Shown here piece by piece: positions 1 through 64,000 of a stretch of DNA of 64,000 nt. The stretch is taken from contig NZ_JABZFL010000051.1 in NCBI RefSeq assembly GCF_014237455.1, forward strand, positions 1 through 64,000, in the 5' to 3' direction. The position numbers and the translations under genes were made by a program. Numbering within the stretch: position 1 is the first letter of the stretch; every line of letters begins with the position of its first letter. Under the pieces are notes generated by a model that ran no database searches, had not been told where the DNA came from, and saw nothing but the letters and a program-made list of their open reading frames with translations. Source of the DNA: Desulfobacula sp. (GTDB lineage Bacteria; Desulfobacterota; Desulfobacteria; Desulfobacterales; Desulfobacteraceae).

Positions 1-2
1 AA

Positions 3-98
3 GCCGCGCTGGATGATAATTTTACATTACTTTGCCCGCCAAGTGGCAAACTGGTTAATAATTCCATTGTAGCCGCTCTGTTCCGGCTAGTGGCATGA
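3..98 (+). CDS. possible C-terminal tail of a protein cut by the window edge
   Basis: A reading frame is open from the left edge and ends at a TGA at 96-98, about 31 codons. It includes hydrophobic and ordinary protein-like stretches (NFTLLCPPSGK, NSIVAALFRL). It is convergent with the leftward gene that ends at 116. No family can be recognised from so short a piece, and chance is a real alternative. Confidence 0.2.
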   Translation, partial: AALDDNFTLLCPPSGKLVNNSIVAALFRLVA

Positions 99-115
99 TG
101 CTTTTATGGGAAACT

Positions 116-688
116 TCAGACTGAGTAGGTAATTGCTTTTTTCTCTTCATTCGACAGATCAAGGCTTTTTGATAGTGTGTGAAGTATTGTTTTTTCTTCC
201 CATGATAGCCGTTGATCTCTGTTGTTTTCAATATCGTTTGTATAGGCGGTATTGACACAATTTTTGAAAATTATATAATCTCGTTTTCTTTCTTGTGATA
301 TATTCGTTTTATCTTTTTCTATTTGTGTTTTTATTGATTTGATATGTTGATGGAGATTTTTCAATGACTTTTTGTATAATTTGTCGAACCAGTCACGAGA
401 CATCATTTGATTTCCATCTCGAATAAAAATTTCAATGACCACATCTATTTGAAAATTGCTAAACTCTATGCCATGCTTCAGATGCTTTGTGTACTCATCT
501 CTAAGCAAATTGAATAATCGTACAATATTGGTATCTTCTGCTTTTTTAAGAATATTGTCACTATCCGATAAAATTTTATCAATCTTTGGGTTTTGCTCTC
601 TGTTCTCTTCGCTATATTTATCCAGTATTTTCAAAAACGATATTTTTTCAATTTGATTTACCTTGCTAAGTACTTTTATTAAGTTCAC
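116..688 (-). CDS. hypothetical helical protein, 190 aa
   Basis: I do not recognise this protein. It starts with GTG, preceded by a strong GGAGG ribosome-binding site seven bases upstream, so translation is credible. The product is highly charged, rich in Lys, Glu, Asp and Asn, and predicted mainly helical, with no signal peptide or membrane segment. The C-terminal 30 residues (LSWEEKTILHTL and LSNEEKKAI) resemble the helix pairs seen in TerB-like folds, but this is only a resemblance. The end is abrupt, so it could be a C-terminally truncated version of a longer protein. It sits beside a probable transposase remnant at the left edge, which fits an accessory location. Confidence 0.5.
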   Translation of the reverse strand: MNLIKVLSKVNQIEKISFLKILDKYSEENREQNPKIDKILSDSDNILKKAEDTNIVRLFNLLRDEYTKHLKHGIEFSNFQIDVVIEIFIRDGNQMMSRDWFDKLYKKSLKNLHQHIKSIKTQIEKDKTNISQERKRDYIIFKNCVNTAYTNDIENNRDQRLSWEEKTILHTLSKSLDLSNEEKKAITYSV

Positions 689-730
689 TGGTATTCCTCC
701 GCAAAATAGTTATTGATGATTTTCAAGTAA

Positions 731-892
731 TTGTGCAGGGCTGGATACCATGGGAAATTGAGTGATATACAACCAGAAGCATTTAAAAATTTAAATCAAG
801 AATTCCGTACCACTATTTCCAATGCCTGTAAAGAAATTTCAACAAATCTACTTTCACCGCTCGTTTTTTTCAGGTCAACAATCATACCCTGA
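731..892 (+). pseudogene. possible remnant of an IS3-type transposase C-terminus
   Basis: A 53-codon frame between stops encodes GYHGKLSDIQPEAFKNLNQEF, split here as GYHGKLSDI and QPEAFKNLNQEF. The pattern H-x-K-L-x-x-I-x-P-E-x-F resembles the conserved C-terminal block of IS3-family OrfB transposases (H-S-x-L-G-x-x-x-P-x-x-F). There is no start codon or ribosome-binding site, and no inverted repeat was found, so if real it is a decayed fragment. The match is short and could be coincidental. Confidence 0.25.
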
Positions 893-911
893 ATTAAAAT
901 TTATTTAATGC

Positions 912-940
912 TTGACTTTTTCCGTTATTTGTATATTATA
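912..940 (+). promoter_or_regulatory. sigma-70-type promoter of the cold-shock gene
   Basis: TTGACT at 912-917 is followed after 16-17 bases by an AT-rich -10 region (TATTAT at 934-939, or ATTATA at 935-940). Transcription would begin near 947 and give a leader of about 125 bases before the csp start codon. Long 5' leaders are typical of cold-shock mRNAs. Confidence 0.5.
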
Positions 941-1074
941 ACAAGATTCGCGCTGATTTATGTAAAGCGCAGAGGTTTCATCCGAAAGGTGTATATTCCC
1001 AACAAAAAAAGTGGTATTACCCTTAAAGTTAGAAACTGGTATTATTTTTATTTTTATTACAGGAGACTGCCAAC

Positions 1075-1275
1075 ATGGCTAATGGTATCGTAAAATGGTT
1101 TAACGACACAAAAGGTTTTGGATTTATCGAACAGGAAGAGGGAAAAGATGTATTTGTGCATCACTCAGGTATCAATTCAACAGGATTTAAATCCTTGAAT
1201 GAAGGGGACCGCGTTTCATTTGACATCGAAGATGGACAGAAAGGCCCCGCAGCAACAAATGTAACCGTGTTATAG
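1075..1275 (+). CDS. cold-shock domain protein (CspA family)
   Basis: A 66-residue single cold-shock domain. RNP1 (KGFGFI) is at residues 13-18 and RNP2 (VFVHH) at 26-30. These are the two motifs by which this OB-fold binds single-stranded RNA and DNA. The length is normal for CspA-type proteins, which act in the cytoplasm as RNA chaperones or antiterminators. The ATG follows AGGAGA with good spacing. The gene has its own promoter, a long leader and its own intrinsic terminator, so it is monocistronic. Which csp paralogue this is cannot be told from sequence alone. Confidence 0.95.
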
Positions 1276-1325
1276 TTAACCGTTTTATTTGTTTTAAAAG
1301 AGTCATCTTGGTGACTTAAAAAATT

Positions 1326-1366
1326 AAAGCCCCAGGACAGAATACCGTCCAGGGGCTTTTTGTTTT
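1326..1366 (+). terminator. Rho-independent terminator after csp
   Basis: The stem AAAGCCCC (1326-1333) pairs with GGGGCTTT (1352-1359), and an inner GGAC/GTCC pair extends it. A T-rich tract follows directly to 1366. It terminates the csp transcript, 50 bases after the stop codon. Confidence 0.9.
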
Positions 1367-1434
1367 TACGAAAAACCATCTATTCCACCTGATCAAAAGA
1401 ACAAAAGCAAAATGGAAAAGTAATTGCCAAGCTT

Positions 1435-2316
1435 TTAAAGCTCGTAAGGTGTCAAGCTTTCCCATCCATTTTTAGTTACAAGCAGGGTCTGTTCAAACTG
1501 TGCCGACAAAGACCCGTCATCGGTGACTGCTGTCCACCGGTCTTCAAGTATATGAAGCTCTTTTTTTCCCAGGTTAATCATGGGTTCAATGGTAAACACC
1601 ATGCCGGGAACAAGGCAGGTGCCTTTTCCCCTGGTCCCGAAATGGAGAATCTGGGGCTGCTCATGAAAATCAATGCCCACCCCATGACCGACAAACTCCC
1701 GAACCACAGAACAGCCGAAAGACTCTGCATAACTTTGAATGGCAAAACCGATATCTCCCAATGTCGCACCGGGAGCTATTGTTTCAATCCCTTTTTTTAA
1801 GGATTCGGCAGCTATGCGGACAATTTTTTTTCCCTGTTCAGTAGGCGTTCCCACAAAAAAGGTTTTGCTGGCATCTGCATAATACCCGTTAAGTATGGGT
1901 GTGATATCCACATTGACAATATCGCCGTCGTTTAAAATACGGTCACCGGGTATGCCGTGGCAGATGACATCATTGACCGAGGTACAGACACTTTTAGGAA
2001 ACCCTCTGTAATTTAAGGGTGCAGGAATCGCTCCGGCCTTAATGGTTTCTTCATGAACAAAGGTATTGATATCTTCTGTTTTGAGCCCGGGTTTAATCAT
2101 TTTTTCAACCCGGTTGAGAATAGACATTAAAAGCTCTCCGCATTTTTTAATGCCTTCGATCTGGTGAGGTTCTTTTAAATGGATATCATATCTTTGTTTG
2201 TATTCTTCCTTTATACTGATTTCTTTTTTTTTATTTCGGCAACAGTTCTTATATTTTTTTTTGCTTCCGCACGGACAGAGGGTATTCTGTCCGATCTTCA
2301 CAGCTTTCTTTTTCAT
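1435..2316 (-). CDS. map: type I methionine aminopeptidase with N-terminal SEC-C motif
   Basis: Removes the initiator methionine from nascent proteins in the cytoplasm. The product has 293 residues. An N-terminal zinc-binding SEC-C motif (CPCGSKKKYKNCC, residues 14-26) precedes the M24A pita-bread catalytic domain from about residue 50. The metal-ligand regions are recognisable: the HGIPG histidine, two Asp in the NVDITP/YYADASKTF segment, GHGVGIDFHE, TIEPMI and the final FEQTLL glutamate. The extra SEC-C domain makes it longer than the 250-265 residues of plain MetAP-Ia and may aid ribosome association. It is the last gene of the leftward DUF4911-miaB-map operon, six bases after miaB. Confidence 0.95.
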   Translation of the reverse strand: MKKKAVKIGQNTLCPCGSKKKYKNCCRNKKKEISIKEEYKQRYDIHLKEPHQIEGIKKCGELLMSILNRVEKMIKPGLKTEDINTFVHEETIKAGAIPAPLNYRGFPKSVCTSVNDVICHGIPGDRILNDGDIVNVDITPILNGYYADASKTFFVGTPTEQGKKIVRIAAESLKKGIETIAPGATLGDIGFAIQSYAESFGCSVVREFVGHGVGIDFHEQPQILHFGTRGKGTCLVPGMVFTIEPMINLGKKELHILEDRWTAVTDDGSLSAQFEQTLLVTKNGWESLTPYEL

Positions 2317-2322
2317 TTATAG

Positions 2323-3681
2323 TCAAGCTCCTACAGGATGGCCCCACAGTGAATGGGGATATGCCTCTTCAATTTTAATCTTGATAATATCGCTTATAGT
2401 GACATGTTCGGATGGAAAATGCACGATTTTATTGGACTCACTTCGTCCGACCATCTGTTCCAGATTTTTTCGGATCTGTTTAAATCCATCTCGTTTTTTT
2501 ATGCTTTTGCCTTCAACAAGGACTTCTAATGTTTTTCCGATCAGTTTTTTGTTCTTTTTTTCAGTATAGTGTTCCTGTAATTGTAAGAGAGTATTTAACC
2601 TTTCACGTTTTTCCTTTTCATCAATCTGCTCGGAAAATTTTGCTGCAGGCGCGGATGATCGGTCAGAATAGGCAAAAGCATATATGGAATCAAATTCAAT
2701 CTCACGTAAAAGATTCATCGTATCATTAAAGTCTTCATTGGTTTCCGATGGGAACCCAACAATAATATCTGTGGAAAGTGCAATATCAGGACATTGTTTT
2801 TTTAAGTCCAAAATCCTATCCATGTATTTTTCCCGGGTATACCCTCTGTTCATTTTTTTAAGAATTTTATTTGATCCGGACTGTACCGGCAGATGAAGAT
2901 GGTTGCAGACTTTATCAAGATCCCGGATGGCATAAACCAGATCCATGGAAAGGTCCTTTGGATGGGATGTGGCAAATCGTATTCGATGAATTCCGTTTAT
3001 TTTATTTATTTTAGCCAAAAGCTGCACAAATGAAATTTGGTCTTCTTTTTGACCGTAGGAATTTACATTCTGTCCTAAAAGGGTTACCTCCTTGACACCG
3101 GCCTTGGCAAGCAAAGAGATTTCTTCTATAATACTTTCGGGTTTGCGGCTTCTTTCTCTGCCCCGGACATAGGGCACCACACAATAAGTGCAAAAATTAT
3201 CACACCCTTGCATAATGGTGACAAATCTGGATGTTTTATTTTCGTCAAAACAGGAGGTGTCCGGCAAGGATTCATAAATCATCTGGGAGTCCTTCGTATC
3301 CACCACTCGCTGTTTCCCGGATTTTACCGCATCAATAGACTGGCCAAATCTTGAAAATGCCTGGGTTCCTAGAACAATATCAAGATGTGGAATCCGATCA
3401 AATGCTTTTTTCCCCTCCTGCTGGGCCACACACCCTGCCATGACTGTGATCAAATGAGGTTTTCTTTTTTTAATTTTGGCAAATCTGCCCAGAAAACTAA
3501 ATGCTTTTTCTTCTGCCTTGTGCCGAATCGAACAGGTATTGCAAACAACAATGTCAGCTTTATCCATATCATTGGTTTTTTCAAACCCGTAAGAAGTTAA
3601 AATTGAGGCCAGTTTTTCAGAATCGTATACATTCATCTGACAGCCAATCGTATATATATAGGCATATCCATTATACTTCAT
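2323..3681 (-). CDS. miaB: tRNA-2-methylthio-N6-dimethylallyladenosine synthase
   Basis: A radical SAM methylthiotransferase that adds the 2-methylthio group to i6A37 of tRNAs reading UNN codons; the prenyl donor step is done by MiaA, encoded at 47 kb. The N-terminal UPF0004 domain holds the three auxiliary-cluster cysteines (IGCQMN, CNTCS, AGCVAQQ). The radical SAM motif is CDNFCTYC, and a TRAM domain ends the protein. I chose the ATG at 3681 (452 residues) because AAAAGGA lies at the right distance upstream. A longer start at 3711 would place that site inside the gene. The gene overlaps the end of the DUF4911 gene by about ten bases. Confidence 0.95.
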   Translation of the reverse strand: MKYNGYAYIYTIGCQMNVYDSEKLASILTSYGFEKTNDMDKADIVVCNTCSIRHKAEEKAFSFLGRFAKIKKRKPHLITVMAGCVAQQEGKKAFDRIPHLDIVLGTQAFSRFGQSIDAVKSGKQRVVDTKDSQMIYESLPDTSCFDENKTSRFVTIMQGCDNFCTYCVVPYVRGRERSRKPESIIEEISLLAKAGVKEVTLLGQNVNSYGQKEDQISFVQLLAKINKINGIHRIRFATSHPKDLSMDLVYAIRDLDKVCNHLHLPVQSGSNKILKKMNRGYTREKYMDRILDLKKQCPDIALSTDIIVGFPSETNEDFNDTMNLLREIEFDSIYAFAYSDRSSAPAAKFSEQIDEKEKRERLNTLLQLQEHYTEKKNKKLIGKTLEVLVEGKSIKKRDGFKQIRKNLEQMVGRSESNKIVHFPSEHVTISDIIKIKIEEAYPHSLWGHPVGA

Positions 3682-3880
3682 TAAATACAAAATCCTTTTT
3701 AAACTCTTCAACGATCATTTGCGCAGTTTTCAGCCGATCCGGTGCGATTGCAAGTCGAATATGCCCCTTTTGGGGGTCCAGAGTTGTTGCAATTGCCACA
3801 CCTTCATGGCCCTCAAAAATAAACCGGATAAATCCGATCTTGGTTTTATCAACCCTATATTCTTTGTAGACGGTTTTCAT
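3671..3880 (-). CDS. DUF4911 family small protein
   Basis: A 69-residue protein of the DUF4911 type (motifs GFIRFIFEGHEGVA and HIRLAIAPD), usually found beside miaB in deltaproteobacteria. The function is unknown, and it has no membrane segment or signal peptide. The ATG at 3880 follows GGAGTG at proper spacing; an in-frame TTG at 3904 is less likely. The 3' end overlaps the miaB start, so the two are probably translationally coupled. Confidence 0.75.
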   Translation of the reverse strand: MKTVYKEYRVDKTKIGFIRFIFEGHEGVAIATTLDPQKGHIRLAIAPDRLKTAQMIVEEFKKDFVFNEV

Positions 3881-4109
3881 AAATTTCACTCCTGCTTTTT
3901 TCAAACGAATTAATATATCATTATTGCTTAAAACTTCAAATAGCTAACCCGACAATTGCATAAAAAAAGAATTTTACAGTCCAGTTTTTCCAGCTTAAAA
4001 CTTGTAATTTTTTTCAGGAGCCTTACCATTGAAATAGTAAAAAAGGGTATAAAGACTTGTGATATTTACAAGTTGGTTTCACTAAATTTAAACCGGGGTG
4101 GTAACATAA

Positions 4110-4676
4110 ATGGAAAATCAATCGAATTCCCATCATTTGGTTCTTGGAAAACTCAATGATTTTTTGACCGGTTCTGTTTTAGCAGACACTCTTGATGAAA
4201 GATACCGGCAGAAAATTGCAAAAAGTCTTGTGATGGACAGCAGATTTGAAAAAAAAGATATTAAAAGCAATATAATCCTTGAGGTTGTTGCAGGTCATAA
4301 AAAGGCTGCCATAAAAGTTGATTTTCTTGTCAAATATCAGAGAAAAACCATTGCAATGATAAAATATGCACCCGGCTCCCTTGTCACCAGGAGACTTTCT
4401 ACCCTGGCAGTATCAAGAATAATTAAACCTTACCAGATCCCCATTGTTGTTGTCACCAATGGAGAGGATGCTGAGACCCTTGATGGAAATTCAGGAAAAG
4501 TAATGGCTACCGGGTTTGAAAATTTACCTGATAAAGAAAGTGTAAAAGAAAATATGATATCTTTTTCATTTAAGCCGATTAAAAAGACCCTGTTTGATCA
4601 GGCATCAAGAATTGCATATGCCTGTGAGGTTGATGGGGCATGTCCTTGTGATTCAGATGTCTGTATCATTGAATAA
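4110..4676 (+). CDS. HsdR-N-like domain protein with cysteine-rich C-terminus
   Basis: A 188-residue protein resembling the stand-alone N-terminal nuclease-like domain of type I restriction HsdR subunits. The core has the PD-(D/E)XK-like layout, with a central VDFLVKYQRKTIAMIKY segment (about residues 71-87) and a following IPIVVVTNGEDAETL strand-helix. The tail carries a CEVDGACPCDSDVC cluster of four cysteines that could bind a metal. It is not part of a restriction operon: no hsdM, hsdS or translocase is nearby. Such solo proteins are common in sulfate reducers and their role is not established. A GGGGTGG ribosome-binding site precedes the ATG. Confidence 0.65.
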   Translation: MENQSNSHHLVLGKLNDFLTGSVLADTLDERYRQKIAKSLVMDSRFEKKDIKSNIILEVVAGHKKAAIKVDFLVKYQRKTIAMIKYAPGSLVTRRLSTLAVSRIIKPYQIPIVVVTNGEDAETLDGNSGKVMATGFENLPDKESVKENMISFSFKPIKKTLFDQASRIAYACEVDGACPCDSDVCIIE

Positions 4677-4722
4677 GAATTTGCAGAATTTTTTAGGACA
4701 ATCTGTGCAGTTGTTTCCTATC

Positions 4723-7545
4723 TTATTTGTTTAGCATTTTTTTCAGATAATAGCCGGTGTATGACTTTTTATTTTGAGCGATTTCTTCAGGTGTTCCCAA
4801 TGCAACAATTTCTCCGCCTTTATCCCCGCCTTCAGGGCCAAGATCGATGATGTGATCCGCACATTTGATGACATCAAGATTGTGCTCTATCACGACCACT
4901 GTATTTTTTGAATCGACCAGTTTGTTTAGAACAAATAGTAATTTATTAATATCATCTGAATGGAGCCCTGTGGTGGGTTCATCAAGTATATAGATGGTTT
5001 TACCGGTTCCTTTTTTTGACAGCTCCTTTGCCAGCTTTATTCTTTGAGCTTCTCCTCCAGACAAGGTCGTGGCGGCCTGGCCAAGTTTTATATATCCGAG
5101 TCCGACTTCTATGAGGGTTGCAAGTTTGGTTCTGATAGACGAGATATTTTCAAAAAACCGAATCGATTGATTAATGGTCATGTCCAGAACCTGGGCAATG
5201 TTTTTACCTTTATATCTGATATCCAGAGTTTCCCTGTTGTATCGTTTCCCCTTGCAGACATCACAGACCACATAGACATCAGGTAGAAAATGCATTTCAA
5301 TTTTAATGATACCATCACCGGTACAGGCTTCACACCGGCCTCCTTTGACATTAAAGCTGAACCGCCCGGGTTTGTATCCCCTTGCTTTTGATTCGCGGGT
5401 CTTGGAAAACAAATCCCTGATAGTGTTAAAAACCTGGGTATAAGTACCGGGGTTGCTTCGGGGTGTTTTCCCAATGGGAGACTGATCAATATGAACCACT
5501 TTATCAAGATGTTCAAGGCCTTTGATATCTTTATAACTGCCGGGAGTTTTTCTGGAACGGTTGATCCTGTTTGCAAGAATCTGATAAAGTGTGGATAAAA
5601 CAAGAGTTGATTTTCCTGATCCTGAAACACCGGTTACACAGGTAAAACATCCTATGGGGAAAGAGGCATCAATTTTTTTAAGATTATTTGAATTTGCCTG
5701 ATAAATGCTTAGTGACTTTCCAATACCGTTTCTTCTTTTTTCAGGAATTTTAATATATTTTTTACCGGACAGATAAAGACCGGTTAATGAAGTCTTACAT
5801 TTGATAAGTTCTTCAGGAGGACCTGCAAAAACAACCTCACCGCCGTTTATTCCTGCCGCAGGTCCGATATCAATCACATAATCGGAAGAAAGGATAGTCT
5901 CTTCATCATGCTCAACAACCAATACGGTATTGCCAAGATTCCGAAGGTTCATCAAGGTGGTCAATAATTTTGCATTATCCTTTTGGTGGAGCCCGATACT
6001 GGGTTCATCCAGCACATAAAGCACCCCTGTCAGTTTAGATCCGATTTGGGTGGCAAGACGGATTCTTTGGGCTTCGCCGCCGGACAGCGTTGCAGCCGAT
6101 CGGCCTAGACTAAGGTATTCAAGGCCGACATCCTGTAAAAAACCTAAGCGTTCCGCAAGCTCTTTGATAATTCTGGCTGCGATAATTTGGTCTTTATCTT
6201 TAAGGCTTAAGGATGAGATATACTGAACTGACTGCTGTATGGAAAGAGACGTAATTTCCCAGATGGTTTTATCCCCGACCCTGACAGACCCGGATGCTTT
6301 ATTGAGTCTTGTTCCATTACAAAAAGAGCAGGGTTTAAAATTCAAGAATTTTTTTATTTCTTCTCTCATATAGCTGGAGTCTGTTTCAAGATACCGTCTT
6401 TTCAGGTTTGGAATCACGCCTTCAAAGGTTTTTTTATAAACGATTTTTTTGTCCATTCTTTCAACATAAAAAGGTATTTCTTCTTTGTTTGATCCATAGA
6501 GCAAAACCTGTTGAAATTCAGGTGACAATTCCTTGAAAGGTTTATAAATATCTTCTTTATAATGGGTAACCAGGGCATCAAGAAACTCCATAAACTGAAC
6601 TGAATCCCTGTTTTCCCAGGGGATTATCGCTCCTTGCCTTAAAGAAAGCGCTTGATCCGGGACAATCAGATCCGGATCAAACTGGGTGACTGACCCTAAA
6701 CCGTCGCACTTGGGGCAGGCCCCCTGAGGCGAGTTAAATGAAAAAGACGCCGGTGTAAATTCAGGATAACTGACCCCGCACTTAACACATGATGCTTTTT
6801 CACTGAAAAGGGTTTCCTCGTTTCGGGTCAGATCAAGTATGGTTACAAGCCTCTCCGACAACGAAAGAGCAAGTTCCAAGGAGTCTGTCAGGCGTTTTTC
6901 AATACCATTTTTAATGATCAGTCGGTCTACAACAACGTCAATGGTGTGCTTTTTGTTTTTTATAAGTTTAGGAAAATCATCGATTAAATAGATTTTACTA
7001 TCAACCCTGACCCGGGCAAAACCATCTTTTTTTATTTTTAAAAACAGTTTTTCATGGGAACCTTTCTGTCCGTTTATCAAAGGAGCCAAAACTACAATTT
7101 TTGATTTTTTATCAAGATCCATAACCCTGTCAGTTATTTGGTCAATGGACATGGAAGAAATGGGTAAACCGCATTTATAACAATAAGATTTGCCAATTCT
7201 TGCAAATAACAATCGAAGATAGTCATAAATTTCCGTGACCGTACCAACTGTTGATCTGGGGTTGTGAGTGGCAGTTTTCTGTTCAATGGATATGGCAGGG
7301 CTAAGCCCGATAATAGCATCCACATCTGGTTTGTCCATCTGTCCTAAAAATTGTCTGGCATAGGTTGAAAGGGACTCAACATATCGTCGCTGGCCTTCGG
7401 CATACAATGTGTCAAAAGCCAGCGTTGATTTCCCTGATCCTGAAAGCCCTGTAATAACAGTCAAGCTGTTTCTGGGTATTTCAACATTAATATTTTTAAG
7501 ATTATGTTGCCGGGCACCTTCAATGATGATTTTATTTTTATCCAT
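4723..7545 (-). CDS. uvrA: excinuclease ABC subunit A
   Basis: The DNA damage-recognition ATPase of nucleotide excision repair, acting as a dimer with UvrB. It has 940 residues, the normal length. Two ABC modules are visible: the first Walker A is GLSGSGKS at residues 33-40, with a second GVSGSGKS in the C-terminal half, and both LSGGEAQRI signatures are present. Zinc sites are seen in [11 protein letters not shown]...CPKCDGLG and in CEACTGDG...CDVCKGKRY. It lies 14 bases downstream of pdxA and is probably co-transcribed with it. No SOS box was identified. Confidence 0.97.
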
Positions 7546-7559
7546 TGATCAATCTTATT

Positions 7560-8576
7560 CTATTGGGGCTTTTTATTTTTGGCCTGGAATGCTGCCATTT
7601 TAATGGCTTCTATCAGGCTTGAAGGGTCTGCGATTCCTTGCCAGGCTATATCATAAGCTGTCCCATGATCCACTGATGTCCTGATAATAGGAAGGCCAAG
7701 TGTAGTATTTACACCGTCCTTAAAATGGATGAGCTTGAATGGAATAAGGCCCTGGTCATGATACATGCTAACCACAGCATCATACCATCCATTGACAGCC
7801 TGGTAAAAAACAGTATCCGGGGGCAGGGGGCCGAAGACTTTTATTCCCTCCTCCTTTGCAAGCCTGACAGCTGGAGCGATGATATCTTCTTCCTCCCGCC
7901 CAAACATGGAGTCTTCCCCAGAATGGGGATTTAATCCTGCAACGGCAATTTTAGGCGTTTTGATATTAAACCGTTTTTTTAAAGAGGTATGGGTTAATCT
8001 TATTTTTTTGATAATACCTTCTATGGTAAGATGGGCAGACACTTGGGATAGCGGAATATGAATAGTGACAAGAACAACCTTAAGTTTCTTGCCTGCCAGC
8101 ATCATGGCATAATCCTTCGTATTTGTCCTGTGAGCCAGCAATTCCGTATGGCCGTGAAATTGAGACCCTGCAAGTTTCAAAGCCGTTTTTGTGATGGGAC
8201 AGGTTACAAGGCCTGAAATGTGGTTGTTCAGTGCAAGGTTAATTCCTTTAATGATATAGTCCTGCATGGCAGTCCCGGTTTCAATGGTTGGTCCTGAAAG
8301 ATCGGAACAGTCCATATCAATATCGGAGATGTCCATTAGATCCACTGTATTAAACAGGTAATTGCCTTGTCTTGGATCATCAATGATATTAATATGACGG
8401 GTGACGTTTAAAAGTTTCAATGCCTGTTTTATAATGTGTGAATCTCCAATAACCACAGGCTTGCACAAGGCATAAAGTTTGGGATCGTTTAACGCTTTTA
8501 TCAGTATCTCGGGGCCGATCCCAACAGGATCTCCCATGGTAATGCCAATAATTGGAAGGGTGTTTGAATGTTTCAT
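7560..8576 (-). CDS. pdxA: 4-hydroxythreonine-4-phosphate dehydrogenase
   Basis: Oxidises 4-phosphohydroxy-L-threonine in the DXP-dependent pyridoxal phosphate pathway. It has 338 residues, the usual length. Conserved motifs are [14 protein letters not shown] at the N-terminus, [36 protein letters not shown] and the [13 protein letters not shown] segment, which include the three metal-binding histidines. It is the first gene of the leftward pair pdxA-uvrA, and its start faces the AT-rich gap before dnaA. Confidence 0.95.
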
Positions 8577-9081
8577 TAAAATATCTATAATATTAAGGTT
8601 TAATACTGCAAAACAAAGTGCAATATACTATTGGAAAATGAAAGTGTAAATATAATTTATGTCATGAAATTGTGAAACTACTGTTAAATTCAGGTTTTAA
8701 AAAAAGATATAATTTTTATTGAATTTGAAGCAATTAAAAGAAAAACGGAATAAATCAAAGGAAATTTATTTTTTTAGAAATTAAAAATCTGCTTTGAAAT
8801 GTTAAAATCTCTTGGAAAAATAACTAGTTGTCGAAGTGGTTGTAATTTTTAGAAAAATTTTTGTTCCACAGAAAAAATTTAATAAAATCAAATGATTAAA
8901 AAATTATGCCAAACAAAAATCTAATATTAAGCTAATAGTTCTTATTAGATTTGACCAATAAAATATATTTCATTAATTAAAAAACATACTTTTTTTAAAT
9001 ATCCATTTTATCCGTTAGTAAGTATTAAATTTGCTTTATAAACCAGTGTTTCAATTCGCAGTTGAAAGGAAGAGGCTTTTT
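8577..9081. other. very AT-rich intergenic region between pdxA and dnaA; weak oriC candidate
   Basis: About 500 bases without a gene, strikingly rich in A and T, between divergent pdxA and dnaA. Such a position next to dnaA is typical for bacterial origins. However, I found only one near-match to a DnaA box (TGTTCCACA at 8862-8870, seven of nine to TTATCCACA) and no cluster. A possible dnaA promoter is TTGACC at 8951-8956 with TAATTA at 8974-8979. The origin function is therefore only a positional guess. Confidence 0.3.
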
Positions 9082-10473
9082 TTGGAAAATATGGGATCGT
9101 TCTGGGAAGAAGTAAAATGTCAAATCAAAAAGACATTACCCGATCATAGTTACAGGATGTGGATAGACCCTGTCGAGCTTCTTGAGCATGATAATCATCA
9201 TATTAAACTATCCAGCCCGAACCCCTATTTTATCAAACGGCTAAAAGATAATTATCTTTCGATATTTAAAGAAGAGTTTTCAAAAATAGGAATTAATGAC
9301 ATCAATATTGAATTTAAAGTATCCGCCAAAAGAAAATTGGCTTCGCCGGGAAAAAACAAAAAAGTAAGCGCATATCCAGCGGTTCCTTTATCATCAAAAA
9401 AATTAAAGCAAATGCATCTGCCCGGGCTTAACGTAAGGTTTAACAGTGGACGGATGTTCAAAAAAGGATTCACCTTTGATGATTTTGTGGTGGGGGACAA
9501 TTCAAATTTTGCCTATTCTGCATTATTATCCCTTGCCCAGGGAAAAATAAAAGGCTCGAGTATCCTCTATCTTTTAGCAAAAACCGGTCTTGGGAAAAGT
9601 CATTTATCCCAAGCCGTCGGACATTATATCATTACAAATAATTTTTCCAAAAGAGTTTATTATATAACAGCAGAAGATTTTACCAATGAAATGATATTTT
9701 CTTTGAGAAATAATACCATAGCGCAGTTCAAAGAAAAATACAGGAAAAAATGTGAAGTATTAATTCTTGAAGATGTTCAGTTTCTGTCCGGAAAGGATGC
9801 GACACAAAAAGAACTTGCCATGACATTGGATTATCTTCTTGAAGCAGACAAAAAGATCATTTTTTCAGGATGTGAGCTTCCGGATGATATTCCTAAACTA
9901 AATGACCAGCTAAAGTCTCGGTTAACCCTTGGACTTATCACGGAAATTGATGCACCGGATTACACAACCCGGGTCAGGATATTAAAAAAGAAATCAAAGG
10001 TTTTTGGATACGACATTCCCAACCAGGTAACCGAGTATATTGCCCAGGAATTGTGCGATGATGTCCGACAGCTTGAAAGCGGTCTGTTTGGCGTGGCTGC
10101 AAAAGGACAGTTAATGGGATATAATATTGATATTGAACTTGCAAAGAGTGTTCTGGCAAACATTACAAAAGCAAAGAAACGAATTACTGTTGAATCAATT
10201 AAAAAAATGGTTTGCAAAGAATATTCAGTTTCTGAAAAAGATATTGTCTCAGCTTCCAGGAAAAAAAGAATTGTAAAACCACGCCAAATGGCTATTTTCC
10301 TTTCCAGAAAATATACAGATCAACCCATTAAAAAGATTGGTACAAGTTTTAATAAATATCATGCAACGGCCATATATGCCATCAATGCAATTGAAAGAGA
10401 GTTAAAGCAAAAAAGTGTTCTTTATAAACAAGTAAATTATCTTTCTAAAAAAATTGAAACAGGAAAATTTTAA
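9082..10473 (+). CDS. dnaA: chromosomal replication initiator DnaA, divergent domain IV
   Basis: A DnaA-type AAA+ protein of about 463 residues. Domain I begins FWEEVKCQIKKTL. The AAA+ domain carries Walker A (TGLGKSH), Walker B (LILEDVQF) and sensor segments (DQLKSRLTLGL). The C-terminal domain IV has the expected helix-turn-helix layout, but its normally near-invariant GGRDHTTV-type signature reads NKYHATAI, so DNA-box recognition may differ. TTG at 9082 is chosen because AGAGG lies six bases upstream; ATG at 9091 is the alternative. The next gene starts directly after the stop. Its neighbours are not dnaN, recF or gyrB, so it may be a second DnaA paralogue rather than the main initiator. 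Confidence 0.85.
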   Translation: MENMGSFWEEVKCQIKKTLPDHSYRMWIDPVELLEHDNHHIKLSSPNPYFIKRLKDNYLSIFKEEFSKIGINDINIEFKVSAKRKLASPGKNKKVSAYPAVPLSSKKLKQMHLPGLNVRFNSGRMFKKGFTFDDFVVGDNSNFAYSALLSLAQGKIKGSSILYLLAKTGLGKSHLSQAVGHYIITNNFSKRVYYITAEDFTNEMIFSLRNNTIAQFKEKYRKKCEVLILEDVQFLSGKDATQKELAMTLDYLLEADKKIIFSGCELPDDIPKLNDQLKSRLTLGLITEIDAPDYTTRVRILKKKSKVFGYDIPNQVTEYIAQELCDDVRQLESGLFGVAAKGQLMGYNIDIELAKSVLANITKAKKRITVESIKKMVCKEYSVSEKDIVSASRKKRIVKPRQMAIFLSRKYTDQPIKKIGTSFNKYHATAIYAINAIERELKQKSVLYKQVNYLSKKIETGKF

Positions 10474-11850
10474 ATGGGATTTTCTAATTCTATTTACAGG
10501 CATCTTCAAAAGATATCAGGAAAACCAAACGTCACAAAAGAAAAAGAAGAATTGTTGTGTTACTCCTATGATGCTACGGGAAACTCTTTTCTTCCGGATG
10601 CCGTCGTATTTCCGGAATCAGAAGAAGAGGTCGCTCGAATTTTAAAACTGGCATCAAAAGAGAAATTGGTTGTGGTACCCCGTGGGGCCGGTTCCGGGAT
10701 GACAGGAGGTGCTGTACCGGTAAAAGGCGGCCTTGTAATAGTCACAAGCCGCATGAACAAAATTTTTGATATTGATGAAAATAATTTTTTAGTGAGAGTT
10801 CAACCCGGCGTTATTGTTTCTGATATCCATAAAACCGTAGAAGAAAAAGGTTTGTTTTATCCACCAGATCCTGCAAGTTCATCTGTTTGTACCATTGGGG
10901 GAAATATTGGCGAATGCGCAGGTGGACCAAGAGCGGTAAAATATGGAGTCACACGCGATTATGTCTTGGGATTAAGAGCAGTGCTGCCTTCGGGGGAAGT
11001 GATTCAAACAGGAGTTGCCACAGTAAAAGGGGTTGCCGGCTATGATCTGACCCGTCTGATTGTGGGGTCTGAAGGTACATTGGCAGTGGTCACCCAAATT
11101 ACATTAAAGCTATTGCCATTGCCTGCAACTATTAAAACAATGGCTGTTTTTTTTGACACTGTACAAAAGGCTGCCAAAACTGTATCCGGGATTATGAGGG
11201 AAACTGTTGTCCCAAGGTGTGTTGAATATATGGATGAAGCGTGTCTTGATCTTGTAAAAGACTATTTCAGTTTTGATTTGCCTGAAAATACTAAAGCTTT
11301 GTTGATAATAGAACTGGATGGAGATGTCAGCAGTGTTGAAAAAGATGCCCAAAATATTAAAACATTGTGTTTTTCCTATGATGCTCTGGATGTCATAGTT
11401 GCAAAAGATCAAACAGAGGCGCAAAAACTATGGGATGCCAGAAAAGCATTGTCTCCGGTGTTGTACAAAATTGCAACCAACAAGATTAACGAAGATATTG
11501 TTGTCCCTATCGATAAAATACCGGACATGGTTCAGGTCACCCAAAAGATTCAAAAAACATCCGGCTTAAAAGTGGTTAGCTTTGGTCATGCAGGGGATGG
11601 AAACATCCATTGCAATATCATGTATAATAAAGCGAATGAAAATGAGTTAAAAAGGGCAGAAAAGGCCGTTGATGAGCTTTTTGATGCGACATTAAGCTTA
11701 GGGGGAACCATTACCGGAGAACATGGAGTCGGTATGACCAAAATGAAATATTTGCCCCGCGAAATCGGTGCCACACAAATTGAACTAATGAAAGGGATTA
11801 AAAGAGTATTTGATCCCCAGAATATATTAAACCCGGGCAAGATTTTTTAG
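10474..11850 (+). CDS. glcD: FAD-linked 2-hydroxyacid oxidase (GlcD family)
   Basis: A flavoprotein of 458 residues in the VAO/PCMH family, like the GlcD subunit of glycolate oxidase and D-lactate dehydrogenases. The FAD-binding segment is seen in VPRGAGSGMTGGAVP and DPASSSVCTIGGNIGE, and the C-terminal FAD-oxidase domain contains FGHAGDGNIHCN and TITGEHGVGMTK. It probably oxidises D-lactate or glycolate and passes electrons to a partner iron-sulfur protein, which is not encoded alongside. The ATG directly follows the dnaA stop codon, so the two genes form an odd operon. Exact substrate cannot be told from sequence. Confidence 0.9.
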   Translation: MGFSNSIYRHLQKISGKPNVTKEKEELLCYSYDATGNSFLPDAVVFPESEEEVARILKLASKEKLVVVPRGAGSGMTGGAVPVKGGLVIVTSRMNKIFDIDENNFLVRVQPGVIVSDIHKTVEEKGLFYPPDPASSSVCTIGGNIGECAGGPRAVKYGVTRDYVLGLRAVLPSGEVIQTGVATVKGVAGYDLTRLIVGSEGTLAVVTQITLKLLPLPATIKTMAVFFDTVQKAAKTVSGIMRETVVPRCVEYMDEACLDLVKDYFSFDLPENTKALLIIELDGDVSSVEKDAQNIKTLCFSYDALDVIVAKDQTEAQKLWDARKALSPVLYKIATNKINEDIVVPIDKIPDMVQVTQKIQKTSGLKVVSFGHAGDGNIHCNIMYNKANENELKRAEKAVDELFDATLSLGGTITGEHGVGMTKMKYLPREIGATQIELMKGIKRVFDPQNILNPGKIF

Positions 11851-11925
11851 TGAATGTAAGGAACCGCTAACCGTCTGGATTCACAAATTTTTGACCTGAC
11901 TCTCCCCCATAGACCAAAACAAAAA

Positions 11926-12153
11926 TTATTGGAGTTTTATCGCATAATGGTTGTGGATTAATAATTTTTCCAAAATATCAATTTTCGGATTTTTATTATA
12001 CAGGACGCAGCATCGTATGGATATTGAGCAATAGTTTGAACAAAGTTTGTTTTTTTTATTAAATTCTCCAAAACAATCCGGTATGTCTATGGAGTCTTTT
12101 TTAATCGAATTATTGATGAGTATCTGATCCAGTTGTTTTATTTCCATATTCAT
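11926..12153 (-). CDS. small cysteine-rich protein
   Basis: A predicted 75-residue protein with the cysteine pattern C-F-G-E-F...L-C-S-N-Y-C...R-C-C, similar to small uncharacterised CFGxF-type cysteine proteins that recur in sulfate reducers. Four or five cysteines could bind an iron-sulfur cluster or zinc. A second ATG at 12147 has a slightly better ribosome-binding site (TGGA). It is alone between the GlcD gene and hflX, and the function is unknown. Confidence 0.5.
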   Translation of the reverse strand: MNMEIKQLDQILINNSIKKDSIDIPDCFGEFNKKNKLCSNYCSISIRCCVLYNKNPKIDILEKLLIHNHYAIKLQ

Positions 12154-12219
12154 TCCATATATAGATTGTTTTTTCCATATTTAGTGTAAAAAATTCTATT
12201 GGTCAACATCTAATTTTTT

Positions 12220-13842
12220 TTATATCGAAACCATTGACTCCAATTTTTTAACCAATGGTTTCAGGGTTTGTTTTTTGGTGGCGGAAACAAGAACACCTTG
12301 TTTTAGCAACCATTTGTCATCAAAAGAATCAAGATCAATTCGGTCTATTTTATTAAAGACGTAGAGGGTAGGGATTTTATTTAATTTCAAATTTTTAAGA
12401 ATTTTTTCTACAGATTCTTTTTGTTGGCTGTAACGAGGATTGCTGATGTCTATCACATGCAAGATAATGTCTGCATCCTTAAGTTCTTCCAGGGTGGCAT
12501 GAAATGCCTGCATCAGTTCTTTGGGGAGATCTTGGATAAATCCGACAGTGTCCGTGATAATGACTTCTGTATCTTTAGGAAATCTCAATCGTCTGCTGGA
12601 CGGATCAAGGGTGGCAAACAAACGATTGGCTGCGACAATTTTGCTTTGGGTTAATGTATTCAAAAGTGTTGATTTGCCGGCATTTGTATAGCCGACAATT
12701 GAAATAATGGGTAAATCCTTTCGTTTGCGCCGGGCCTTTTGCTGATGGCGCTGTTTATGGATTTTGACAATTTCTTTTTTCAGCCGGTTGATCCTGTCTC
12801 TGACTCTTCGCCGATTGAGTTCAAGTTTAGTTTCGCCGGGTCCTCTGCCGCCGATGCCGCCTGTCAAGCGTGACATGGCCGTATTTTTAGTAATCAGTCG
12901 CGGCAGAAGGTATTCCATCTGGGCAAGCTCGACCTGAAATTTACCTTCCCTTGATTTAGCCTGGTTGGCAAAGATATCAAGGATCAACTGGGTTCGATCA
13001 ATGACTTTCATTTCAACAAAATCAGTAATAGAACGAATCTGGGAAGCAGATAATTCCCTGTTAAACACCAGCAGGGTCGCATACTTTTGAATCGCCTGAA
13101 TGATCAGGCTTGAAAGTTTTCCCTTACCGACAACGAATTTTGAATCAATGGTTTTTCTTCGTTGGATGGCTGAACCAATCACGTTGATACGGCTTGTTTT
13201 GCAAAGGTCTTTAAGTTCTTCCATCAAAGCCCAGGATTTTTTGGGATCTGACGTCGTTGCATTGATCAAAAATGCGTTTTCGGTGCCTGATTCAGGCTTG
13301 TATAAAGAATTTTTTCTGGTCAGTTCAGATTCAAGCGCCAGAATTTGAGCCAGGCAATCAATGTTCAGTTGATGAATGGTACCGGGTGCTACAACCTGAT
13401 ACGGCGCTGAATTCTCATCCGGAAGAATATGCCCGGAATAAACGGTTCCAGGCTTGCCCCCCGGCGTGATACAAATAGCCGTGATATAATCCAGCCGCAA
13501 CAAAGCAAGGTCAGTGAGGTCATCCCTTGTCAAGGGTTCTTTTTTTAAATGGGTATGAATGAGGCGCAGCCCCTTGAGCCTGCCGGGAAGGGCCATAAAG
13601 CCTGCAGTTATTGGAATGACAATTCTGTGGGACTCTCCGACAATAACATAAACAACTTTCCCGTTTCGGTCGATGAGAAGACCGATCTGCCGTCTGGTAT
13701 CATGGGAAATTTCAGCTAAAAGAAGTGCAAGTTTCGGATCTATAATATACTCGGGTGGCGTGCTGTAGTTATAGAGATTTTCAATTCGTTTAATCTGGGT
13801 GTTTCTCAGGCTGGAAGTGTTACCGGTAAGTTTTTTCTTCAT
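12220..13842 (-). CDS. hflX: GTPase HflX
   Basis: A ribosome-associated GTPase that rescues or splits stalled 70S ribosomes under stress. It has 540 residues, longer than the usual 360-430, because of an extra N-terminal domain of about 190 residues. The HflX glycine-rich linker (GGIGGRGPGETKLE) is at 328-341, G1 (GYTNAGKS) at 384-391, and DTVGFIQDLP and FNKIDRID follow. It is the last gene of the rpsF-rpsR-DUF2232-rplI-dnaB-hflX operon, and its ATG overlaps the dnaB stop by four bases. Confidence 0.95.
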   Translation of the reverse strand: MKKKLTGNTSSLRNTQIKRIENLYNYSTPPEYIIDPKLALLLAEISHDTRRQIGLLIDRNGKVVYVIVGESHRIVIPITAGFMALPGRLKGLRLIHTHLKKEPLTRDDLTDLALLRLDYITAICITPGGKPGTVYSGHILPDENSAPYQVVAPGTIHQLNIDCLAQILALESELTRKNSLYKPESGTENAFLINATTSDPKKSWALMEELKDLCKTSRINVIGSAIQRRKTIDSKFVVGKGKLSSLIIQAIQKYATLLVFNRELSASQIRSITDFVEMKVIDRTQLILDIFANQAKSREGKFQVELAQMEYLLPRLITKNTAMSRLTGGIGGRGPGETKLELNRRRVRDRINRLKKEIVKIHKQRHQQKARRKRKDLPIISIVGYTNAGKSTLLNTLTQSKIVAANRLFATLDPSSRRLRFPKDTEVIITDTVGFIQDLPKELMQAFHATLEELKDADIILHVIDISNPRYSQQKESVEKILKNLKLNKIPTLYVFNKIDRIDLDSFDDKWLLKQGVLVSATKKQTLKPLVKKLESMVSI

Positions 13843-15218
13843 TCAAATTCCTGGTATGAATTTGGTGCAAGTTCTTCAAACCGTGTATATTGACCCTTGA
13901 AATGCATAAATGCAGTACCTGTTGCTCCGTTTCTGTTTTTGGAAACAATGATTTCAGCCGTACCTTTTTTAGGATTATCCGATTCTTTATTATAGACCTC
14001 ATCTCTGTAAATGAATGCAACAATATCTGCATCCTGTTCCAGAGCACCGGACTCACGAAGATCAGACAGCATGGGACGTTTATCAGACCGCTGTTCAAGC
14101 ATACGGTTAAGCTGGGATAATGCAAGGACCGGAACATTCAACTCTTTGGCAAGCGCCTTTAAAGATCTTGAGATTTCAGCAATTTCAAGGTCTCTTCGAT
14201 CGGTCCTAAATGGGGGCTTCATCAATTGAAGGTAATCAACAATAATCAGACCAAGTTCATTATGTTTTTGATAAAGTTTTCTTGTCTTTGCTCTTATTTC
14301 CATTACAGTAATATTGGGTGTGTCATCAATAAAAATGGGCAGTTCATTTAAAATACCTGCCGCATCTGTTGTATTTTGCCAGTCCTCCTGGCTGATAAAA
14401 CCGGTTCGAAGCCTGTTTGAATCTATGCGTGCTTCTGAAGTTAGAAGTCTCATGGAAAGCTGCTCATTGGACATTTCAAGGGAGAAAACGGCAACAGGTT
14501 TGTGTTCCTCAATGGCAACATTTCTGGCAATGTTTAAAGCAAAGGCTGTTTTTCCCATGCTGGGCCTTGCTGCCAGAATAATCAAATCAGATTTTTGCAA
14601 TCCAGATGTAATATTGTTTAATTTTACATATCCGGTGGAAAGCCCTGAAAGCCCCCCGTCTTTTCCCTGTCGCTCTTCAAGTTTATCAATATTTAAATTG
14701 ATCAAATCTCCTAAGTTTTGAAAGGAACCCCCTGATTTTTTTTCTGAAATATTTAAAATAGAGGTTTCGGCAAAATCAATAATATCTTCAAAATCACCTT
14801 TGTCTTCCAGACATCTTTCGATAATACCTGAAGAAGCAGTAATTAGTTGCCTTAAAGACGCCTTGCCCTTAATTATTTTGGCATAATGGACCGCATTCAC
14901 AGCAATCGGAGCTGCATCAGAAATGGCTGCAAGATAGGCAACTCCACCGATACTTTCAAGTTCTTCTTTTTCTTTGAGCCGATTGGCAACCGTAACGAGA
15001 TCTGCAGGTTCTTCTCTGTTGGCAAGCTCTATAATTACCCTGAATATTTTTTTATGGGCACCTTTATAAAAGTCCTCATAAGATATTATGTCTATAATAT
15101 CATCAAGGCTGTCATTATTAATAAATATAGCGCTTAATATTGATTCTTCCGCATCAATATCATGGGGTGGTGTTTTGATCAGAAGTGGGTCTGTGGCTAT
15201 TTTATTTTTTATGGGCAC
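13839..15218 (-). CDS. dnaB: replicative DNA helicase DnaB
   Basis: The hexameric 5'-3' helicase of the replisome, 459 residues, normal length and without an intein. The N-terminal domain begins PPHDIDAEESIL. The RecA-like domain holds Walker A (ARPSMGKTAFA), the SLEMS motif, Walker B (LIIVDYLQLM), and LSQLNR followed by SDLRESGALEQDAD. As in many bacteria it follows rplI in the S6-S18-L9 operon, here 63 bases downstream. It is coupled to hflX by a four-base overlap. Confidence 0.97.
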   Translation of the reverse strand: MPIKNKIATDPLLIKTPPHDIDAEESILSAIFINNDSLDDIIDIISYEDFYKGAHKKIFRVIIELANREEPADLVTVANRLKEKEELESIGGVAYLAAISDAAPIAVNAVHYAKIIKGKASLRQLITASSGIIERCLEDKGDFEDIIDFAETSILNISEKKSGGSFQNLGDLINLNIDKLEERQGKDGGLSGLSTGYVKLNNITSGLQKSDLIILAARPSMGKTAFALNIARNVAIEEHKPVAVFSLEMSNEQLSMRLLTSEARIDSNRLRTGFISQEDWQNTTDAAGILNELPIFIDDTPNITVMEIRAKTRKLYQKHNELGLIIVDYLQLMKPPFRTDRRDLEIAEISRSLKALAKELNVPVLALSQLNRMLEQRSDKRPMLSDLRESGALEQDADIVAFIYRDEVYNKESDNPKKGTAEIIVSKNRNGATGTAFMHFKGQYTRFEELAPNSYQEFE

Positions 15219-15281
15219 AATATACTTTTCAAAAGGAGCATCCGGGGAAATTTTAAAATTTCCCCGGATGCAGTTTAAATA

Positions 15282-15734
15282 TTATTTTTCTTCTTCAGCA
15301 ATGACATTTACTGTAATTTCAGGCTCAACATCCTTGTAAAGACGAATGGGCACTTTGTACTCACCAATTTCTTTTATGGGTTCGGCAAGAAGGATGGAAC
15401 GTCTTTCCAACATAATGTTTTGACTGTTTAAAGAATCTTTGATGTCATGGGTCGTAACGGATCCATAAAGACGAGATTCTTCATGAACCTTGGCGCTAAT
15501 TGTACATACAACGGTTTTAATTTTATCAGCCATTTCTTCAGCAATTTTTTTCTCTTTGGCAATCTGAAGTTCAAATTTTGCTTTTGCCTGTTCCATGACT
15601 TTTCTGTTTTGGGGTGTAGCAAGAATGGCTTTGCCTTGAGGCAGAAGATAGTTGCGGCCATAACCGGGCGCCACATCACATTCTGCTCCTGCGATGCCAA
15701 GCGTGTCAATCGTTTCTTTTAATATAACTCTCAT
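15282..15734 (-). CDS. rplI: 50S ribosomal protein L9
   Basis: A large-subunit protein of 150 residues, typical length. The N-terminal L9 signature is visible (MRVILKETIDTLG, followed by GYGRNYLLPQGKA), then the long connecting helix and the C-terminal domain (YGSVTTHDI). It lies between the DUF2232 membrane protein and dnaB in the same leftward operon. An AGGTTT-type ribosome-binding site precedes the ATG. Confidence 0.97.
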   Translation of the reverse strand: MRVILKETIDTLGIAGAECDVAPGYGRNYLLPQGKAILATPQNRKVMEQAKAKFELQIAKEKKIAEEMADKIKTVVCTISAKVHEESRLYGSVTTHDIKDSLNSQNIMLERRSILLAEPIKEIGEYKVPIRLYKDVEPEITVNVIAEEEK

Positions 15735-15798
15735 TTAAACCTCCAAAAAAGTTCAGCCGTTTTTCTTCAATGAGGCTGACTTTTAGTTTATTTTTTTA

Positions 15799-16755
15799 TC
15801 ATGTAGCCGTATCAAGTTTTCTAAAATTGATCCAAGTATCAAATAATCCGAATCCGATGACAAGGAACATAAAAAGAGGTTGAATTGCAATTAAGATGTA
15901 AAGAAAAAACTTTAGTGCAAAAGGAGCGTTCTTTTTTTGAAAAAAAAATGATACCACCGCAATTCCCTGGAAAAAATATACAAACATTAAAATTATCAAG
16001 CAGTTCACAGAAAGTAATTTTAACACATCTACGGGTAAAAATATTAAAACAGATAATGCGATTACACCAAATACCAAATAATCGGGTGCTTTCCATTGAT
16101 TTAAATTTTCAATACTTTTGATAAGAATCCCTTTTTTCAATAGCAACTTTTTTATTAATAGAATGTTAAGCCATACCATAGTAAGGTATGAATTGATAAA
16201 TATTCCCGGAAAAATAACAACAAACAATGAACTTGCTTTTTCGAGCATTTGCTGGTCAACTTTTATTTCCGGATAAAGTTGAGCCGATTCTGAAAAAAGT
16301 TGGGTTGATAAAACTTGATATCTGGATACATAATTTGAAATTAATTGTTCAATTCCCTGGGCTTGAGTCAAAGAATAAATAAGTAAAACAACTATGCAGG
16401 TTCCAAGAACTGCAAAGCTTGTGTATAGCATAATTTTTTCAATACTTAAGTGTTTTTCTATGAATTCACCAAGGAAAAAACCTGTCATCAATAAGGAACC
16501 AAAGTAAAGCGTATTAAATGCAACGTTATTGGTAAACACAATCAGCACAGCCAGGCTTGCCACCATGATAATACCGCTACCGTTTCTTCCAGTCTTAAGC
16601 CTGTAAAACAGAACAGGCAAAGGAAGGAACATCCAGGCAAAGATACCGATCAACGGCATGACATACATGACGGAAATGATCAATATACATAAAAGGATAC
16701 CGGATAGAACATCCTTAATTATAGCGGGTTGTATTAGCGTACCAGTCACCTGCAT
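15799..16755 (-). CDS. DUF2232 (YybS-like) multi-pass membrane protein
   Basis: A 318-residue integral membrane protein with about eight hydrophobic segments spread over its whole length. It belongs to the DUF2232/YybS type that is typically encoded between rpsR and rplI. The function is unknown, and substrate transport has been suggested for the family only by analogy. There is no recognisable catalytic motif. It starts 12 bases after rpsR, so it is transcribed with the ribosomal protein genes. Confidence 0.85.
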   Translation of the reverse strand: MQVTGTLIQPAIIKDVLSGILLCILIISVMYVMPLIGIFAWMFLPLPVLFYRLKTGRNGSGIIMVASLAVLIVFTNNVAFNTLYFGSLLMTGFFLGEFIEKHLSIEKIMLYTSFAVLGTCIVVLLIYSLTQAQGIEQLISNYVSRYQVLSTQLFSESAQLYPEIKVDQQMLEKASSLFVVIFPGIFINSYLTMVWLNILLIKKLLLKKGILIKSIENLNQWKAPDYLVFGVIALSVLIFLPVDVLKLLSVNCLIILMFVYFFQGIAVVSFFFQKKNAPFALKFFLYILIAIQPLFMFLVIGFGLFDTWINFRKLDTAT

Positions 16756-16767
16756 TACTCCTGCTTT

Positions 16768-17034
16768 TTAATACATAGGTCTGCCAACAAACGGCAGCAG
16801 CGCTATCTGGCGAGATTGCTTGATGGCAACAGTAAGCTGGCGCTGATGTTTGGCACAGGTACCCGTGATTCTTCTGGGAATTATTTTTCCGCGTTCTGTA
16901 ATGAATTGTCTGAGTGCTTTCGGAGTTTTGTAGTTTATTTCAAGATCATTGTCCACACAGAATCTGCATATTTTGCGGCGTTGATAAAATTTATTTTTAC
17001 CACCGCCTTTTTGATTTCTACGGTTATTATACAT
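16768..17034 (-). CDS. rpsR: 30S ribosomal protein S18
   Basis: A small-subunit protein of 88 residues, which binds S6 and 16S rRNA on the platform. The core reads [23 protein letters not shown] and [14 protein letters not shown], the family signature. The N-terminus carries a short basic extension ([13 protein letters not shown]). It is 22 bases downstream of rpsF. The S6:S18 complex is the expected repressor of this operon through the leader described below. Confidence 0.97.
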
Positions 17035-17056
17035 TGTTATTATCCTCCAATCTTAA

Positions 17057-17530
17057 TTATTCCGTTTCTTTTTCGGTTTCTTCAACTTTTTTATCTTCTT
17101 TGGAAGTCTCTTCTTCAACAGATTTTTTGTCTGTCTTTTCCTCAACAGGCTTTTCCTCAACAGATTTTTTTTCTGTCTCGTCTACCTGTTCGGATTGGTT
17201 TTCTGCTTCTTGAGCTTCTTTTTCAAGTTGTTCCGCCGTTACATCATCAGAAAGAAGGATGGTCATGAATTTGAGCACATCATCATTAAGACGGAGGTTT
17301 CTTTCAAGTTCTTTTATAAGATCACCGGTTCCGCCGTAAGTGACACATACATAATGACCACGTAATTTTTTCTTGATTTCATAGGCAAGCTTTTTGTTGC
17401 CCCACTCATCAAAATTTAAAAAAATACCATTTTCTTGGGCAATGATATTTCTGACTTTATCAAACAGGTCGACACGAGCTTGATCCTGAAGATCAGGGTC
17501 AGAAATAAAAACAGTTTCATACTTCCTCAT
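17057..17530 (-). CDS. rpsF: 30S ribosomal protein S6 with long acidic tail
   Basis: A small-subunit protein of 157 residues. The ferredoxin-like S6 core occupies roughly residues 1-95 (RKYETVFISDPDL, NFDEWGNKKLAYEI, HYVCVTYGG). It is followed by about 60 residues of low-complexity acidic/lysine sequence with repeated VEEK and KKSVEE units. E. coli S6 also has an acidic tail, which RimK extends by glutamylation, but this one is unusually long. First gene of the operon; its Shine-Dalgarno lies inside the predicted S6:S18 leader stem. Confidence 0.96.
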   Translation of the reverse strand: MRKYETVFISDPDLQDQARVDLFDKVRNIIAQENGIFLNFDEWGNKKLAYEIKKKLRGHYVCVTYGGTGDLIKELERNLRLNDDVLKFMTILLSDDVTAEQLEKEAQEAENQSEQVDETEKKSVEEKPVEEKTDKKSVEEETSKEDKKVEETEKETE

Positions 17531-17537
17531 TTTTTCT

Positions 17538-17577
17538 CCTTACGGATATAAAGCCCTGACAATCAGTCAGAGCAAGG
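17538..17577 (-). promoter_or_regulatory. predicted S6:S18-binding leader sequestering the rpsF Shine-Dalgarno
   Basis: On the minus strand an upper hairpin (GCTCTGAC, loop of five, GTCAGGGC; 17573-17553) is closed by a lower stem CCTT (17577-17574) with AAGG (17541-17538). An asymmetric bulge between them contains CCG (17545-17543). This is the layout of the known rpsF leader motif bound by the S6:S18 complex through a bulged CCG. The AAGG strand is part of the AAGGAG ribosome-binding site, so binding would block translation of rpsF. Confidence 0.65.
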
Positions 17578-17628
17578 ATTAATGCAAAAATCAACACCTG
17601 TCTATCAGGTATTGCATAAAAACTATTT

Positions 17629-17657
17629 TGTATATCATTAAAAACTATTTGGGTCAA
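17629..17657 (-). promoter_or_regulatory. promoter of the rpsF-rpsR-rplI-dnaB-hflX operon
   Basis: On the minus strand TTGACC (17657-17652) is followed after 17 bases by TATACA (17634-17629), a near-consensus sigma-70 promoter. Transcription would begin near 17622, giving a leader of about 90 bases that contains the S6:S18 motif and a further small hairpin (ACCTG/CAGGT at 17596-17610). Confidence 0.65.
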
Positions 17658-17822
17658 TATTTATCTGATCCCTAATTTCTTCGATTTATACTTAGACAGC
17701 TCAGTAAAAAACAGGCGGTGGATGGGGTTAATTCTTATTGTTTATAAATTATTATTACAATGATATGATACCATGTTTGCTAAAAAATAAAGAAGGAATA
17801 ATCATAATAAAGAACGATAAGA

Positions 17823-19664
17823 ATGCTGAATATTGATGCCATATCAAAAAGTTTTGGAGATCAGATCCTGTTTGAGAAGACAGGCTTTCAGATCAATTCC
17901 GGTGAAAGAGTCGGACTGGTTGGCAGAAACGGCCATGGGAAAACCACATTGTTAAACATGATTTCCGGCAGGGATCACCCGGATGAAGGAAGTATCTCTT
18001 ACCCTTCAGGATATCGAATTGGTTCTTTATCGCAAAAGATTTTTTTTACTGAAACCCGTGTGATTGACGAAGCCATGTTAGGACTTTTAGACCACGAAAA
18101 AGGCCATTACTGGAAGGCTGAAAAAATTTTGGCCGGGCTTGGGTTTTCTCAGGATGATTTAACAAAAGATCCTTGCAAATTTTCAGGCGGTTTTCAAGTA
18201 AGGCTTAATCTTGCTAAAGTATTGGTTTCAAAACCGGATCTTTTGATACTTGATGAACCGACTAACTACCTTGACATTACATCCATCAGATGGATTTCAC
18301 AGTTTCTTATTTCATGGCCTCGGGAAGTTTTGCTGATCACACATGATCGAGGTTTTATGGATAATGTTGTGATGCATATTGCCGGTATTCACAGGCATAA
18401 AATAAAAAAAATCAAGGGGAATACATCTAAATATTATTTACAGGTTGCCCAGGATGAAGAAGTCTATGAAAAAACAAGGCAGAACGAAGAAAAACGGAAA
18501 AAAGAGATTGAACACTTCATCACAAGATTTCGAGCAAAAGCCCGTCTGGCCAATATGGTACAATCACGGATAAAAACGCTGGAAAAATCCCGAACAAAAG
18601 AAAAACTCCAAAAGTTGAAAAATCTTGAATTTGAATTCAATTATCTTCCTTTTTCCGGTAAGCAGATATTAATGATAGAGGATTTGTCTTTTGGCTGGCA
18701 AATTGACAAACCATTGATTCACAATTTTTCTTTGACAGTTTATCCTGATGATCGGATTGCTATTATTGGCAAAAATGGAAAAGGGAAAACAACTCTCTTA
18801 AAGTTGATAAGTGGAAATATTAACGCTATTTCAGGCAGCATCAAAATTAATCCGGGCGTGCACTTTGGATATTTTGAACAGACAAATGTTCAATCTTTGA
18901 ATGACAATTTTACTGTTGAAGAAGAGCTTGTCCTCTCTTCGATTGATTCAGACAGACAGACCGCCAGGAATATCTGTGGGGCCATGATGTTTGAAAAAGA
19001 CAGTGCTTTGAAAAAAATATCCATATTATCCGGTGGAGAAAAATCAAGGGTAATGCTGGGTAAATTGCTGATGAGTTCCTTGAACTTATTACTGCTTGAT
19101 GAACCCAGCAATCACCTGGATATAGAGTCTTGTGATTCTTTTGTCTGTGCCCTTGATAATTTTGAAGGGGCTGTGGTTATAATAACGCATAATGAAATGT
19201 TCCTTCATTCTCTTGCGAACAGGCTTGTGGTATTCAAAAACAACACCGTAGAAGTTTTTGAAGGAACGTATCAGGAGTTTTTAGATAAAGAGGGGTGGGA
19301 GGAAGGAAATGGTTTCGTTGAAAAAAAAATAAAAAATTCTGCCTTATCAAAAAAGGAACTCCGCCAGAAAAAATCAGAAATCATTTCACAAAAATCAAGA
19401 AAAATTAAACCATTAAAGCAAAAAATTGAGAAGCTGGAAAATGATATTGATGAAAATGAAGCGGTGATAACCGAAATCAATGAAGCATTTATAGAGGCGT
19501 CAAACAATCAGGATGGCCAGAAAATTCAGAGTTTAGCTAAAAAGCTTGCAAAATTTGAAAATTTGAATGAAATACTATTTGAGGATCTTGAAACTCAGAT
19601 GGATTTATTTGAAAAAATTGAAAAATTATTTAATAATCAGTTAGAAGAATTTGAAAGGCATTAA
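17823..19664 (+). CDS. ABC-F family ATP-binding protein
   Basis: A soluble twin-ATPase protein of 613 residues with no membrane segments, as in the ABC-F family (Uup, YheS, EttA), whose members act on ribosomes. The first Walker A is GRNGHGKT (about 34-41) with signature FSGGFQVRL; the second is GKNGKGKT with LSGGEKSRV. Both Walker B motifs read LLLDEPxN. The two halves are joined by the charged interdomain linker, and the C-terminal 90 residues (about 515-605) are a predicted coiled coil, as in Uup and YheS. Which ABC-F subfamily it belongs to would need a tree. A small membrane protein gene follows after six bases. Confidence 0.9.
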   Translation: MLNIDAISKSFGDQILFEKTGFQINSGERVGLVGRNGHGKTTLLNMISGRDHPDEGSISYPSGYRIGSLSQKIFFTETRVIDEAMLGLLDHEKGHYWKAEKILAGLGFSQDDLTKDPCKFSGGFQVRLNLAKVLVSKPDLLILDEPTNYLDITSIRWISQFLISWPREVLLITHDRGFMDNVVMHIAGIHRHKIKKIKGNTSKYYLQVAQDEEVYEKTRQNEEKRKKEIEHFITRFRAKARLANMVQSRIKTLEKSRTKEKLQKLKNLEFEFNYLPFSGKQILMIEDLSFGWQIDKPLIHNFSLTVYPDDRIAIIGKNGKGKTTLLKLISGNINAISGSIKINPGVHFGYFEQTNVQSLNDNFTVEEELVLSSIDSDRQTARNICGAMMFEKDSALKKISILSGGEKSRVMLGKLLMSSLNLLLLDEPSNHLDIESCDSFVCALDNFEGAVVIITHNEMFLHSLANRLVVFKNNTVEVFEGTYQEFLDKEGWEEGNGFVEKKIKNSALSKKELRQKKSEIISQKSRKIKPLKQKIEKLENDIDENEAVITEINEAFIEASNNQDGQKIQSLAKKLAKFENLNEILFEDLETQMDLFEKIEKLFNNQLEEFERH

Positions 19665-19670
19665 TTTAAG

Positions 19671-19880
19671 ATGGACAAAAAGAATTTTGGATTTTATTAT
19701 GGTATTATTTTGGCTGCAGTGGGATTAGGTGTTTTCTATCGCATACCTCAAGTGATGCTGCAAGTAGAAACCATTGAATTTTTCAGACAAAAACTTTTTC
19801 TTCTCAGGTTGTGTTTTTATGTTTTAGGTGGGCTTTTAATTTTAGCAGGTGGTATTAGAATTTATAAAAATTATAAATAA
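19671..19880 (+). CDS. small two-helix membrane protein
   Basis: A 69-residue protein with two hydrophobic segments, at about residues 5-25 (YYGIILAAVGLGVFY) and 43-62 (LCFYVLGGLLILAGG). No family is recognised. It lies between the ABC-F gene and the GspE-like ATPase gene, separated by 6 and 17 bases, so the three are probably one transcript. A role near pili or secretion is possible only from that context. Confidence 0.6.
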   Translation: MDKKNFGFYYGIILAAVGLGVFYRIPQVMLQVETIEFFRQKLFLLRLCFYVLGGLLILAGGIRIYKNYK

Positions 19881-19897
19881 TGTAAGGATTTTTAATT

Positions 19898-22102
19898 ATG
19901 CACAAATCATCCAGCCTGAAAGCAACAATAAAAGATCAATCCGGTGCAGGAAAGACTAAAATTGGAGAAATCCTTTCAAAAGAAGGCCAGATTACCAGTA
20001 TGCAGCTGGATGAGGCATTACGCATTCAAAAAAAAACCAATGAACGACTTAGCAGTATCCTTTTAAATAAGGGATTTATCGATCCTGATACGATCGTCAA
20101 CGTTCTTGGCCGGCTTTATAATTATAATGTTATCAGACTTTCTGACATCAAGCCTGACCCTGAAGTATTGGAGATCTTGCCCTATGAGATAGCCAAAGCC
20201 GCCTTGGTGTTTCCTCTTGGATTCAAAGGTGAAGAACTGTCCATTACCATGGTTGAACCGACAAATACCGCTGTTGTTGAAGACCTTCAGAAAAAAACCG
20301 GGAAAATGATTCTGGTTTGCGTGTCGACTGAAAATGATGTGATTAAAGCCTTTCGAGATTTTTATAAAATCAATGATGAAGAATATAAAAGCCTTCTTCA
20401 TTTTGAGGAAGATTTTGAAGATGATGAGCCAGTTACTTCTGTCGATGATTTCGGATCCTTGGTCTCTGAGGCGGCAGAAGAGGTTGAAGTCGGATCTGAT
20501 GTTTTGGATGAGTATCAGAGCGAATTCATGGCATCGGATGCACCCATTATTAAGCTTGTGAATGGTATCCTTACCAAAGCCATTAATGAGGGGGTGAGTG
20601 ATATTCATATCGAACCCTTTTATAAGGCATTTCAAGTGCGATACAGGCTTGACGGATCCATGTATAAAGCCATGAACCTTCCGATCAGTATAAAAAATGC
20701 AGTTATTTCAAGAATCAAAATTCTTGCAGAACTTGATATAGCAGAAAGACGAATCCCCCAGGACGGCAGGATAAAACTTCGATTCGGAAGAAAAAAATTC
20801 ATTGATTTCAGGGTCTCTACCTTGCCGACACTTTTTGGTGAAAGCATTGTTATGCGTCTTCTTGATCAAAGCGCTTTGAACATTGATTTGACCAAGCTTG
20901 GTTTTGATCCGGCAACGTTTGACAGTCTGAAAAGATCTATTTCACGACCATACGGACTCATTCTTGTTACAGGTCCCACAGGAAGCGGGAAAACAACAAC
21001 GCTTTACTCAGTACTGAACCGGTTGAATAAAGATGATATTAAAATATTGACCGCAGAAGATCCCGTTGAATTTAATTTTAAAGGGATTAATCAAGTTCCT
21101 GTGAAAGAAGAGATCGGTATGACTTTTGCGGCAGCCTTGAGAGCCTTTTTGCGGCAGGACCCTGATATCATTATGGTGGGGGAAATCAGAGATCTTGAAA
21201 CGGCCGAGATTGCGATTAAGGCCGCAATGACAGGTCATCTGGTTTTTGCAACCCTTCATACAAATGACTGTCCTTCAACCATAGGACGACTCGTTGACAT
21301 TGGCATTCCTCCGTATATGGTGGCATCTTCCGTAACTATGGTCTTATCCCAACGACTGGCCAGACGGCTTTGCCCTGAATGTAAACAGGTTGTTACGGGT
21401 CATAATTCAAAAGACCTCGAATTTCATGGGTTTTCAAAAGATGAAATCAAAGATTTAAAAATATATGGCCCCAAAGGGTGCAGTCATTGCAATGGAACCG
21501 GATATAAGGGCAGGGTGGGGCTCTATGAATTAATGGAAGTCACCGATGAGGTGGGGAAGGCCATTAGCGCCGAAGTGCCTGAAGACCAGCTCAGAAAGGT
21601 TGCCATAAAGGAAAAAATGGTTACATTACGGGACGCTGGACTCAAAAAAATCAGAACAGGAGAGACATCGCTTGAGGAAGTCGTAAAAAAGACCAATATT
21701 ACCAAGGAGGCATTGCCAAGCTATCTTATTAACCCTGATGTTGAACAATACGAAGACAAAGCTTTTATTATCAGGGAAGGCAATACAGACATTGACTTTT
21801 TTAAGCTTGTTCAAGGCGGTTTATATGTTGTTAAAGATGGCAAAAAAATTGCTGAAATTGTTCAACCAAATGATTATTTCGGGGAAATGTCAGCGCTTAC
21901 CGGAGAACCCAGATCCGCATCAATTATATCCAAAGGACGATCATTGGTTAAACGGTTTCCCGGTGATAAATTGTTTGAGGTGATAGAAAAATACCCTGAC
22001 GTAGCAAAACATTTATTTGTTGTTCTCGCGGGAAGGCTTGACAGTGCAGATCAACGGTTCGTGAATATACTCAAGCAGATTAAAAGAGTTAAGCCCAGCT
22101 AA
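19898..22102 (+). CDS. GspE/PilB-type assembly ATPase with C-terminal cyclic-nucleotide-binding domain
   Basis: A 734-residue ATPase of the type II secretion/type IV pilus family. Residues about 20-165 form an MshEN-type N-terminal domain, known in the family to bind c-di-GMP. The ATPase core has Walker A (GPTGSGKT, near 358), Asp and His boxes and Walker B (IIMVGEIRD), followed by the tetracysteine zinc site (CPEC, CSHC). Unusually, residues about 622-715 form a CAP_ED-like cyclic-nucleotide-binding domain (YFGEMSALTGEPRSAS). No other pilus or secretion genes are nearby, so its partners are encoded elsewhere. Cytoplasmic, acting at the inner-membrane platform. Confidence 0.9.
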   Translation: MHKSSSLKATIKDQSGAGKTKIGEILSKEGQITSMQLDEALRIQKKTNERLSSILLNKGFIDPDTIVNVLGRLYNYNVIRLSDIKPDPEVLEILPYEIAKAALVFPLGFKGEELSITMVEPTNTAVVEDLQKKTGKMILVCVSTENDVIKAFRDFYKINDEEYKSLLHFEEDFEDDEPVTSVDDFGSLVSEAAEEVEVGSDVLDEYQSEFMASDAPIIKLVNGILTKAINEGVSDIHIEPFYKAFQVRYRLDGSMYKAMNLPISIKNAVISRIKILAELDIAERRIPQDGRIKLRFGRKKFIDFRVSTLPTLFGESIVMRLLDQSALNIDLTKLGFDPATFDSLKRSISRPYGLILVTGPTGSGKTTTLYSVLNRLNKDDIKILTAEDPVEFNFKGINQVPVKEEIGMTFAAALRAFLRQDPDIIMVGEIRDLETAEIAIKAAMTGHLVFATLHTNDCPSTIGRLVDIGIPPYMVASSVTMVLSQRLARRLCPECKQVVTGHNSKDLEFHGFSKDEIKDLKIYGPKGCSHCNGTGYKGRVGLYELMEVTDEVGKAISAEVPEDQLRKVAIKEKMVTLRDAGLKKIRTGETSLEEVVKKTNITKEALPSYLINPDVEQYEDKAFIIREGNTDIDFFKLVQGGLYVVKDGKKIAEIVQPNDYFGEMSALTGEPRSASIISKGRSLVKRFPGDKLFEVIEKYPDVAKHLFVVLAGRLDSADQRFVNILKQIKRVKPS

Positions 22103-22115
22103 TCTGCTCGTATGA

Positions 22116-22646
22116 TTATTTTTTGAAATATCTTTCTTTTTCACTGTATATGCAGCCGCAATACTGTTGCCGATACATGTTAAGTTTTTTAGATTCTTCA
22201 ATCCCGAATTTCCAGCCTTCCCTGAAATCATGGTAAAAAAATGTTAAGCCATATTTTTTGGCAACCGCATCCCCTGTTTCTCTAATGCGGGCATGATTTT
22301 GGAATTTGCTATATAAAAGGGTGGTGCTGAATGCTTGAAACTTTCCTTTTTTGGCGATAAGGGCTGTTGCCTTGAGCCTGTCATAGTAGCAGTATCGACA
22401 TCGGTCCTGTTCCCTGAAAATAACGGATTGAAGAAATTTCTCGATCTTGTAATCTGATTGATAAATTACCTTTAACCCAATAGATTGAGAGTATAGTTTT
22501 AATGTCTCCTCCCTTTTTTGACATTCTTGAAACGGGTGAATATTATGCCGATAAAAAAACCCCATTACATCCATATCCATCTGTTCTAGAACCTTGAGAG
22601 GATAAATGGAGCAGGGCGCACAGCAGGTATGAAGTAAAAGCTTCAA
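22116..22646 (-). CDS. queH: epoxyqueuosine reductase QueH
   Basis: Reduces epoxyqueuosine to queuosine in tRNA, as a non-orthologous replacement for QueG. The product has 176 residues with the DUF208 cysteine pattern: an N-terminal LLHTCCAPC, then CRYCYYDRL, and YCGCIYSEKER near the C-terminus. These cysteines bind the iron-sulfur cluster and accessory metal in characterised QueH. It is the last gene of maf-yggS-queH, and its ATG overlaps the yggS stop by four bases. Confidence 0.93.
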   Translation of the reverse strand: MKLLLHTCCAPCSIYPLKVLEQMDMDVMGFFYRHNIHPFQECQKREETLKLYSQSIGLKVIYQSDYKIEKFLQSVIFREQDRCRYCYYDRLKATALIAKKGKFQAFSTTLLYSKFQNHARIRETGDAVAKKYGLTFFYHDFREGWKFGIEESKKLNMYRQQYCGCIYSEKERYFKK

Positions 22647-23335
22647 TCTCTTCTCCCGAATATTGAGGTGCCGACCCTTACCATTGTAGAGCCTTCTTCT
22701 ATGGCCACTTTAAAATCATTGCTCATTCCCATGGACAGGTGTTCCATTGTCACATTACCCAATTTCCGTGCCATGATTTTTTCTTTAAGCAGGCCCAATT
22801 GTTTAAAATAGATCCTGGCCTTTTCAGGGTCTGAAAAATAAGGTGGCATGCACATTAATCCTTGTAAGGATAAATTTTCAAATGTGCTGATTTGCTTTAT
22901 CAGTTCAATTGTTTCTTCTGTTCGGGTTCCGGATTTCGTTTCTTCTTTACCAATATTAACCTGGACAAGTATTTTTTGAATTTTGTCAATTTTCTTTGCC
23001 TGTTTATCTATTGATTTTGCAAGTTTTAATGTATCGACCGTATGAATATATTCAAAATATTTAACAGCAAATTTCGCCTTATTGGATTGAAGATGTCCAA
23101 TAAAATGCCAGCAAATTTTGTTTTTCCCAATAACATCTATTTTTTCAATTGCCTCCTGAATGTAATTTTCTCCAAAATGTTTCGCACCTGCCTGGATTCC
23201 TTCCATTATCATTTTTACGCTTTTTCTTTTACTGACAGCGATCAGTTGTATTGTATCAGGCTTACGACCACAGGACATGACTGCATCCACAATTTGTTTG
23301 TTGACTCTATCGAAGTTATCTTTAATAGTTGGCAT
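22643..23335 (-). CDS. yggS: YggS family PLP homeostasis protein
   Basis: A 230-residue PLP-binding protein (PLPHP/COG0325) that buffers pyridoxal phosphate and affects amino-acid and keto-acid balance. It adopts the alanine-racemase TIM-barrel fold as a monomer. The PLP lysine lies in LIAVSKRKS, and HFIGHLQSNK, NIGKEETKSG and LSMGMSNDF are conserved family motifs. It is seven bases downstream of maf and coupled to queH. Confidence 0.93.
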   Translation of the reverse strand: MPTIKDNFDRVNKQIVDAVMSCGRKPDTIQLIAVSKRKSVKMIMEGIQAGAKHFGENYIQEAIEKIDVIGKNKICWHFIGHLQSNKAKFAVKYFEYIHTVDTLKLAKSIDKQAKKIDKIQKILVQVNIGKEETKSGTRTEETIELIKQISTFENLSLQGLMCMPPYFSDPEKARIYFKQLGLLKEKIMARKLGNVTMEHLSMGMSNDFKVAIEEGSTMVRVGTSIFGRRD

Positions 23336-23342
23336 AAAGGTT

Positions 23343-23939
23343 TTAGTCCTTAAATTGGATGATATTTAAATTCATAAGTGTTTCAACAACCTCACAAACA
23401 GGTAATCCTACAACATTGGAATATGAGCCTGAAATCTGTTTAACAAGAAACGCACCAATTCCCTGTATACCATAAGCTCCTGCCTTGTCAAACGGTTCGC
23501 CTGTCCCAACATACCATTGTATCTCCTGATCGGTTAAATACTTAAAGTATACTTTTGTCTCAACGGATTTCACAACCATGGAATCGGTTTTTTGATTGAT
23601 CACACAAAAAGCTGTATATACACTGTGTTTGCAATGATTTAGTTTGTTAAGCATTGCAATGGCATCTGTTTTAGATTGCGGTTTGCCAAGGATCTGGTCC
23701 TGGATGACAACAATTGTATCTGCACCCAAAATCCAGGATTCAGGATATGAAAGAGCCACATTTTTTGCTTTTAAAAATGAAAGTTCTTTAACATGTTTTT
23801 CAGGGTTTTTGATTGAGACAGCCTCTTCATCAATATTTGAAGGAGAAATTTCTATCCTTATCCCGATTTGTTCAAGGAGTTTTTTCCTTCTGGGTGATTT
23901 AGATGCCAATATTAGTTTTTCAGACTTAATCAGTTTCAT
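23343..23939 (-). CDS. maf: Maf family nucleoside triphosphate pyrophosphatase
   Basis: Hydrolyses non-canonical or methylated dNTP/NTPs to monophosphates, a house-cleaning function. It has 198 residues, the usual length. It shows the N-terminal ILASKSPRRKKLLEQIG and the ILGADTIVV segment, with the DKAGAYGIQG motif towards the C-terminus. The motif set fits the YhdE (dTTP/UTP) branch, but subfamily assignment is tentative. It is the first gene of the leftward trio maf-yggS-queH. Confidence 0.93.
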   Translation of the reverse strand: MKLIKSEKLILASKSPRRKKLLEQIGIRIEISPSNIDEEAVSIKNPEKHVKELSFLKAKNVALSYPESWILGADTIVVIQDQILGKPQSKTDAIAMLNKLNHCKHSVYTAFCVINQKTDSMVVKSVETKVYFKYLTDQEIQWYVGTGEPFDKAGAYGIQGIGAFLVKQISGSYSNVVGLPVCEVVETLMNLNIIQFKD

Positions 23940-24033
23940 GAATCCCTTTTTATCAGAAATATTTCAAAGAGACAATCCTGTGGTTTTAAGCTTGCAAAAT
24001 TTCGAAAAATGATATAAAAATGCCAAGAATCAT

Positions 24034-24121
24034 GCCTGGGTGGCGGAACTGGTAGACGCAAGGGACTTAAAATCCCTCGGGCAAATTGCCTGTACGAGTT
24101 CAATTCTCGTCCCAGGTACCA
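24034..24121 (+). tRNA. tRNA-Leu (UAA anticodon)
   Basis: The acceptor stem GCCTGGG (24034-24040) pairs with CCCAGGT (24111-24117), followed by A and an encoded CCA (24119-24121). The anticodon stem AGGGA/TCCCT encloses the loop CTTAAAA with anticodon TAA at 24068-24070. The TTCAATT T-loop and a long variable arm, typical of type II tRNAs, are present. A -10-like TATAAA lies about 16 bases upstream of the 5' end. Confidence 0.97.
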
Positions 24122-24130
24122 CAAAACGCT

Positions 24131-24166
24131 AAAGGGTTTTGGCCTTTTAACCAAAGCCCTTTTTTA
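24131..24166 (+). terminator. terminator after tRNA-Leu
   Basis: GGGTTTTGG (24134-24142) pairs with CCAAAGCCC (24151-24159), with one G-T pair. A run of T residues follows to 24165. It separates the tRNA transcript from murA. Confidence 0.8.
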
Positions 24167-24192
24167 AAATCACAGAAAAGTTAGCACATTTT

Positions 24193-25443
24193 ATGGATAA
24201 AATTCAAATCACCGGCGGTAGACAACTTCAAGGGGAAGTGAACATCAGTGGTGCTAAAAATGCAGCACTTCCTTTGATCGCCTCAAGTATTCTTGTTAAT
24301 GGTAAAACATGTTTTGCCAATGTACCCGACCTGATGGATATTACCAGTATCAGGCTCCTTTTGGAGGACTTGGGTGCGACTTGTAAGGTTTCAAAAGGGT
24401 ATTTTGAAGTTGATGGATCCTCTATTCAGAAAATCGAAGCGGAATATGACCTTGTCCGGAAAATGAGAGCTTCCATTCTTGTCTTGGGCCCTTTAGTTGC
24501 AAGATTCGGTCATGCAAAGGTATCTTTGCCCGGAGGGTGTGCTATCGGGGCAAGACCTGTAAATATGCATCTTTCAGGTCTTAAAGCCCTGGGCGCTAGT
24601 ATCAGTATCGAACATGGATATATTGAAGCAAAAGCAGGTAGACTTATTGGTAATGAAATCTATTTTGATATGCCTACTGTCACTGGTACTGAAAATTTAA
24701 TGATGGCCGCAACCTTGGCAAAAGGGACCAGTGTATTGAGGAATGCCGCAAAAGAACCGGAGATTGTTGCTCTTGCAGAGGCCTTAAACAAAATGGGCGC
24801 AAAAATAAATGGGGCTGGAACCGCCATTATTACCATTGACGGGGTGAAAAACCTTTCTTCAGTTGATATCAAAGTTATTCCAGACAGGATTGAAACCGGT
24901 ACGTTTATGGTAGCAGCCGTTGCGACTGGCGGAGATGTTCTCATTAAAGGGTGTGAGCCTGATCACATTGGCGGTCTCATTAATAAACTTAAAGCCGCTG
25001 GTGCAGTTATTACGACCGCTACAGACAGTATCAGAATAGTCGGAAATAAACCCATTAAAAGTGTCGACATTAAAACACTGCCATATCCCGGTTTTCCAAC
25101 TGATATGCAGGCTCAGTTCATGACTTTGATGACCATTGCAGATGGGAACAGCATGATTCATGAATCTATTTTCGAAAATCGTTTTGTCCATGCCAATGAA
25201 CTCCTTCGAATGGGGGCTGACATTTCAATATCCAGTGGGAATATTGCGATGGTTAGAGGGGTTAAAAGACTTCAAGCCGCGCAGGTTATGGCTTCCGATT
25301 TAAGGGCCAGCGCATCCCTTGTTATTGCAGGGCTTGTTGCCGAAGGGACAACGGTCATTTCACGGGTATATCATATGGACAGGGGGTATGAAGCCATTGA
25401 AAAAAAATTATCATTGCTTGGTGCAGATATAGAACGTATTTAA
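24193..25443 (+). CDS. murA: UDP-N-acetylglucosamine 1-carboxyvinyltransferase
   Basis: Transfers enolpyruvate from PEP to UDP-GlcNAc, the first committed step of peptidoglycan synthesis and the fosfomycin target. It has 416 residues, normal length. The KNAALP segment with the conserved lysine is at the N-terminus, and the PGGCAIGARPVNMHL loop contains the catalytic cysteine (Cys, so expected fosfomycin-sensitive). FPTDMQAQF and ENRFVHANELLRMGA are family motifs. comEC follows 30 bases downstream. Confidence 0.97.
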   Translation: MDKIQITGGRQLQGEVNISGAKNAALPLIASSILVNGKTCFANVPDLMDITSIRLLLEDLGATCKVSKGYFEVDGSSIQKIEAEYDLVRKMRASILVLGPLVARFGHAKVSLPGGCAIGARPVNMHLSGLKALGASISIEHGYIEAKAGRLIGNEIYFDMPTVTGTENLMMAATLAKGTSVLRNAAKEPEIVALAEALNKMGAKINGAGTAIITIDGVKNLSSVDIKVIPDRIETGTFMVAAVATGGDVLIKGCEPDHIGGLINKLKAAGAVITTATDSIRIVGNKPIKSVDIKTLPYPGFPTDMQAQFMTLMTIADGNSMIHESIFENRFVHANELLRMGADISISSGNIAMVRGVKRLQAAQVMASDLRASASLVIAGLVAEGTTVISRVYHMDRGYEAIEKKLSLLGADIERI

Positions 25444-25473
25444 GTAAACCTCAAAGATTTAAGGTGAGATGGT

Positions 25474-27915
25474 GTGAAAATGTTTTTTAGACCTTTAAAG
25501 CCCGCATCTTTTTTCATCTTCCTTTCACTGATTGCCGGAATTTTAGCGGGAAATCTTTCCCCTGATAATAAAACGCTTTCTTTTTTTGTTTTTGCCGCCT
25601 TGTTGGTCTTGTCCTTTCCGGTTTTTTATTTTAATAAAAAAATGATTTTTATTTTTATTCTTGGCTTGGTTTTCAGCGTTGGATATCTTTTTATTCAAAT
25701 CAAGTTGTTTCCTGATGTGCCGTCTCATCATATTTCCAATTATCTGGATTCAAAAAAAACTGTTATTACCGGCAGAGTCGTTTCGTTCGCAAAGCACTAT
25801 GAAAAAAAACAAAAAATCATTCTTCTTTGCCAAACAATAGAGACAAAAGATCGTATAAAAGAAAAGGTTACGGGCAAGATTAATTTAAATATATACGGAT
25901 TGTCCAAAAAAAGCCCGGAGTTTGGCGATATTATCATGTTTAAATCATCGATTCGATCCGTTCGAAACTTTATGAATCCCGGAGCATTTGATTATAAAAG
26001 ATTTTTAAAACTCCAGGAAATATATGGTACAGCCTACACTGACATAAAAAAAATTAAAATCCTGACACGTACGGATCAAATAGACTTTTTCTCACAATTG
26101 GTTCGAAAAACAGAGAAAGTCAGGACAAATTATTATCATTTTATATCAAATCATACTAAAAGCTCAAAAACCGGCAAAATAATGGCTTCACTGATTACCG
26201 GAAAGAAAGAAGTCATTCCTCCTGACATGCGGGATTTGTTTTCCAAAGCCGGAATCAGTCACCTTCTGGCAATTTCAGGTCTTCACCTTTCTATCGTCAG
26301 TCTTCTTTTCTTTTATTTTTTCTATCGGGTTTTATCATTCATGCCACTGTTATTAATTGCAGCAAGATCTAAGAAAATTGCCGGCATATTAACCATTGTT
26401 CCTTTGACAATCTACGCCATTTTTTCTGGATTTTCTCCTTCTACCCAACGCGCACTCATAATGATAATTGTCCTGTTGGTTTCATTTGTTTCCGAAAAAG
26501 AAAAAGATATTCTTTCAAGTCTTTCTGTTGCAGGAATTCTCATATTAATACTGGATTCCGCGGCACTGTTTTCCATATCGTTTCAATTATCATTTATTGC
26601 TGTTGTTTTTATCATCTGTGGCCTTTCTTTGTTAACAAAAGTTCCATTTGTTTTTAAAAAAAATCTATTTTCAAAAATAGTGATGATGATGTTTGTAACC
26701 TTTTTCGCAAGCCTGGGGACACTGCCACTAACCGCCCATTATTTTAATGTTGTATCTACAATTGCACTTATTTCAAATTTGATTGCTATACCTGTTTTGG
26801 GATTTATCGTGCTGCCATCAGGGCTTGTCTCTTTGGTTTGCTTCCCATATTTCCCCTGGTTTGCAACTTTTATCATCAATTTTTGCAGCCAGCTTATTTC
26901 GTTTTTAATCACATTTTCTGAGTTTCTTGTTTCCATTCCCAATTCATGGTCAAGGATCGCCACATTGCAATGGATCGAAATAGCTGCGATTTATTCATTT
27001 TTCGCTTCAATTTTTTTTGTATTGAAAGGACAAAGGAAAATACCCGCATATTTACTCGCCTTAAGTTTTTTAGTGCTTGCCTTTAATTTTTCAAATGACA
27101 GGTTGCAAAAAACATCGAAGCCAAATTTAACCATCACTATAATCGATGTGGGGCAGGGCAACAGTGCTCTTATTCAAACACCTGAAGGCAAAAATATTTT
27201 AGTGGACGGCGGAGGGTTTTCAGAGATATCCTCATTTGATACAGGAAGATTTATTGTTGCTCCTTTTTTATGGAAAAAAAGGATACGTTCTCTGGATTAT
27301 GTTATTTTAAGCCATCCTGAATCTGATCATTTAAATGGTCTTCTTTTTATCTTACAAAATTTTGATGTTAACGCTTTGATTAAAAATTCAGATAAGAGAA
27401 ATTCAAAAAATTATATGGAATTGATCACAACCTGCAAAAAGCGTAATATAAGGATATTGAATCCTTTAAATGAGGGGAAACAAATGGATTTTGGCACAAC
27501 AAGACTTTTGTTCTACGAGTCATCTAAAGACATCCCCTTATATGATTTTAATAATAATTCTCTTGTTTTCAAAGTGATATACAAAGATTTTTCAATGCTC
27601 TTTCCAGGAGATATTTTAAATGAGCGGGAAAAAAATTTAAGCGCCAGAAATGATTCTGATCTCCAGTCGAGTATGTTGTTGTCACCTCATCATGGGAGTT
27701 CCACTTCAAGCACTAAGTTTTTCCTTGAGAAAGTCCAACCCGAAAGTGTCATCATATCCTGCGGTTGGCGTAATAGTTATGGTTTCCCTCATTATAAGGT
27801 TTTAAAAAGATACAATAAAATGGGAATACGTATCTTGCGGACCGATGAAGATGGGGCGATTTGCATATCCAGTGATGGTAAAAACCATAGCATCTTAACC
27901 TATAAAGATGGATAA
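25474..27915 (+). CDS. comEC: ComEC/Rec2 family DNA-uptake channel protein
   Basis: An 813-residue inner-membrane protein that in competent bacteria carries single-stranded DNA into the cytoplasm. The N-terminal region has hydrophobic segments and the OB-like DUF4131 domain. The competence domain follows with AGISHLLAISGLHLSI (about 262-278) and multiple membrane helices to about residue 540. From about 550 there is a metallo-beta-lactamase domain (IDVGQGNSALI, SHPESDH, SPHHGS). All three parts are present and full-length. No other competence genes are visible nearby. Confidence 0.92.
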   Translation: MKMFFRPLKPASFFIFLSLIAGILAGNLSPDNKTLSFFVFAALLVLSFPVFYFNKKMIFIFILGLVFSVGYLFIQIKLFPDVPSHHISNYLDSKKTVITGRVVSFAKHYEKKQKIILLCQTIETKDRIKEKVTGKINLNIYGLSKKSPEFGDIIMFKSSIRSVRNFMNPGAFDYKRFLKLQEIYGTAYTDIKKIKILTRTDQIDFFSQLVRKTEKVRTNYYHFISNHTKSSKTGKIMASLITGKKEVIPPDMRDLFSKAGISHLLAISGLHLSIVSLLFFYFFYRVLSFMPLLLIAARSKKIAGILTIVPLTIYAIFSGFSPSTQRALIMIIVLLVSFVSEKEKDILSSLSVAGILILILDSAALFSISFQLSFIAVVFIICGLSLLTKVPFVFKKNLFSKIVMMMFVTFFASLGTLPLTAHYFNVVSTIALISNLIAIPVLGFIVLPSGLVSLVCFPYFPWFATFIINFCSQLISFLITFSEFLVSIPNSWSRIATLQWIEIAAIYSFFASIFFVLKGQRKIPAYLLALSFLVLAFNFSNDRLQKTSKPNLTITIIDVGQGNSALIQTPEGKNILVDGGGFSEISSFDTGRFIVAPFLWKKRIRSLDYVILSHPESDHLNGLLFILQNFDVNALIKNSDKRNSKNYMELITTCKKRNIRILNPLNEGKQMDFGTTRLLFYESSKDIPLYDFNNNSLVFKVIYKDFSMLFPGDILNEREKNLSARNDSDLQSSMLLSPHHGSSTSSTKFFLEKVQPESVIISCGWRNSYGFPHYKVLKRYNKMGIRILRTDEDGAICISSDGKNHSILTYKDG

Positions 27916-27923
27916 GCTGACTG

Positions 27924-30900
27924 TCAGACAGAAATTTTCAGACTGCTGTGGTAAGAATGCCTTTTCCCTGAATCCTTGAGAAATGGGACAATCACTTTGT
28001 TTTTATTGCCACCTGAAATATCATATGTGATACTCACTATGGGCACATTGATTTTTGCTTCAATTTTTTGTGACATGGCTTCTGTAACAAGCCCGGCACA
28101 ACAGAATGCCGGGTTGGTCTGAACCAGCAGTTTTAAATCAGGATAGTCATTGATAATATGGTGAATTTTTAATATATTATCCATGGATTCACCCGTATGT
28201 TCCTGAAGGATGCCATATTCGGAAAGGATATTCTCATAAGAGTCCTTTACTTCAAATGCAGATTTACTTAAAATGGGTTCGAAATATTTATAATATTTTT
28301 TTTCCATGGCCTGCATGGCGACAAGAAGCGCCCCATTTGAAAACAAACTTAAATATTTTCCTTCTTTGAACCATTTTTTGAAATAAGAATTAGCGATAAT
28401 TTTGGCATATTTGTAGTAAGATGTTGTAATGACCTCACCACCATTGTCTTCAATAAAATGAACCAGATCCTGATTCATAATGTTATTATCTCTAACATAG
28501 AGATCCCCGAAAATTCCAACCTTAGGCCTTGATTCGGTTCTTGTTTCAATGTCTGAAAACATCTGGATAGCATTTTTTAATGCTTCTTCTTTGGGCTCTG
28601 ACTTTTCAAAAGCATTGCACAGAATTTTCAAGGCTTTTGGAAGTACCCGATCTGTTTCGCCCTTATGTATTTCATAGGGTCTGATTTTGCATCCAATATT
28701 TCTTAGCAATCCTCCAAACATATAGGCAAAATATGCATTGGTTGCAGCCTTATAGGAAAGGTCAAATAACGATAGCTGGCCTTTGTAAATTCCAGATTTT
28801 TCAAACCCGTTACCATTTTTCTCAAGAATCTTTTTTATATGATAGGGATACATCTTAATATTGCAGGCAATATCCGATGGATTTAACCATAACACACAAT
28901 TTGACGGATCAAGATTGTTTTTTTCTATAGTATGAATAAATCCTGCTGCCACTGCATTTAAAGGAATACATTGTCCCGTATTGGTCAGAATGCTTTTTTT
29001 CAGGGTTTCATGGGTTTCTTCCATTAAAAAAGCATTGAATCCTTCATTCCTTAAAACAGAAACAATCAGGCTGCCTGAGTATGAATCCCAGTTTGGATAA
29101 ATAATGGTTTTGTTTTCTATTTTTGATAAAAAATTTGGATGAAGAAGAGAAATATCGTTCTTTTTTTCTTTTAAAGTTGAATTGTTATGATTTGTAAATG
29201 CATGCACGGCTGCTTCAACCCTTGTCTCATAACCGACACTGGAGTCATGCTCATCAAGTTCCAGTACAAGATAGGGCTTATTATAACTTTCCATTATCTG
29301 TTTAAAATAGTCGATACCAAAAGAGTCTGGCCCACATTTAAACGAGCTGATATATACAGAATAAAGATGATCACTCTTTGCAACAATATATGCAGCTTTA
29401 AGAACTTGTGCAGCATATTTCCAGTGGATCTCCTTTAATAAAGGATCAATTTGGGAAAAATCCAGGTTTTCAAAATCAAGCATATCCTGGAAAAAAGTTT
29501 TTACACCAAGGTTTTCAAAAAGTTGGGGAATATTGTTGTTCATTGTTTTGGTCAAAACAGTGTAGGGCCTTCCCAAAAGAACAACATTGATATTTGAATC
29601 TTTGGATTTATATTGCTGATATAAAGCTTTTCTGTTTAACTGACAATTTTCTTTAAATTCCAATGCACTATCATATGCGGCTGATATATCAAAAAATGAA
29701 AATAAAAAGTCCGAGGATATTTTTTTCAAAGATTTATATAATTCCAATTTGGTATGAAAATTTGTATAAAGATATTTGATAATCGGTGAGAGTATCCTTT
29801 TTTTGTCAAAATCCGAAAGGCAGGATATAATCGATGGAGCAAACTGAGTATAGTAGCAATACTGCCTGCGTCTATTTTTTCCCTCTGGTTTTTCTTCAAA
29901 ATAGAATGGCAGAAAGATATAGTCTGCTTTACCCATTAAATACTGAACGTGACCATGCAAGGCCACCACAGGAGCACAGAATTCTGCAGTTGCAATACCT
30001 TTCCCTGATTTTACAGGATCTTTAAGTTTTGAACTTGTTGTTGTTTTAATTCCCAGCCTGGAAAAAAAGTGGACCCAGAAATCAGTGTCTTCAAAGAGGT
30101 GAAGTGCTTGAGGAATACCAATGACAAAGTCATGTTTAATTGTTGGTTTTTCTATTTTGGGAATTGCTTGGTTTCTTATTTTCAACAGGTTATAGGCGTT
30201 TTCTTTTGGGACCATTCTATTTGTCTGATAATCTCTACCACACAAAAAACCATATGCAATAGTTTCATCACCAATGTCTGCAATGGTTAATTTACAGTGA
30301 TTGGTGCAGAGTTCACAGGTTTCCTGGCGTACCGGAATCTGCTGTTTCCATAAGTCAAATCCTCTAAAATCGGATGTCTTGATTTGTTTTTCTCTTAATA
30401 ATAAGGCCACGCCAAGCGCACCTGTCAGATGGCAATATTTTGATACATGAACCGGTTTTTTCAATTTTTGTTCAAATGCCGCAACAAGTGCTTTGTTCTT
30501 GGCCGTTGCACCTTGAAAAAGAATACAATTCCCTATTTTGCCGATAGTGGCCACTTTTGTCAGATAGTTGTCTCTTACAGAATGTAGAACCGAGGCGAGA
30601 ATCTCGTCTTTTTTATATCCTTGCGCAAAATAATAATTAATATCCCGTTCCATGAAAACAGTACATCTGTCACTGGCTACAGGAGAGCAGACTCCTTCTG
30701 CTCGATCAGAATATTCAGAGAGAGGGCAATCTAGTTTTAAGGCCTGCTCTTCTATGAAACTTCCGGTTCCTGCCGCACATACGGTATTCATGACAGAAGA
30801 GGTGACAATGCCGTTTTTAAGCAAGGTGAACTTGGCATCCTGGCCTCCGATTTCGATAATTGTATCCACGTTCCTGTTTAAACTAACCGCTGCTGTTGCA

Positions 30901-32141
30901 TGGGCAGTAATTTCATCGGGTTCAATATCCGCGCCAATGATTTTGCCGCTGATTCTTCGCCCAGACCCTGTGGTCCCACAGCCTTTAATTTTGATTTGAA
31001 CTCCATAAGTTTTGGAAAACTGATCCCAGGCTTTGAAAATTTTTTGAACAGCTACCACAGGCTGTGATGCAGTTTTTGTATAAAATCCGGCAATGGGTAT
31101 CCCTTCCTGATTGATGAGGATGCTTTTGGTACTTGTTGAACCTACATCCAGTCCTAAATATCCTTCTTTGGTATCGATTAAGTCTGGATTTTGATAAATA
31201 TCGGCTTCAACATCCTCGCTAATATAAGAGGAAAAGCATTTAAAATCAGGGTATTGTGAAAATTTAAGTTTAAGTTCCGGATAGGAAAGAACCTTTTCTT
31301 TTTTTGATGATATAAAAAAATCTTCTATAGATATGAAGTCACTTTTCTCAATTTTTTTTTTGTTAGCCAGATCGTCCAGTAAACAGAGTGCTGCACCTGC
31401 CGCACCATAAAATATTGATTTTAAATCAATGACAAATTGATACCCTGTGATCTTTTCAAGATGGTTTTTAACAGACCTGTTTTGAGAAACGCCACCACAA
31501 AAAAGAATTTTTTTACCGACCTGTTTATATTGAAAAAGAGTGTTGGAAATATTTTTTGCAAGACCATAACAGAGGCCGTCACAGATTTGTTCAATGCTGT
31601 AACCTTCCTGCTGGGCATGGATAAGATCTGTTTTGGCAAAAACCGCACAACGGGTGGCGATATCAGGTATTTTTTTTGAATTTGCAAAAGCTTTTTTGCT
31701 CAGTTCGTGAGATCCACCCAGCAGATTTAATCTTCGGGCCTGCTGATCAAGAAAACTTCCTGTGCCGGCAGCACAAGATGTGTTATGTTTGGCTCCAATA
31801 TAATTTTGATTCCCGTCAAACCGACTTAATGAAAATTTTTCCCCGCCGATGTGTAAAATCGCATCAAATGTTTTATGATAATATTTGGCAGCGCGGATGA
31901 GTGTTAATTGTTCGTCATAAAACTGGTTTGCCTTAATGAAAGAAGGGGTAGCGTCAGTAACTGCAACATGCCCTATGGTTTTTAAATTAATATTTTTGAT
32001 TAATTTTGAAAGACATTGTTTTACTTCTCCATGATGATAACAGGTGCCTGTATGAACAATATTGCCCTCATCATTTAGCGCCACGATATGAATAGAGACA
32101 GAGCCAACATCAATACCGAGAATATGTGACGAAGATTTCAT
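27924..32141 (-). CDS. BadF/BadG/BcrA/BcrD-type CoA-dehydratase activase with DUF2229 (1405 aa)
   Basis: A very large protein of the activator family of 2-hydroxyacyl-CoA dehydratases and benzoyl-CoA reductases. Two ASKHA ATPase modules are present, starting at GIDVGSVSIHIV (about residue 9) and YLGLDVGSTSTKS (about 327). Each has the CAAGTGSF block that supplies the cysteine of the bridging [4Fe-4S] cluster. A DUF2229 region follows from about 640 (ETCELCTNHC) and then a dehydratase-subunit-like C-terminal region. Such proteins are thought to drive ATP-coupled low-potential electron transfer, but the substrate is unknown. The ribbon-helix-helix-like gene lies two bases upstream, probably in the same transcript. 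Confidence 0.85.
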   Translation of the reverse strand: MKSSSHILGIDVGSVSIHIVALNDEGNIVHTGTCYHHGEVKQCLSKLIKNINLKTIGHVAVTDATPSFIKANQFYDEQLTLIRAAKYYHKTFDAILHIGGEKFSLSRFDGNQNYIGAKHNTSCAAGTGSFLDQQARRLNLLGGSHELSKKAFANSKKIPDIATRCAVFAKTDLIHAQQEGYSIEQICDGLCYGLAKNISNTLFQYKQVGKKILFCGGVSQNRSVKNHLEKITGYQFVIDLKSIFYGAAGAALCLLDDLANKKKIEKSDFISIEDFFISSKKEKVLSYPELKLKFSQYPDFKCFSSYISEDVEADIYQNPDLIDTKEGYLGLDVGSTSTKSILINQEGIPIAGFYTKTASQPVVAVQKIFKAWDQFSKTYGVQIKIKGCGTTGSGRRISGKIIGADIEPDEITAHATAAVSLNRNVDTIIEIGGQDAKFTLLKNGIVTSSVMNTVCAAGTGSFIEEQALKLDCPLSEYSDRAEGVCSPVASDRCTVFMERDINYYFAQGYKKDEILASVLHSVRDNYLTKVATIGKIGNCILFQGATAKNKALVAAFEQKLKKPVHVSKYCHLTGALGVALLLREKQIKTSDFRGFDLWKQQIPVRQETCELCTNHCKLTIADIGDETIAYGFLCGRDYQTNRMVPKENAYNLLKIRNQAIPKIEKPTIKHDFVIGIPQALHLFEDTDFWVHFFSRLGIKTTTSSKLKDPVKSGKGIATAEFCAPVVALHGHVQYLMGKADYIFLPFYFEEKPEGKNRRRQYCYYTQFAPSIISCLSDFDKKRILSPIIKYLYTNFHTKLELYKSLKKISSDFLFSFFDISAAYDSALEFKENCQLNRKALYQQYKSKDSNINVVLLGRPYTVLTKTMNNNIPQLFENLGVKTFFQDMLDFENLDFSQIDPLLKEIHWKYAAQVLKAAYIVAKSDHLYSVYISSFKCGPDSFGIDYFKQIMESYNKPYLVLELDEHDSSVGYETRVEAAVHAFTNHNNSTLKEKKNDISLLHPNFLSKIENKTIIYPNWDSYSGSLIVSVLRNEGFNAFLMEETHETLKKSILTNTGQCIPLNAVAAGFIHTIEKNNLDPSNCVLWLNPSDIACNIKMYPYHIKKILEKNGNGFEKSGIYKGQLSLFDLSYKAATNAYFAYMFGGLLRNIGCKIRPYEIHKGETDRVLPKALKILCNAFEKSEPKEEALKNAIQMFSDIETRTESRPKVGIFGDLYVRDNNIMNQDLVHFIEDNGGEVITTSYYKYAKIIANSYFKKWFKEGKYLSLFSNGALLVAMQAMEKKYYKYFEPILSKSAFEVKDSYENILSEYGILQEHTGESMDNILKIHHIINDYPDLKLLVQTNPAFCCAGLVTEAMSQKIEAKINVPIVSITYDISGGNKNKVIVPFLKDSGKRHSYHSSLKISV

Positions 32142-32143
32142 TA

Positions 32144-32617
32144 TTATAATTTTTCCTCTACCTGGTCCCAGAATCCCAAAACCCCTTTAAACCAACCATC
32201 AATAAACATTTGTTCATGATCAACTGAATCTGAGCTTGAATATTTTACAAAATTTGTTGAGTGGTAGATCTGTTCAAAGTATTGATTCATTTTAGGATCA
32301 GAAATTAATCGATACGTACCATCAAATTGCAATACGTATAAAAGATCTTCATAATGGGCTATTTTTGCCCATCGAAGACCTTCTGCTTTGCCCAGCTTGT
32401 AATATTTTTTTTCCCAGATCAGTTTTTCATGTTTGAGCCGTTTGATAATTTCAGGCATATCGAAATCTTCTGAAAATCGTTTTTGAAACTCTTCTTTTTT
32501 ATGGATAGCATCTGCTACGGCTTCTTGGAACATTTTTGAAAGGTTGAAAGAAGTCCGCCACTCTTTTAATTTTTCATGAAGCAAATCGGGAATGCTTAAT
32601 GTAATTTTTTGAGCCAT
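32144..32617 (-). CDS. ribbon-helix-helix-like protein, 157 aa
   Basis: The first 45 residues (ITLSIPDLLHEKLKEWR, then NLSKMFQEAVADAI) have the strand-helix-helix pattern of Arc/CopG-type DNA-binding domains. The remaining 110 residues are charged, with WEKKYYKLGKAEGLRWAKIA in the middle, and are not recognised. It is directly upstream of the CoA-activase-like gene. A promoter with overlapping inverted half-sites just upstream suggests autoregulation. Confidence 0.55.
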   Translation of the reverse strand: MAQKITLSIPDLLHEKLKEWRTSFNLSKMFQEAVADAIHKKEEFQKRFSEDFDMPEIIKRLKHEKLIWEKKYYKLGKAEGLRWAKIAHYEDLLYVLQFDGTYRLISDPKMNQYFEQIYHSTNFVKYSSSDSVDHEQMFIDGWFKGVLGFWDQVEEKL

Positions 32618-32663
32618 ATGCTACTCCTGTTATGATTTATATAAATGGGTGTGCAATAATTCC

Positions 32664-32696
32664 TTTATACGTACTATTTTTTTTAATACGTGTCAA
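32664..32696 (-). promoter_or_regulatory. promoter and possible operator of the RHH-activase operon
   Basis: On the minus strand TTGACA (32696-32691) is a perfect -35. The -10 is TACGTA at 17-base spacing or, less well spaced, TATAAA (32669-32664). Half-sites ACGTATT and AATAGTACGT lie in inverted orientation across the promoter (32668-32690). This placement fits autorepression by the adjacent ribbon-helix-helix-like protein. Confidence 0.4.
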
Positions 32697-32796
32697 TCTG
32701 AAACCAACACGATATTATATATTATTACAAAATAAACAGTAATTGAGGCAGCTGGAATCTTGAATTTTCTAAACATAGGAGATATATATAAAAACC

Positions 32797-33582
32797 ATGT
32801 TAGTAAAACTCATTGAAAAAGTTGGCAGCAAAATTATAAAGCTGCTGGAATCCATCGGCAGGATAGTTATTTTTTTCTGGACCGGAGTGATGAATATTTT
32901 CATCGCTCCGGTCCAGTTTGCCAAAATTATTGACCATACATGGTTTATTGGGTCGAAATCTATTTTTGTTATTATTCTAACAGGACTTTTTACCGGGATG
33001 GTCTTAGGCCTTCAAGGATACTATTCGCTGCTTCAATTCGGTTCAGAAGCTGCTTTGGGCTCTGCCGTTTCTTTGACGTTGATTCGTGAACTCGGGCCGG
33101 TTTTCACAGCGATTATGGTCACGGCAAGGGCAGGGTCCGCCATGGCAGCAGAAATTGGTGTTATGAGAATTTCAGAGCAGATTGATGCTCTTAAAACCAT
33201 GCATATAAATCCTGTCAGATTTCTGTTTACACCAAGAATTATTGCCTCTATCATCAGTTTTCCATTGCTGACCGCACTTTTTAATGTTGTCGGCATTATA
33301 GGGGGGTTTATTTCCGGCTCCATCATGCTTGGACTTAATCGATATGTTTACATGGACACGGTTATTAAAAGTATTCAAATGCAGGATATTAGCGGAGGGT
33401 TTTACAAATCCTTTGTTTTTGCTGTTGTTGTCACCACGACATGCTGTTACAGGGGATTTTATACTCATTTATACAGTGGCTTTGGGGCCCGAGGTGTTAG
33501 TTTGTCGACGACAAATGCAGTTGTTCAATCCTGTATTTTTATTTTTATCTTTGATTATATTATTACGTTTTTTTTGGTCTAA
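32797..33582 (+). CDS. mlaE: MlaE-type lipid ABC transporter permease
   Basis: The inner-membrane permease of the Mla phospholipid transport system, which maintains outer-membrane asymmetry. It has 261 residues and about five or six membrane helices. The family signature is clear in GSAVSLTLIRELGPVFTAIMV, given here in part as LIRELGPVF, followed by ARAGSAMAAEIG and EQIDALKTM. The ATG follows AGGAGA. It is the first gene of mlaE-mlaF-mlaD-mlaA, with mlaF three bases downstream. Confidence 0.93.
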   Translation: MLVKLIEKVGSKIIKLLESIGRIVIFFWTGVMNIFIAPVQFAKIIDHTWFIGSKSIFVIILTGLFTGMVLGLQGYYSLLQFGSEAALGSAVSLTLIRELGPVFTAIMVTARAGSAMAAEIGVMRISEQIDALKTMHINPVRFLFTPRIIASIISFPLLTALFNVVGIIGGFISGSIMLGLNRYVYMDTVIKSIQMQDISGGFYKSFVFAVVVTTTCCYRGFYTHLYSGFGARGVSLSTTNAVVQSCIFIFIFDYIITFFLV

Positions 33583-33585
33583 AAT

Positions 33586-34326
33586 ATGACTGTCCCTCTC
33601 ATACAATTTATAGATATCATGAAAAGTTTTGGAACCGATCATGTTTTAAAAGGTGTTAACTTATCGATCTACAAAGGTGAAATCATTGCCATCATCGGGA
33701 AAAGCGGCACGGGTAAATCCGTACTGCTAAAACATATTATAGGTCTTGTCCAGCAGGATTCAGGGCAGATACTTATTAATGGAGTTCCGCTCCATCAACT
33801 ATCGGTAGAAGAGAAAATATCTTTTCAAAAAGAATTGAGCTATATGTTTCAGGATAACGCATTGTTTGATTTCATGACCATATATGATAACATTGCTTTG
33901 CCGTTGGTTGAAAATTCAAATTTTCCCAAAAACCAGGTAAAAGAAAAAGTTTTTACGCGTATGAAACAATTGGGTTTAACCGGTACAGAAAAAAAGTTTC
34001 CCGCACAGCTTTCCGGTGGCATGCGAAAAAGGGTTGCACTTGCCAGGGCTCTTGTGACTGATCCAAAAATTGTTCTTTTTGATGAACCTACAACCGGGCT
34101 TGATCCGGTAAGAAAAAAAGATGTGCATTCAATGATTCAGGAATACCAGGAAAAATTTGAATTTACTGCCGTAATTGTAACTCACGATATCCCTCAAATT
34201 TTTGATCTTGTCCAACGAATTGCCATGCTGGACGATGGCATTATAAAGTTTGAAGGCTCAAAAGAAGATATCTTTGATTCACACAGCAAAATTTTAGATA
34301 CCTTTGTAGGAGGGGAAGACGTCTAA
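33586..34326 (+). CDS. mlaF: MlaF-type lipid ABC transporter ATPase
   Basis: The cytoplasmic ATPase partner of MlaE, 246 residues, normal length. Walker A is GKSGTGKS (about 39-46), the signature LSGGMRKRV, Walker B IVLFDEPTTGLD and the switch histidine in VTHD. It is located between permease and MlaD genes in a tight operon. Confidence 0.94.
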   Translation: MTVPLIQFIDIMKSFGTDHVLKGVNLSIYKGEIIAIIGKSGTGKSVLLKHIIGLVQQDSGQILINGVPLHQLSVEEKISFQKELSYMFQDNALFDFMTIYDNIALPLVENSNFPKNQVKEKVFTRMKQLGLTGTEKKFPAQLSGGMRKRVALARALVTDPKIVLFDEPTTGLDPVRKKDVHSMIQEYQEKFEFTAVIVTHDIPQIFDLVQRIAMLDDGIIKFEGSKEDIFDSHSKILDTFVGGEDV

Positions 34327-34364
34327 AATAATTTAGATTGAAGATATAGTTAAAAAGGAAACAC

Positions 34365-34817
34365 ATGAATAAACGGAAAATGGAGTTTTATGTAGGACTT
34401 TTTGTCATCATTGGATTGTTATGCGCGGGATACCTGTTTGTTGTTCTTGGTGAAATAAATTTTATTAAGGACAAACGATATCCGGTCCATGCATTTTTCA
34501 CGTCTGTTTCCGGACTTAAAACAGGAGCAAGTGTTGAAATGGCTGGAGTAGAAATCGGCACTGTTTCAAACGTCAGTATTGATAAAGAACGTCTGCTTGC
34601 AAAAGTAGAATTCAGTATTGATAAAAATATTAAACTTTCCGATGATATCATTGCATCCGTTAAGACTTCTGGTATAATCGGACAAAAATACATTGATATT
34701 TTACCCGGAGGTTCCGATATTATGCTTGAACCTGGAGAAGAAATAGAGCTTACAGAGTCATCGCTTGATCTTGAATCTCTTGTCAGAAAATTCATCTTTA
34801 ATAAAGATGAAAAATAG
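34365..34817 (+). CDS. mlaD: MlaD-type MCE-domain lipid-binding protein
   Basis: A 150-residue periplasmic protein tethered by one N-terminal helix (about residues 8-28). It has a single MCE domain (VYPVHAFF-like strand, SGLKTGASVEMAGVEIGTV, GIIGQKYIDILPG). In E. coli it forms a hexameric ring on MlaE that channels phospholipids. The length is that of the short MlaD form. Third gene of the mla operon. Confidence 0.92.
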   Translation: MNKRKMEFYVGLFVIIGLLCAGYLFVVLGEINFIKDKRYPVHAFFTSVSGLKTGASVEMAGVEIGTVSNVSIDKERLLAKVEFSIDKNIKLSDDIIASVKTSGIIGQKYIDILPGGSDIMLEPGEEIELTESSLDLESLVRKFIFNKDEK

Positions 34818-34863
34818 TCATTCTATTAAAGTTACGTAGAGGGTTAAAAGGAAACAGTCAACA

Positions 34864-35625
34864 ATGGGAAAAAAATATTGTTTTTCGGTTTTGGCAGTTA
34901 TTTTGTCTGTTTTTATCTTGAATCCAAGTGTTTCTGCTCAGGACGGCCAAATTATAGTTCCTGTTCTAGAGGAACTGGACGAAGAGTTTCTTGAGAGTTA
35001 TGATGATATCATTGAACCTCAATCCATTGCTGATCCAATCTATTATTTTAATTATGCGATGTATTCTTTTAATGATTTTCTTTATTTTGCAACGATCAAA
35101 CCCATTGCCACAGGTTATAAAGCCATTACACCTGTCCCGGTGCGCAAAGGGGTGAATAATTTTTTCCATAATCTTCTTTTTCCTGTCCGGTTTGTAAACA
35201 ATTTTTTACAAGGAAAAATAATGGATGCCGGGACTGAAATTGAAATTTTTTTGATCAATTCAACTATTGGTATTCTAGGATTTGGCCAGATGGCTCAAAA
35301 TGAATTTGGCCTTCGCACATCCAATGAAGATCTGGGACAGACTCTTGGTTCCTATTCCATTGGTAATGGATTTTATCTGGTACTTCCCATATTAGGCCCA
35401 TCAACATTCAGGGATACGGTCGGACTTGTGGGCGATTATTTTTTAACCCCGGTCAATTACGTAGAACCCTGGGAGCTTTCCACTGGAATTAAAGCCTATG
35501 ATTCAATAAATGCCACATCATTCCGTCTGGGTGATTATGAAGCCTTAAAGGAAGCGGCCTTAGACCCTTATGTCGCTATAAGAGATGCTTATATACAAAC
35601 GCGCAAAGAGAAAATAAAAGAATAA
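34864..35625 (+). CDS. mlaA: MlaA (VacJ) lipoprotein-like outer-membrane protein
   Basis: A 253-residue protein of the MlaA/VacJ family that takes mislocalised phospholipids from the outer leaflet. An N-terminal signal peptide is visible (FSVLAVILSVFILNPSVSAQ), apparently without a lipobox cysteine, unlike E. coli MlaA. The family core includes DPIYYFNYAMYSFND, NNFLQGKI and GLRTSNEDLGQTLG. It is last in the operon. The periplasmic carrier MlaC and the STAS protein MlaB are not encoded between mlaD and mlaA. Confidence 0.9.
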   Translation: MGKKYCFSVLAVILSVFILNPSVSAQDGQIIVPVLEELDEEFLESYDDIIEPQSIADPIYYFNYAMYSFNDFLYFATIKPIATGYKAITPVPVRKGVNNFFHNLLFPVRFVNNFLQGKIMDAGTEIEIFLINSTIGILGFGQMAQNEFGLRTSNEDLGQTLGSYSIGNGFYLVLPILGPSTFRDTVGLVGDYFLTPVNYVEPWELSTGIKAYDSINATSFRLGDYEALKEAALDPYVAIRDAYIQTRKEKIKE

Positions 35626-35646
35626 CCTAAAGGTCACACGCAAAAT

Positions 35647-36456
35647 TTAGATTTTGAACAGATCACTACGCCTGTTGGGCAGAAAATATCGCATTTTATG
35701 TGATCTGACCTGATCTAAAACAGCTTTTTCCATATTGATAATATGGATTCCCTGGGTTTCATCGAGTGATTTGTAGATGACATTTCCATCCGGCCCGATT
35801 AACATGCTTATTCCCGGGAACGAAAGTCCTTTGGAGTTATCACCGGTTTGATTGCAGGCGGCAATATAAAGTCCATTGTCAAATGCCCTGGCTCTTAAAT
35901 GCCGAATCCAGGAATCGTATTTTTCCTGTGCACTGCCCCTGGGGGATGCGTGGGGAATAAAAATTATATCTGCTTTTTTTAAAGCCATGGCCAGTGACAG
36001 CTCTGGAAAATGTGCATCATAGCAAAGCTGGATGCCAAACTTAAATCCATGTGATTTAAAAATCGGAATTTTATCTCCTGCAGTAAAATATTTTTTTTCA
36101 AAAGGTGCTGTATGGATTTTTCTATAGATTTCAAATGATCCGTCAGTGTTAAACACCAGGTGCGATGCATATATTTCTTTTTGGGGATTTTCCTCTGCCA
36201 GGCCAATAAGTATAGTTATTTTCAAATCTTTGGCCTTAGTTGAAAACAGGTCTACCAGGTCATCATTTATGGGTTTACAAATACTTGTTATATCAGGGCT
36301 TGAAACATAACCTGTTAGGTTCATTTCAGGAAAAATAATAATTTTCGCACTCTTTTCGCTTGCTGAGGAGATAAATTGAAGAGTGGATTCAAGGTTTTTT
36401 TTAAAGTTTCCGGCAATGCAATTTTGAACGATAAGAGCGGCTTTAATCGTTTTCAT
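35647..36456 (-). CDS. carbon-nitrogen hydrolase (nitrilase superfamily)
   Basis: A 269-residue cytoplasmic hydrolase of the nitrilase/omega-amidase superfamily. The catalytic triad is visible: Glu in IIFPEMNLTGY, Lys in YRKIHTAPFE, and Cys in FGIQLCYDAHFPEL. The substrate is unknown: ureidopropionase-, carbamoylputrescine amidase- and omega-amidase-like enzymes all share this pattern. Its start overlaps the end of the AhbA-like gene by four bases, so the two are translationally coupled. Confidence 0.88.
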   Translation of the reverse strand: MKTIKAALIVQNCIAGNFKKNLESTLQFISSASEKSAKIIIFPEMNLTGYVSSPDITSICKPINDDLVDLFSTKAKDLKITILIGLAEENPQKEIYASHLVFNTDGSFEIYRKIHTAPFEKKYFTAGDKIPIFKSHGFKFGIQLCYDAHFPELSLAMALKKADIIFIPHASPRGSAQEKYDSWIRHLRARAFDNGLYIAACNQTGDNSKGLSFPGISMLIGPDGNVIYKSLDETQGIHIINMEKAVLDQVRSHKMRYFLPNRRSDLFKI

Positions 36457-36908
36457 AATTTAAAATTAGCACTTATTTTAAAAACTCTTGTTGCGGGCAG
36501 ATTTAATATGGTCTCAACGCCGGTTGTTTTAATAATTTGTTCAAGATTGGTTTTTATAATTTCAACGGAAGGAGCAATAAATGTAAACCAAATATTGAAT
36601 TCGTGATCCCGTTTGTAATTGTGCGTTACCCCTGAATAAGCATTCACTGTTTTTGTAAACAGCTTCATTTTATCTTCAGACACTTTGGCTGCACAAAGGG
36701 TTGAATGGTATCCAAGCCGGTCAGGACTGAAATTCCCGCCAATACGCCTGATCAGCATATTTTCCTTCATCTGATGAATTCTTTTGATCAACTCATCTTC
36801 AGAAAGACCAAGTTTTTGGGCAAGAATTTTATAGGGCCTGGAATCAATAGGAAAATCAACCTGGATGTTATTAAGAATCTTTCGGTTTTTATCATTAATT
36901 ACAGACAT
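36453..36908 (-). CDS. ahbA: siroheme decarboxylase subunit (AhbA-like, Lrp/AsnC type)
   Basis: A 151-residue protein with an Lrp/AsnC-like winged-helix N-terminus (KILAQKLGLSEDELIKRI) and an RAM-like C-terminus. The GVTHNYKRDHEFNIWFTF segment matches the AhbA subunit of siroheme decarboxylase. AhbA/B converts siroheme to 12,18-didecarboxysiroheme in the alternative haem pathway of sulfate reducers and archaea. AhbB is normally adjacent, but here the neighbour is a nitrilase gene. A purely regulatory role is the alternative. Confidence 0.75.
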   Translation of the reverse strand: MSVINDKNRKILNNIQVDFPIDSRPYKILAQKLGLSEDELIKRIHQMKENMLIRRIGGNFSPDRLGYHSTLCAAKVSEDKMKLFTKTVNAYSGVTHNYKRDHEFNIWFTFIAPSVEIIKTNLEQIIKTTGVETILNLPATRVFKISANFKL

Positions 36909-36938
36909 ATCCTAACTTAACTCCTTGAACAAAACAAT

Positions 36939-36972
36939 AAAGGCCCTGCAAAATTTAAAATGCAGAGCCTTT
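36939..36972 (-). terminator. terminator after dsrC
   Basis: An inverted repeat pairs 36939-36950 with 36961-36972 (AAAGGCCCTGCA with TGCAGAGCCTTT, one mismatch). On the minus strand it is followed by a T-rich stretch (ATTGTTTTG). It lies 36 bases beyond the dsrC stop codon. Confidence 0.75.
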
Positions 36973-37007
36973 AAATACTTAATTAAAAGTATCGAATTCA
37001 GGTGTAA

Positions 37008-37325
37008 CTATACACATCCGGTTGGTTTTGGAAGACCGGCCATTTTACATGCGCCTTTTCCAGGTCCTGACGGGAATAGTTCGTAGATGTGTTTCAGTTT
37101 AAACTTGGTCAGTTTGGAAAGAACACGAACCATTGGAGCGATACCATTTTTTTCGTAATAATCCTGGAGAACTTTTACAAGTGTCCAGTGTTCGTCGGTA
37201 AGTTCTTCGATGCCTTCCTGACCTTTTACATAGTCAACCCAAACTTCGGAATAAGTATTGTAATCAAGAAGAAAACCATCTTCATCTATTTCAAAAGATT
37301 CTCCGTTAAACTCGACTGTTGCCAT
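37008..37325 (-). CDS. dsrC: DsrC/TusE family sulfur-carrier protein
   Basis: A 105-residue protein. The C-terminal arm has both redox cysteines (ACKMAGLPKPTGCV): the penultimate residue and one eleven positions earlier. True DsrC of sulfate reducers has both, while TusE-type homologues have only one. DsrC carries sulfite-derived sulfur as a trisulfide from dissimilatory sulfite reductase and is reduced at the membrane by DsrMKJOP. Here it follows the Hdr-Flx cluster but has its own promoter and terminator. GGAGG precedes the ATG. Its strong, separate expression signals fit the high abundance of DsrC in these organisms. Confidence 0.95.
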   Translation of the reverse strand: MATVEFNGESFEIDEDGFLLDYNTYSEVWVDYVKGQEGIEELTDEHWTLVKVLQDYYEKNGIAPMVRVLSKLTKFKLKHIYELFPSGPGKGACKMAGLPKPTGCV

Positions 37326-37403
37326 TTAAAATTTCCTCCAATAAAAAGTTTTTTTTACTATCATTTTAAGACATACTGTCTTTACTTCAATATTTAAAAA
37401 CTA

Positions 37404-37433
37404 AACATATCTTAAGCAATGGTTACTTGTCAA
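37404..37433 (-). promoter_or_regulatory. promoter of dsrC
   Basis: On the minus strand TTGACA (37433-37428) is followed after 18 bases by TATGTT (37409-37404). It lies in the 125-base gap between the flavin/NAD subunit gene and dsrC, so dsrC can be transcribed independently of the Hdr-Flx operon. Confidence 0.55.
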
Positions 37434-37450
37434 TATAAAATAAGCCTGAT

Positions 37451-38296
37451 TTAATATTCTTTCGGAGTCTGGTTAATTTGTTCAAGAGTAAAGACTGGAC
37501 CGTCTTTACAAACCAGTTCCTTCCCGATATTGCATCTGCCGCACATGCCGATTCCGCATTTCATTCTATTTTCAAGAGACATAATAATTTGATGTTCCTT
37601 ATACCCAAGCTGGGTCAGGGACGGCTGGGTGAATTTAATCATGATCGGGGGCCCGCAAATAATTGCATATGTATCCTCATCAGCCTTTGGTGCATTCTGT
37701 TCGACAATAGTGGGAACAAAGCCTGTATGGTATTTCCAGTTTGGGTCATCGGTTCCATCAACTGTGATATGCATGTTGATATCATCTCGTTTTTCCCATT
37801 CAAAGAGCTCTTCTCTGTAGAGCAACATACCCGGAGACCTTGCACCATAGACCACATCGATATTTTTGAATTTGTTCCTGTTGGCCGGATCAAGCATATA
37901 GATAATGGAGGATCTTAAAGTTGTAAATGCAAATCCACCGCCAATAATAACAACATTTTTATTTTCCAGTTTATCCCAGGGATACCAGTTTCCCAGAGGC
38001 CCCCTGATTCCCATAATATCTCCCACCTTCATGTTATGAAGATAGGCTGTAACAACACCGGTTCTGAAAACAGTAAATTTTACAAATCCTTTTTCTACAG
38101 GAGAGGATGCAATTCCTATGGGAATTTCTCCAACGCCTGGAATAGATAACTCTGCAAATTGTCCGGCCTGGTAAGCAAATTTTTCTTCATCCCCTTTATT
38201 AAGAAAAATAAATTTAAATGTTTTAAGGGATTTATCTTCAGTTGCAATTTCAATATCATCAATGCGAACTGGATACGGCATATAGGGATTTTCCAT
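37451..38296 (-). CDS. flxA: FAD/NAD(P)-binding oxidoreductase subunit (FlxA-like)
   Basis: A 281-residue protein of the ferredoxin-NADP reductase/dihydroorotate dehydrogenase electron-transfer type. The FAD part has AGQFAELSIPG, and the NAD part GPLGNWYPW and VVIIGGGFAFTTLRS. The C-terminal CGIGMCGRCNIG...C binds an iron-sulfur cluster. In Flx-Hdr complexes this module oxidises NADH and feeds electrons to HdrA for bifurcation. The position at the end of the cluster, directly after two iron-sulfur subunits, supports that. AsrB or hydrogenase gamma subunits are similar alternatives. Confidence 0.88.
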   Translation of the reverse strand: MENPYMPYPVRIDDIEIATEDKSLKTFKFIFLNKGDEEKFAYQAGQFAELSIPGVGEIPIGIASSPVEKGFVKFTVFRTGVVTAYLHNMKVGDIMGIRGPLGNWYPWDKLENKNVVIIGGGFAFTTLRSSIIYMLDPANRNKFKNIDVVYGARSPGMLLYREELFEWEKRDDINMHITVDGTDDPNWKYHTGFVPTIVEQNAPKADEDTYAIICGPPIMIKFTQPSLTQLGYKEHQIIMSLENRMKCGIGMCGRCNIGKELVCKDGPVFTLEQINQTPKEY

Positions 38297-38313
38297 GTTT
38301 CCTCCTTTGTTCG

Positions 38314-39366
38314 CTAATTTTGTTTCTCATATGAGTTCATCATCTTGCACACTTCGCGTATGTCGATATTAACCGGACAGCTTTTAACACACCTGCCGCA
38401 TCCGACACACATAATACCCTGGTCGTATTTATCAAGAAAATATTTCAATTTATGCATAAACCTTTGCCTGACCCGCTGGGTCTTTGTGCTCCTTGGATTA
38501 TGCCCTGTCGCATGCCGGGTAAACAACGATGACATACAAGTGTCCCAGTTACGAATCCTGATGGATGATTTGTGCTTGGTTTCATCCTGGATATCAAAAC
38601 ACCAGCAAGTCGGGCAGACATAGGTACAGGTACCGCAATTAATACAGGAAAATGCAAAATCATCCCAGAAAGGAGCTTCATGAAGCTCAAGGAGGATTTT
38701 TTCTTTTAATTTATCGGTATCAATATGTGAAGCAATATTTTTTTCAGCCTCTTTTTTCAACACATCAAACAGTACACCGCTTTCCGTTTCATCGGCTGAG
38801 GTTTTAAACCCGCAAGTATCCATAAAAGCCTCGCCTTTATCCGTCAGGATTTTTGCCAGGTATTTATCATCAAAATCAGCTAGAAGTACATCAAGGCCAG
38901 CTTCTTCAAAAGGTCCGCTTCCAGTGGATGTCGAAAAATCAAAGGGCCCTGGTTTATTGATGCCTAATCCTACAAAGGTAGTGGCTTCGTATGCGTCACA
39001 CCAATAGGGGTCACGATAGTCCTCAGTGTCAAAATTAAGTTTGACCAGCTCCATTGCCTTTGCATCATAGGGCCTGATTCCTAAGACCGCTCTGGGCGAC
39101 GTATCGGTTTCTGATTTTTTCATGATGTGATGGTCTTCCTGCGATTCATCCAGACTGGTTACGAGCATTTTTTCAGTCTGGGGGAAAATAACCGATTTTG
39201 CGGACATCACGCAATCATTATAATCCATTTCAGGCAGGATATCATTTTCAAGTTTTTTGATAAGAAAACTATTTTTATCTTTAACCGGACCAAAAAGCGT
39301 ATAGGTTTTTCTGGAGGCTTCAATGCCTTTGGCCCAGTCTTTTTTATCAATTGATATAAATTTCAT
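38314..39366 (-). CDS. 4Fe-4S dicluster electron-transfer subunit (FlxB/AsrA-like)
   Basis: A 350-residue cytoplasmic iron-sulfur protein. The N-terminal 230 residues resemble the AsrA/hydrogenase beta-subunit fold and the C-terminal part carries two ferredoxin motifs (CINCGTCTYVCPTC and CVGCGRCVKSCP). In Flx-Hdr clusters such a subunit wires the NADH module to HdrA. It lies 17 bases upstream of the FlxA-like gene. I leave the symbol open because FlxB/FlxC naming depends on the reference. Confidence 0.82.
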   Translation of the reverse strand: MKFISIDKKDWAKGIEASRKTYTLFGPVKDKNSFLIKKLENDILPEMDYNDCVMSAKSVIFPQTEKMLVTSLDESQEDHHIMKKSETDTSPRAVLGIRPYDAKAMELVKLNFDTEDYRDPYWCDAYEATTFVGLGINKPGPFDFSTSTGSGPFEEAGLDVLLADFDDKYLAKILTDKGEAFMDTCGFKTSADETESGVLFDVLKKEAEKNIASHIDTDKLKEKILLELHEAPFWDDFAFSCINCGTCTYVCPTCWCFDIQDETKHKSSIRIRNWDTCMSSLFTRHATGHNPRSTKTQRVRQRFMHKLKYFLDKYDQGIMCVGCGRCVKSCPVNIDIREVCKMMNSYEKQN

Positions 39367-39382
39367 TGTATGCCCTTTTTAT

Positions 39383-40330
39383 TTACTTGATAAAATCATT
39401 GGGATCGTCCGGTGTAAATGTATCCAAAGGAGGTCTTTGTTCCAGAGTAAGTCCTGCTTCCCATCCATAAATCTCTAATGAATCTTTGTTCAATTTTCTT
39501 GTAAAGTCCCTGACATTAATATCCATGGGGCAGGCTTCCACACATGCCCCGCAATCTGTGCATCGACCGGCACAGTGGTACGCTCTCAGATAATGAAAGG
39601 TTCTTATATCTGTAGGGTCCTGGCCCTTGCCAACCCATTGAGGACCGGATTCATCAACAAAACATGTCGGGCAGTAGCAGAGCGGACAGGCATTCCTGCA
39701 GGCATAACACCTGATACAGTTTTTTAAAAGATTATCAAAGTGATTCCATTTCTCATCCGCAGTCATTTCTTCAATCAACCGAACATCAGAAAACTGATCT
39801 TCGATCTGCTGCTCCTCTACAAGGTCTGCAACCAGTTCATCGTAAATGACAGGATTCCTGTGTGTGCAGGTCATGCAGTTTGATTTGAGAACTTCGGTTT
39901 TATTGATATTTTTTTCATCAGATAGGGTTTTAATGGTAATAACCTCATCTGTTTCTGAATACCCGGTAATTTCTTCATCAAATAAGGACGACACCTTTAT
40001 TTTATCAATCATGCCGTTGCAGGGAACACCGATAATATGCAATTGTTCCCGTTTGATTTTGTTTTCAATAATATGGGTGACAATATTTCGACAATCACAT
40101 CCTTTGGCGATAATGCCTATCTTTTCCTTTCTGCTGGTAAGATAGTTGGCAAGATTAATCCGACAATTGTTGTCCCATATGAATTGTTCTGCCTGTTCAG
40201 AGGTTTTTGCAATATGCGGACTTGCGGCCATGGGTATAGTCCCTTGCTTGAAACCAATGATGAAATCGACTTTTTCATCTTTTAACAGATTGGCGGAAAG
40301 TTCCCTTATTTTTGTTGTATAGCTGTCCAT
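39383..40330 (-). CDS. FrhB/FdhB-like iron-sulfur subunit (FlxC-like)
   Basis: A 315-residue protein with an N-terminal FrhB/FdhB-like half (FIIGFKQGTIPM, AKGCDCRNIV, GVPCNGMID, CMTCTHRNP). Its C-terminal part has two cysteine clusters (CIRCYACRNACPLCYCPTC and CTDCGACVEACP). The cysteine spacing fits several [4Fe-4S] clusters. In the cluster it is placed between MvhD and the FlxB-like subunit and is probably a wire of the same complex. It begins about 11 bases after the mvhD stop. Confidence 0.8.
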   Translation of the reverse strand: MDSYTTKIRELSANLLKDEKVDFIIGFKQGTIPMAASPHIAKTSEQAEQFIWDNNCRINLANYLTSRKEKIGIIAKGCDCRNIVTHIIENKIKREQLHIIGVPCNGMIDKIKVSSLFDEEITGYSETDEVITIKTLSDEKNINKTEVLKSNCMTCTHRNPVIYDELVADLVEEQQIEDQFSDVRLIEEMTADEKWNHFDNLLKNCIRCYACRNACPLCYCPTCFVDESGPQWVGKGQDPTDIRTFHYLRAYHCAGRCTDCGACVEACPMDINVRDFTRKLNKDSLEIYGWEAGLTLEQRPPLDTFTPDDPNDFIK

Positions 40331-40341
40331 GTAGCTTGTCC

Positions 40342-40767
40342 CTAGGCTGATATTTTTTTAACAAGTTTATTGTTGGGCCCGACTGTTTCAACAATCTGGG
40401 TCACTTCTTTTACAACATCCACAAATTTGGTTGCTTCAGCAGAAGATATCCAGGAAAAATGAAGCCTTTCTTTTTCTATCCCCATGTGTTCAAGGAGGTT
40501 CCCGGCAAGCGCAAATTTTCTTCTGGCATAATAATTACCATCCAGGTAATGACATTCACCAGGATGTCAGCCGGATACCCATACAGCATCAGCCCCTTCT
40601 CTGAAAGCGGATAGAATAAATTTAGGGCTCATTCTTCCCGTGCAGGGTATTCGAATAACACGAATATCAGCCGGATACTGCATCCTGCTGACACCGGCAA
40701 GATCTGCAGCACCATAACTGCACCAGTTACACAGGAAACTGATTATTTTTAATTTTTTTTCACTCAT
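40342..40767 (-). CDS. mvhD: selenocysteine-containing MvhD-like (FlxD) iron-sulfur subunit
   Basis: A 141-residue protein read through an in-frame TGA at 40567-40569 (residue 67). The N-terminus has the MvhD pattern [13 protein letters not shown], and the centre [13 protein letters not shown]. After the TGA the frame continues [20 protein letters not shown], split here as HPGECHY and [10 protein letters not shown], exactly the MvhD sequence in which the TGA position is cysteine or selenocysteine (G-C/U-H-x-G-x-C-H-Y). It then runs to a TAG at 40342. MvhD binds a [2Fe-2S] cluster and passes electrons to HdrA. It starts 13 bases after hdrA. Annotation pipelines would probably truncate it at 66 residues. 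Confidence 0.9.
40534..40550 (-). promoter_or_regulatory. candidate bacterial SECIS hairpin in mvhD
   Basis: On the minus strand ATTACC (40550-40545), loop TGGAT, GGTAAT (40539-40534) forms a perfect six-base-pair hairpin that begins 16 bases after the UGA. Its place matches the bacterial selenocysteine insertion element recognised by SelB, and the distance is almost the same as in hdrA. Confidence 0.6.
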
Positions 40768-40780
40768 TATTCATATCTCC

Positions 40781-43700
40781 TTATACAGCAGCAGTGGCTG
40801 CATTTTTTTCATCTTTTTTGCCTGTTTCATTTTTATCGTCTGTTTGTCCTGCATCGCCTGATTCAATTTCATCTAAGGCAAATATCTGGGCAAATATCTG
40901 ATGGGTATCAAATCCTTTAAGATGTATGGCTCCTGATCTACAGGAAGCAACACACAGGCCGCATCCTTTGCAGAGAACAGGGTTTATTTCAGCCTTACCC
41001 TCATACCGTCCTTCAGTTGTAAAAGACGGGGCAGAAAAAGGACAGATGGATACACATACGCCGCATGAACTGCATTTCTCCTGATCCACCCAGGCGATAG
41101 TCCCGTCCATGTTCATCTTCTTTTTGGCAAGAAGCGTAACCGCCCTTGTAGCAGCAGCCATGGCCTGGGATATTGACTCGTCAATGGGTTTAGGTGCATG
41201 GGCAAGACCGCAGAGGAATACCCCATCTGTTGCGCAGTCAACCGGTTTGAGTTTTGCATGGGCTTCCATGAAAAAGCCGTCAGCGTTTTGTGCGATTTTA
41301 TACAGAGCGGTAAGTTTATTTTTCTTTTCAGGAATAATGGAAGAGGCCAGGACAATCAGATCACTCTTTATCTCCATTTTTCTTCTAAGAGACGTATCAG
41401 AAAAAAGAATCTGCAGTTGACCCTCATTGACAGCCACTTTAAGGTCTTTTTCAAAGTCAAATTTGATAAATTGTATCCCTTTGGTGCGGGCTTGAGTATA
41501 AAGATCTTCCCTTAATCCAAAGGGACGCATATCACGATACAATATAAATACATTCATTGCAGGATTCATTGATTTTAATTTCAAAGCATTCCTGATGGAT
41601 TGAGTGCAGCATACTTTTGAGCAATAAGGCCGCTCCGGTATCCTTGACCCCACACATTGGATAAAGACGGCCGTATTTGTGGATTTCAGTTCTTCATCAT
41701 TATTTATAATTTTCTGGTCTAATTCAAGCCCTGTCATGACACGGTCATCTTCTCCGTAAAGATGCATTTCAGGTTTTAACTCGGAAGCACCTGTGGAAAT
41801 AATTGTAATACCATGCTTCAGTGTTTCCGCGGCACCGTTTTTGCTGATATGAGTTTCAAAGTTTCCAACAAATCCATCAACATCGGTTATTTCAGTATTC
41901 AAATGGATATCAATTAATTTGTCTTCTTCAACAGATTTTATCATTGCGGAAAGATGCGTTTGAATATCTTCACCCTGCCAGGTTTGATAAAGGTTATTTG
42001 CCTGCCCGCCAAGCGTGGCTTCTTTTTCAATTAGATGGGTATGATATCCCTGATCGGCAAGTGTTTTTGCAGCTACAATCCCTGCAACACCCCCACCGAT
42101 AACTAATCCTGACTGGTCAATTTCAAGGGTGGGTTCTGTTAAGGATTCGTGCAAAGCAACTTTTGCAGTGATCATCCTGACTAGGTCTTTGGCTTTTTGA
42201 GTCGCTTTTTCAGGCTCTTTGGCATGTATCCATGAACACTGGTTCCGGATATTGGCCATGTCAAACAGATATTTATTGATACCCGCGTTTGTTAATGTCT
42301 CCTGGAACAGGCCCTCATGGGTTTTAGGTGTACAGGCAGCTATGACAACCCGGTTTAATTGTTTTTCCTTGATGATATTTGTAATGGCATCCTGGGTATC
42401 CTGGGAGCAGGAAAACATATTCTCCTGGGCGAATTCAACATAGGGTAGTTTTTTAGCCATTTCAACAACCGCAGGCACATCAACTACACCGGCTATATTG
42501 GTCCCGCATCTGCAAACAAAAACACCGATTCTCGGTGCTTCTCCTGTTATATTAATTTCTTCGGGGATTTCTTTAGTTTTTGTAAGAGACCATCTAGCGT
42601 CCATAAGGTTGATGCCCGCCATCCCGGCAGCAGCACTGGATTCAATAACAGAAGAAGGGATATCTTTTGGGGCTTCAAACGCACCACAGATGAAAACACC
42701 GGGTTTTGACGTCTTAACCGGTTCAAAACTATTGGTAGTAACAAAATTGTAATGATCAAGAGAAATATCCATTTTGCCTGCCAGCTCAATTGCTTCTTCT
42801 CCAATACACAGTCCAACGGATAATACAACGATATCAAATGCTTCTTTTTGTCTGATTCCGGTTTCATCTATGTAATTAATGAGTTGCAGGCCTGTTTCAG
42901 AATCAGGAACAATATGGGTGATTTTGGATTTAACAAATCTTATTCCGGATTCATCCCTGCCCCTGTTATAGAAATGTTCATAGTCCTTACCATGGGTCCT
43001 GATGTCCATATAGAAAATAGCGGTATCCAAAGGATCATGACTATGTTCCTTGGCCAGCATCGCTTCTTTTACGGCATAGGTACAGCAGACAGAAGAACAA
43101 TATCCATTGGAACCCAAATGATTGTCCCGTGAACCGATGCATTGCAGCCAGGCTATTTTTTTAGGCTCTTTCTTATCAGAAGGCCTTACCAGATGTCCCT
43201 CATAAGGTCCGGCAGAAGAAAGGATTCGTTCAAACTCAAGACTTGTTACAATATTTTTGGATTTAGTATATCCGTAAACATCATGCTCTCCCGGATCATA
43301 GGGTTTGCAGCCCGAAGAAATAATGACAGAACCCACATTCAAGGTTATTTCCTTTTGCTGATCCTCATAATTGATGGCATCGGTAGGGCATACTTCTGCA
43401 CATTTCCCACATTTTCCCATAGTAAGGAAAATACAGTTCTTTGCATCAATTGAATATTTTAAAGGCACTGCCTGGGCATACTTTACATATATTGCTTTTC
43501 GTTTTCCAAGCGCTTCGTCATATTCATCATCCACTTTTTTGGGGCATTTTTCAGCGCACAAACCGCAGGCAATACATTTATCCATGTCAACAAATCTTGG
43601 ATGTTGAACAATATCTACTTTAAAATCACCTGCTTCACCAGAGATATGCTTAACTTCAGATAAGGTTAGAAGTTCAATATTTATATGCCGGCCGACCTCG

Positions 43701-43900
43701 ACCAGTTTTGGTGAAATAATTCACATGGCACAATCATTGGTAGGAAATGTCTTGTCCAATTGAGCCATAATCCCGCCAATGGAAGAAGACTTTTCCACAA
43801 GATAGACATAATATCCGGAATCAGCCGCATCAAGTGCTGCCTGCATGCCGGAAATTCCACCTCCAACGACCATTATTGAACCTATTTTTTTTGATGACAT
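40781..43900 (-). CDS. hdrA: selenocysteine-containing HdrA, double-length flavin/iron-sulfur subunit
   Basis: The bifurcating flavoprotein of heterodisulfide reductase-type complexes. ATG at 43900 follows AGGAG and gives 1039 residues with selenocysteine at residue 60, encoded by TGA at 43723-43721. The flanks NDCAM and [12 protein letters not shown] are the conserved HdrA context where other species have Cys. Residues 1-450 form a first HdrA-like part (FAD motif VVGGGISG; ferredoxin [11 protein letters not shown] and CGKCAEVC). From about 455 a second HdrA starts ([15 protein letters not shown] motif IGGGVAG near 610) and ends with two more ferredoxin motifs ([22 protein letters not shown]). 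It is usually mis-annotated as two pieces. Confidence 0.93.
43688..43705 (-). promoter_or_regulatory. candidate bacterial SECIS hairpin in hdrA
   Basis: On the minus strand CTGGTC (43705-43700) pairs with GGCCGG (43693-43688), using G-U pairs, around the loop GAGGTC. The loop contains GGU, the hallmark of bacterial SECIS apical loops. The hairpin begins 15 bases after the UGA, inside the hdrA coding sequence. Confidence 0.65.
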
Positions 43901-43949
43901 TTTTTCTCCTGTAAACAACCTAATTTCAATATTTTTTTATAACAAATTT

Positions 43950-44936
43950 TTATTCAACGCTTTGGGTCTCTTTTTTGCCTACTTTTTTCTCAACAGGTTT
44001 TTTAGTTAATTTTTTCTTTTTTCTTTTTTTCTTCAACTTTTTTTCTTTAGTGTCAAAAAGTTTGGAATAAACTTGATTCAAATTTTCATTGTCTTGATTC
44101 TCTTGGCTGTCAATTCCCAGTTCTTCTTTTCCCAGACCCAGACGAAGTCCTAAAAGCTGTGTATATAAAATTGAAGGCAGGTTGTATTCTTTATTTCTTT
44201 TTGAAACAATTTGATTCTGTATTTTATCAAACTGCATGTGACACCATGGACAGGCCACACAAATAAAATCAGCCCCTGCTTTTTTGGCACTGCCTAATTT
44301 TTTCTCGGTAAGGTCATAGGACAAACTGTCATTAATCCCAAGAACCGGTGCCCCGCAGCAGTCCAGTTTGGATGCCCACTCAATACTCTTTGCCCCTGTA
44401 ACTTTGACAAGGTTGTCGAAAAGCGACGGTGAGGCCGGATCATCAAACTTCATGATTTCAGACGGCCGAAGGGCATGACACCCATAATGGGTGGCTATGT
44501 TAAGATCTTTATAATGATCAATTGTTTTTTTGTTTAATTCATCAATTGTAATGTCATCGTGCAGTACGGATAAATAATGTGATATCGAGGAGGTCCCTTG
44601 ATATTTGAGGCCTTCTTTGCCAAGAATTTTATTGATTTTTACTTTTAAGCCATCATCCTCTTTTAAAACCGCATTGGCTTTTTTAAGACTTCCAAAACAA
44701 CATTTACAAAGGGTCAGGATGTCTTTCCCCGCATTTTCAGCCAAAGCAATGTTTCTGGCTGAGGCCAGCACCCATGCGGTTTGATCTGTATTCTTCATGG
44801 GGTAACCGCAACAATTGAACTCTTTTATATCAACTATATCAACCTCTAGTTTTTTCAGCACAGCCCTTGCTGAGGTCTCGTATGGTTGAACTTTTGCCGG
44901 TATGTTACATCCGATAAATAATGCAAATTTTTTCAT
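43950..44936 (-). CDS. hdrB: heterodisulfide reductase subunit B (HdrB)
   Basis: A 328-residue protein with two CCG domains, which in HdrB hold the non-cubane [4Fe-4S] clusters that cleave the disulfide. Cysteine motifs are LFIGC, FNCCGYPM, LCKCCFGSL in the first half and THYGCHALRP, DCCGAPVLG, ACPWCHMQFD in the second. ATG at 44936 follows GGAAAAAAA; an upstream start at 44972 is less likely. The C-terminus has an unusual 30-residue lysine-rich tail. The usual partner HdrC is fused to the upstream membrane protein here. Confidence 0.92.
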   Translation of the reverse strand: MKKFALFIGCNIPAKVQPYETSARAVLKKLEVDIVDIKEFNCCGYPMKNTDQTAWVLASARNIALAENAGKDILTLCKCCFGSLKKANAVLKEDDGLKVKINKILGKEGLKYQGTSSISHYLSVLHDDITIDELNKKTIDHYKDLNIATHYGCHALRPSEIMKFDDPASPSLFDNLVKVTGAKSIEWASKLDCCGAPVLGINDSLSYDLTEKKLGSAKKAGADFICVACPWCHMQFDKIQNQIVSKRNKEYNLPSILYTQLLGLRLGLGKEELGIDSQENQDNENLNQVYSKLFDTKEKKLKKKRKKKKLTKKPVEKKVGKKETQSVE

Positions 44937-45019
44937 ATTTTTTTCCATTGCTGTACTATTAAAATGGTGCAAATGTTTTAATTAAGTTTTATGTATCTAT
45001 ATGAGCATAGAACATGTCA

Positions 45020-46780
45020 TTATTCTTTTTGAGAGTAAAAACAATCTTTGGACACCTTGTTTTTAAGTTCATAAAAAATATCAGTTACCTTAACGTTCTG
45101 GGGACAGTGCTCCTGGCACTGATAGCAGGTAATACAATCCCACAACATATTAGATCCAAGAGCAAGATTTTCAAGTCCAAGACCTATTGATCTCATCATT
45201 TGATGAGGGAGCAGGTCAAGAACCTGCTCGGGTTTTTCATAGTTCATGACCACCGGGCAGACATTGGTACAGTTTTCACATGAAAAACAATATGAAAATG
45301 TGCTGTCCTGAAGAGAGCGCTCCCTTTTGTCTTTAAATTCATTATCAGTATCGGTCAAGGACAAGACATCTTTTGAATGGCTTTTTTTCTTGTACCTGGA
45401 AGCGATAATGCTCTTGGCATGTCTGGCCGGCATATCAGAAAGCGTGGCACCAAAATCATCCCGGTTGTATGTACGGTTATAGGAAAAGGGTGATAATATC
45501 AGGGGAGTAATTAATGCGCCCGACCTGATGAATTCCTCTCTGACATCGTACCAGAGTTCTTTAAGATTTATTCCGGCCGGACAGACGACCGTACACCTGT
45601 CACAATTCGAACAAAGATAAATACCTTCCTGAATTGCCGTAAATTGTGGTGAAGCAAGATCTTTGGTTTTATAATACTGGCGAAGAGAGAGCATTCTTTC
45701 GGAAGGCAGGATGTTCGTGTTGTTTTTAATATCAAAGGCCGGACCCTGTGAGCATGTTTTGCTGCAGGTGTTACAATGAACACATGCATCAAGTTCAATC
45801 AGCTGACGCGTTGCAATATTCAAAGGATTGGATTTGTCTCTTTGCATAATTGCACCTGTAATTAAACTGATGGGTGTGGTGATAATATGAAGCATTTTAG
45901 TAAAAGGCAAAAGAGCCAGGCCGATAAAACAGGCAAGGATATGAAAGTAATATAAAAATGTAACCAACCCCATGCGGTCAAGCAGCCCTCCTATGGGTTT
46001 CATTATTTTTGATACAGCATATCCGGCAAATGCAGATTGAGGTCTTGTGTGACAATCAAGACAACTTTCATTATGTATTTCTTCGCCGGCTGTCAGAGTC
46101 TCCTGTGAAATCTGATCGGTAACATTTGGAGAGACAAGGCCGTAATATTTTACCCAATACGCTTCCAGGGCCAGTATGTCTTCTTTATATTCAAGGGCAG
46201 AAAAATCTTCTTCCATGTTTCGAAAATCGGTAAAAGAGATAATTTTTGCACCTTCTAGAAAAATTCCGGACAGGATAATGACAGCAACAATAAAAATTGC
46301 ATAAACATCCATTTTATTCGTGCTTAATCTATGAATTTTCATAAAAAAGCGACGGCAAATGGCAATGGCAAGTCCACTCAAAACCATAAAACCGAAAAAA
46401 TCTCTCAGAAACATGTAGGGATTAACAGTTGAATAATAAGAAGGCAAAATTGCATCAGACACAATAGCTTCCAGAGCATGCATAAAGAACAGCAGTATAA
46501 ACCCCCAGAATATCAGCATATGCATTATCCAGCGTAAAACATCCTGTTTAAGGATTTTATGTTGGAAAAGCACATCAAGAACAAATATCTTCAATACAAT
46601 TGCAATTTGGGGGCTAAAAATAATGCCAAGCAGTGCTTTTAAGCTTGAAGCCAATCTTTCGGTAAAAGTAGAATTTTGGGCTTGAATTCCGATTTTATAT
46701 GAAAACCATTGGACAATTTTAAAAAGCATCCCAATAGCAAGTAATATAAGCGATGAATTAAAAAAAAGATCAAAAGCCAT
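45020..46780 (-). CDS. membrane HdrE-like/c-type haem/HdrC fusion protein
   Basis: A 586-residue protein. Residues about 1-310 form a NarI/HdrE-like membrane domain with roughly five or six helices. The loop between helices near 180 and 270 contains one CxxCH haem-c site (CLDCH, 240-244). Residues about 333-410 hold two [4Fe-4S] motifs (CVHCNTCSKTC, CSNCDRCTVVC). The final 100 residues form an HdrC-type domain (CFSCENCTNVC, CITCYQCQEHC). It lies directly upstream of hdrB in the same run and would anchor the Hdr-Flx complex to the membrane and quinone pool. QmoC has related parts in another order. Confidence 0.85.
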   Translation of the reverse strand: MAFDLFFNSSLILLAIGMLFKIVQWFSYKIGIQAQNSTFTERLASSLKALLGIIFSPQIAIVLKIFVLDVLFQHKILKQDVLRWIMHMLIFWGFILLFFMHALEAIVSDAILPSYYSTVNPYMFLRDFFGFMVLSGLAIAICRRFFMKIHRLSTNKMDVYAIFIVAVIILSGIFLEGAKIISFTDFRNMEEDFSALEYKEDILALEAYWVKYYGLVSPNVTDQISQETLTAGEEIHNESCLDCHTRPQSAFAGYAVSKIMKPIGGLLDRMGLVTFLYYFHILACFIGLALLPFTKMLHIITTPISLITGAIMQRDKSNPLNIATRQLIELDACVHCNTCSKTCSQGPAFDIKNNTNILPSERMLSLRQYYKTKDLASPQFTAIQEGIYLCSNCDRCTVVCPAGINLKELWYDVREEFIRSGALITPLILSPFSYNRTYNRDDFGATLSDMPARHAKSIIASRYKKKSHSKDVLSLTDTDNEFKDKRERSLQDSTFSYCFSCENCTNVCPVVMNYEKPEQVLDLLPHQMMRSIGLGLENLALGSNMLWDCITCYQCQEHCPQNVKVTDIFYELKNKVSKDCFYSQKE

Positions 46781-46944
46781 AAACCAGTTCTCCTAAATCC
46801 TCAAAACACATATGATTTTAAAATTAATACTTGTTATATTGATTCTAATCATCCATATGGTTTAATTTTATTTTTATAACACTAATCATTTAATACAGCG
46901 TGAATATCATACAAAAAAAAATAATAAAAGTATTATCAACTGAA

Positions 46945-46973
46945 ATAATAATAAGTATAAATTTCATTTTCAA
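46945..46973 (-). promoter_or_regulatory. possible promoter of the Hdr-Flx operon
   Basis: On the minus strand TTGAAA (46973-46968) is followed after 17 bases by TATTAT (46950-46945), about 165 bases upstream of the membrane-subunit start codon. The region is very AT-rich, so chance matches are common. TTTAGGAGA provides the ribosome-binding site of that gene. Confidence 0.4.
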
Positions 46974-47046
46974 ATAGCACAAAATGAGTTATAGAGCTAT
47001 AGAACAAGGGTTGTCAACAATTATCGAACGAATGTAAACATTGCTT

Positions 47047-47958
47047 ATGAAAAGAATTATTGTCATTTGCGGGCCCACCGGGATTGGTAAAACAACATTT
47101 GCCATCTCAGTTGCCCGGCGGTTTAATGGAGAAATCATTGGTGCTGATTCAATGCAGATTTACAAGCATATGAATATTGGTACTGCTAAACCAGATCCTG
47201 AAGAATTAAAACAGGCACGACACCATCTCGTTGGTTTTCTTGATCCCAAAGATGATTTTGATGCCGGCCTATACGTTAAAGCCGCGGATAAATCCATTGA
47301 AGACATTACAAACCGTGGGAAAATTCCCATTATTGTGGGTGGTACAGGACTATACATCAGGGCTCTTTTACATGGATTGTTCCGGTCAAAGGCTATCTGT
47401 GGAAAAACAGTGTCTCAATTGACCCGGGACCTTGAAGAAGCGGGTAGTTTAAGTCTTTATCAAAAGCTTGAAAAATGTGATCCCAAAGCTGCCCAGAAAA
47501 TACACCCGAATGATTCCTTCAGGGTGATCAGAGCATTAGAAGTTTATCAGACAACCGGCCAGAGAATCTCTGCCCGGCAAAAAAACCATGGCTTTGATGA
47601 CTTAAGGTACAAGAGTATTAAAATAGGACTCTACATGGACAGGAAAAAATTATATGACCGCATTAACAAAAGAGTGGATGTCATGCTTAATCAAGGACTG
47701 CTCAACGAAGTAACAACCTTAGTTGAAAAGGGATATTCGTTTGATTTAAAATCCATGCAATCCATTGGGTATAAACATATGGCCATGTTCATGAACAATG
47801 AAGTTGATTGGGCAGATGCAGTCCGATTGCTAAAACGGGATACAAGAAGATATGCCAAACGACAATTTACATGGTTCCGTAAGGATAAAGAGATAATCTG
47901 GCTTATGCGGTCCCCGTTTAACCTGGCTGAAAAGCTGATAAAAGAGTTTTTGACATAG
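47047..47958 (+). CDS. miaA: tRNA dimethylallyltransferase
   Basis: Adds the dimethylallyl group to A37 of tRNA, the substrate then thiomethylated by MiaB (2.3-3.7 kb). It has 303 residues. The P-loop is GPTGIGKTTF near the N-terminus, with the ADSMQIYKHMNIGTAKP and GGTGLYIRAL segments and the C-terminal RRYAKRQFTWFRKD. ATG at 47047 is chosen over the TTG two codons upstream. The divergent promoter gap before it also serves the leftward Hdr cluster. Confidence 0.96.
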   Translation: MKRIIVICGPTGIGKTTFAISVARRFNGEIIGADSMQIYKHMNIGTAKPDPEELKQARHHLVGFLDPKDDFDAGLYVKAADKSIEDITNRGKIPIIVGGTGLYIRALLHGLFRSKAICGKTVSQLTRDLEEAGSLSLYQKLEKCDPKAAQKIHPNDSFRVIRALEVYQTTGQRISARQKNHGFDDLRYKSIKIGLYMDRKKLYDRINKRVDVMLNQGLLNEVTTLVEKGYSFDLKSMQSIGYKHMAMFMNNEVDWADAVRLLKRDTRRYAKRQFTWFRKDKEIIWLMRSPFNLAEKLIKEFLT

Positions 47959-48039
47959 TTTTTTATTTTACATATAGTCCATGTTCGAAACAGTATGGAA
48001 TAACAATAAAAACGACAAATTAAATAAGTATTAAAATTA

Positions 48040-49755
48040 ATGAAATCTGAATATCCAAATCTTTTACACTATAAAAACTTAATCATTTGCATTGTAATTT
48101 TATGTTTGTCTGCATGTACACAGCTGCCTGTAAAACCACCCATTGAAGAATACACGGGATATGAAGTGCCGCCTGCTCCACCAAAAGAAGAAATTGAAGA
48201 TGAGCAGCCAAAGATTTCAATCATTGAAATTTTATCTAGTGAAGCGGAAAAATTTTCTTTAAAGGGGAATTACCAGGACGCCTTATTTGCCTACAACCAG
48301 GCGCTTTCTCAAGCGAGTGAGGATGAAAAACCATCCCTTATTTTTCGAATTGAACTGGTTCTGAGTAAAACACCGACAAAAGAGATAGAGGAGTTTATTG
48401 ATATAAAAAACATTCATATTCCAAGACCCTTATTGCTATATTGGTTTGGGTTGAATTATGCGTTGGAAAATAATGCTGTTAAGTCCAAAGAAGTACTTGA
48501 AATATTTTTATTTCAATATCCTGATCACCCTTATTATTCAGACGCGGCCGATCTTGTGGATGTTATCAAAAAATCGCTTTTCAACAGGGATACAATCGGA
48601 TGTCTTTTGCCGTTGACAGGAAAATATGCCGTTTTTGGTCAAAGGGCATTATCCGGGGTTCAGTTGGCCATACAGGAGTTGTCAAAAAAATATTCCAGGG
48701 AATTTAAACTTATTATAAAAGACACCCAGGCAAACCCGGATCTGGCTGTTGAAGGTGTCAGACAATTACATCAAAAAAATGTTGCCGGGATAATCGGACC
48801 TTTGCTGGCCGTCAATCAGGCTGGCCGGGAAGCCGAAAGATTACAAATACCCATAATCGCGTTAACACAAAAGAGTGACTTTCCTTTGCAGGGAGATTAC
48901 CTGTTTGCAAATTTTATTACACCTGAAATGCAGGTTCAAACACTTGGCGCGTATTTGTTTTTAAAACTGGGCATAAAAAAGGTGGCAATTCTCTATCCAA
49001 ACGAAAAATATGGTAAAAAATATATGGAACTTTTCTGGGATATCGTGGATGAATATGATGGAGAAGTTGTGGGTGTTGAGCCGTATGACGGAAAGAAAAC
49101 AGATTTTGCAGAGCCGATACAAAAGCTTACCGGACAATTTTTTCCGGTTCCTGATTTCCTGAAACCCGAGGCTGTTGAGCCTGAAAACAATGCAGCGCTT
49201 TATGAAGATCAAACGATCGATTTACTGCAAATTGCTATAGAATCTGAAACCCAGGAAGAAAATGAGGAAGAAAAAATTCAAATTGATTTTGACGCATTGT
49301 TTATTCCCGATTCTCCTTCCAAAGTGAATTTGATATTACCGCAACTCGCATTTAATGATGCCAGGGGCATGTATCTTATTGGAACAAACTTGTGGCATCA
49401 TAAAAGCCTTTTGAAAGAAGCAAAGGGATATAACAAACACACCATCATTACTGACGGATTTTTTGATGGCAGCCAAAATCCTGTTATAGTCCAGTTTGTA
49501 AAAAAATTTGAATCCCTGTTTGATACAAAGCCCAAATTTTTAGAAGCCATATCTTATGATACAGCTTCCATGCTTTTTTTAACTGCCATGGATGAAACGA
49601 TTGATTCCAGGCAAACTTTAAAGGATTCCCTACAGGGTAAGCGTATTTTTGAAGGCGTGACCGGTAATACCATTTTCGACAAGGATGGGATTGCTCACAG
49701 AGAACTTTTTCTTATGACGATTAAAAAAGGAAAATTTGTTGAAATCAATCGGTGA
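48040..49755 (+). CDS. LpoA-like lipoprotein with periplasmic-binding (type I) domain
   Basis: A 571-residue exported lipoprotein. A signal peptide ends in the lipobox LSAC (cysteine at residue 26). A helical, TPR-like region (about 60-170) precedes a type I periplasmic-binding domain (about 185-570; GCLLPLTGKYAVFG, GIIGPLLAVNQAG). The layout fits the LpoA/LppC family of penicillin-binding protein activators, or a branched-chain amino-acid-type binding protein without a transporter. No ABC transporter genes are adjacent. It overlaps the converging pfk gene by 11 bases. Confidence 0.8.
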   Translation: MKSEYPNLLHYKNLIICIVILCLSACTQLPVKPPIEEYTGYEVPPAPPKEEIEDEQPKISIIEILSSEAEKFSLKGNYQDALFAYNQALSQASEDEKPSLIFRIELVLSKTPTKEIEEFIDIKNIHIPRPLLLYWFGLNYALENNAVKSKEVLEIFLFQYPDHPYYSDAADLVDVIKKSLFNRDTIGCLLPLTGKYAVFGQRALSGVQLAIQELSKKYSREFKLIIKDTQANPDLAVEGVRQLHQKNVAGIIGPLLAVNQAGREAERLQIPIIALTQKSDFPLQGDYLFANFITPEMQVQTLGAYLFLKLGIKKVAILYPNEKYGKKYMELFWDIVDEYDGEVVGVEPYDGKKTDFAEPIQKLTGQFFPVPDFLKPEAVEPENNAALYEDQTIDLLQIAIESETQEENEEEKIQIDFDALFIPDSPSKVNLILPQLAFNDARGMYLIGTNLWHHKSLLKEAKGYNKHTIITDGFFDGSQNPVIVQFVKKFESLFDTKPKFLEAISYDTASMLFLTAMDETIDSRQTLKDSLQGKRIFEGVTGNTIFDKDGIAHRELFLMTIKKGKFVEINR

Positions 49756-51064
49756 AACAAGCATCCTGGCCGGTTGCTTCCAGTACTGACTGCCAAAGCC
49801 GCCCATGCGGATCTATATTTTTCCTCTTTCCTGCTGACGCATCCATGGGCACATGAACATAATGATTGTTCCAAAAGCTGATCAGTAATTTTGTTTTTCC
49901 TGCCATTCCGGCGTGGACGGCATCACGGCCAAGAAAACCGCAAAACACACTGTCGTTGGCGTTGGCTGGAAGACTTCTGATAATATAGCTTGGGTCAATA
50001 TACTTTAATGAAATGGGAACATCTTTTGCCTTAAACCATTGTAAAATCTTATTTTTAAGGAAAAGACCAATATCCTGGAGAATAATATTTCCGGAAGAGT
50101 CAAACTCTTTTTTCTGATCATCAAAAAGATTTTGACCGGCACCTTCAGCCACAATAATAACTGCGTGCTTTCGATGAATAATTCTGTTTTCAAGGGCCTG
50201 TAAAAATCCGGTTTTTCCATTCAAGGAAATATCAACCTCAGGAATGAGAACAAAATTGCCATCCTGCTGTGCCAGTGCAGCAGTAGCGGCCAGGAACCCG
50301 GAATGCCTGCCCATAAGCTTTATCAACCCGATGCCGTTGGGATATGCTTCAGCTTCATTGTGAGCCCCCTTTATGGCAAGTGTTGCAACATCCACCGCCG
50401 TATCAAACCCAAATGATCGGGATACCAGATAAATATCATTATCAATGGTTTTTGGAATGGCGATAATCGATATTTTTAAATTTCGATTATCGATTTCATC
50501 TGCTATCTTTTTTGATGCCATTAATGTTCCGTCTCCACCCACCAGGAACAGAATACCAATATTCATCCTTTCAAGACAATCAACAATCATACTGATATCC
50601 TGGGTTCCCCTTGAGGAACCCAAAATTGATCCCCCCGTATTCTGGATTCCGGAGACAGAGTCAGGATTTAAATCCATTACATCATGTTCAAAATCAGGTA
50701 TAAATCCTTGAAGACCATGCCTGATCCCATAAATTGTCTTAACATTATATATGTGGTGAAGTTCCAATACCATGGACCGAAGGATATCGTTCAATCCGGG
50801 GCATAACCCGCCACAGGTTACAATGGCGCATTTCAGTTTGCTTGGATCAAAATATATTTTTTCTCTTGGACCTGCCTGATCAAAACTGATAATTTCTCCC
50901 CGGGTTGTTGCCAAATGATCCATTTGAACATCAACAATTATCCTTGCGTCATCTGAAACAAATCTTTTTACAGGTTCCCCCGGTTTTGTGTGGTATTTAA
51001 ACGGGGAAATGATTTTCGCTTCACCAAGAGTTGGGATGTCGGCATTAAAATTTTTGGTTTTCAT
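49745..51064 (-). CDS. pfkA: ATP-dependent 6-phosphofructokinase
   Basis: A 439-residue PFK of the plant/trypanosome-type clade. The GGDGT motif (in FLVGGDGTLMAS) predicts ATP rather than pyrophosphate as donor, as PPi enzymes have GGDD. CGGLCPGLND binds the nucleotide, PKTIDNDI supplies the catalytic Asp, and MGRHSGFLA is another family motif. ATG overlaps the kdsD stop by four bases (51061-51064), so the genes are coupled. Confidence 0.92.
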   Translation of the reverse strand: MKTKNFNADIPTLGEAKIISPFKYHTKPGEPVKRFVSDDARIIVDVQMDHLATTRGEIISFDQAGPREKIYFDPSKLKCAIVTCGGLCPGLNDILRSMVLELHHIYNVKTIYGIRHGLQGFIPDFEHDVMDLNPDSVSGIQNTGGSILGSSRGTQDISMIVDCLERMNIGILFLVGGDGTLMASKKIADEIDNRNLKISIIAIPKTIDNDIYLVSRSFGFDTAVDVATLAIKGAHNEAEAYPNGIGLIKLMGRHSGFLAATAALAQQDGNFVLIPEVDISLNGKTGFLQALENRIIHRKHAVIIVAEGAGQNLFDDQKKEFDSSGNIILQDIGLFLKNKILQWFKAKDVPISLKYIDPSYIIRSLPANANDSVFCGFLGRDAVHAGMAGKTKLLISFWNNHYVHVPMDASAGKRKNIDPHGRLWQSVLEATGQDACFTD

Positions 51065-52044
51065 TGCCCCCCCCCGTTAAATTGAAAAGATCCTTTTCCA
51101 AGAATATCATGTAAATGTAAAAGTCCGTCAAGCCTGTTATGTTTATCAACTATGGGGAGTACTGTAATCTGGTATTTTTCCATAAGATTTAAAGCATCAT
51201 ATAAAAAAGATTCTACGCTTAATGTGCGGGGGTTTTCACTCATGACCGTGTCAACTGATTGGGCATTTAAATTTAATTGATTATTGGCTATGTAATGCCT
51301 GATATCTCCATCTGTGATAATTCCTTTAAGCTTTTCTTCTTTATCCAGGACAAGCACTGCGCCTAACTTGAATTTATCCATTTGTTCTATGGCAAGACTC
51401 ATTAAAGATCCTGTCAATACCCATGGGGCAGTGGATGCTTTAAACATGATTTCACCAACCCTGCAGGAAAGGCGCTGTCCCAAAACTCCTCCTGGATGGG
51501 ATTTCATAAAATCGCTCTGCTTGAATTTTTTTTTGGTAATCAAAACAACTGCCAGGGCATCTCCCATGGCAAGCTGGGCCGTCGTACTGGAAGTCGGTGC
51601 CATGTTAAATGGACAGGCCTCTTTTTCAACCCCTGTATTAATGACAATATCACATAATTTTGCCATGTGGGAATCGGTTTTTCCTGTAAATCCGGCAAGT
51701 TTGCACCCGATATCTTTGATTACAGGAAGCAATTGATTGAGTTCGCTGGTCTCACCGCTGTTGGAAAGGGCTATAAAAATATCATCCTTGCTCACCATCC
51801 CCAGGTCGCCATGAAGGGCCTCAACCGGATGTAAAAACATTGAATTTGTTCCGGTGCTGATGAGGGTGGCAACAATCTTTTTGCCGATAAGGCCTGATTT
51901 TCCTATTCCCGAGACTACAACCCGACCCGTAGAACCGCATATTGCATTAACGAGTTCTTCAAAAGAGGCGTTAATACTTTGAGTTAATTTTAAAATACTG
52001 TCGGCTTCTATTTTTAATACTTCTTTTGCTGTATCTATTATCAT
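51061..52044 (-). CDS. kdsD: arabinose-5-phosphate isomerase (KpsF/GutQ family)
   Basis: Interconverts ribulose-5-phosphate and arabinose-5-phosphate, the first step of KDO synthesis for lipopolysaccharide. It has 327 residues. The N-terminal SIS domain has VVSGIGKSGLIGKK, FLHPVEALHGDLG and ALSNSGETSEL. Two CBS domains follow from about residue 205. It is the first gene of the leftward pair with pfkA. Confidence 0.94.
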   Translation of the reverse strand: MIIDTAKEVLKIEADSILKLTQSINASFEELVNAICGSTGRVVVSGIGKSGLIGKKIVATLISTGTNSMFLHPVEALHGDLGMVSKDDIFIALSNSGETSELNQLLPVIKDIGCKLAGFTGKTDSHMAKLCDIVINTGVEKEACPFNMAPTSSTTAQLAMGDALAVVLITKKKFKQSDFMKSHPGGVLGQRLSCRVGEIMFKASTAPWVLTGSLMSLAIEQMDKFKLGAVLVLDKEEKLKGIITDGDIRHYIANNQLNLNAQSVDTVMSENPRTLSVESFLYDALNLMEKYQITVLPIVDKHNRLDGLLHLHDILGKGSFQFNGGGQ

Positions 52045-52271
52045 GGTTGAATACTATTTAACCCTTTGTTTATTGAACGGTTTGAATGATTGATATTTAT
52101 ATACAATACTAAATCCTTTTTTCATATAAAAAAGTTATAGAGAAATTCGAGTCAAATATTGACAGTTTTTTAATGTTGTGATATTTGATTGAGGTTTATA
52201 GTCTTTAAGAGACTATTTAGGAATTCAAACTACAGGATTAACATACAGAATTAAACTACAGGATTATTATT

Positions 52272-52544
52272 ATGATTTGTACAACTATTAGGGAAGGTGA
52301 CGACTGCGTGTTCATGACAGCAAAAGGCTGTAGCTACAATGAAGGCGCCTGTTTCCCCATCATTGATGAATGCAAGGGATGCGGGAGAACTTCAGAATTT
52401 GAAACCGGTGTATATTGCATTGCCGCTCCGGATCCATCATTAAAATGGAAAATCGGAAATTGTAATATCGCGACCCATATCAAAACCGTTTCAGACACTA
52501 AAAAACAAAAGATTAATCCGATCAAAGCATCCAAAAGAAGATAA
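52272..52544 (+). CDS. PxxKW family cysteine-rich protein
   Basis: A 90-residue protein with seven or eight cysteines (DDCVF, KGCSYNEGACFP, DECKGCGRTS, VYCIAAPDPSLKW, GNCN). The PDPSLKW end matches the PxxKW signature of a small family found mainly in sulfate-reducing deltaproteobacteria. It is likely to bind metal or an iron-sulfur cluster, but the function is unknown. It is a single-gene unit with its own terminator. Confidence 0.85.
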   Translation: MICTTIREGDDCVFMTAKGCSYNEGACFPIIDECKGCGRTSEFETGVYCIAAPDPSLKWKIGNCNIATHIKTVSDTKKQKINPIKASKRR

Positions 52545-52566
52545 TCTTTATATATCAGTTTTATTT

Positions 52567-52610
52567 AAACTCTGTGGTTTCCGTCTTAATAAAGCTGCGG
52601 AGTTTTTTTT
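52567..52610 (+). terminator. terminator after the PxxKW gene
   Basis: A stem begins AAACTC (52567-52572) and pairs with GAGTTT (52600-52605), extended inward by several pairs including G-U. Eight T residues follow. Confidence 0.85.
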
Positions 52611-52677
52611 AGGTTCAAAGGCTTTAATGAATTGTTTACGGTTTATTTATCAATCAACCATTTTAAAAGAGTGAATT

Positions 52678-53988
52678 ATGAATCCTATTGCACAAGAACT
52701 AAACCAAATTATTAATGGATCCAACCCCCACATTTTTGAAATGCTTTCTGATATGGGGAAAGCACTGTTTTTTCCAAAAGGCATCTTAAGTCAGAGTGCT
52801 GAAGCCAAACAAAAAGCAGATAAAATTAATGCGACCATCGGCATTGCCAAAGAGAAAAATACCGTATTAAGCCTTTCATCCATCACAAAGTATATTAAAG
52901 ATATTGAACCGGATAATTATTTGCCTTATGCACCATCGTTTGGTATTCCAGCACTTCGGAACAAATGGAAGGCTGACCTTTATAAAAAGAATCCATTCCT
53001 TAAAAATAAAAAAATCAGCCTTCCTGTTGTGACTTCAGGTATCACCCACGGGGTCAGCATATTGTCTGATATGTGGGTGAACGCAAACGATGTGATTGTT
53101 CTGCCTGACATGATGTGGGGTAATTACAGTATGACCTTTTGTGTCAGGAACAGCGGACGTATTGTTCATTACAAAGCCTTTGATGATCAGTTGACCCGGT
53201 TTAATCTGGATTCTTTTGAAGAAGTAATTCGTCAACAGGCAAGGGAAAATGATAAAATTATCACTGTTTTAAATTTCCCCCATAACCCGAGCGGATATTC
53301 TCTGAGTGTATCCGAGGCTCAGAGGGTGGCAGATATTCTTATCGATATAGCACGGCAGGGGACCAATGTGGTTGCCGCCTGTGACGATGCTTACTTCGGG
53401 CTTTTTTTTGAAGAACAGACCAGTAAAGAATCCATTTTTACCCAGCTTGCAGGCGCAGACAAACGCCTTGTAGCGGTTAAACTTGATGGAGCCACAAAAG
53501 AAGACTATGTCTGGGGCTTCAGGACCGGCTTTATTACCTATGGTGTTTATGGGGATGATGACATGGTTCTTGAAGCACTGGAAAAGAAGACCGGCGGATG
53601 TATCCGGGGAAATATTTCCAATTCATCTCATTTGAGCCAGACCATTCTTTTAAGATCCATGGCAGATGAAAATTATGAGGTCTATAAAAAAGAAAAATTT
53701 GAGCTCCTTAAAAATCGGGCATTAAAAATGAAAGCGGTCTTAAAAAACCCGAAATTTAATACTGCTTTTGATGTCTATCCATTTAATTCGGGTTATTTCA
53801 TGTGTATCCGGCTTAAGGATGTGGATGCAGAAGAATTAAGGCTTCATCTTCTTGAAAATTATGGAACCGGTTTGATTTCCATTGGTAAAAAAAATATCCG
53901 GGTGGCATTTTCCTGCCTTGAAGAGAGTGATGTGGAAATATTGTTTGATATCATTTTGAGCGGAATTAATGACCTGAGAAAAGGTTAA
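52678..53988 (+). CDS. class I/II aminotransferase
   Basis: A 436-residue fold-type I PLP enzyme. It shows NFPHNPSGYS, the ACDDAYFGLFFE segment and the probable PLP lysine in VKLDGATKEDYVWGFRTGF, split here as VKLDGATKED and YVWGFRTGF. The exact amino donor is unknown. The stop codon overlaps the ClC start (TAATG), so the two are translationally coupled although they have no obvious functional link. The ATG is preceded by a modest ribosome-binding site. Confidence 0.88.
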   Translation: MNPIAQELNQIINGSNPHIFEMLSDMGKALFFPKGILSQSAEAKQKADKINATIGIAKEKNTVLSLSSITKYIKDIEPDNYLPYAPSFGIPALRNKWKADLYKKNPFLKNKKISLPVVTSGITHGVSILSDMWVNANDVIVLPDMMWGNYSMTFCVRNSGRIVHYKAFDDQLTRFNLDSFEEVIRQQARENDKIITVLNFPHNPSGYSLSVSEAQRVADILIDIARQGTNVVAACDDAYFGLFFEEQTSKESIFTQLAGADKRLVAVKLDGATKEDYVWGFRTGFITYGVYGDDDMVLEALEKKTGGCIRGNISNSSHLSQTILLRSMADENYEVYKKEKFELLKNRALKMKAVLKNPKFNTAFDVYPFNSGYFMCIRLKDVDAEELRLHLLENYGTGLISIGKKNIRVAFSCLEESDVEILFDIILSGINDLRKG

Positions 53989-55778
53989 TGGTCGTGGGTT
54001 TCAGAGAAAAGATCGGTTCAGGAGATATTGCAGTCGCAGGGAAATGGCTGTTCTATTTTGTCTTAATCGGTATTATTGCCGGTTGCGGCGCTATTGTTTT
54101 CCACTATTTGTGCGGACTTGGCATGCATTATTTCCTGGATCTGATGGCAGGATACAGACCCGGGGCTCCGGCAGGCGAGCATCTTCTTCTGCCCTCCACC
54201 CAAACCCCTTTTAATCGATGGATACTTCTGATTCTACCGGCTCTGGGCGGTTTAATAAGCGGGTGGCTGGTTTACACATTTGCCCCAGAGGCTGAAGGAC
54301 ATGGAACCGATGCTGCCATTGATGCTTACCATCATAAAGGCGGACTGATCCGCGGCAGGATTCCCATCATCAAAACCATTGCTTCCACATTAACACTGAC
54401 AACAGGTGGGTCCGGTGGCAGGGAAGGGCCGATTGCACAAATCGGTGCAGGGTTTGGATCTTTTCTGGCCACTAAATTCAAGCTGTCGGAAAGAGAAAGA
54501 AGAATCATGATGGCCGCCGGCATTGGTGCTGGCGTTGGATCCATATTCCGTGCCCCTCTGGCAGGTGCGCTTTTTGCCGCAGAAGTCCTCTACCGTGATC
54601 CTGATTTTGAATCGGAAGTCATCATTCCGGCAGGCATTTCCTCTGTTGTTGCCTATTGCACGTTTTGCCTTGTTTTCGGATGGGGTTCTTTGTTTGATTC
54701 TCCGAGTTTTAAATTTCAGAATCCATTGGAGTTGGGACCATATCTTGTTCTTGCCGGCGTACTTGCGGTGACGGCGATTCTTTACATTAAAGTATTCTAT
54801 GGAGTGATTGATCTGTTTAAAAAAATGTCAATTCCCAATCATTTCAAACCGGCTCTGGGTGGTCTGGTTACGGGTATCATTGGTTTTTTCCTTCCCTATA
54901 CCCTTTCATTTGGCTATGGAATTACCCAACAGGCCATTTTTAACCAGGTGGCCATCCCCACTTTGATTGCATTGGCCATAGGAAAAATATTTACCACATC
55001 ATTCTCCATTGGCTCCGGTGGCAGCGGCGGCGTATTCGGTCCATCCATCGTGATAGGAGGGGCCATGGGAGGAGCGGTCGGGAAACTCTTCCACCTGCTT
55101 ATCCCTTCGGTTGTCACCAGCCCTGGTTCATTTGTTATTGTCGGTATGGCCGGGTTTTTTGCGGCTGCTTCCAATACACCGATTTCAACGATTATTTTTA
55201 TCAGTGAAATGACCAATTCCTATCACTTATTGTTACCGAGTCTTTTGGTATGTTCCATCTGTTATTTATTATGTCAGAAATGGACAATCTTTGAAAATCA
55301 GGTCAAATCCAGGATTGATTCTCCTGCCCATGCGGGTGAATTTATGATGGATATCCTTCAAACCATAAAGGTGGGTAATTTAAGGCACTTGATCAAAGAA
55401 GTCAGATGTGTGAATGAAGACATGGCATTCAGTGAATTTAAAAAAATATTTTCAAGCACCAAGCAGCACTATTTCCCCGTTATTAACCGCAAGGGTGATT
55501 TATCCGGCATTTTTTCCTCCAATGATGTCAGAGAAGTCATTTTCACACTCCATATTGAGCAATTGGTTGTGATGAAAGATATCATGGTGTCTGATCTGAT
55601 TTTTACCACATCTTCCGAAGATCTGAACACCGTACTGTTAAAACTGACTCAAAAAAATATTGATGCCTTACCCGTTATGGATGAAGATGATTCAGGCCGG
55701 CTGATCGGTTTAATTTACAGGCGGGATATCATTTCTTATTACAATGATCATGTCAAAAAAATAAAAGATCACGAATAA
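53988..55778 (+). CDS. ClC-type chloride channel/antiporter with CBS domains
   Basis: A 596-residue membrane protein. The ClC core (about 1-440) shows GSGGREGP with the gating glutamate, GSIFRAPLAGALFAAE and GSGGSGGVFGPS. A pair of CBS domains (about 450-590) follows at the C-terminus, where nucleotides may regulate gating. Whether it is a channel or an H+/Cl- or fluoride antiporter is not decidable here. It overlaps the converging truA gene by ten bases. Confidence 0.93.
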   Translation: MVVGFREKIGSGDIAVAGKWLFYFVLIGIIAGCGAIVFHYLCGLGMHYFLDLMAGYRPGAPAGEHLLLPSTQTPFNRWILLILPALGGLISGWLVYTFAPEAEGHGTDAAIDAYHHKGGLIRGRIPIIKTIASTLTLTTGGSGGREGPIAQIGAGFGSFLATKFKLSERERRIMMAAGIGAGVGSIFRAPLAGALFAAEVLYRDPDFESEVIIPAGISSVVAYCTFCLVFGWGSLFDSPSFKFQNPLELGPYLVLAGVLAVTAILYIKVFYGVIDLFKKMSIPNHFKPALGGLVTGIIGFFLPYTLSFGYGITQQAIFNQVAIPTLIALAIGKIFTTSFSIGSGGSGGVFGPSIVIGGAMGGAVGKLFHLLIPSVVTSPGSFVIVGMAGFFAAASNTPISTIIFISEMTNSYHLLLPSLLVCSICYLLCQKWTIFENQVKSRIDSPAHAGEFMMDILQTIKVGNLRHLIKEVRCVNEDMAFSEFKKIFSSTKQHYFPVINRKGDLSGIFSSNDVREVIFTLHIEQLVVMKDIMVSDLIFTTSSEDLNTVLLKLTQKNIDALPVMDEDDSGRLIGLIYRRDIISYYNDHVKKIKDHE

Positions 55779-56512
55779 TTTACTTTTTTTAAAAACAGCC
55801 CATGAGCAGGTGCTGTCGGACCGGCCTTCGTTCTGTCCCTTGCTTCGAGTATTCTGGTAAATTCGTGTGGTGTTATTTTGTTTAACCCTGTAAGGACAAT
55901 GGTACTGATGAAATTTCGTACCATGTACTTTAAAAATCCTTTGGCACAAATTTTAAATACAAGTCTGCTGTTGTCCAAATGGCTGATACTTGAAAAAAAG
56001 ACTTCGCGAATGGTAGAAGAACGCGGGCTTCCTGTATTTTCAAAAGATTTAAAATCAAAAATTCCTGTAATTGCTTGACAACACTTGTTCATCGCCTCAA
56101 TATCCAGCGGATGTCGGATATGCCATTGATACTGCCTTTCTATGGCACAGGGATCTTCCCTGTTTAAAATAAAATAGTGATATTCTTTGGAAACAGCATT
56201 GTATCGGGCATGGAAATCATTATCCACAATACTGCATTCCCTGATCACAATGGGGTGTTTGATCAGACTGTTAATACCTTTTTTAAGATTTTGCGGCTGG
56301 ATATTTGTATCAGCATGGAAGTTAGCCACCTGTCCGAACGCGTGGACACCTGCATCGGTTCTCCCTGATCCTGTAATTTTTATCTTCTGGTTCAGAATCA
56401 GGCTTAAAGCCTTTTCAATTTCACCTTGAATGGTTTTTCTGTCATTTTGTATCTGCCACCCAAAAAAATTTGTACCATCGTATTCAATAATGAGTTTAAA
56501 ATTTTTATCCAT
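55769..56512 (-). CDS. truA: tRNA pseudouridine(38-40) synthase
   Basis: Forms pseudouridine at positions 38-40 of tRNA anticodon arms. It has 247 residues, normal length. The catalytic aspartate lies in GSGRTDAGVHAFGQVA, and the start reads LIIEYDGTNFFGWQ. FLKYMVRNFISTIV is a family motif near the C-terminus. Its start overlaps the end of the MarR gene by eight bases. Confidence 0.95.
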   Translation of the reverse strand: MDKNFKLIIEYDGTNFFGWQIQNDRKTIQGEIEKALSLILNQKIKITGSGRTDAGVHAFGQVANFHADTNIQPQNLKKGINSLIKHPIVIRECSIVDNDFHARYNAVSKEYHYFILNREDPCAIERQYQWHIRHPLDIEAMNKCCQAITGIFDFKSFENTGSPRSSTIREVFFSSISHLDNSRLVFKICAKGFLKYMVRNFISTIVLTGLNKITPHEFTRILEARDRTKAGPTAPAHGLFLKKVNYS

Positions 56513-56951
56513 TATCGTCTAAAAAATCAGATAGTTTTTTATTGGCTTTAAAAATGGCAAAAGATAATTGATTGGCTGTATTCGAGCCAAGAATTTTTGT
56601 GTATTTCAGATATAAATTTTTATATGCAATTGCAATGGGTCTTTTTAATTCAAGACCTTTTTTGCTGGGAGAAATAAATGCAGATTTGCCTTTGGTTGTA
56701 CGTTTAACCATTTTTTTTTTTTCAAGTGCATCTACAAATCGTGTAATGGTGGATGGTGTCAGATGGAGATTATAGCTTAGCTCTTTTGGACTGATTCCAG
56801 GTGTGTCATACACCAGCAATAACAGGGATGCATGGGCAGGGGAGAGGTTTAAATGCTTAAACTCTTTCTCTGCGATTTTTAATAAATACCTGGACAAGGC
56901 ATTGGTATTAAAGAACAGGCAGCTTTCTAGAAAATTTTCATTGTTTTCCAT
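56505..56951 (-). CDS. MarR family transcriptional regulator
   Basis: A 148-residue winged-helix protein. The DNA-binding part reads SPKELSYNLHLTPSTITRFVDAL followed by KKMVKRT, here given in parts: SPKELSYNLHL, TPSTITRFVDAL. ATG at 56951 follows GAGGTGAAT; an upstream start at 57011 has no such site. It overlaps truA. The target genes are unknown. The truncated carboxymuconolactone decarboxylase gene across the island (58.7 kb) is the type often controlled by MarR regulators. Confidence 0.88.
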   Translation of the reverse strand: MENNENFLESCLFFNTNALSRYLLKIAEKEFKHLNLSPAHASLLLLVYDTPGISPKELSYNLHLTPSTITRFVDALEKKKMVKRTTKGKSAFISPSKKGLELKRPIAIAYKNLYLKYTKILGSNTANQLSFAIFKANKKLSDFLDDNG

Positions 56952-57057
56952 ATTCACCTCAAAAAATAAACGTTTGCACATACAATTATTATGTTTATAC
57001 CATTCTGTCAACCCTAAGAATGATCAAAAATGTTCAAGAGTGCCTGGCATTGATTCC

Positions 57058-57230
57058 GGGTGGTGTGCGGGGTGTTGTTCATCCGATTGACCTATTCTTA
57101 CAGGTTCTAAATTTCGTTGCGCTAACCGGCAAAACTCGTTTCACTCAGACACTTGCCGGTCTTAACGCTCCACTGCATTAACAACCTGTACAGAATATCA
57201 ATCAACGATTTCCAACACCTCACACACCAC
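57058..57230. repeat. 173-base imperfect fold-back element
   Basis: The two halves are inverted copies. GGGTGGTGTG (57058-57067) pairs with CACACCACCC (57221-57230), GGTGTTG with CAACACC (57211-57217), GATTGA (57085-57090) with TCAATC (57196-57201), TATTCT with AGAATA, ACAGGTT with AACCTGT (57181-57187), and ACCGGCAA (57125-57132) with TTGCCGGT (57153-57160). No credible protein is encoded. A MITE-like element, attC-like site or structured RNA are all possible. Confidence 0.7.
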
Positions 57231-57447
57231 CCTCCTCGACAAACCACCGCCGCCTCAAACCCTGTATTATGCCTGCGGATGTATAAAAATTTTCAAAGCA
57301 GGGTTCTGATTAATGATTTCATTTGGTTGAATTTTTGTTTTTAAATTGATTTTCCATATTAAATCGAATAATGCAGTAATTACAATAAAATGAGAGATAA
57401 AAAGCACATATAGATAAAATTTCCTTGTTTTGAAAAGAATATCGGAA
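57231..57447. other. noncoding stretch between palindromic elements
   Basis: AT-rich DNA with no supported gene. A 66-codon minus-strand frame with a hydrophobic stretch is present, but it starts with GTG inside an inverted repeat without a ribosome-binding site. Confidence 0.4.
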
Positions 57448-57500
57448 TAGGTGGAAAATAAATCCACCTATAACAATCAATATCATGGAAAATTTTCCAT
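57448..57500. repeat. two short perfect palindromes
   Basis: TAGGTGGA (57448-57455) and TCCACCTA (57463-57470) form a perfect eight-pair stem with a seven-base loop. ATGGAAAATTTTCCAT (57485-57500) is a 16-base perfect palindrome. Neither is followed by a clear T-run. They may be protein-binding sites or hairpins of the same element family. Confidence 0.6.
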
Positions 57501-57511
57501 GTATTAATACT

Positions 57512-57685
57512 GATAATCTGACCGCTCCGCAGCCAGATTATCGGCGGCTGTTATTCTCAACGCCATGGTAGGCTATGCGCTCCGCGCTCCGCCTATCCAT
57601 GGCGTTGAAGCCGACTGCGCTTCTCGGCATTTAAACAGGCAAGCTTGTTCAAATGCCTGCGATGCTCGCGGCTTAACAGCCGCCG
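57512..57685. repeat. GC-rich multi-branched inverted-repeat element
   Basis: A 9-pair hairpin GATAATCTG/CAGATTATC (57512-57520, 57534-57542) abuts an outer 12-pair repeat CGGCGGCTGTTA (57542-57553) / TAACAGCCGCCG (57674-57685). Inside are arms CAACGCCATGG/CCATGGCGTTG (57558-57568, 57597-57607), extended by TAGGC/GCCTA, GCCGA/TCGGC (57610-57628), GGCATTT/AAATGCC (57626-57657) and GCGA/TCGC (57659-57669). It could fold as a four- or five-way junction. It is much richer in G+C than its neighbours. It ends 49 bases before the HEPN gene. Confidence 0.7.
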
Positions 57686-57733
57686 TTATGATTAGGAAAT
57701 AATAAAGAGAGCTAAAAAGAAATTACTCGCCAA

Positions 57734-58654
57734 GTGAATGTAATGGAAACAAATCCAAACGATTTTCCTTATGGGGCCTACATTACAATATTTTTAAATG
57801 GGACAATCCAATTTGAATTAGACCAAATGGATTTCATATTAGGAGAAAATCTTTCCTTACAATTTGTAGAAAACAAATTTAATGCATCAAAATTTACCGA
57901 AATTACTTATCCTGGTTTCAAGGTATGGGATGTTAAACTAACAGGTTTTAAAACTGCCTGTGAGGCAGAAAAGGCAGGGGTACGGTTAGCGGAATCCTTT
58001 CTATGGCATTCGATCTCAAAGAATTTCCCAATAAGATTAATTTACCATAAATCATTACCTTTTACCGTTTATGATAGGACAAAAGGGCCATCTAATGGAA
58101 TGTTTGGCTTTGCCCATTCTACTCAAACAGAAAAAGCTATTGATATAATAAACGATATTAAAGAATCTTTCTTTTCTGAATATAAATCAGAGATAGACAG
58201 AAAAAGATTATTGTTATCTATGGAAATTTTTTCAGCATCGCAGCTTGAAATAACTAATCGGGCAAAATTCATTTCTTTAATCACATCATTAGAGGCCCTC
58301 TCTTTACAGAAAAATTACAAAGAATACACTGATCATGTAAAAGAAAGAATTGATGAACTAATTAAAGCAATACAAAATGAAGATAACATTCCTAAAAATG
58401 TTCGCAATTCACTCATTGGGAGAATCAAGAGAGAAATGAGTATAGAGTCTGTGCGGCAAGCAATAATGGATGTTGTATTAAAAAATACAAAAGAAGTTAA
58501 TAACAAAAAGTTGTTCGATAAAGCTTATGGGGTTAGATCTTCTCTTGTACATGATGGGAAGTCAGATGACAATATAGAAGAACTTTCTATAAGTGTCTCT
58601 TCAATGATAAGAGAAATATTTTCATCTTGTCTAAATTTAGAACTCAAAAGGTGA
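57734..58654 (+). CDS. HEPN-domain (Apea-like) protein
   Basis: A 306-residue protein without membrane segments. The C-terminal part (about 160-306) fits an Apea-like HEPN domain. The motif RSSLVH (268-273) gives the R-x4-H pattern typical of HEPN ribonucleases. The N-terminal 150 residues are not recognised. GTG at 57734 or ATG at 57743 is the start; neither has a strong ribosome-binding site. It lies alone in a hairpin-rich island with no nucleotidyltransferase partner. Toxin, defence or RNA-processing roles are possible by family, but none is shown. Confidence 0.7.
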   Translation: MNVMETNPNDFPYGAYITIFLNGTIQFELDQMDFILGENLSLQFVENKFNASKFTEITYPGFKVWDVKLTGFKTACEAEKAGVRLAESFLWHSISKNFPIRLIYHKSLPFTVYDRTKGPSNGMFGFAHSTQTEKAIDIINDIKESFFSEYKSEIDRKRLLLSMEIFSASQLEITNRAKFISLITSLEALSLQKNYKEYTDHVKERIDELIKAIQNEDNIPKNVRNSLIGRIKREMSIESVRQAIMDVVLKNTKEVNNKKLFDKAYGVRSSLVHDGKSDDNIEELSISVSSMIREIFSSCLNLELKR

Positions 58655-58666
58655 AAAATGTCATAA

Positions 58667-58867
58667 CAATTAACCGGACTATCAATTTCTATTTTTTCTA
58701 AATGTGAAGAATGTATTGCATACCACATACAAAATTGCAAAGAGCAGGGCTGTTTTAAAGATGAAATCGTTGAGGCTATTAAAATTGCAGTTGTTGTTGG
58801 TGGCTCTGTAACCTATCCATGGGCAAGAAAAGCAATCGCAATAATAGATATGCTTGAAATCGAATAA
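58667..58867 (+). pseudogene. truncated carboxymuconolactone decarboxylase family gene
   Basis: After a stop at 58664-58666 the frame encodes SISIFSKCEECIAYHIQNC, KEQGCFKDEIVEAIKIAVVV, GGSVTYPWARKAIAII, ending with TAA at 58867. This is the C-terminal half of the carboxymuconolactone decarboxylase (AhpD-like) fold, including the redox CxxC and the following histidine. The N-terminal part and start codon are missing. The break is at the edge of the HEPN island, suggesting the island's insertion truncated it. Confidence 0.7.
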
Positions 58868-58987
58868 TTTTTACATACCCTGTCAGTTATGTCCAACAAT
58901 AACATTACAAGTTTAAGTTAAATCATTTACACAGCTCAAAGGGCAACGTATAATGGCCTTTCAATTTATTTTTTAGGAGTGAGGGTA

Positions 58988-60157
58988 ATGAAAGGATTCA
59001 AATTTGCCGGTATTGAGGCCGGGATTAAAAAGAATGGTCGAAAAGATCTGGGGCTTATATATTGTGAAACTCCTGCTGTTGCAGCGGCCCTTTTTACACG
59101 GAACAAAGTCGTTGCAGCACCGCTGGTTCTTGGAAAAGAAAAAATTAAAAAGGGATTATGCCAGGCGGTTCTTGTTAACAGCGGTAATGCCAATTGCTTT
59201 ACCGGAGACAAGGGGATTGAAGATGCCATTGCCTGCTCAAAAATGGTTGCCGATTCTCTTGGTATTTCTGAAGATCTTGTTTTAGTATCTTCAACGGGTG
59301 TGATTGGTGCTAATCTTCCCATGGATAAATTTGAGACGGGTATTCCAGATATCGTCACCCATCTTTCTGCCGATTATGTGGAGGATTTTGCAACTGCTAT
59401 TCTTACCACTGATAAAAACTCTAAAATTGTGAAAAAAAGCGGTACAATAGGTGACAAGAAATTTTCAATTATGGGAATTGCAAAAGGATCCGGCATGATC
59501 CGACCAGATATGGCAACCATGCTGGCGTTCATTTGTACGGATGTAAAAATTTTAGATCAGGCGTTAAAGACTTCTTTAAGCGCAGCCAATGAAAAATCCT
59601 TTAACCGGATTACGGTTGATGGTGATACCAGCACCAATGATACGCTTTTAGCACTTGCAAGCGGTACTTCAGGAGTGGAAATAACTAATGTTGGGCCTAA
59701 AAAAATATTTCAAACCCTGCTTGACAACGTCTGTTTAGAACTTGCTAAAATGGTGGTCAAAGACGGGGAGGGCGCCACCAAACTTATTCAGATTATTGTT
59801 AAAGGGGCTCAATCAAAGCAGGATGCATTCAAAGCATCTGAAACCATTGCCCATTCCAATTTGGTTAAAACGGCTGTTTACGGAGAAGATCCCAACTGGG
59901 GAAGAATCATAGCTGCAGCTGGCAGGTCTGGAGCCCATGTTGTTCCGGAGAAGATGGATCTTTTTTTTGATGATCAGCCTTTGGTTTTAAAAGGCAAATG
60001 GCTGGGAGTCGAACCTGAAAAAAAGACGGCACAAATCATGAAAAAGAAAGAAATCACCATCACACTTGATTTGAATCTTGGGAAAGAGACAGACAGTTTT
60101 TTATTTTGTGACTTCAGCGAAGATTATGTGAAAATTAATGCTGAATACAGGTCTTAA
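58988..60157 (+). CDS. argJ: bifunctional glutamate N-acetyltransferase/amino-acid acetyltransferase ArgJ
   Basis: Recycles the acetyl group between N-acetylornithine and glutamate in arginine synthesis and may also act as N-acetylglutamate synthase. It has 389 residues. The autoproteolysis site is the Ala-Thr in RPDMATMLAF, which cuts it into two subunits. Other motifs are VNSGNANCFTG, STGVIGANLPM and GEDPNWGRIIAAAG. The ATG at 58988 follows AGGAGTGAGGG. rluB starts two bases after its stop. Confidence 0.96.
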   Translation: MKGFKFAGIEAGIKKNGRKDLGLIYCETPAVAAALFTRNKVVAAPLVLGKEKIKKGLCQAVLVNSGNANCFTGDKGIEDAIACSKMVADSLGISEDLVLVSSTGVIGANLPMDKFETGIPDIVTHLSADYVEDFATAILTTDKNSKIVKKSGTIGDKKFSIMGIAKGSGMIRPDMATMLAFICTDVKILDQALKTSLSAANEKSFNRITVDGDTSTNDTLLALASGTSGVEITNVGPKKIFQTLLDNVCLELAKMVVKDGEGATKLIQIIVKGAQSKQDAFKASETIAHSNLVKTAVYGEDPNWGRIIAAAGRSGAHVVPEKMDLFFDDQPLVLKGKWLGVEPEKKTAQIMKKKEITITLDLNLGKETDSFLFCDFSEDYVKINAEYRS

Positions 60158-60159
60158 AC

Positions 60160-60852
60160 ATGCGGCTTCAAAAGTATCTGGCCCATGCCGGGATTTGTTC
60201 CAGGAGAAAAGCGGAAGAGCATATCTTAAACGGCCGGGTAAAAGTAAACCATCAGATTGTCACAGAATTTGGAACAAAAATTGATCCTGAAAAAGACAAG
60301 GTTTTTTTTAATGGCCAACCGGTTATTTTAAAACAGAAATCACCCAAAATATACATTGCCTTGAACAAACCGGAAGGATATGTCACTTCCTGTTCACAGC
60401 AAAAAACAAAAATTATTCTTGATCTGATCGATATTGATGAACGGGTATATCCTGTGGGTCGGCTTGATAAAAATTCCAAAGGACTGGTGCTGTTGATCAA
60501 TGATGGAGATCTGCATAATAAATTATCCCATCCTTCTTTTAATCATGAAAAAGAGTATATTGTGACGACGATTCATCCCATATCTGAAACTGCATTAAAG
60601 AATATGGCACAGGGTATGGTTATTGACAAAGTTAAAACCAGAAAAGCAAACGTGAAACGCATTTCAAAAAATAAATTCAATATTATTTTAAAACAGGGAA
60701 GAAACCGCCAGATTCGAAAAATGGTTGGGAAAACCGGAAACAAGGTTGATGTTTTAAAAAGAATCAGAATGGCAAATATCAACCTTGAAAATTTAAAAGA
60801 AGGGAAATGGCGTTATTTGACCTCTAAAGAAATCAAACAATTAACCCAGTGA
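60160..60852 (+). CDS. rluB: rRNA pseudouridine synthase (RsuA/RluB family)
   Basis: A 230-residue pseudouridine synthase with an N-terminal S4 RNA-binding domain (MRLQKYLAHAGICSRRKAEE) and the catalytic domain. The active-site aspartate is in VGRLDKNSKGLVLL. The fold and length fit RluB/RluE/RsuA enzymes; the site specificity is inferred from the S4 domain and the short form. It follows argJ in the same transcript and overlaps the converging trpS by 12 bases. Confidence 0.9.
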   Translation: MRLQKYLAHAGICSRRKAEEHILNGRVKVNHQIVTEFGTKIDPEKDKVFFNGQPVILKQKSPKIYIALNKPEGYVTSCSQQKTKIILDLIDIDERVYPVGRLDKNSKGLVLLINDGDLHNKLSHPSFNHEKEYIVTTIHPISETALKNMAQGMVIDKVKTRKANVKRISKNKFNIILKQGRNRQIRKMVGKTGNKVDVLKRIRMANINLENLKEGKWRYLTSKEIKQLTQ

Positions 60853-61857
60853 TTGAATCCCGATGGTTTTTCTTATTTTTTCAAGAAAGGGGACGGAAAA
60901 CTCTCTTGCTTTCATTGCCCCCTTTTTAAGCACTTCATCAATATCAGACGGATTTTTAATCAGCTCTTCATATCGCTTTCTGGGTGCTTTCAATATTTCA
61001 TCAATATATTCAAAGAGCTCCTGTTTCATGATTCCCCATGCAATACCCTGCCGGTAACGGTCTGCCATTTTTTTTGTTTCCGATCGAGATGCAAATGCCT
61101 TATAAATTGAAAACAGTGTGCAGGTTTCCGGATCCTTGGGTTCATCCGGCCCCAGAGAATTGGTTTTTATCTTCATAATCAGTTTTCTAAGACGTTTTTG
61201 TGTATCAAACAGAGGAATATAATTATGATAACTTTTACTCATCTTACGGCCATCAAGACCTGCAAGAACAGCAGAAGTCTCATCCACAACAACTTCGGGA
61301 AGAACAAACAATTTTTTATAAACATGATTAAATCTTGCTGCTATATCTCTGGTCATTTCAAGATGCTGGACCTGATCTTTGCCAACAGGCACTTTTCTGG
61401 CGTTAAACATCAGGATATCTGCAGCCATGAGAACCGGATATGAAAAAAGTCCCATGGTGATTCCTTTGTCAGACTCCTTGTGTCCTTGTTCTTCATTCTC
61501 CGCCACTGTCGCTTTATAAGCATGAGCCCTGTTCATCAATCCTTTGGCAGTAAGGCAGGTGAGGATCCAGGTCAATTCCGGTATTTCGGGAATATCCGAT
61601 TGCCGGTAAAACACACAGTTGTCATAGTCCAGCCCCAGGGCAATCCAGGATGCTGCAATTTCAAGTGCGGATTGTTTTCTAAGCTTCGGGTCGTGATTTT
61701 TGATTAAAGAATGATAATCAGCAAGAAAATAATAGGATATTAATTCTTTATTTTTACTGGTTTCAACTGCCGGTCGTATGGCACCGACATAATTACCGAG
61801 ATGAGGGGTTCCACTGGTGGTGATTCCGGTTAAAAAATCTGCATTTTTCATGTTCAC
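60841..61857 (-). CDS. trpS: tryptophanyl-tRNA synthetase
   Basis: A class I aminoacyl-tRNA synthetase of 338 residues, normal length. The HIGH-type motif reads SGTPHLGNYVGA and the KMSKS motif GRKMSKSYHN. The Rossmann core has the MAADILMFNA and PVGKDQVQHLEM segments. A second ATG two codons in is possible. It converges with rluB, and the DHH-poly(A) polymerase gene lies upstream in the same direction. Confidence 0.96.
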   Translation of the reverse strand: MNMKNADFLTGITTSGTPHLGNYVGAIRPAVETSKNKELISYYFLADYHSLIKNHDPKLRKQSALEIAASWIALGLDYDNCVFYRQSDIPEIPELTWILTCLTAKGLMNRAHAYKATVAENEEQGHKESDKGITMGLFSYPVLMAADILMFNARKVPVGKDQVQHLEMTRDIAARFNHVYKKLFVLPEVVVDETSAVLAGLDGRKMSKSYHNYIPLFDTQKRLRKLIMKIKTNSLGPDEPKDPETCTLFSIYKAFASRSETKKMADRYRQGIAWGIMKQELFEYIDEILKAPRKRYEELIKNPSDIDEVLKKGAMKAREFSVPFLEKIRKTIGIQSLG

Positions 61858-61918
61858 TATTCCTGAAATCGATTGTTTTTAAACATTAAATAAAGGGGGA
61901 GTAACAAAAAGTCATGAT

Positions 61919-64000
61919 TTAATCAATAAGTTTGTTTTTCTTAGCATACTGGGTGGCAAACTTGACTTCTTCTTTTTTTGTTTTCAACTGCCCATCCAGT
62001 TTGGCGTTTAAGACCTGGTTGAGTACTATACTAAAAACAGGGCCGGGTGGTAAGCCGATTTTTAATAAATCTCTACCCTTAATATAAGGCCTTATACTTT
62101 TTTGATGTGTATAAAAATTTGAGATGGCTTTTCTTATTTCTTCCTCTTTTGCCAGGGCCATCATATATAAAATGTATTCGGTCTTAAAATTAATGAGCGC
62201 CCAGTACAGATCCTGTTTGGTATGATTTAATGAGTTCTCTATTAAATGAAGTTGTTTCTCAGCTTTATATCTCTTTTCCAAAAGAATGCTACGTTCTTTC
62301 AAGGGCACCTTAAGCCTGTCGCAGATTTGTTCGCAGACTTTATAAGAACAACGGTTCAAAAGGGCCATAAGGTAAACTGACCATCTTGGATATTGCTCAT
62401 CAACATATAAGAGATCATGCCAGGATAGTATTTTATTGACTGACTCAAGCAATTGATATGTATTTGGGATAAACGTCAGGTTTTTATGAAGAACCTTTTC
62501 AAGGCCGTATATCTCCATTGTTTTAATTGCAGGGATGGGGTTCTCCTCTTCAAAGATTTGTTTTAGTTCGGATAATACCCTAAGACCGCTTAAACTTTTA
62601 AAACAATCTATTTTAATTGCATTATGAATTAAATTTGATGTGACTTTTCCAATTTTGAACCCAAACCGGTTTGAAAATTTAATGGCTCTGAAAATACGTG
62701 TGGGGTCTTCAACAAAGCTTAAATTATGAATGATTCTTATTGTTTTGTCTTTCAGATCTCTGTTGGCACCAAAATAGTCTATCATAGTTCCAAAATTATC
62801 AGGATTAAGACTGATCGCCAGAGTATTGATGGTGAAATCCCTTCGTGCAAGGTCAAGCTTGATGGAGCTTTTCTCAACAATAGGCAACGCTGCCGGTGTT
62901 TTATAATATTCTAACCTGGCAGAGGCCACATCAATTTTAAAATTATCAGGGAAAATAATAACTGCCGTACCAAATTTTTTATAGGTATTGATCCTGCAGC
63001 CTTCTTTTTTTGCATAGATCTTGGCAAATTCAATACCGTTCCCTTCAACAACAATATCGATGTCTTCGATTTGTCTGTTCAGCAACAGATCCCTTACAAA
63101 TCCTCCGACAACAAACATATTAAACCCCAGTTCATTGCCTGTTTTACCGATATTTTGAAGAAGTTTTTTTATGCGGTTATCAAGTCGCTGGTAAAGAATG
63201 TTTTCAACCTGTCTTTTCTTGACATTTTTTTTAATACCCAGTTCAGTTTCATTCCTTTTGAGTGCTTTGTTATGCGCAACTAAATAATTTAACAGATCGG
63301 TTCGGGTAATGACGCCCCTAATCCATCCATCATCGATAACCGGCAGAATTCTGTGCTTCCCTTCAATAATAATATTTTCAATTTGGGAGACTTCAGCGTC
63401 AGAAGAAATATAGCTGACCTCGGAGTTCATATATTCTTTTACCGGAAGATGGGACAGCTTGTGATGCAATGTTTTTTCTATTATCTGTCGTGTAATATAT
63501 CCTTCATAGGAGTTCTTTTTTTTATCAACAATCAATAATGTATTGATATTATATCGAGTCATCATATTGCCGGCCGTTTTACAGGTAACGTGGGGTTCAA
63601 TATTGATGGCAGGTGACGTCATCAGATGTTTTGCGATCTGAATACTCTTTACTTCTTTTTGAAGCTGTTCAATGAGCATTATTTCAACCTGTGCGAGGGT
63701 TTGATTATCAACTTTGGCAGAGGCTGCATAAGAATGACCGCCGCCGCCGAATCTCGAAAGTATCTTGCCCGCATCAACCTCTGGGATCCTGTTTCTTGCA
63801 ATGATATTGATTTTATTGTCCATTAAAACTATAGCAAAAAAAATATCAAGATTTTCCATTCTGACAACTTTCTGAACAATTGTCGCCAGATCCGTAATAT
63901 ATGTGGGAGAAGAAATGACGGACATATGGATATCAACACCATTTATTTTATGGACAGTCATTTCATTTAATAATTCATTCAACCATGTGACCTGTTCGGA
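61919..64000 (-). CDS. DHH/CBS/tRNA nucleotidyltransferase fusion (partial)
   Basis: At least 690 residues, with the 5' end beyond the right edge of the window. The visible part starts with a DHHA1 region (GGGGHSYAASA), followed by two CBS domains (about residues 115-235). A poly(A) polymerase/CCA-adding head follows (VVGGFVRDLLLN, DIDIVVEG, DFTINTLAIS) and an RNA-binding C-terminus. Full-length members add an N-terminal DHH phosphoesterase domain. They belong to the class II nucleotidyltransferases, probably adding A or CCA to tRNA 3' ends. Exact activity is not predictable from this part. Confidence 0.85.
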   Translation of the reverse strand, partial: SEQVTWLNELLNEMTVHKINGVDIHMSVISSPTYITDLATIVQKVVRMENLDIFFAIVLMDNKINIIARNRIPEVDAGKILSRFGGGGHSYAASAKVDNQTLAQVEIMLIEQLQKEVKSIQIAKHLMTSPAINIEPHVTCKTAGNMMTRYNINTLLIVDKKKNSYEGYITRQIIEKTLHHKLSHLPVKEYMNSEVSYISSDAEVSQIENIIIEGKHRILPVIDDGWIRGVITRTDLLNYLVAHNKALKRNETELGIKKNVKKRQVENILYQRLDNRIKKLLQNIGKTGNELGFNMFVVGGFVRDLLLNRQIEDIDIVVEGNGIEFAKIYAKKEGCRINTYKKFGTAVIIFPDNFKIDVASARLEYYKTPAALPIVEKSSIKLDLARRDFTINTLAISLNPDNFGTMIDYFGANRDLKDKTIRIIHNLSFVEDPTRIFRAIKFSNRFGFKIGKVTSNLIHNAIKIDCFKSLSGLRVLSELKQIFEEENPIPAIKTMEIYGLEKVLHKNLTFIPNTYQLLESVNKILSWHDLLYVDEQYPRWSVYLMALLNRCSYKVCEQICDRLKVPLKERSILLEKRYKAEKQLHLIENSLNHTKQDLYWALINFKTEYILYMMALAKEEEIRKAISNFYTHQKSIRPYIKGRDLLKIGLPPGPVFSIVLNQVLNAKLDGQLKTKKEEVKFATQYAKKNKLID

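Follow-up and report, generated by a model that had tools for sequence, protein, structure and literature searches.

The window analysed here, a stretch of 64,000 nucleotides of contig NZ_JABZFL010000051.1 from Desulfobacula sp., harbors on its minus strand an operon that opens with a gene for an unusual membrane protein. Its 586 codons without internal stop encode, from N to C terminus, a NarI/HdrE-like diheme cytochrome b, a ferredoxin domain and HdrC, and the genes for HdrB, HdrA, MvhD, FlxC, FlxB, FlxA and DsrC follow in this order on the same strand (Table 1). The Flx designations follow the usage of Ramos et al.

Table 1. Coordinates of the fusion protein, its parts and the downstream operon genes (positions within the window)
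Feature	Position	Strand	Basis
HdrE-c-Fd-HdrC fusion, 586 aa	45020..46780	-	ORF, Pfam and NCBIfam domains, relatives
TM1-TM4 and N-terminal part, residues 1-182	46235..46780	-	PF02665, hydropathy/charge profile, conserved His
Candidate haem-b ligand H87	46522-46520	-	invariant in 81/81
Candidate haem-b ligand H101	46480-46478	-	invariant in 81/81
Predicted periplasmic loop, residues 183-271	45968..46234	-	charge profile, loop length in 81 relatives
M189, candidate sixth haem ligand	46216-46214	-	M in 80/81, H in one
CLDCH, putative haem-c attachment motif, residues 240-244	46049..46063	-	sequence; invariant in 81/81 and 30/30
TM5 with candidate haem-b ligands H280, H298	45887..45967	-	TIGR00351 register
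Ferredoxin-like 2x[4Fe-4S] domain, residues 329-404	45569..45796	-	PF13183, 73.2 bits; eight Cys conserved
HdrC domain, residues 496-563	45092..45295	-	TIGR03290, 64.5 bits; HdrC chains by sequence and fold (Z 10.5)
HdrB, two complete CCG motifs, lysine-rich C-terminal tail	43950..44972	-	TIGR03288, 265.7 bits; motif check
HdrA, in-frame TGA (probable Sec) at 43723-43721	40781..43900	-	HdrA2, 806.7 bits; translation
MvhD/FlxD, in-frame TGA (probable Sec) at 40569-40567	40342..40767	-	frame read-through, operon homology
FlxC-like iron-sulfur protein	39383..40330	-	Fer4 domains, conserved operon position
FlxB-like (sulfhydrogenase beta/AsrA family) iron-sulfur protein	38314..39366	-	NF040833, 129.9 bits
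FlxA-like FAD/NAD-binding protein (AsrB/HydG family)	37451..38296	-	PF00175, PF10418; NF006220, 229.6 bits
DsrC, both C-terminal Cys (ACKMAGLPKPTGCV)	37008..37325	-	PF04358, 120.7 bits, single match

The original prediction had read the first gene as an HdrE-like domain with an inserted c-type haem motif, fused to HdrC, and the profile searches bear this reading out. The nitrate reductase gamma family PF02665 (NarI) matches residues 76-181 with 44.2 bits (cut-off 22.9), and the narI profile TIGR00351 places residues 264-308 on its positions 171-215; together with four candidate haem-ligand histidines on two helices these matches identify a diheme cytochrome b of the NarI/HdrE type. The single CxxCH motif, expected in a loop of roughly 85 residues between membrane helices, lies as CLDCH in a TM4-TM5 loop of 88 residues. 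Iron-sulfur domains and HdrC had been proposed to follow this loop, and Pfam detects dicluster domains at residues 329-404 and 496-563, while TIGR03290 (HdrC) aligns with residues 496-580 at a score that lies below the profile cut-off of 160. The HdrC part retains eight conserved cluster cysteines in the 81-sequence alignment described below. In the Pfam search the CCG domain (PF02754) is absent from the fusion chain and found on the separate HdrB, and no cytochrome c domain profile matches the fusion protein.

The side of the membrane on which the loop lies had been set beforehand as the test of the original prediction, and two lines of evidence agree on it. Averaged over 81 homologues, the TM1-TM2 loop carries 8.9 lysines and arginines and the TM2-TM3 loop only 0.27, which places the latter outside, whereas the TM3-TM4 loop (5.0 K+R, 1.0 D+E) is assigned to the inside and the CxxCH loop (6.8 K+R vs. 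16.0 D+E) to the outside. The NarI profile aligns without gaps and brings H280 and H298 to positions 187 and 205, the haem ligands on TM5 of E. coli NarI, and the C-terminal side of TM5 in this register is cytoplasmic. Charge distribution and NarI register thus predict a periplasmic CxxCH loop and a cytoplasmic C-terminal iron-sulfur part, and not the cytoplasmic loop that would speak against a c-type haem. A hydrophobic stretch near residue 59 may form a sixth membrane or interface helix, which leaves the side of the loop unaffected. With the CxxCH motif on the predicted periplasmic side, as in c-type cytochromes, we infer that a haem c is attached at CLDCH and that M189 is a candidate for its sixth ligand. 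The glycine G232 upstream of the motif completes a G-x7-CxxCH pattern similar to that of helix 1 in class I cytochromes c.

Structure modelling had been suggested as a further check, and the AlphaFold2 models obtained reach a moderate pLDDT of 70, which drops below 50 around CxxCH. EtfD of M. smegmatis is the best fold match of the full model (Z 16.8 over residues 1-435). Further matches are NarI with Z 10.4 and the HdrC subunits of several Hdr complexes with Z 9-10.5, and they yield the same succession of domains, which leads from the clusters in the cytosol to the haem in the membrane. The first 330 residues modelled alone gave no better result than the full model, their matches to EtfD (Z 9.0) and NarI (Z 7.3) lying near those of unrelated helical proteins.

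The search for the same fusion in databases, likewise suggested at the outset, showed that it is conserved. A scan with one genome per species detected 319 relatives. The 80 best of them, which all come from Desulfobacterota-type assemblies, were aligned with the protein of the window (n=81). At identities of 47-91 %, the CxxCH motif (C240, C243, H244) is present in all 81 sequences, and so are H87, H101 and H298; H280 is found in 80 of 81 with a single alignment gap. M189 is replaced only once, by histidine (L097), the length of the TM4-TM5 loop varies between 87 and 91 residues, and the sixteen cysteines of the iron-sulfur clusters are all conserved save gaps in incomplete sequences. A profile of the TM4-loop-TM5 segment located the module in 51 of 395 genomes spread across the phylum, and every one of the 30 loci fetched from this search contains CxxCH, including four that a strict motif pattern had missed. 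A chance origin of the motif is rejected because it is invariant in both sets (81/81 and 30/30), and it is even retained in paralogues of about 32 % identity. As judged from these searches, the fusion is widespread in Desulfobacterota. Among the best 80 of the 319 relatives the nearest named one belongs to Candidatus Desulfobacula maris, and relatives are also present in Eth-SRB1 and Eth-SRB2, the partners of ethane-oxidising archaea.

In L026, one of the 58 relatives searched first, the haem-c loop is missing by an in-frame gap and the rest of the protein is kept; it has a second short gap near TM3 and may represent a natural deletion or an assembly fault. An open frame of 745 aa in L024 joins an HdrE-c-type N terminus with CAACH to a CCG (HdrD/EtfD-like) C terminus, so that a one-chain EtfD-like protein has the haem-c loop as well. 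In L037, an open frame of 518 aa carries a cytochrome with seven CxxCH motifs at the N terminus of a NarI-like membrane domain.

The genes downstream of the fusion are conserved as well. HdrB follows directly in 71 of 73 loci and HdrA lies downstream in 42 of 48, and among the 34 loci with at least 7.5 kb of downstream sequence 15 contain the Flx set, ten of them with dsrC within reach. The complete FlxABCD-HdrABC gene set is found together in the operon of the window and in 15 further loci. HdrA and MvhD are very probably selenoproteins, since relatives have either TGA (50/56 for HdrA, 9/14 for MvhD) or a cysteine codon at the same positions. The in-frame TGA is the reason why their listed open reading frames start late or stop early, and a truncation of HdrA by a stop codon was rejected on account of the conserved selenocysteine position. 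The lysine-rich end of HdrB (43950-44060, minus strand) has similar counterparts in six close relatives, with 14-18 lysines and arginines in the last 45 residues, and is absent from the more distant relatives looked at.

In the genome, which is 97.8 % complete, the PF04358 search detected no dsrC other than that of the window, whose product has the two C-terminal cysteines characteristic of DsrC. This gene is located at the end of the operon, away from dsrAB on contig 91 and dsrMKJOP on contig 8, and the presence of dsrA identifies the host, a marine bacterium, as a sulfate reducer. Given that 125 bases lie between flxA and dsrC and that DsrC also serves DsrAB and DsrMKJOP, the adjacency is no proof that HdrB reduces DsrC. 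Just 3' of dsrC lies a gene for the siroheme decarboxylase AhbA (36453-36908, minus strand, above cut-off), an enzyme of haem synthesis from siroheme. Elsewhere in the window, positions 27924-32141 (minus strand) encode an acyl-CoA dehydratase activase-type protein of 1405 aa (TIGR00241) that is related to the activase subunits of benzoyl-CoA reductase.

The same membrane arm recurs in other enzymatic settings. One example is contig 48 of the same genome (L126, 5726-11074), where glpA and glpB, both above curated cut-offs, are followed by a CxxCH-containing paralogue of 538 aa and HdrB at the place of glpC, whose product ordinarily delivers electrons to menaquinone. Elsewhere, in other genomes, it adjoins formate-dehydrogenase-type molybdopterin enzymes (L051, L103), a NuoF-like protein together with an HdrA fused to a NuoG/HydA-like N terminus (L071), or genes of CO dehydrogenase/acetyl-CoA synthase (L095). 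About half of the long loci pair it with cytosolic enzymes other than Flx, thus indicating that DsrC and NADH are not its sole partners. Within the genome, DsrM, TmcC, QmoC and two EtfD-like proteins all lack CxxCH, so that the haem-c loop marks the lineage of the fusion and not NarI-like proteins in general. The genome further encodes complete Tmc and DsrMKJOP complexes, six proteins matching class III cytochrome c (PF02085) and two cytochrome c assembly proteins; a three-haem spacing pattern, which was too narrow, had no match. The class III cytochromes c and TmcA on the one hand and the two assembly proteins on the other are candidates for electron partner and maturation.

We propose, with a probability of roughly 0.6, that the fusion protein serves as membrane arm in a complex of the FlxABCD-HdrABC type and there connects NADH, ferredoxin and DsrC with menaquinone and with cytochromes c of the periplasm. 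NADH would be oxidised by FlxA, FlxB and FlxC, and the electrons would travel via MvhD to the flavin of HdrA, which would split them between ferredoxin (low-potential branch) and HdrB/HdrC (high-potential branch). HdrB could then pass electrons to a trisulfide or disulfide of DsrC, and HdrC via the ferredoxin domain to the two b haems, the periplasmic one of which would be connected to the single haem c of the TM4-TM5 loop. The high-potential branch may thereby exchange electrons with menaquinone, periplasmic cytochromes c and DsrC. Electrons can probably flow both ways, outward under an excess of NADH and inward when hydrogen, formate or the electrons of a partner cell reduce the periplasmic c3 pool. 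The position next to GlpAB implies that electrons move outward to the membrane, whereas the occurrence in Eth-SRB1 and Eth-SRB2 fits inward flow; as these settings pull in opposite directions, we assign no single direction.

Our findings suggest that periplasmic electron carriers are wired directly into a cytoplasmic, NADH-linked and probably electron-splitting Hdr complex. It has long been asked how sulfate reducers connect periplasmic electrons, be they from hydrogen, formate or direct interspecies transfer, with NADH, ferredoxin and DsrC in the cytoplasm. A conserved membrane form that has a haem c of its own would provide Flx-Hdr with a transmembrane route. Such a form would also account for a possible coupling of bifurcation to the membrane in those Desulfobacterota that are complete oxidisers or syntrophs. 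If the proposal holds, HdrC should carry a haem c, an NADH:DsrC activity should be bound to the membrane, and class III cytochromes should act as reductants. More tentatively, and with the odds somewhat against it, an HdrA-based bifurcating complex might span the membrane on its own. Through the single-chain b/c arm, electrons of periplasmic cytochromes, including those from a syntrophic partner, might then drive or receive the split at HdrA, and the state of NAD, ferredoxin and DsrC might be set directly by the periplasmic or extracellular redox potential. The arm itself might be a plug-in module shared with the loci of glycerol-3-phosphate dehydrogenase, formate dehydrogenase, NADH-dehydrogenase-like proteins and CO dehydrogenase/acetyl-CoA synthase.

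Alternatively, the arm may be a one-way inward device in which periplasmic cytochrome c3 receives electrons from hydrogenase, formate dehydrogenase or a partner cell and delivers them via haem c, haems b, HdrC and HdrB to the DsrC trisulfide, with HdrA/Flx only balancing NADH and ferredoxin. The location of the only detected dsrC in this operon and the relatives in the two ethane-linked partner bacteria would agree with such a device, and the same principle is realised in Tmc (PMC5539420). We nevertheless regard it as unlikely, since complete Tmc and DsrMKJOP are already encoded in the genome and the paralogue next to GlpAB speaks for an arm that can work in the outward direction too. The latter context would equally suit a quinone reductase, whose arm only reduces menaquinone from the high-potential branch of HdrA and whose haem c is a buffer or structural element that never meets soluble cytochromes. 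EtfD, which has the same core, reduces menaquinone without haem c (PMC13083937), and L026 has lost the loop and retained the rest. The invariance of CxxCH, the near-invariance of M189 over the whole identity range and the retention of the motif in distant paralogues nevertheless suggest that the haem c has a function of its own, which renders an accessory role distinctly doubtful. That the cysteines form a disulfide or bind metal without any haem, as the missing cytochrome c domain match and the low model confidence at the motif might hint, is very improbable in view of the class I-like G-x7-CxxCH pattern, a motif histidine as invariant as the cysteines, the single replacement of M189 by another haem ligand and the many c-type cytochromes and assembly proteins of the host.

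A comparison with known systems supports the placement of the fusion as a membrane-anchored variant of FlxABCD-HdrABC. The original prediction held that its layout differs from those of QmoC and DsrM/K, and it does differ from the QmoC, DsrM and TmcC of the genome itself. QmoC likewise combines HdrC with an HdrE-like cytochrome b and is attached to HdrA-type subunits, but its domain order is reversed with HdrC first, and it lacks the ferredoxin insert and the CxxCH loop. The qmoC profile gives the fusion 66.5 bits against a cut-off of 300, whereas the true QmoC of the genome reaches 489.9 at another locus. An identity of the fusion with QmoC, DsrM or TmcC was rejected, as each of them is encoded elsewhere in the genome and is devoid of the loop. 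TmcABCD and DsrMKJOP also connect a periplasmic haem c via membrane haem b to a cytosolic CCG protein that acts on DsrC, but their haem c resides on a separate subunit (TmcA, DsrJ). HdrDE of Methanosarcina has a comparable diheme HdrE-type cytochrome b that feeds a CCG protein; it consists of separate subunits and lacks both HdrA and haem c.

The one-chain proteins of the EtfD/EMO/HdrF group (DUF224-type) share the succession of a NarI-like membrane domain and iron-sulfur clusters. EtfD combines five membrane helices and a single haem b with two [4Fe-4S] clusters and a pair of CCG domains, and serves as an electron wire from the cytosol to menaquinone (PMC13083937). In the fusion, by contrast, the two CCG domains that define this group are not part of the chain and reside on the separate HdrB, an HdrC domain is added, and the haem-c loop is inserted. 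HdrF of Desulfobacterium autotrophicum, encoded near glpAB or etfAB, has been described with TM plus HdrC/HdrB parts and without mention of haem c (PMC2702500), and HotSeep-1 has a different haem-c/CCG protein with HdrA (PMC10553843). In the literature searched we found no published description of a haem-c cytochrome b-HdrC fusion; it may be mentioned in Ramos 2015, Appel 2021, Agne 2021 or Ferreira 2023.

The closest equivalent is FlxABCD-HdrABC of Desulfovibrio vulgaris, which comprises the same genes (FlxA, FlxB, FlxC, MvhD-like, HdrA, HdrB, HdrC) and for which DsrC has been suggested as disulfide partner. The passage of PMC10504309 that cites Ferreira 2023 states that DsrC of D. vulgaris binds Flx-HdrABC directly. 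Flx-Hdr is described as cytoplasmic and soluble in the literature searched, whereas the HdrC of this Desulfobacula sp. forms the C terminus of a membrane-embedded chain that starts with the diheme cytochrome b and its haem-c loop, and dsrC is located in the operon. The fusion of HdrC to a membrane cytochrome b implies that the complex should sit on the membrane, and the position of its gene at the head of the Flx-Hdr-DsrC operon argues for a membrane-anchored variant of FlxABCD-HdrABC.
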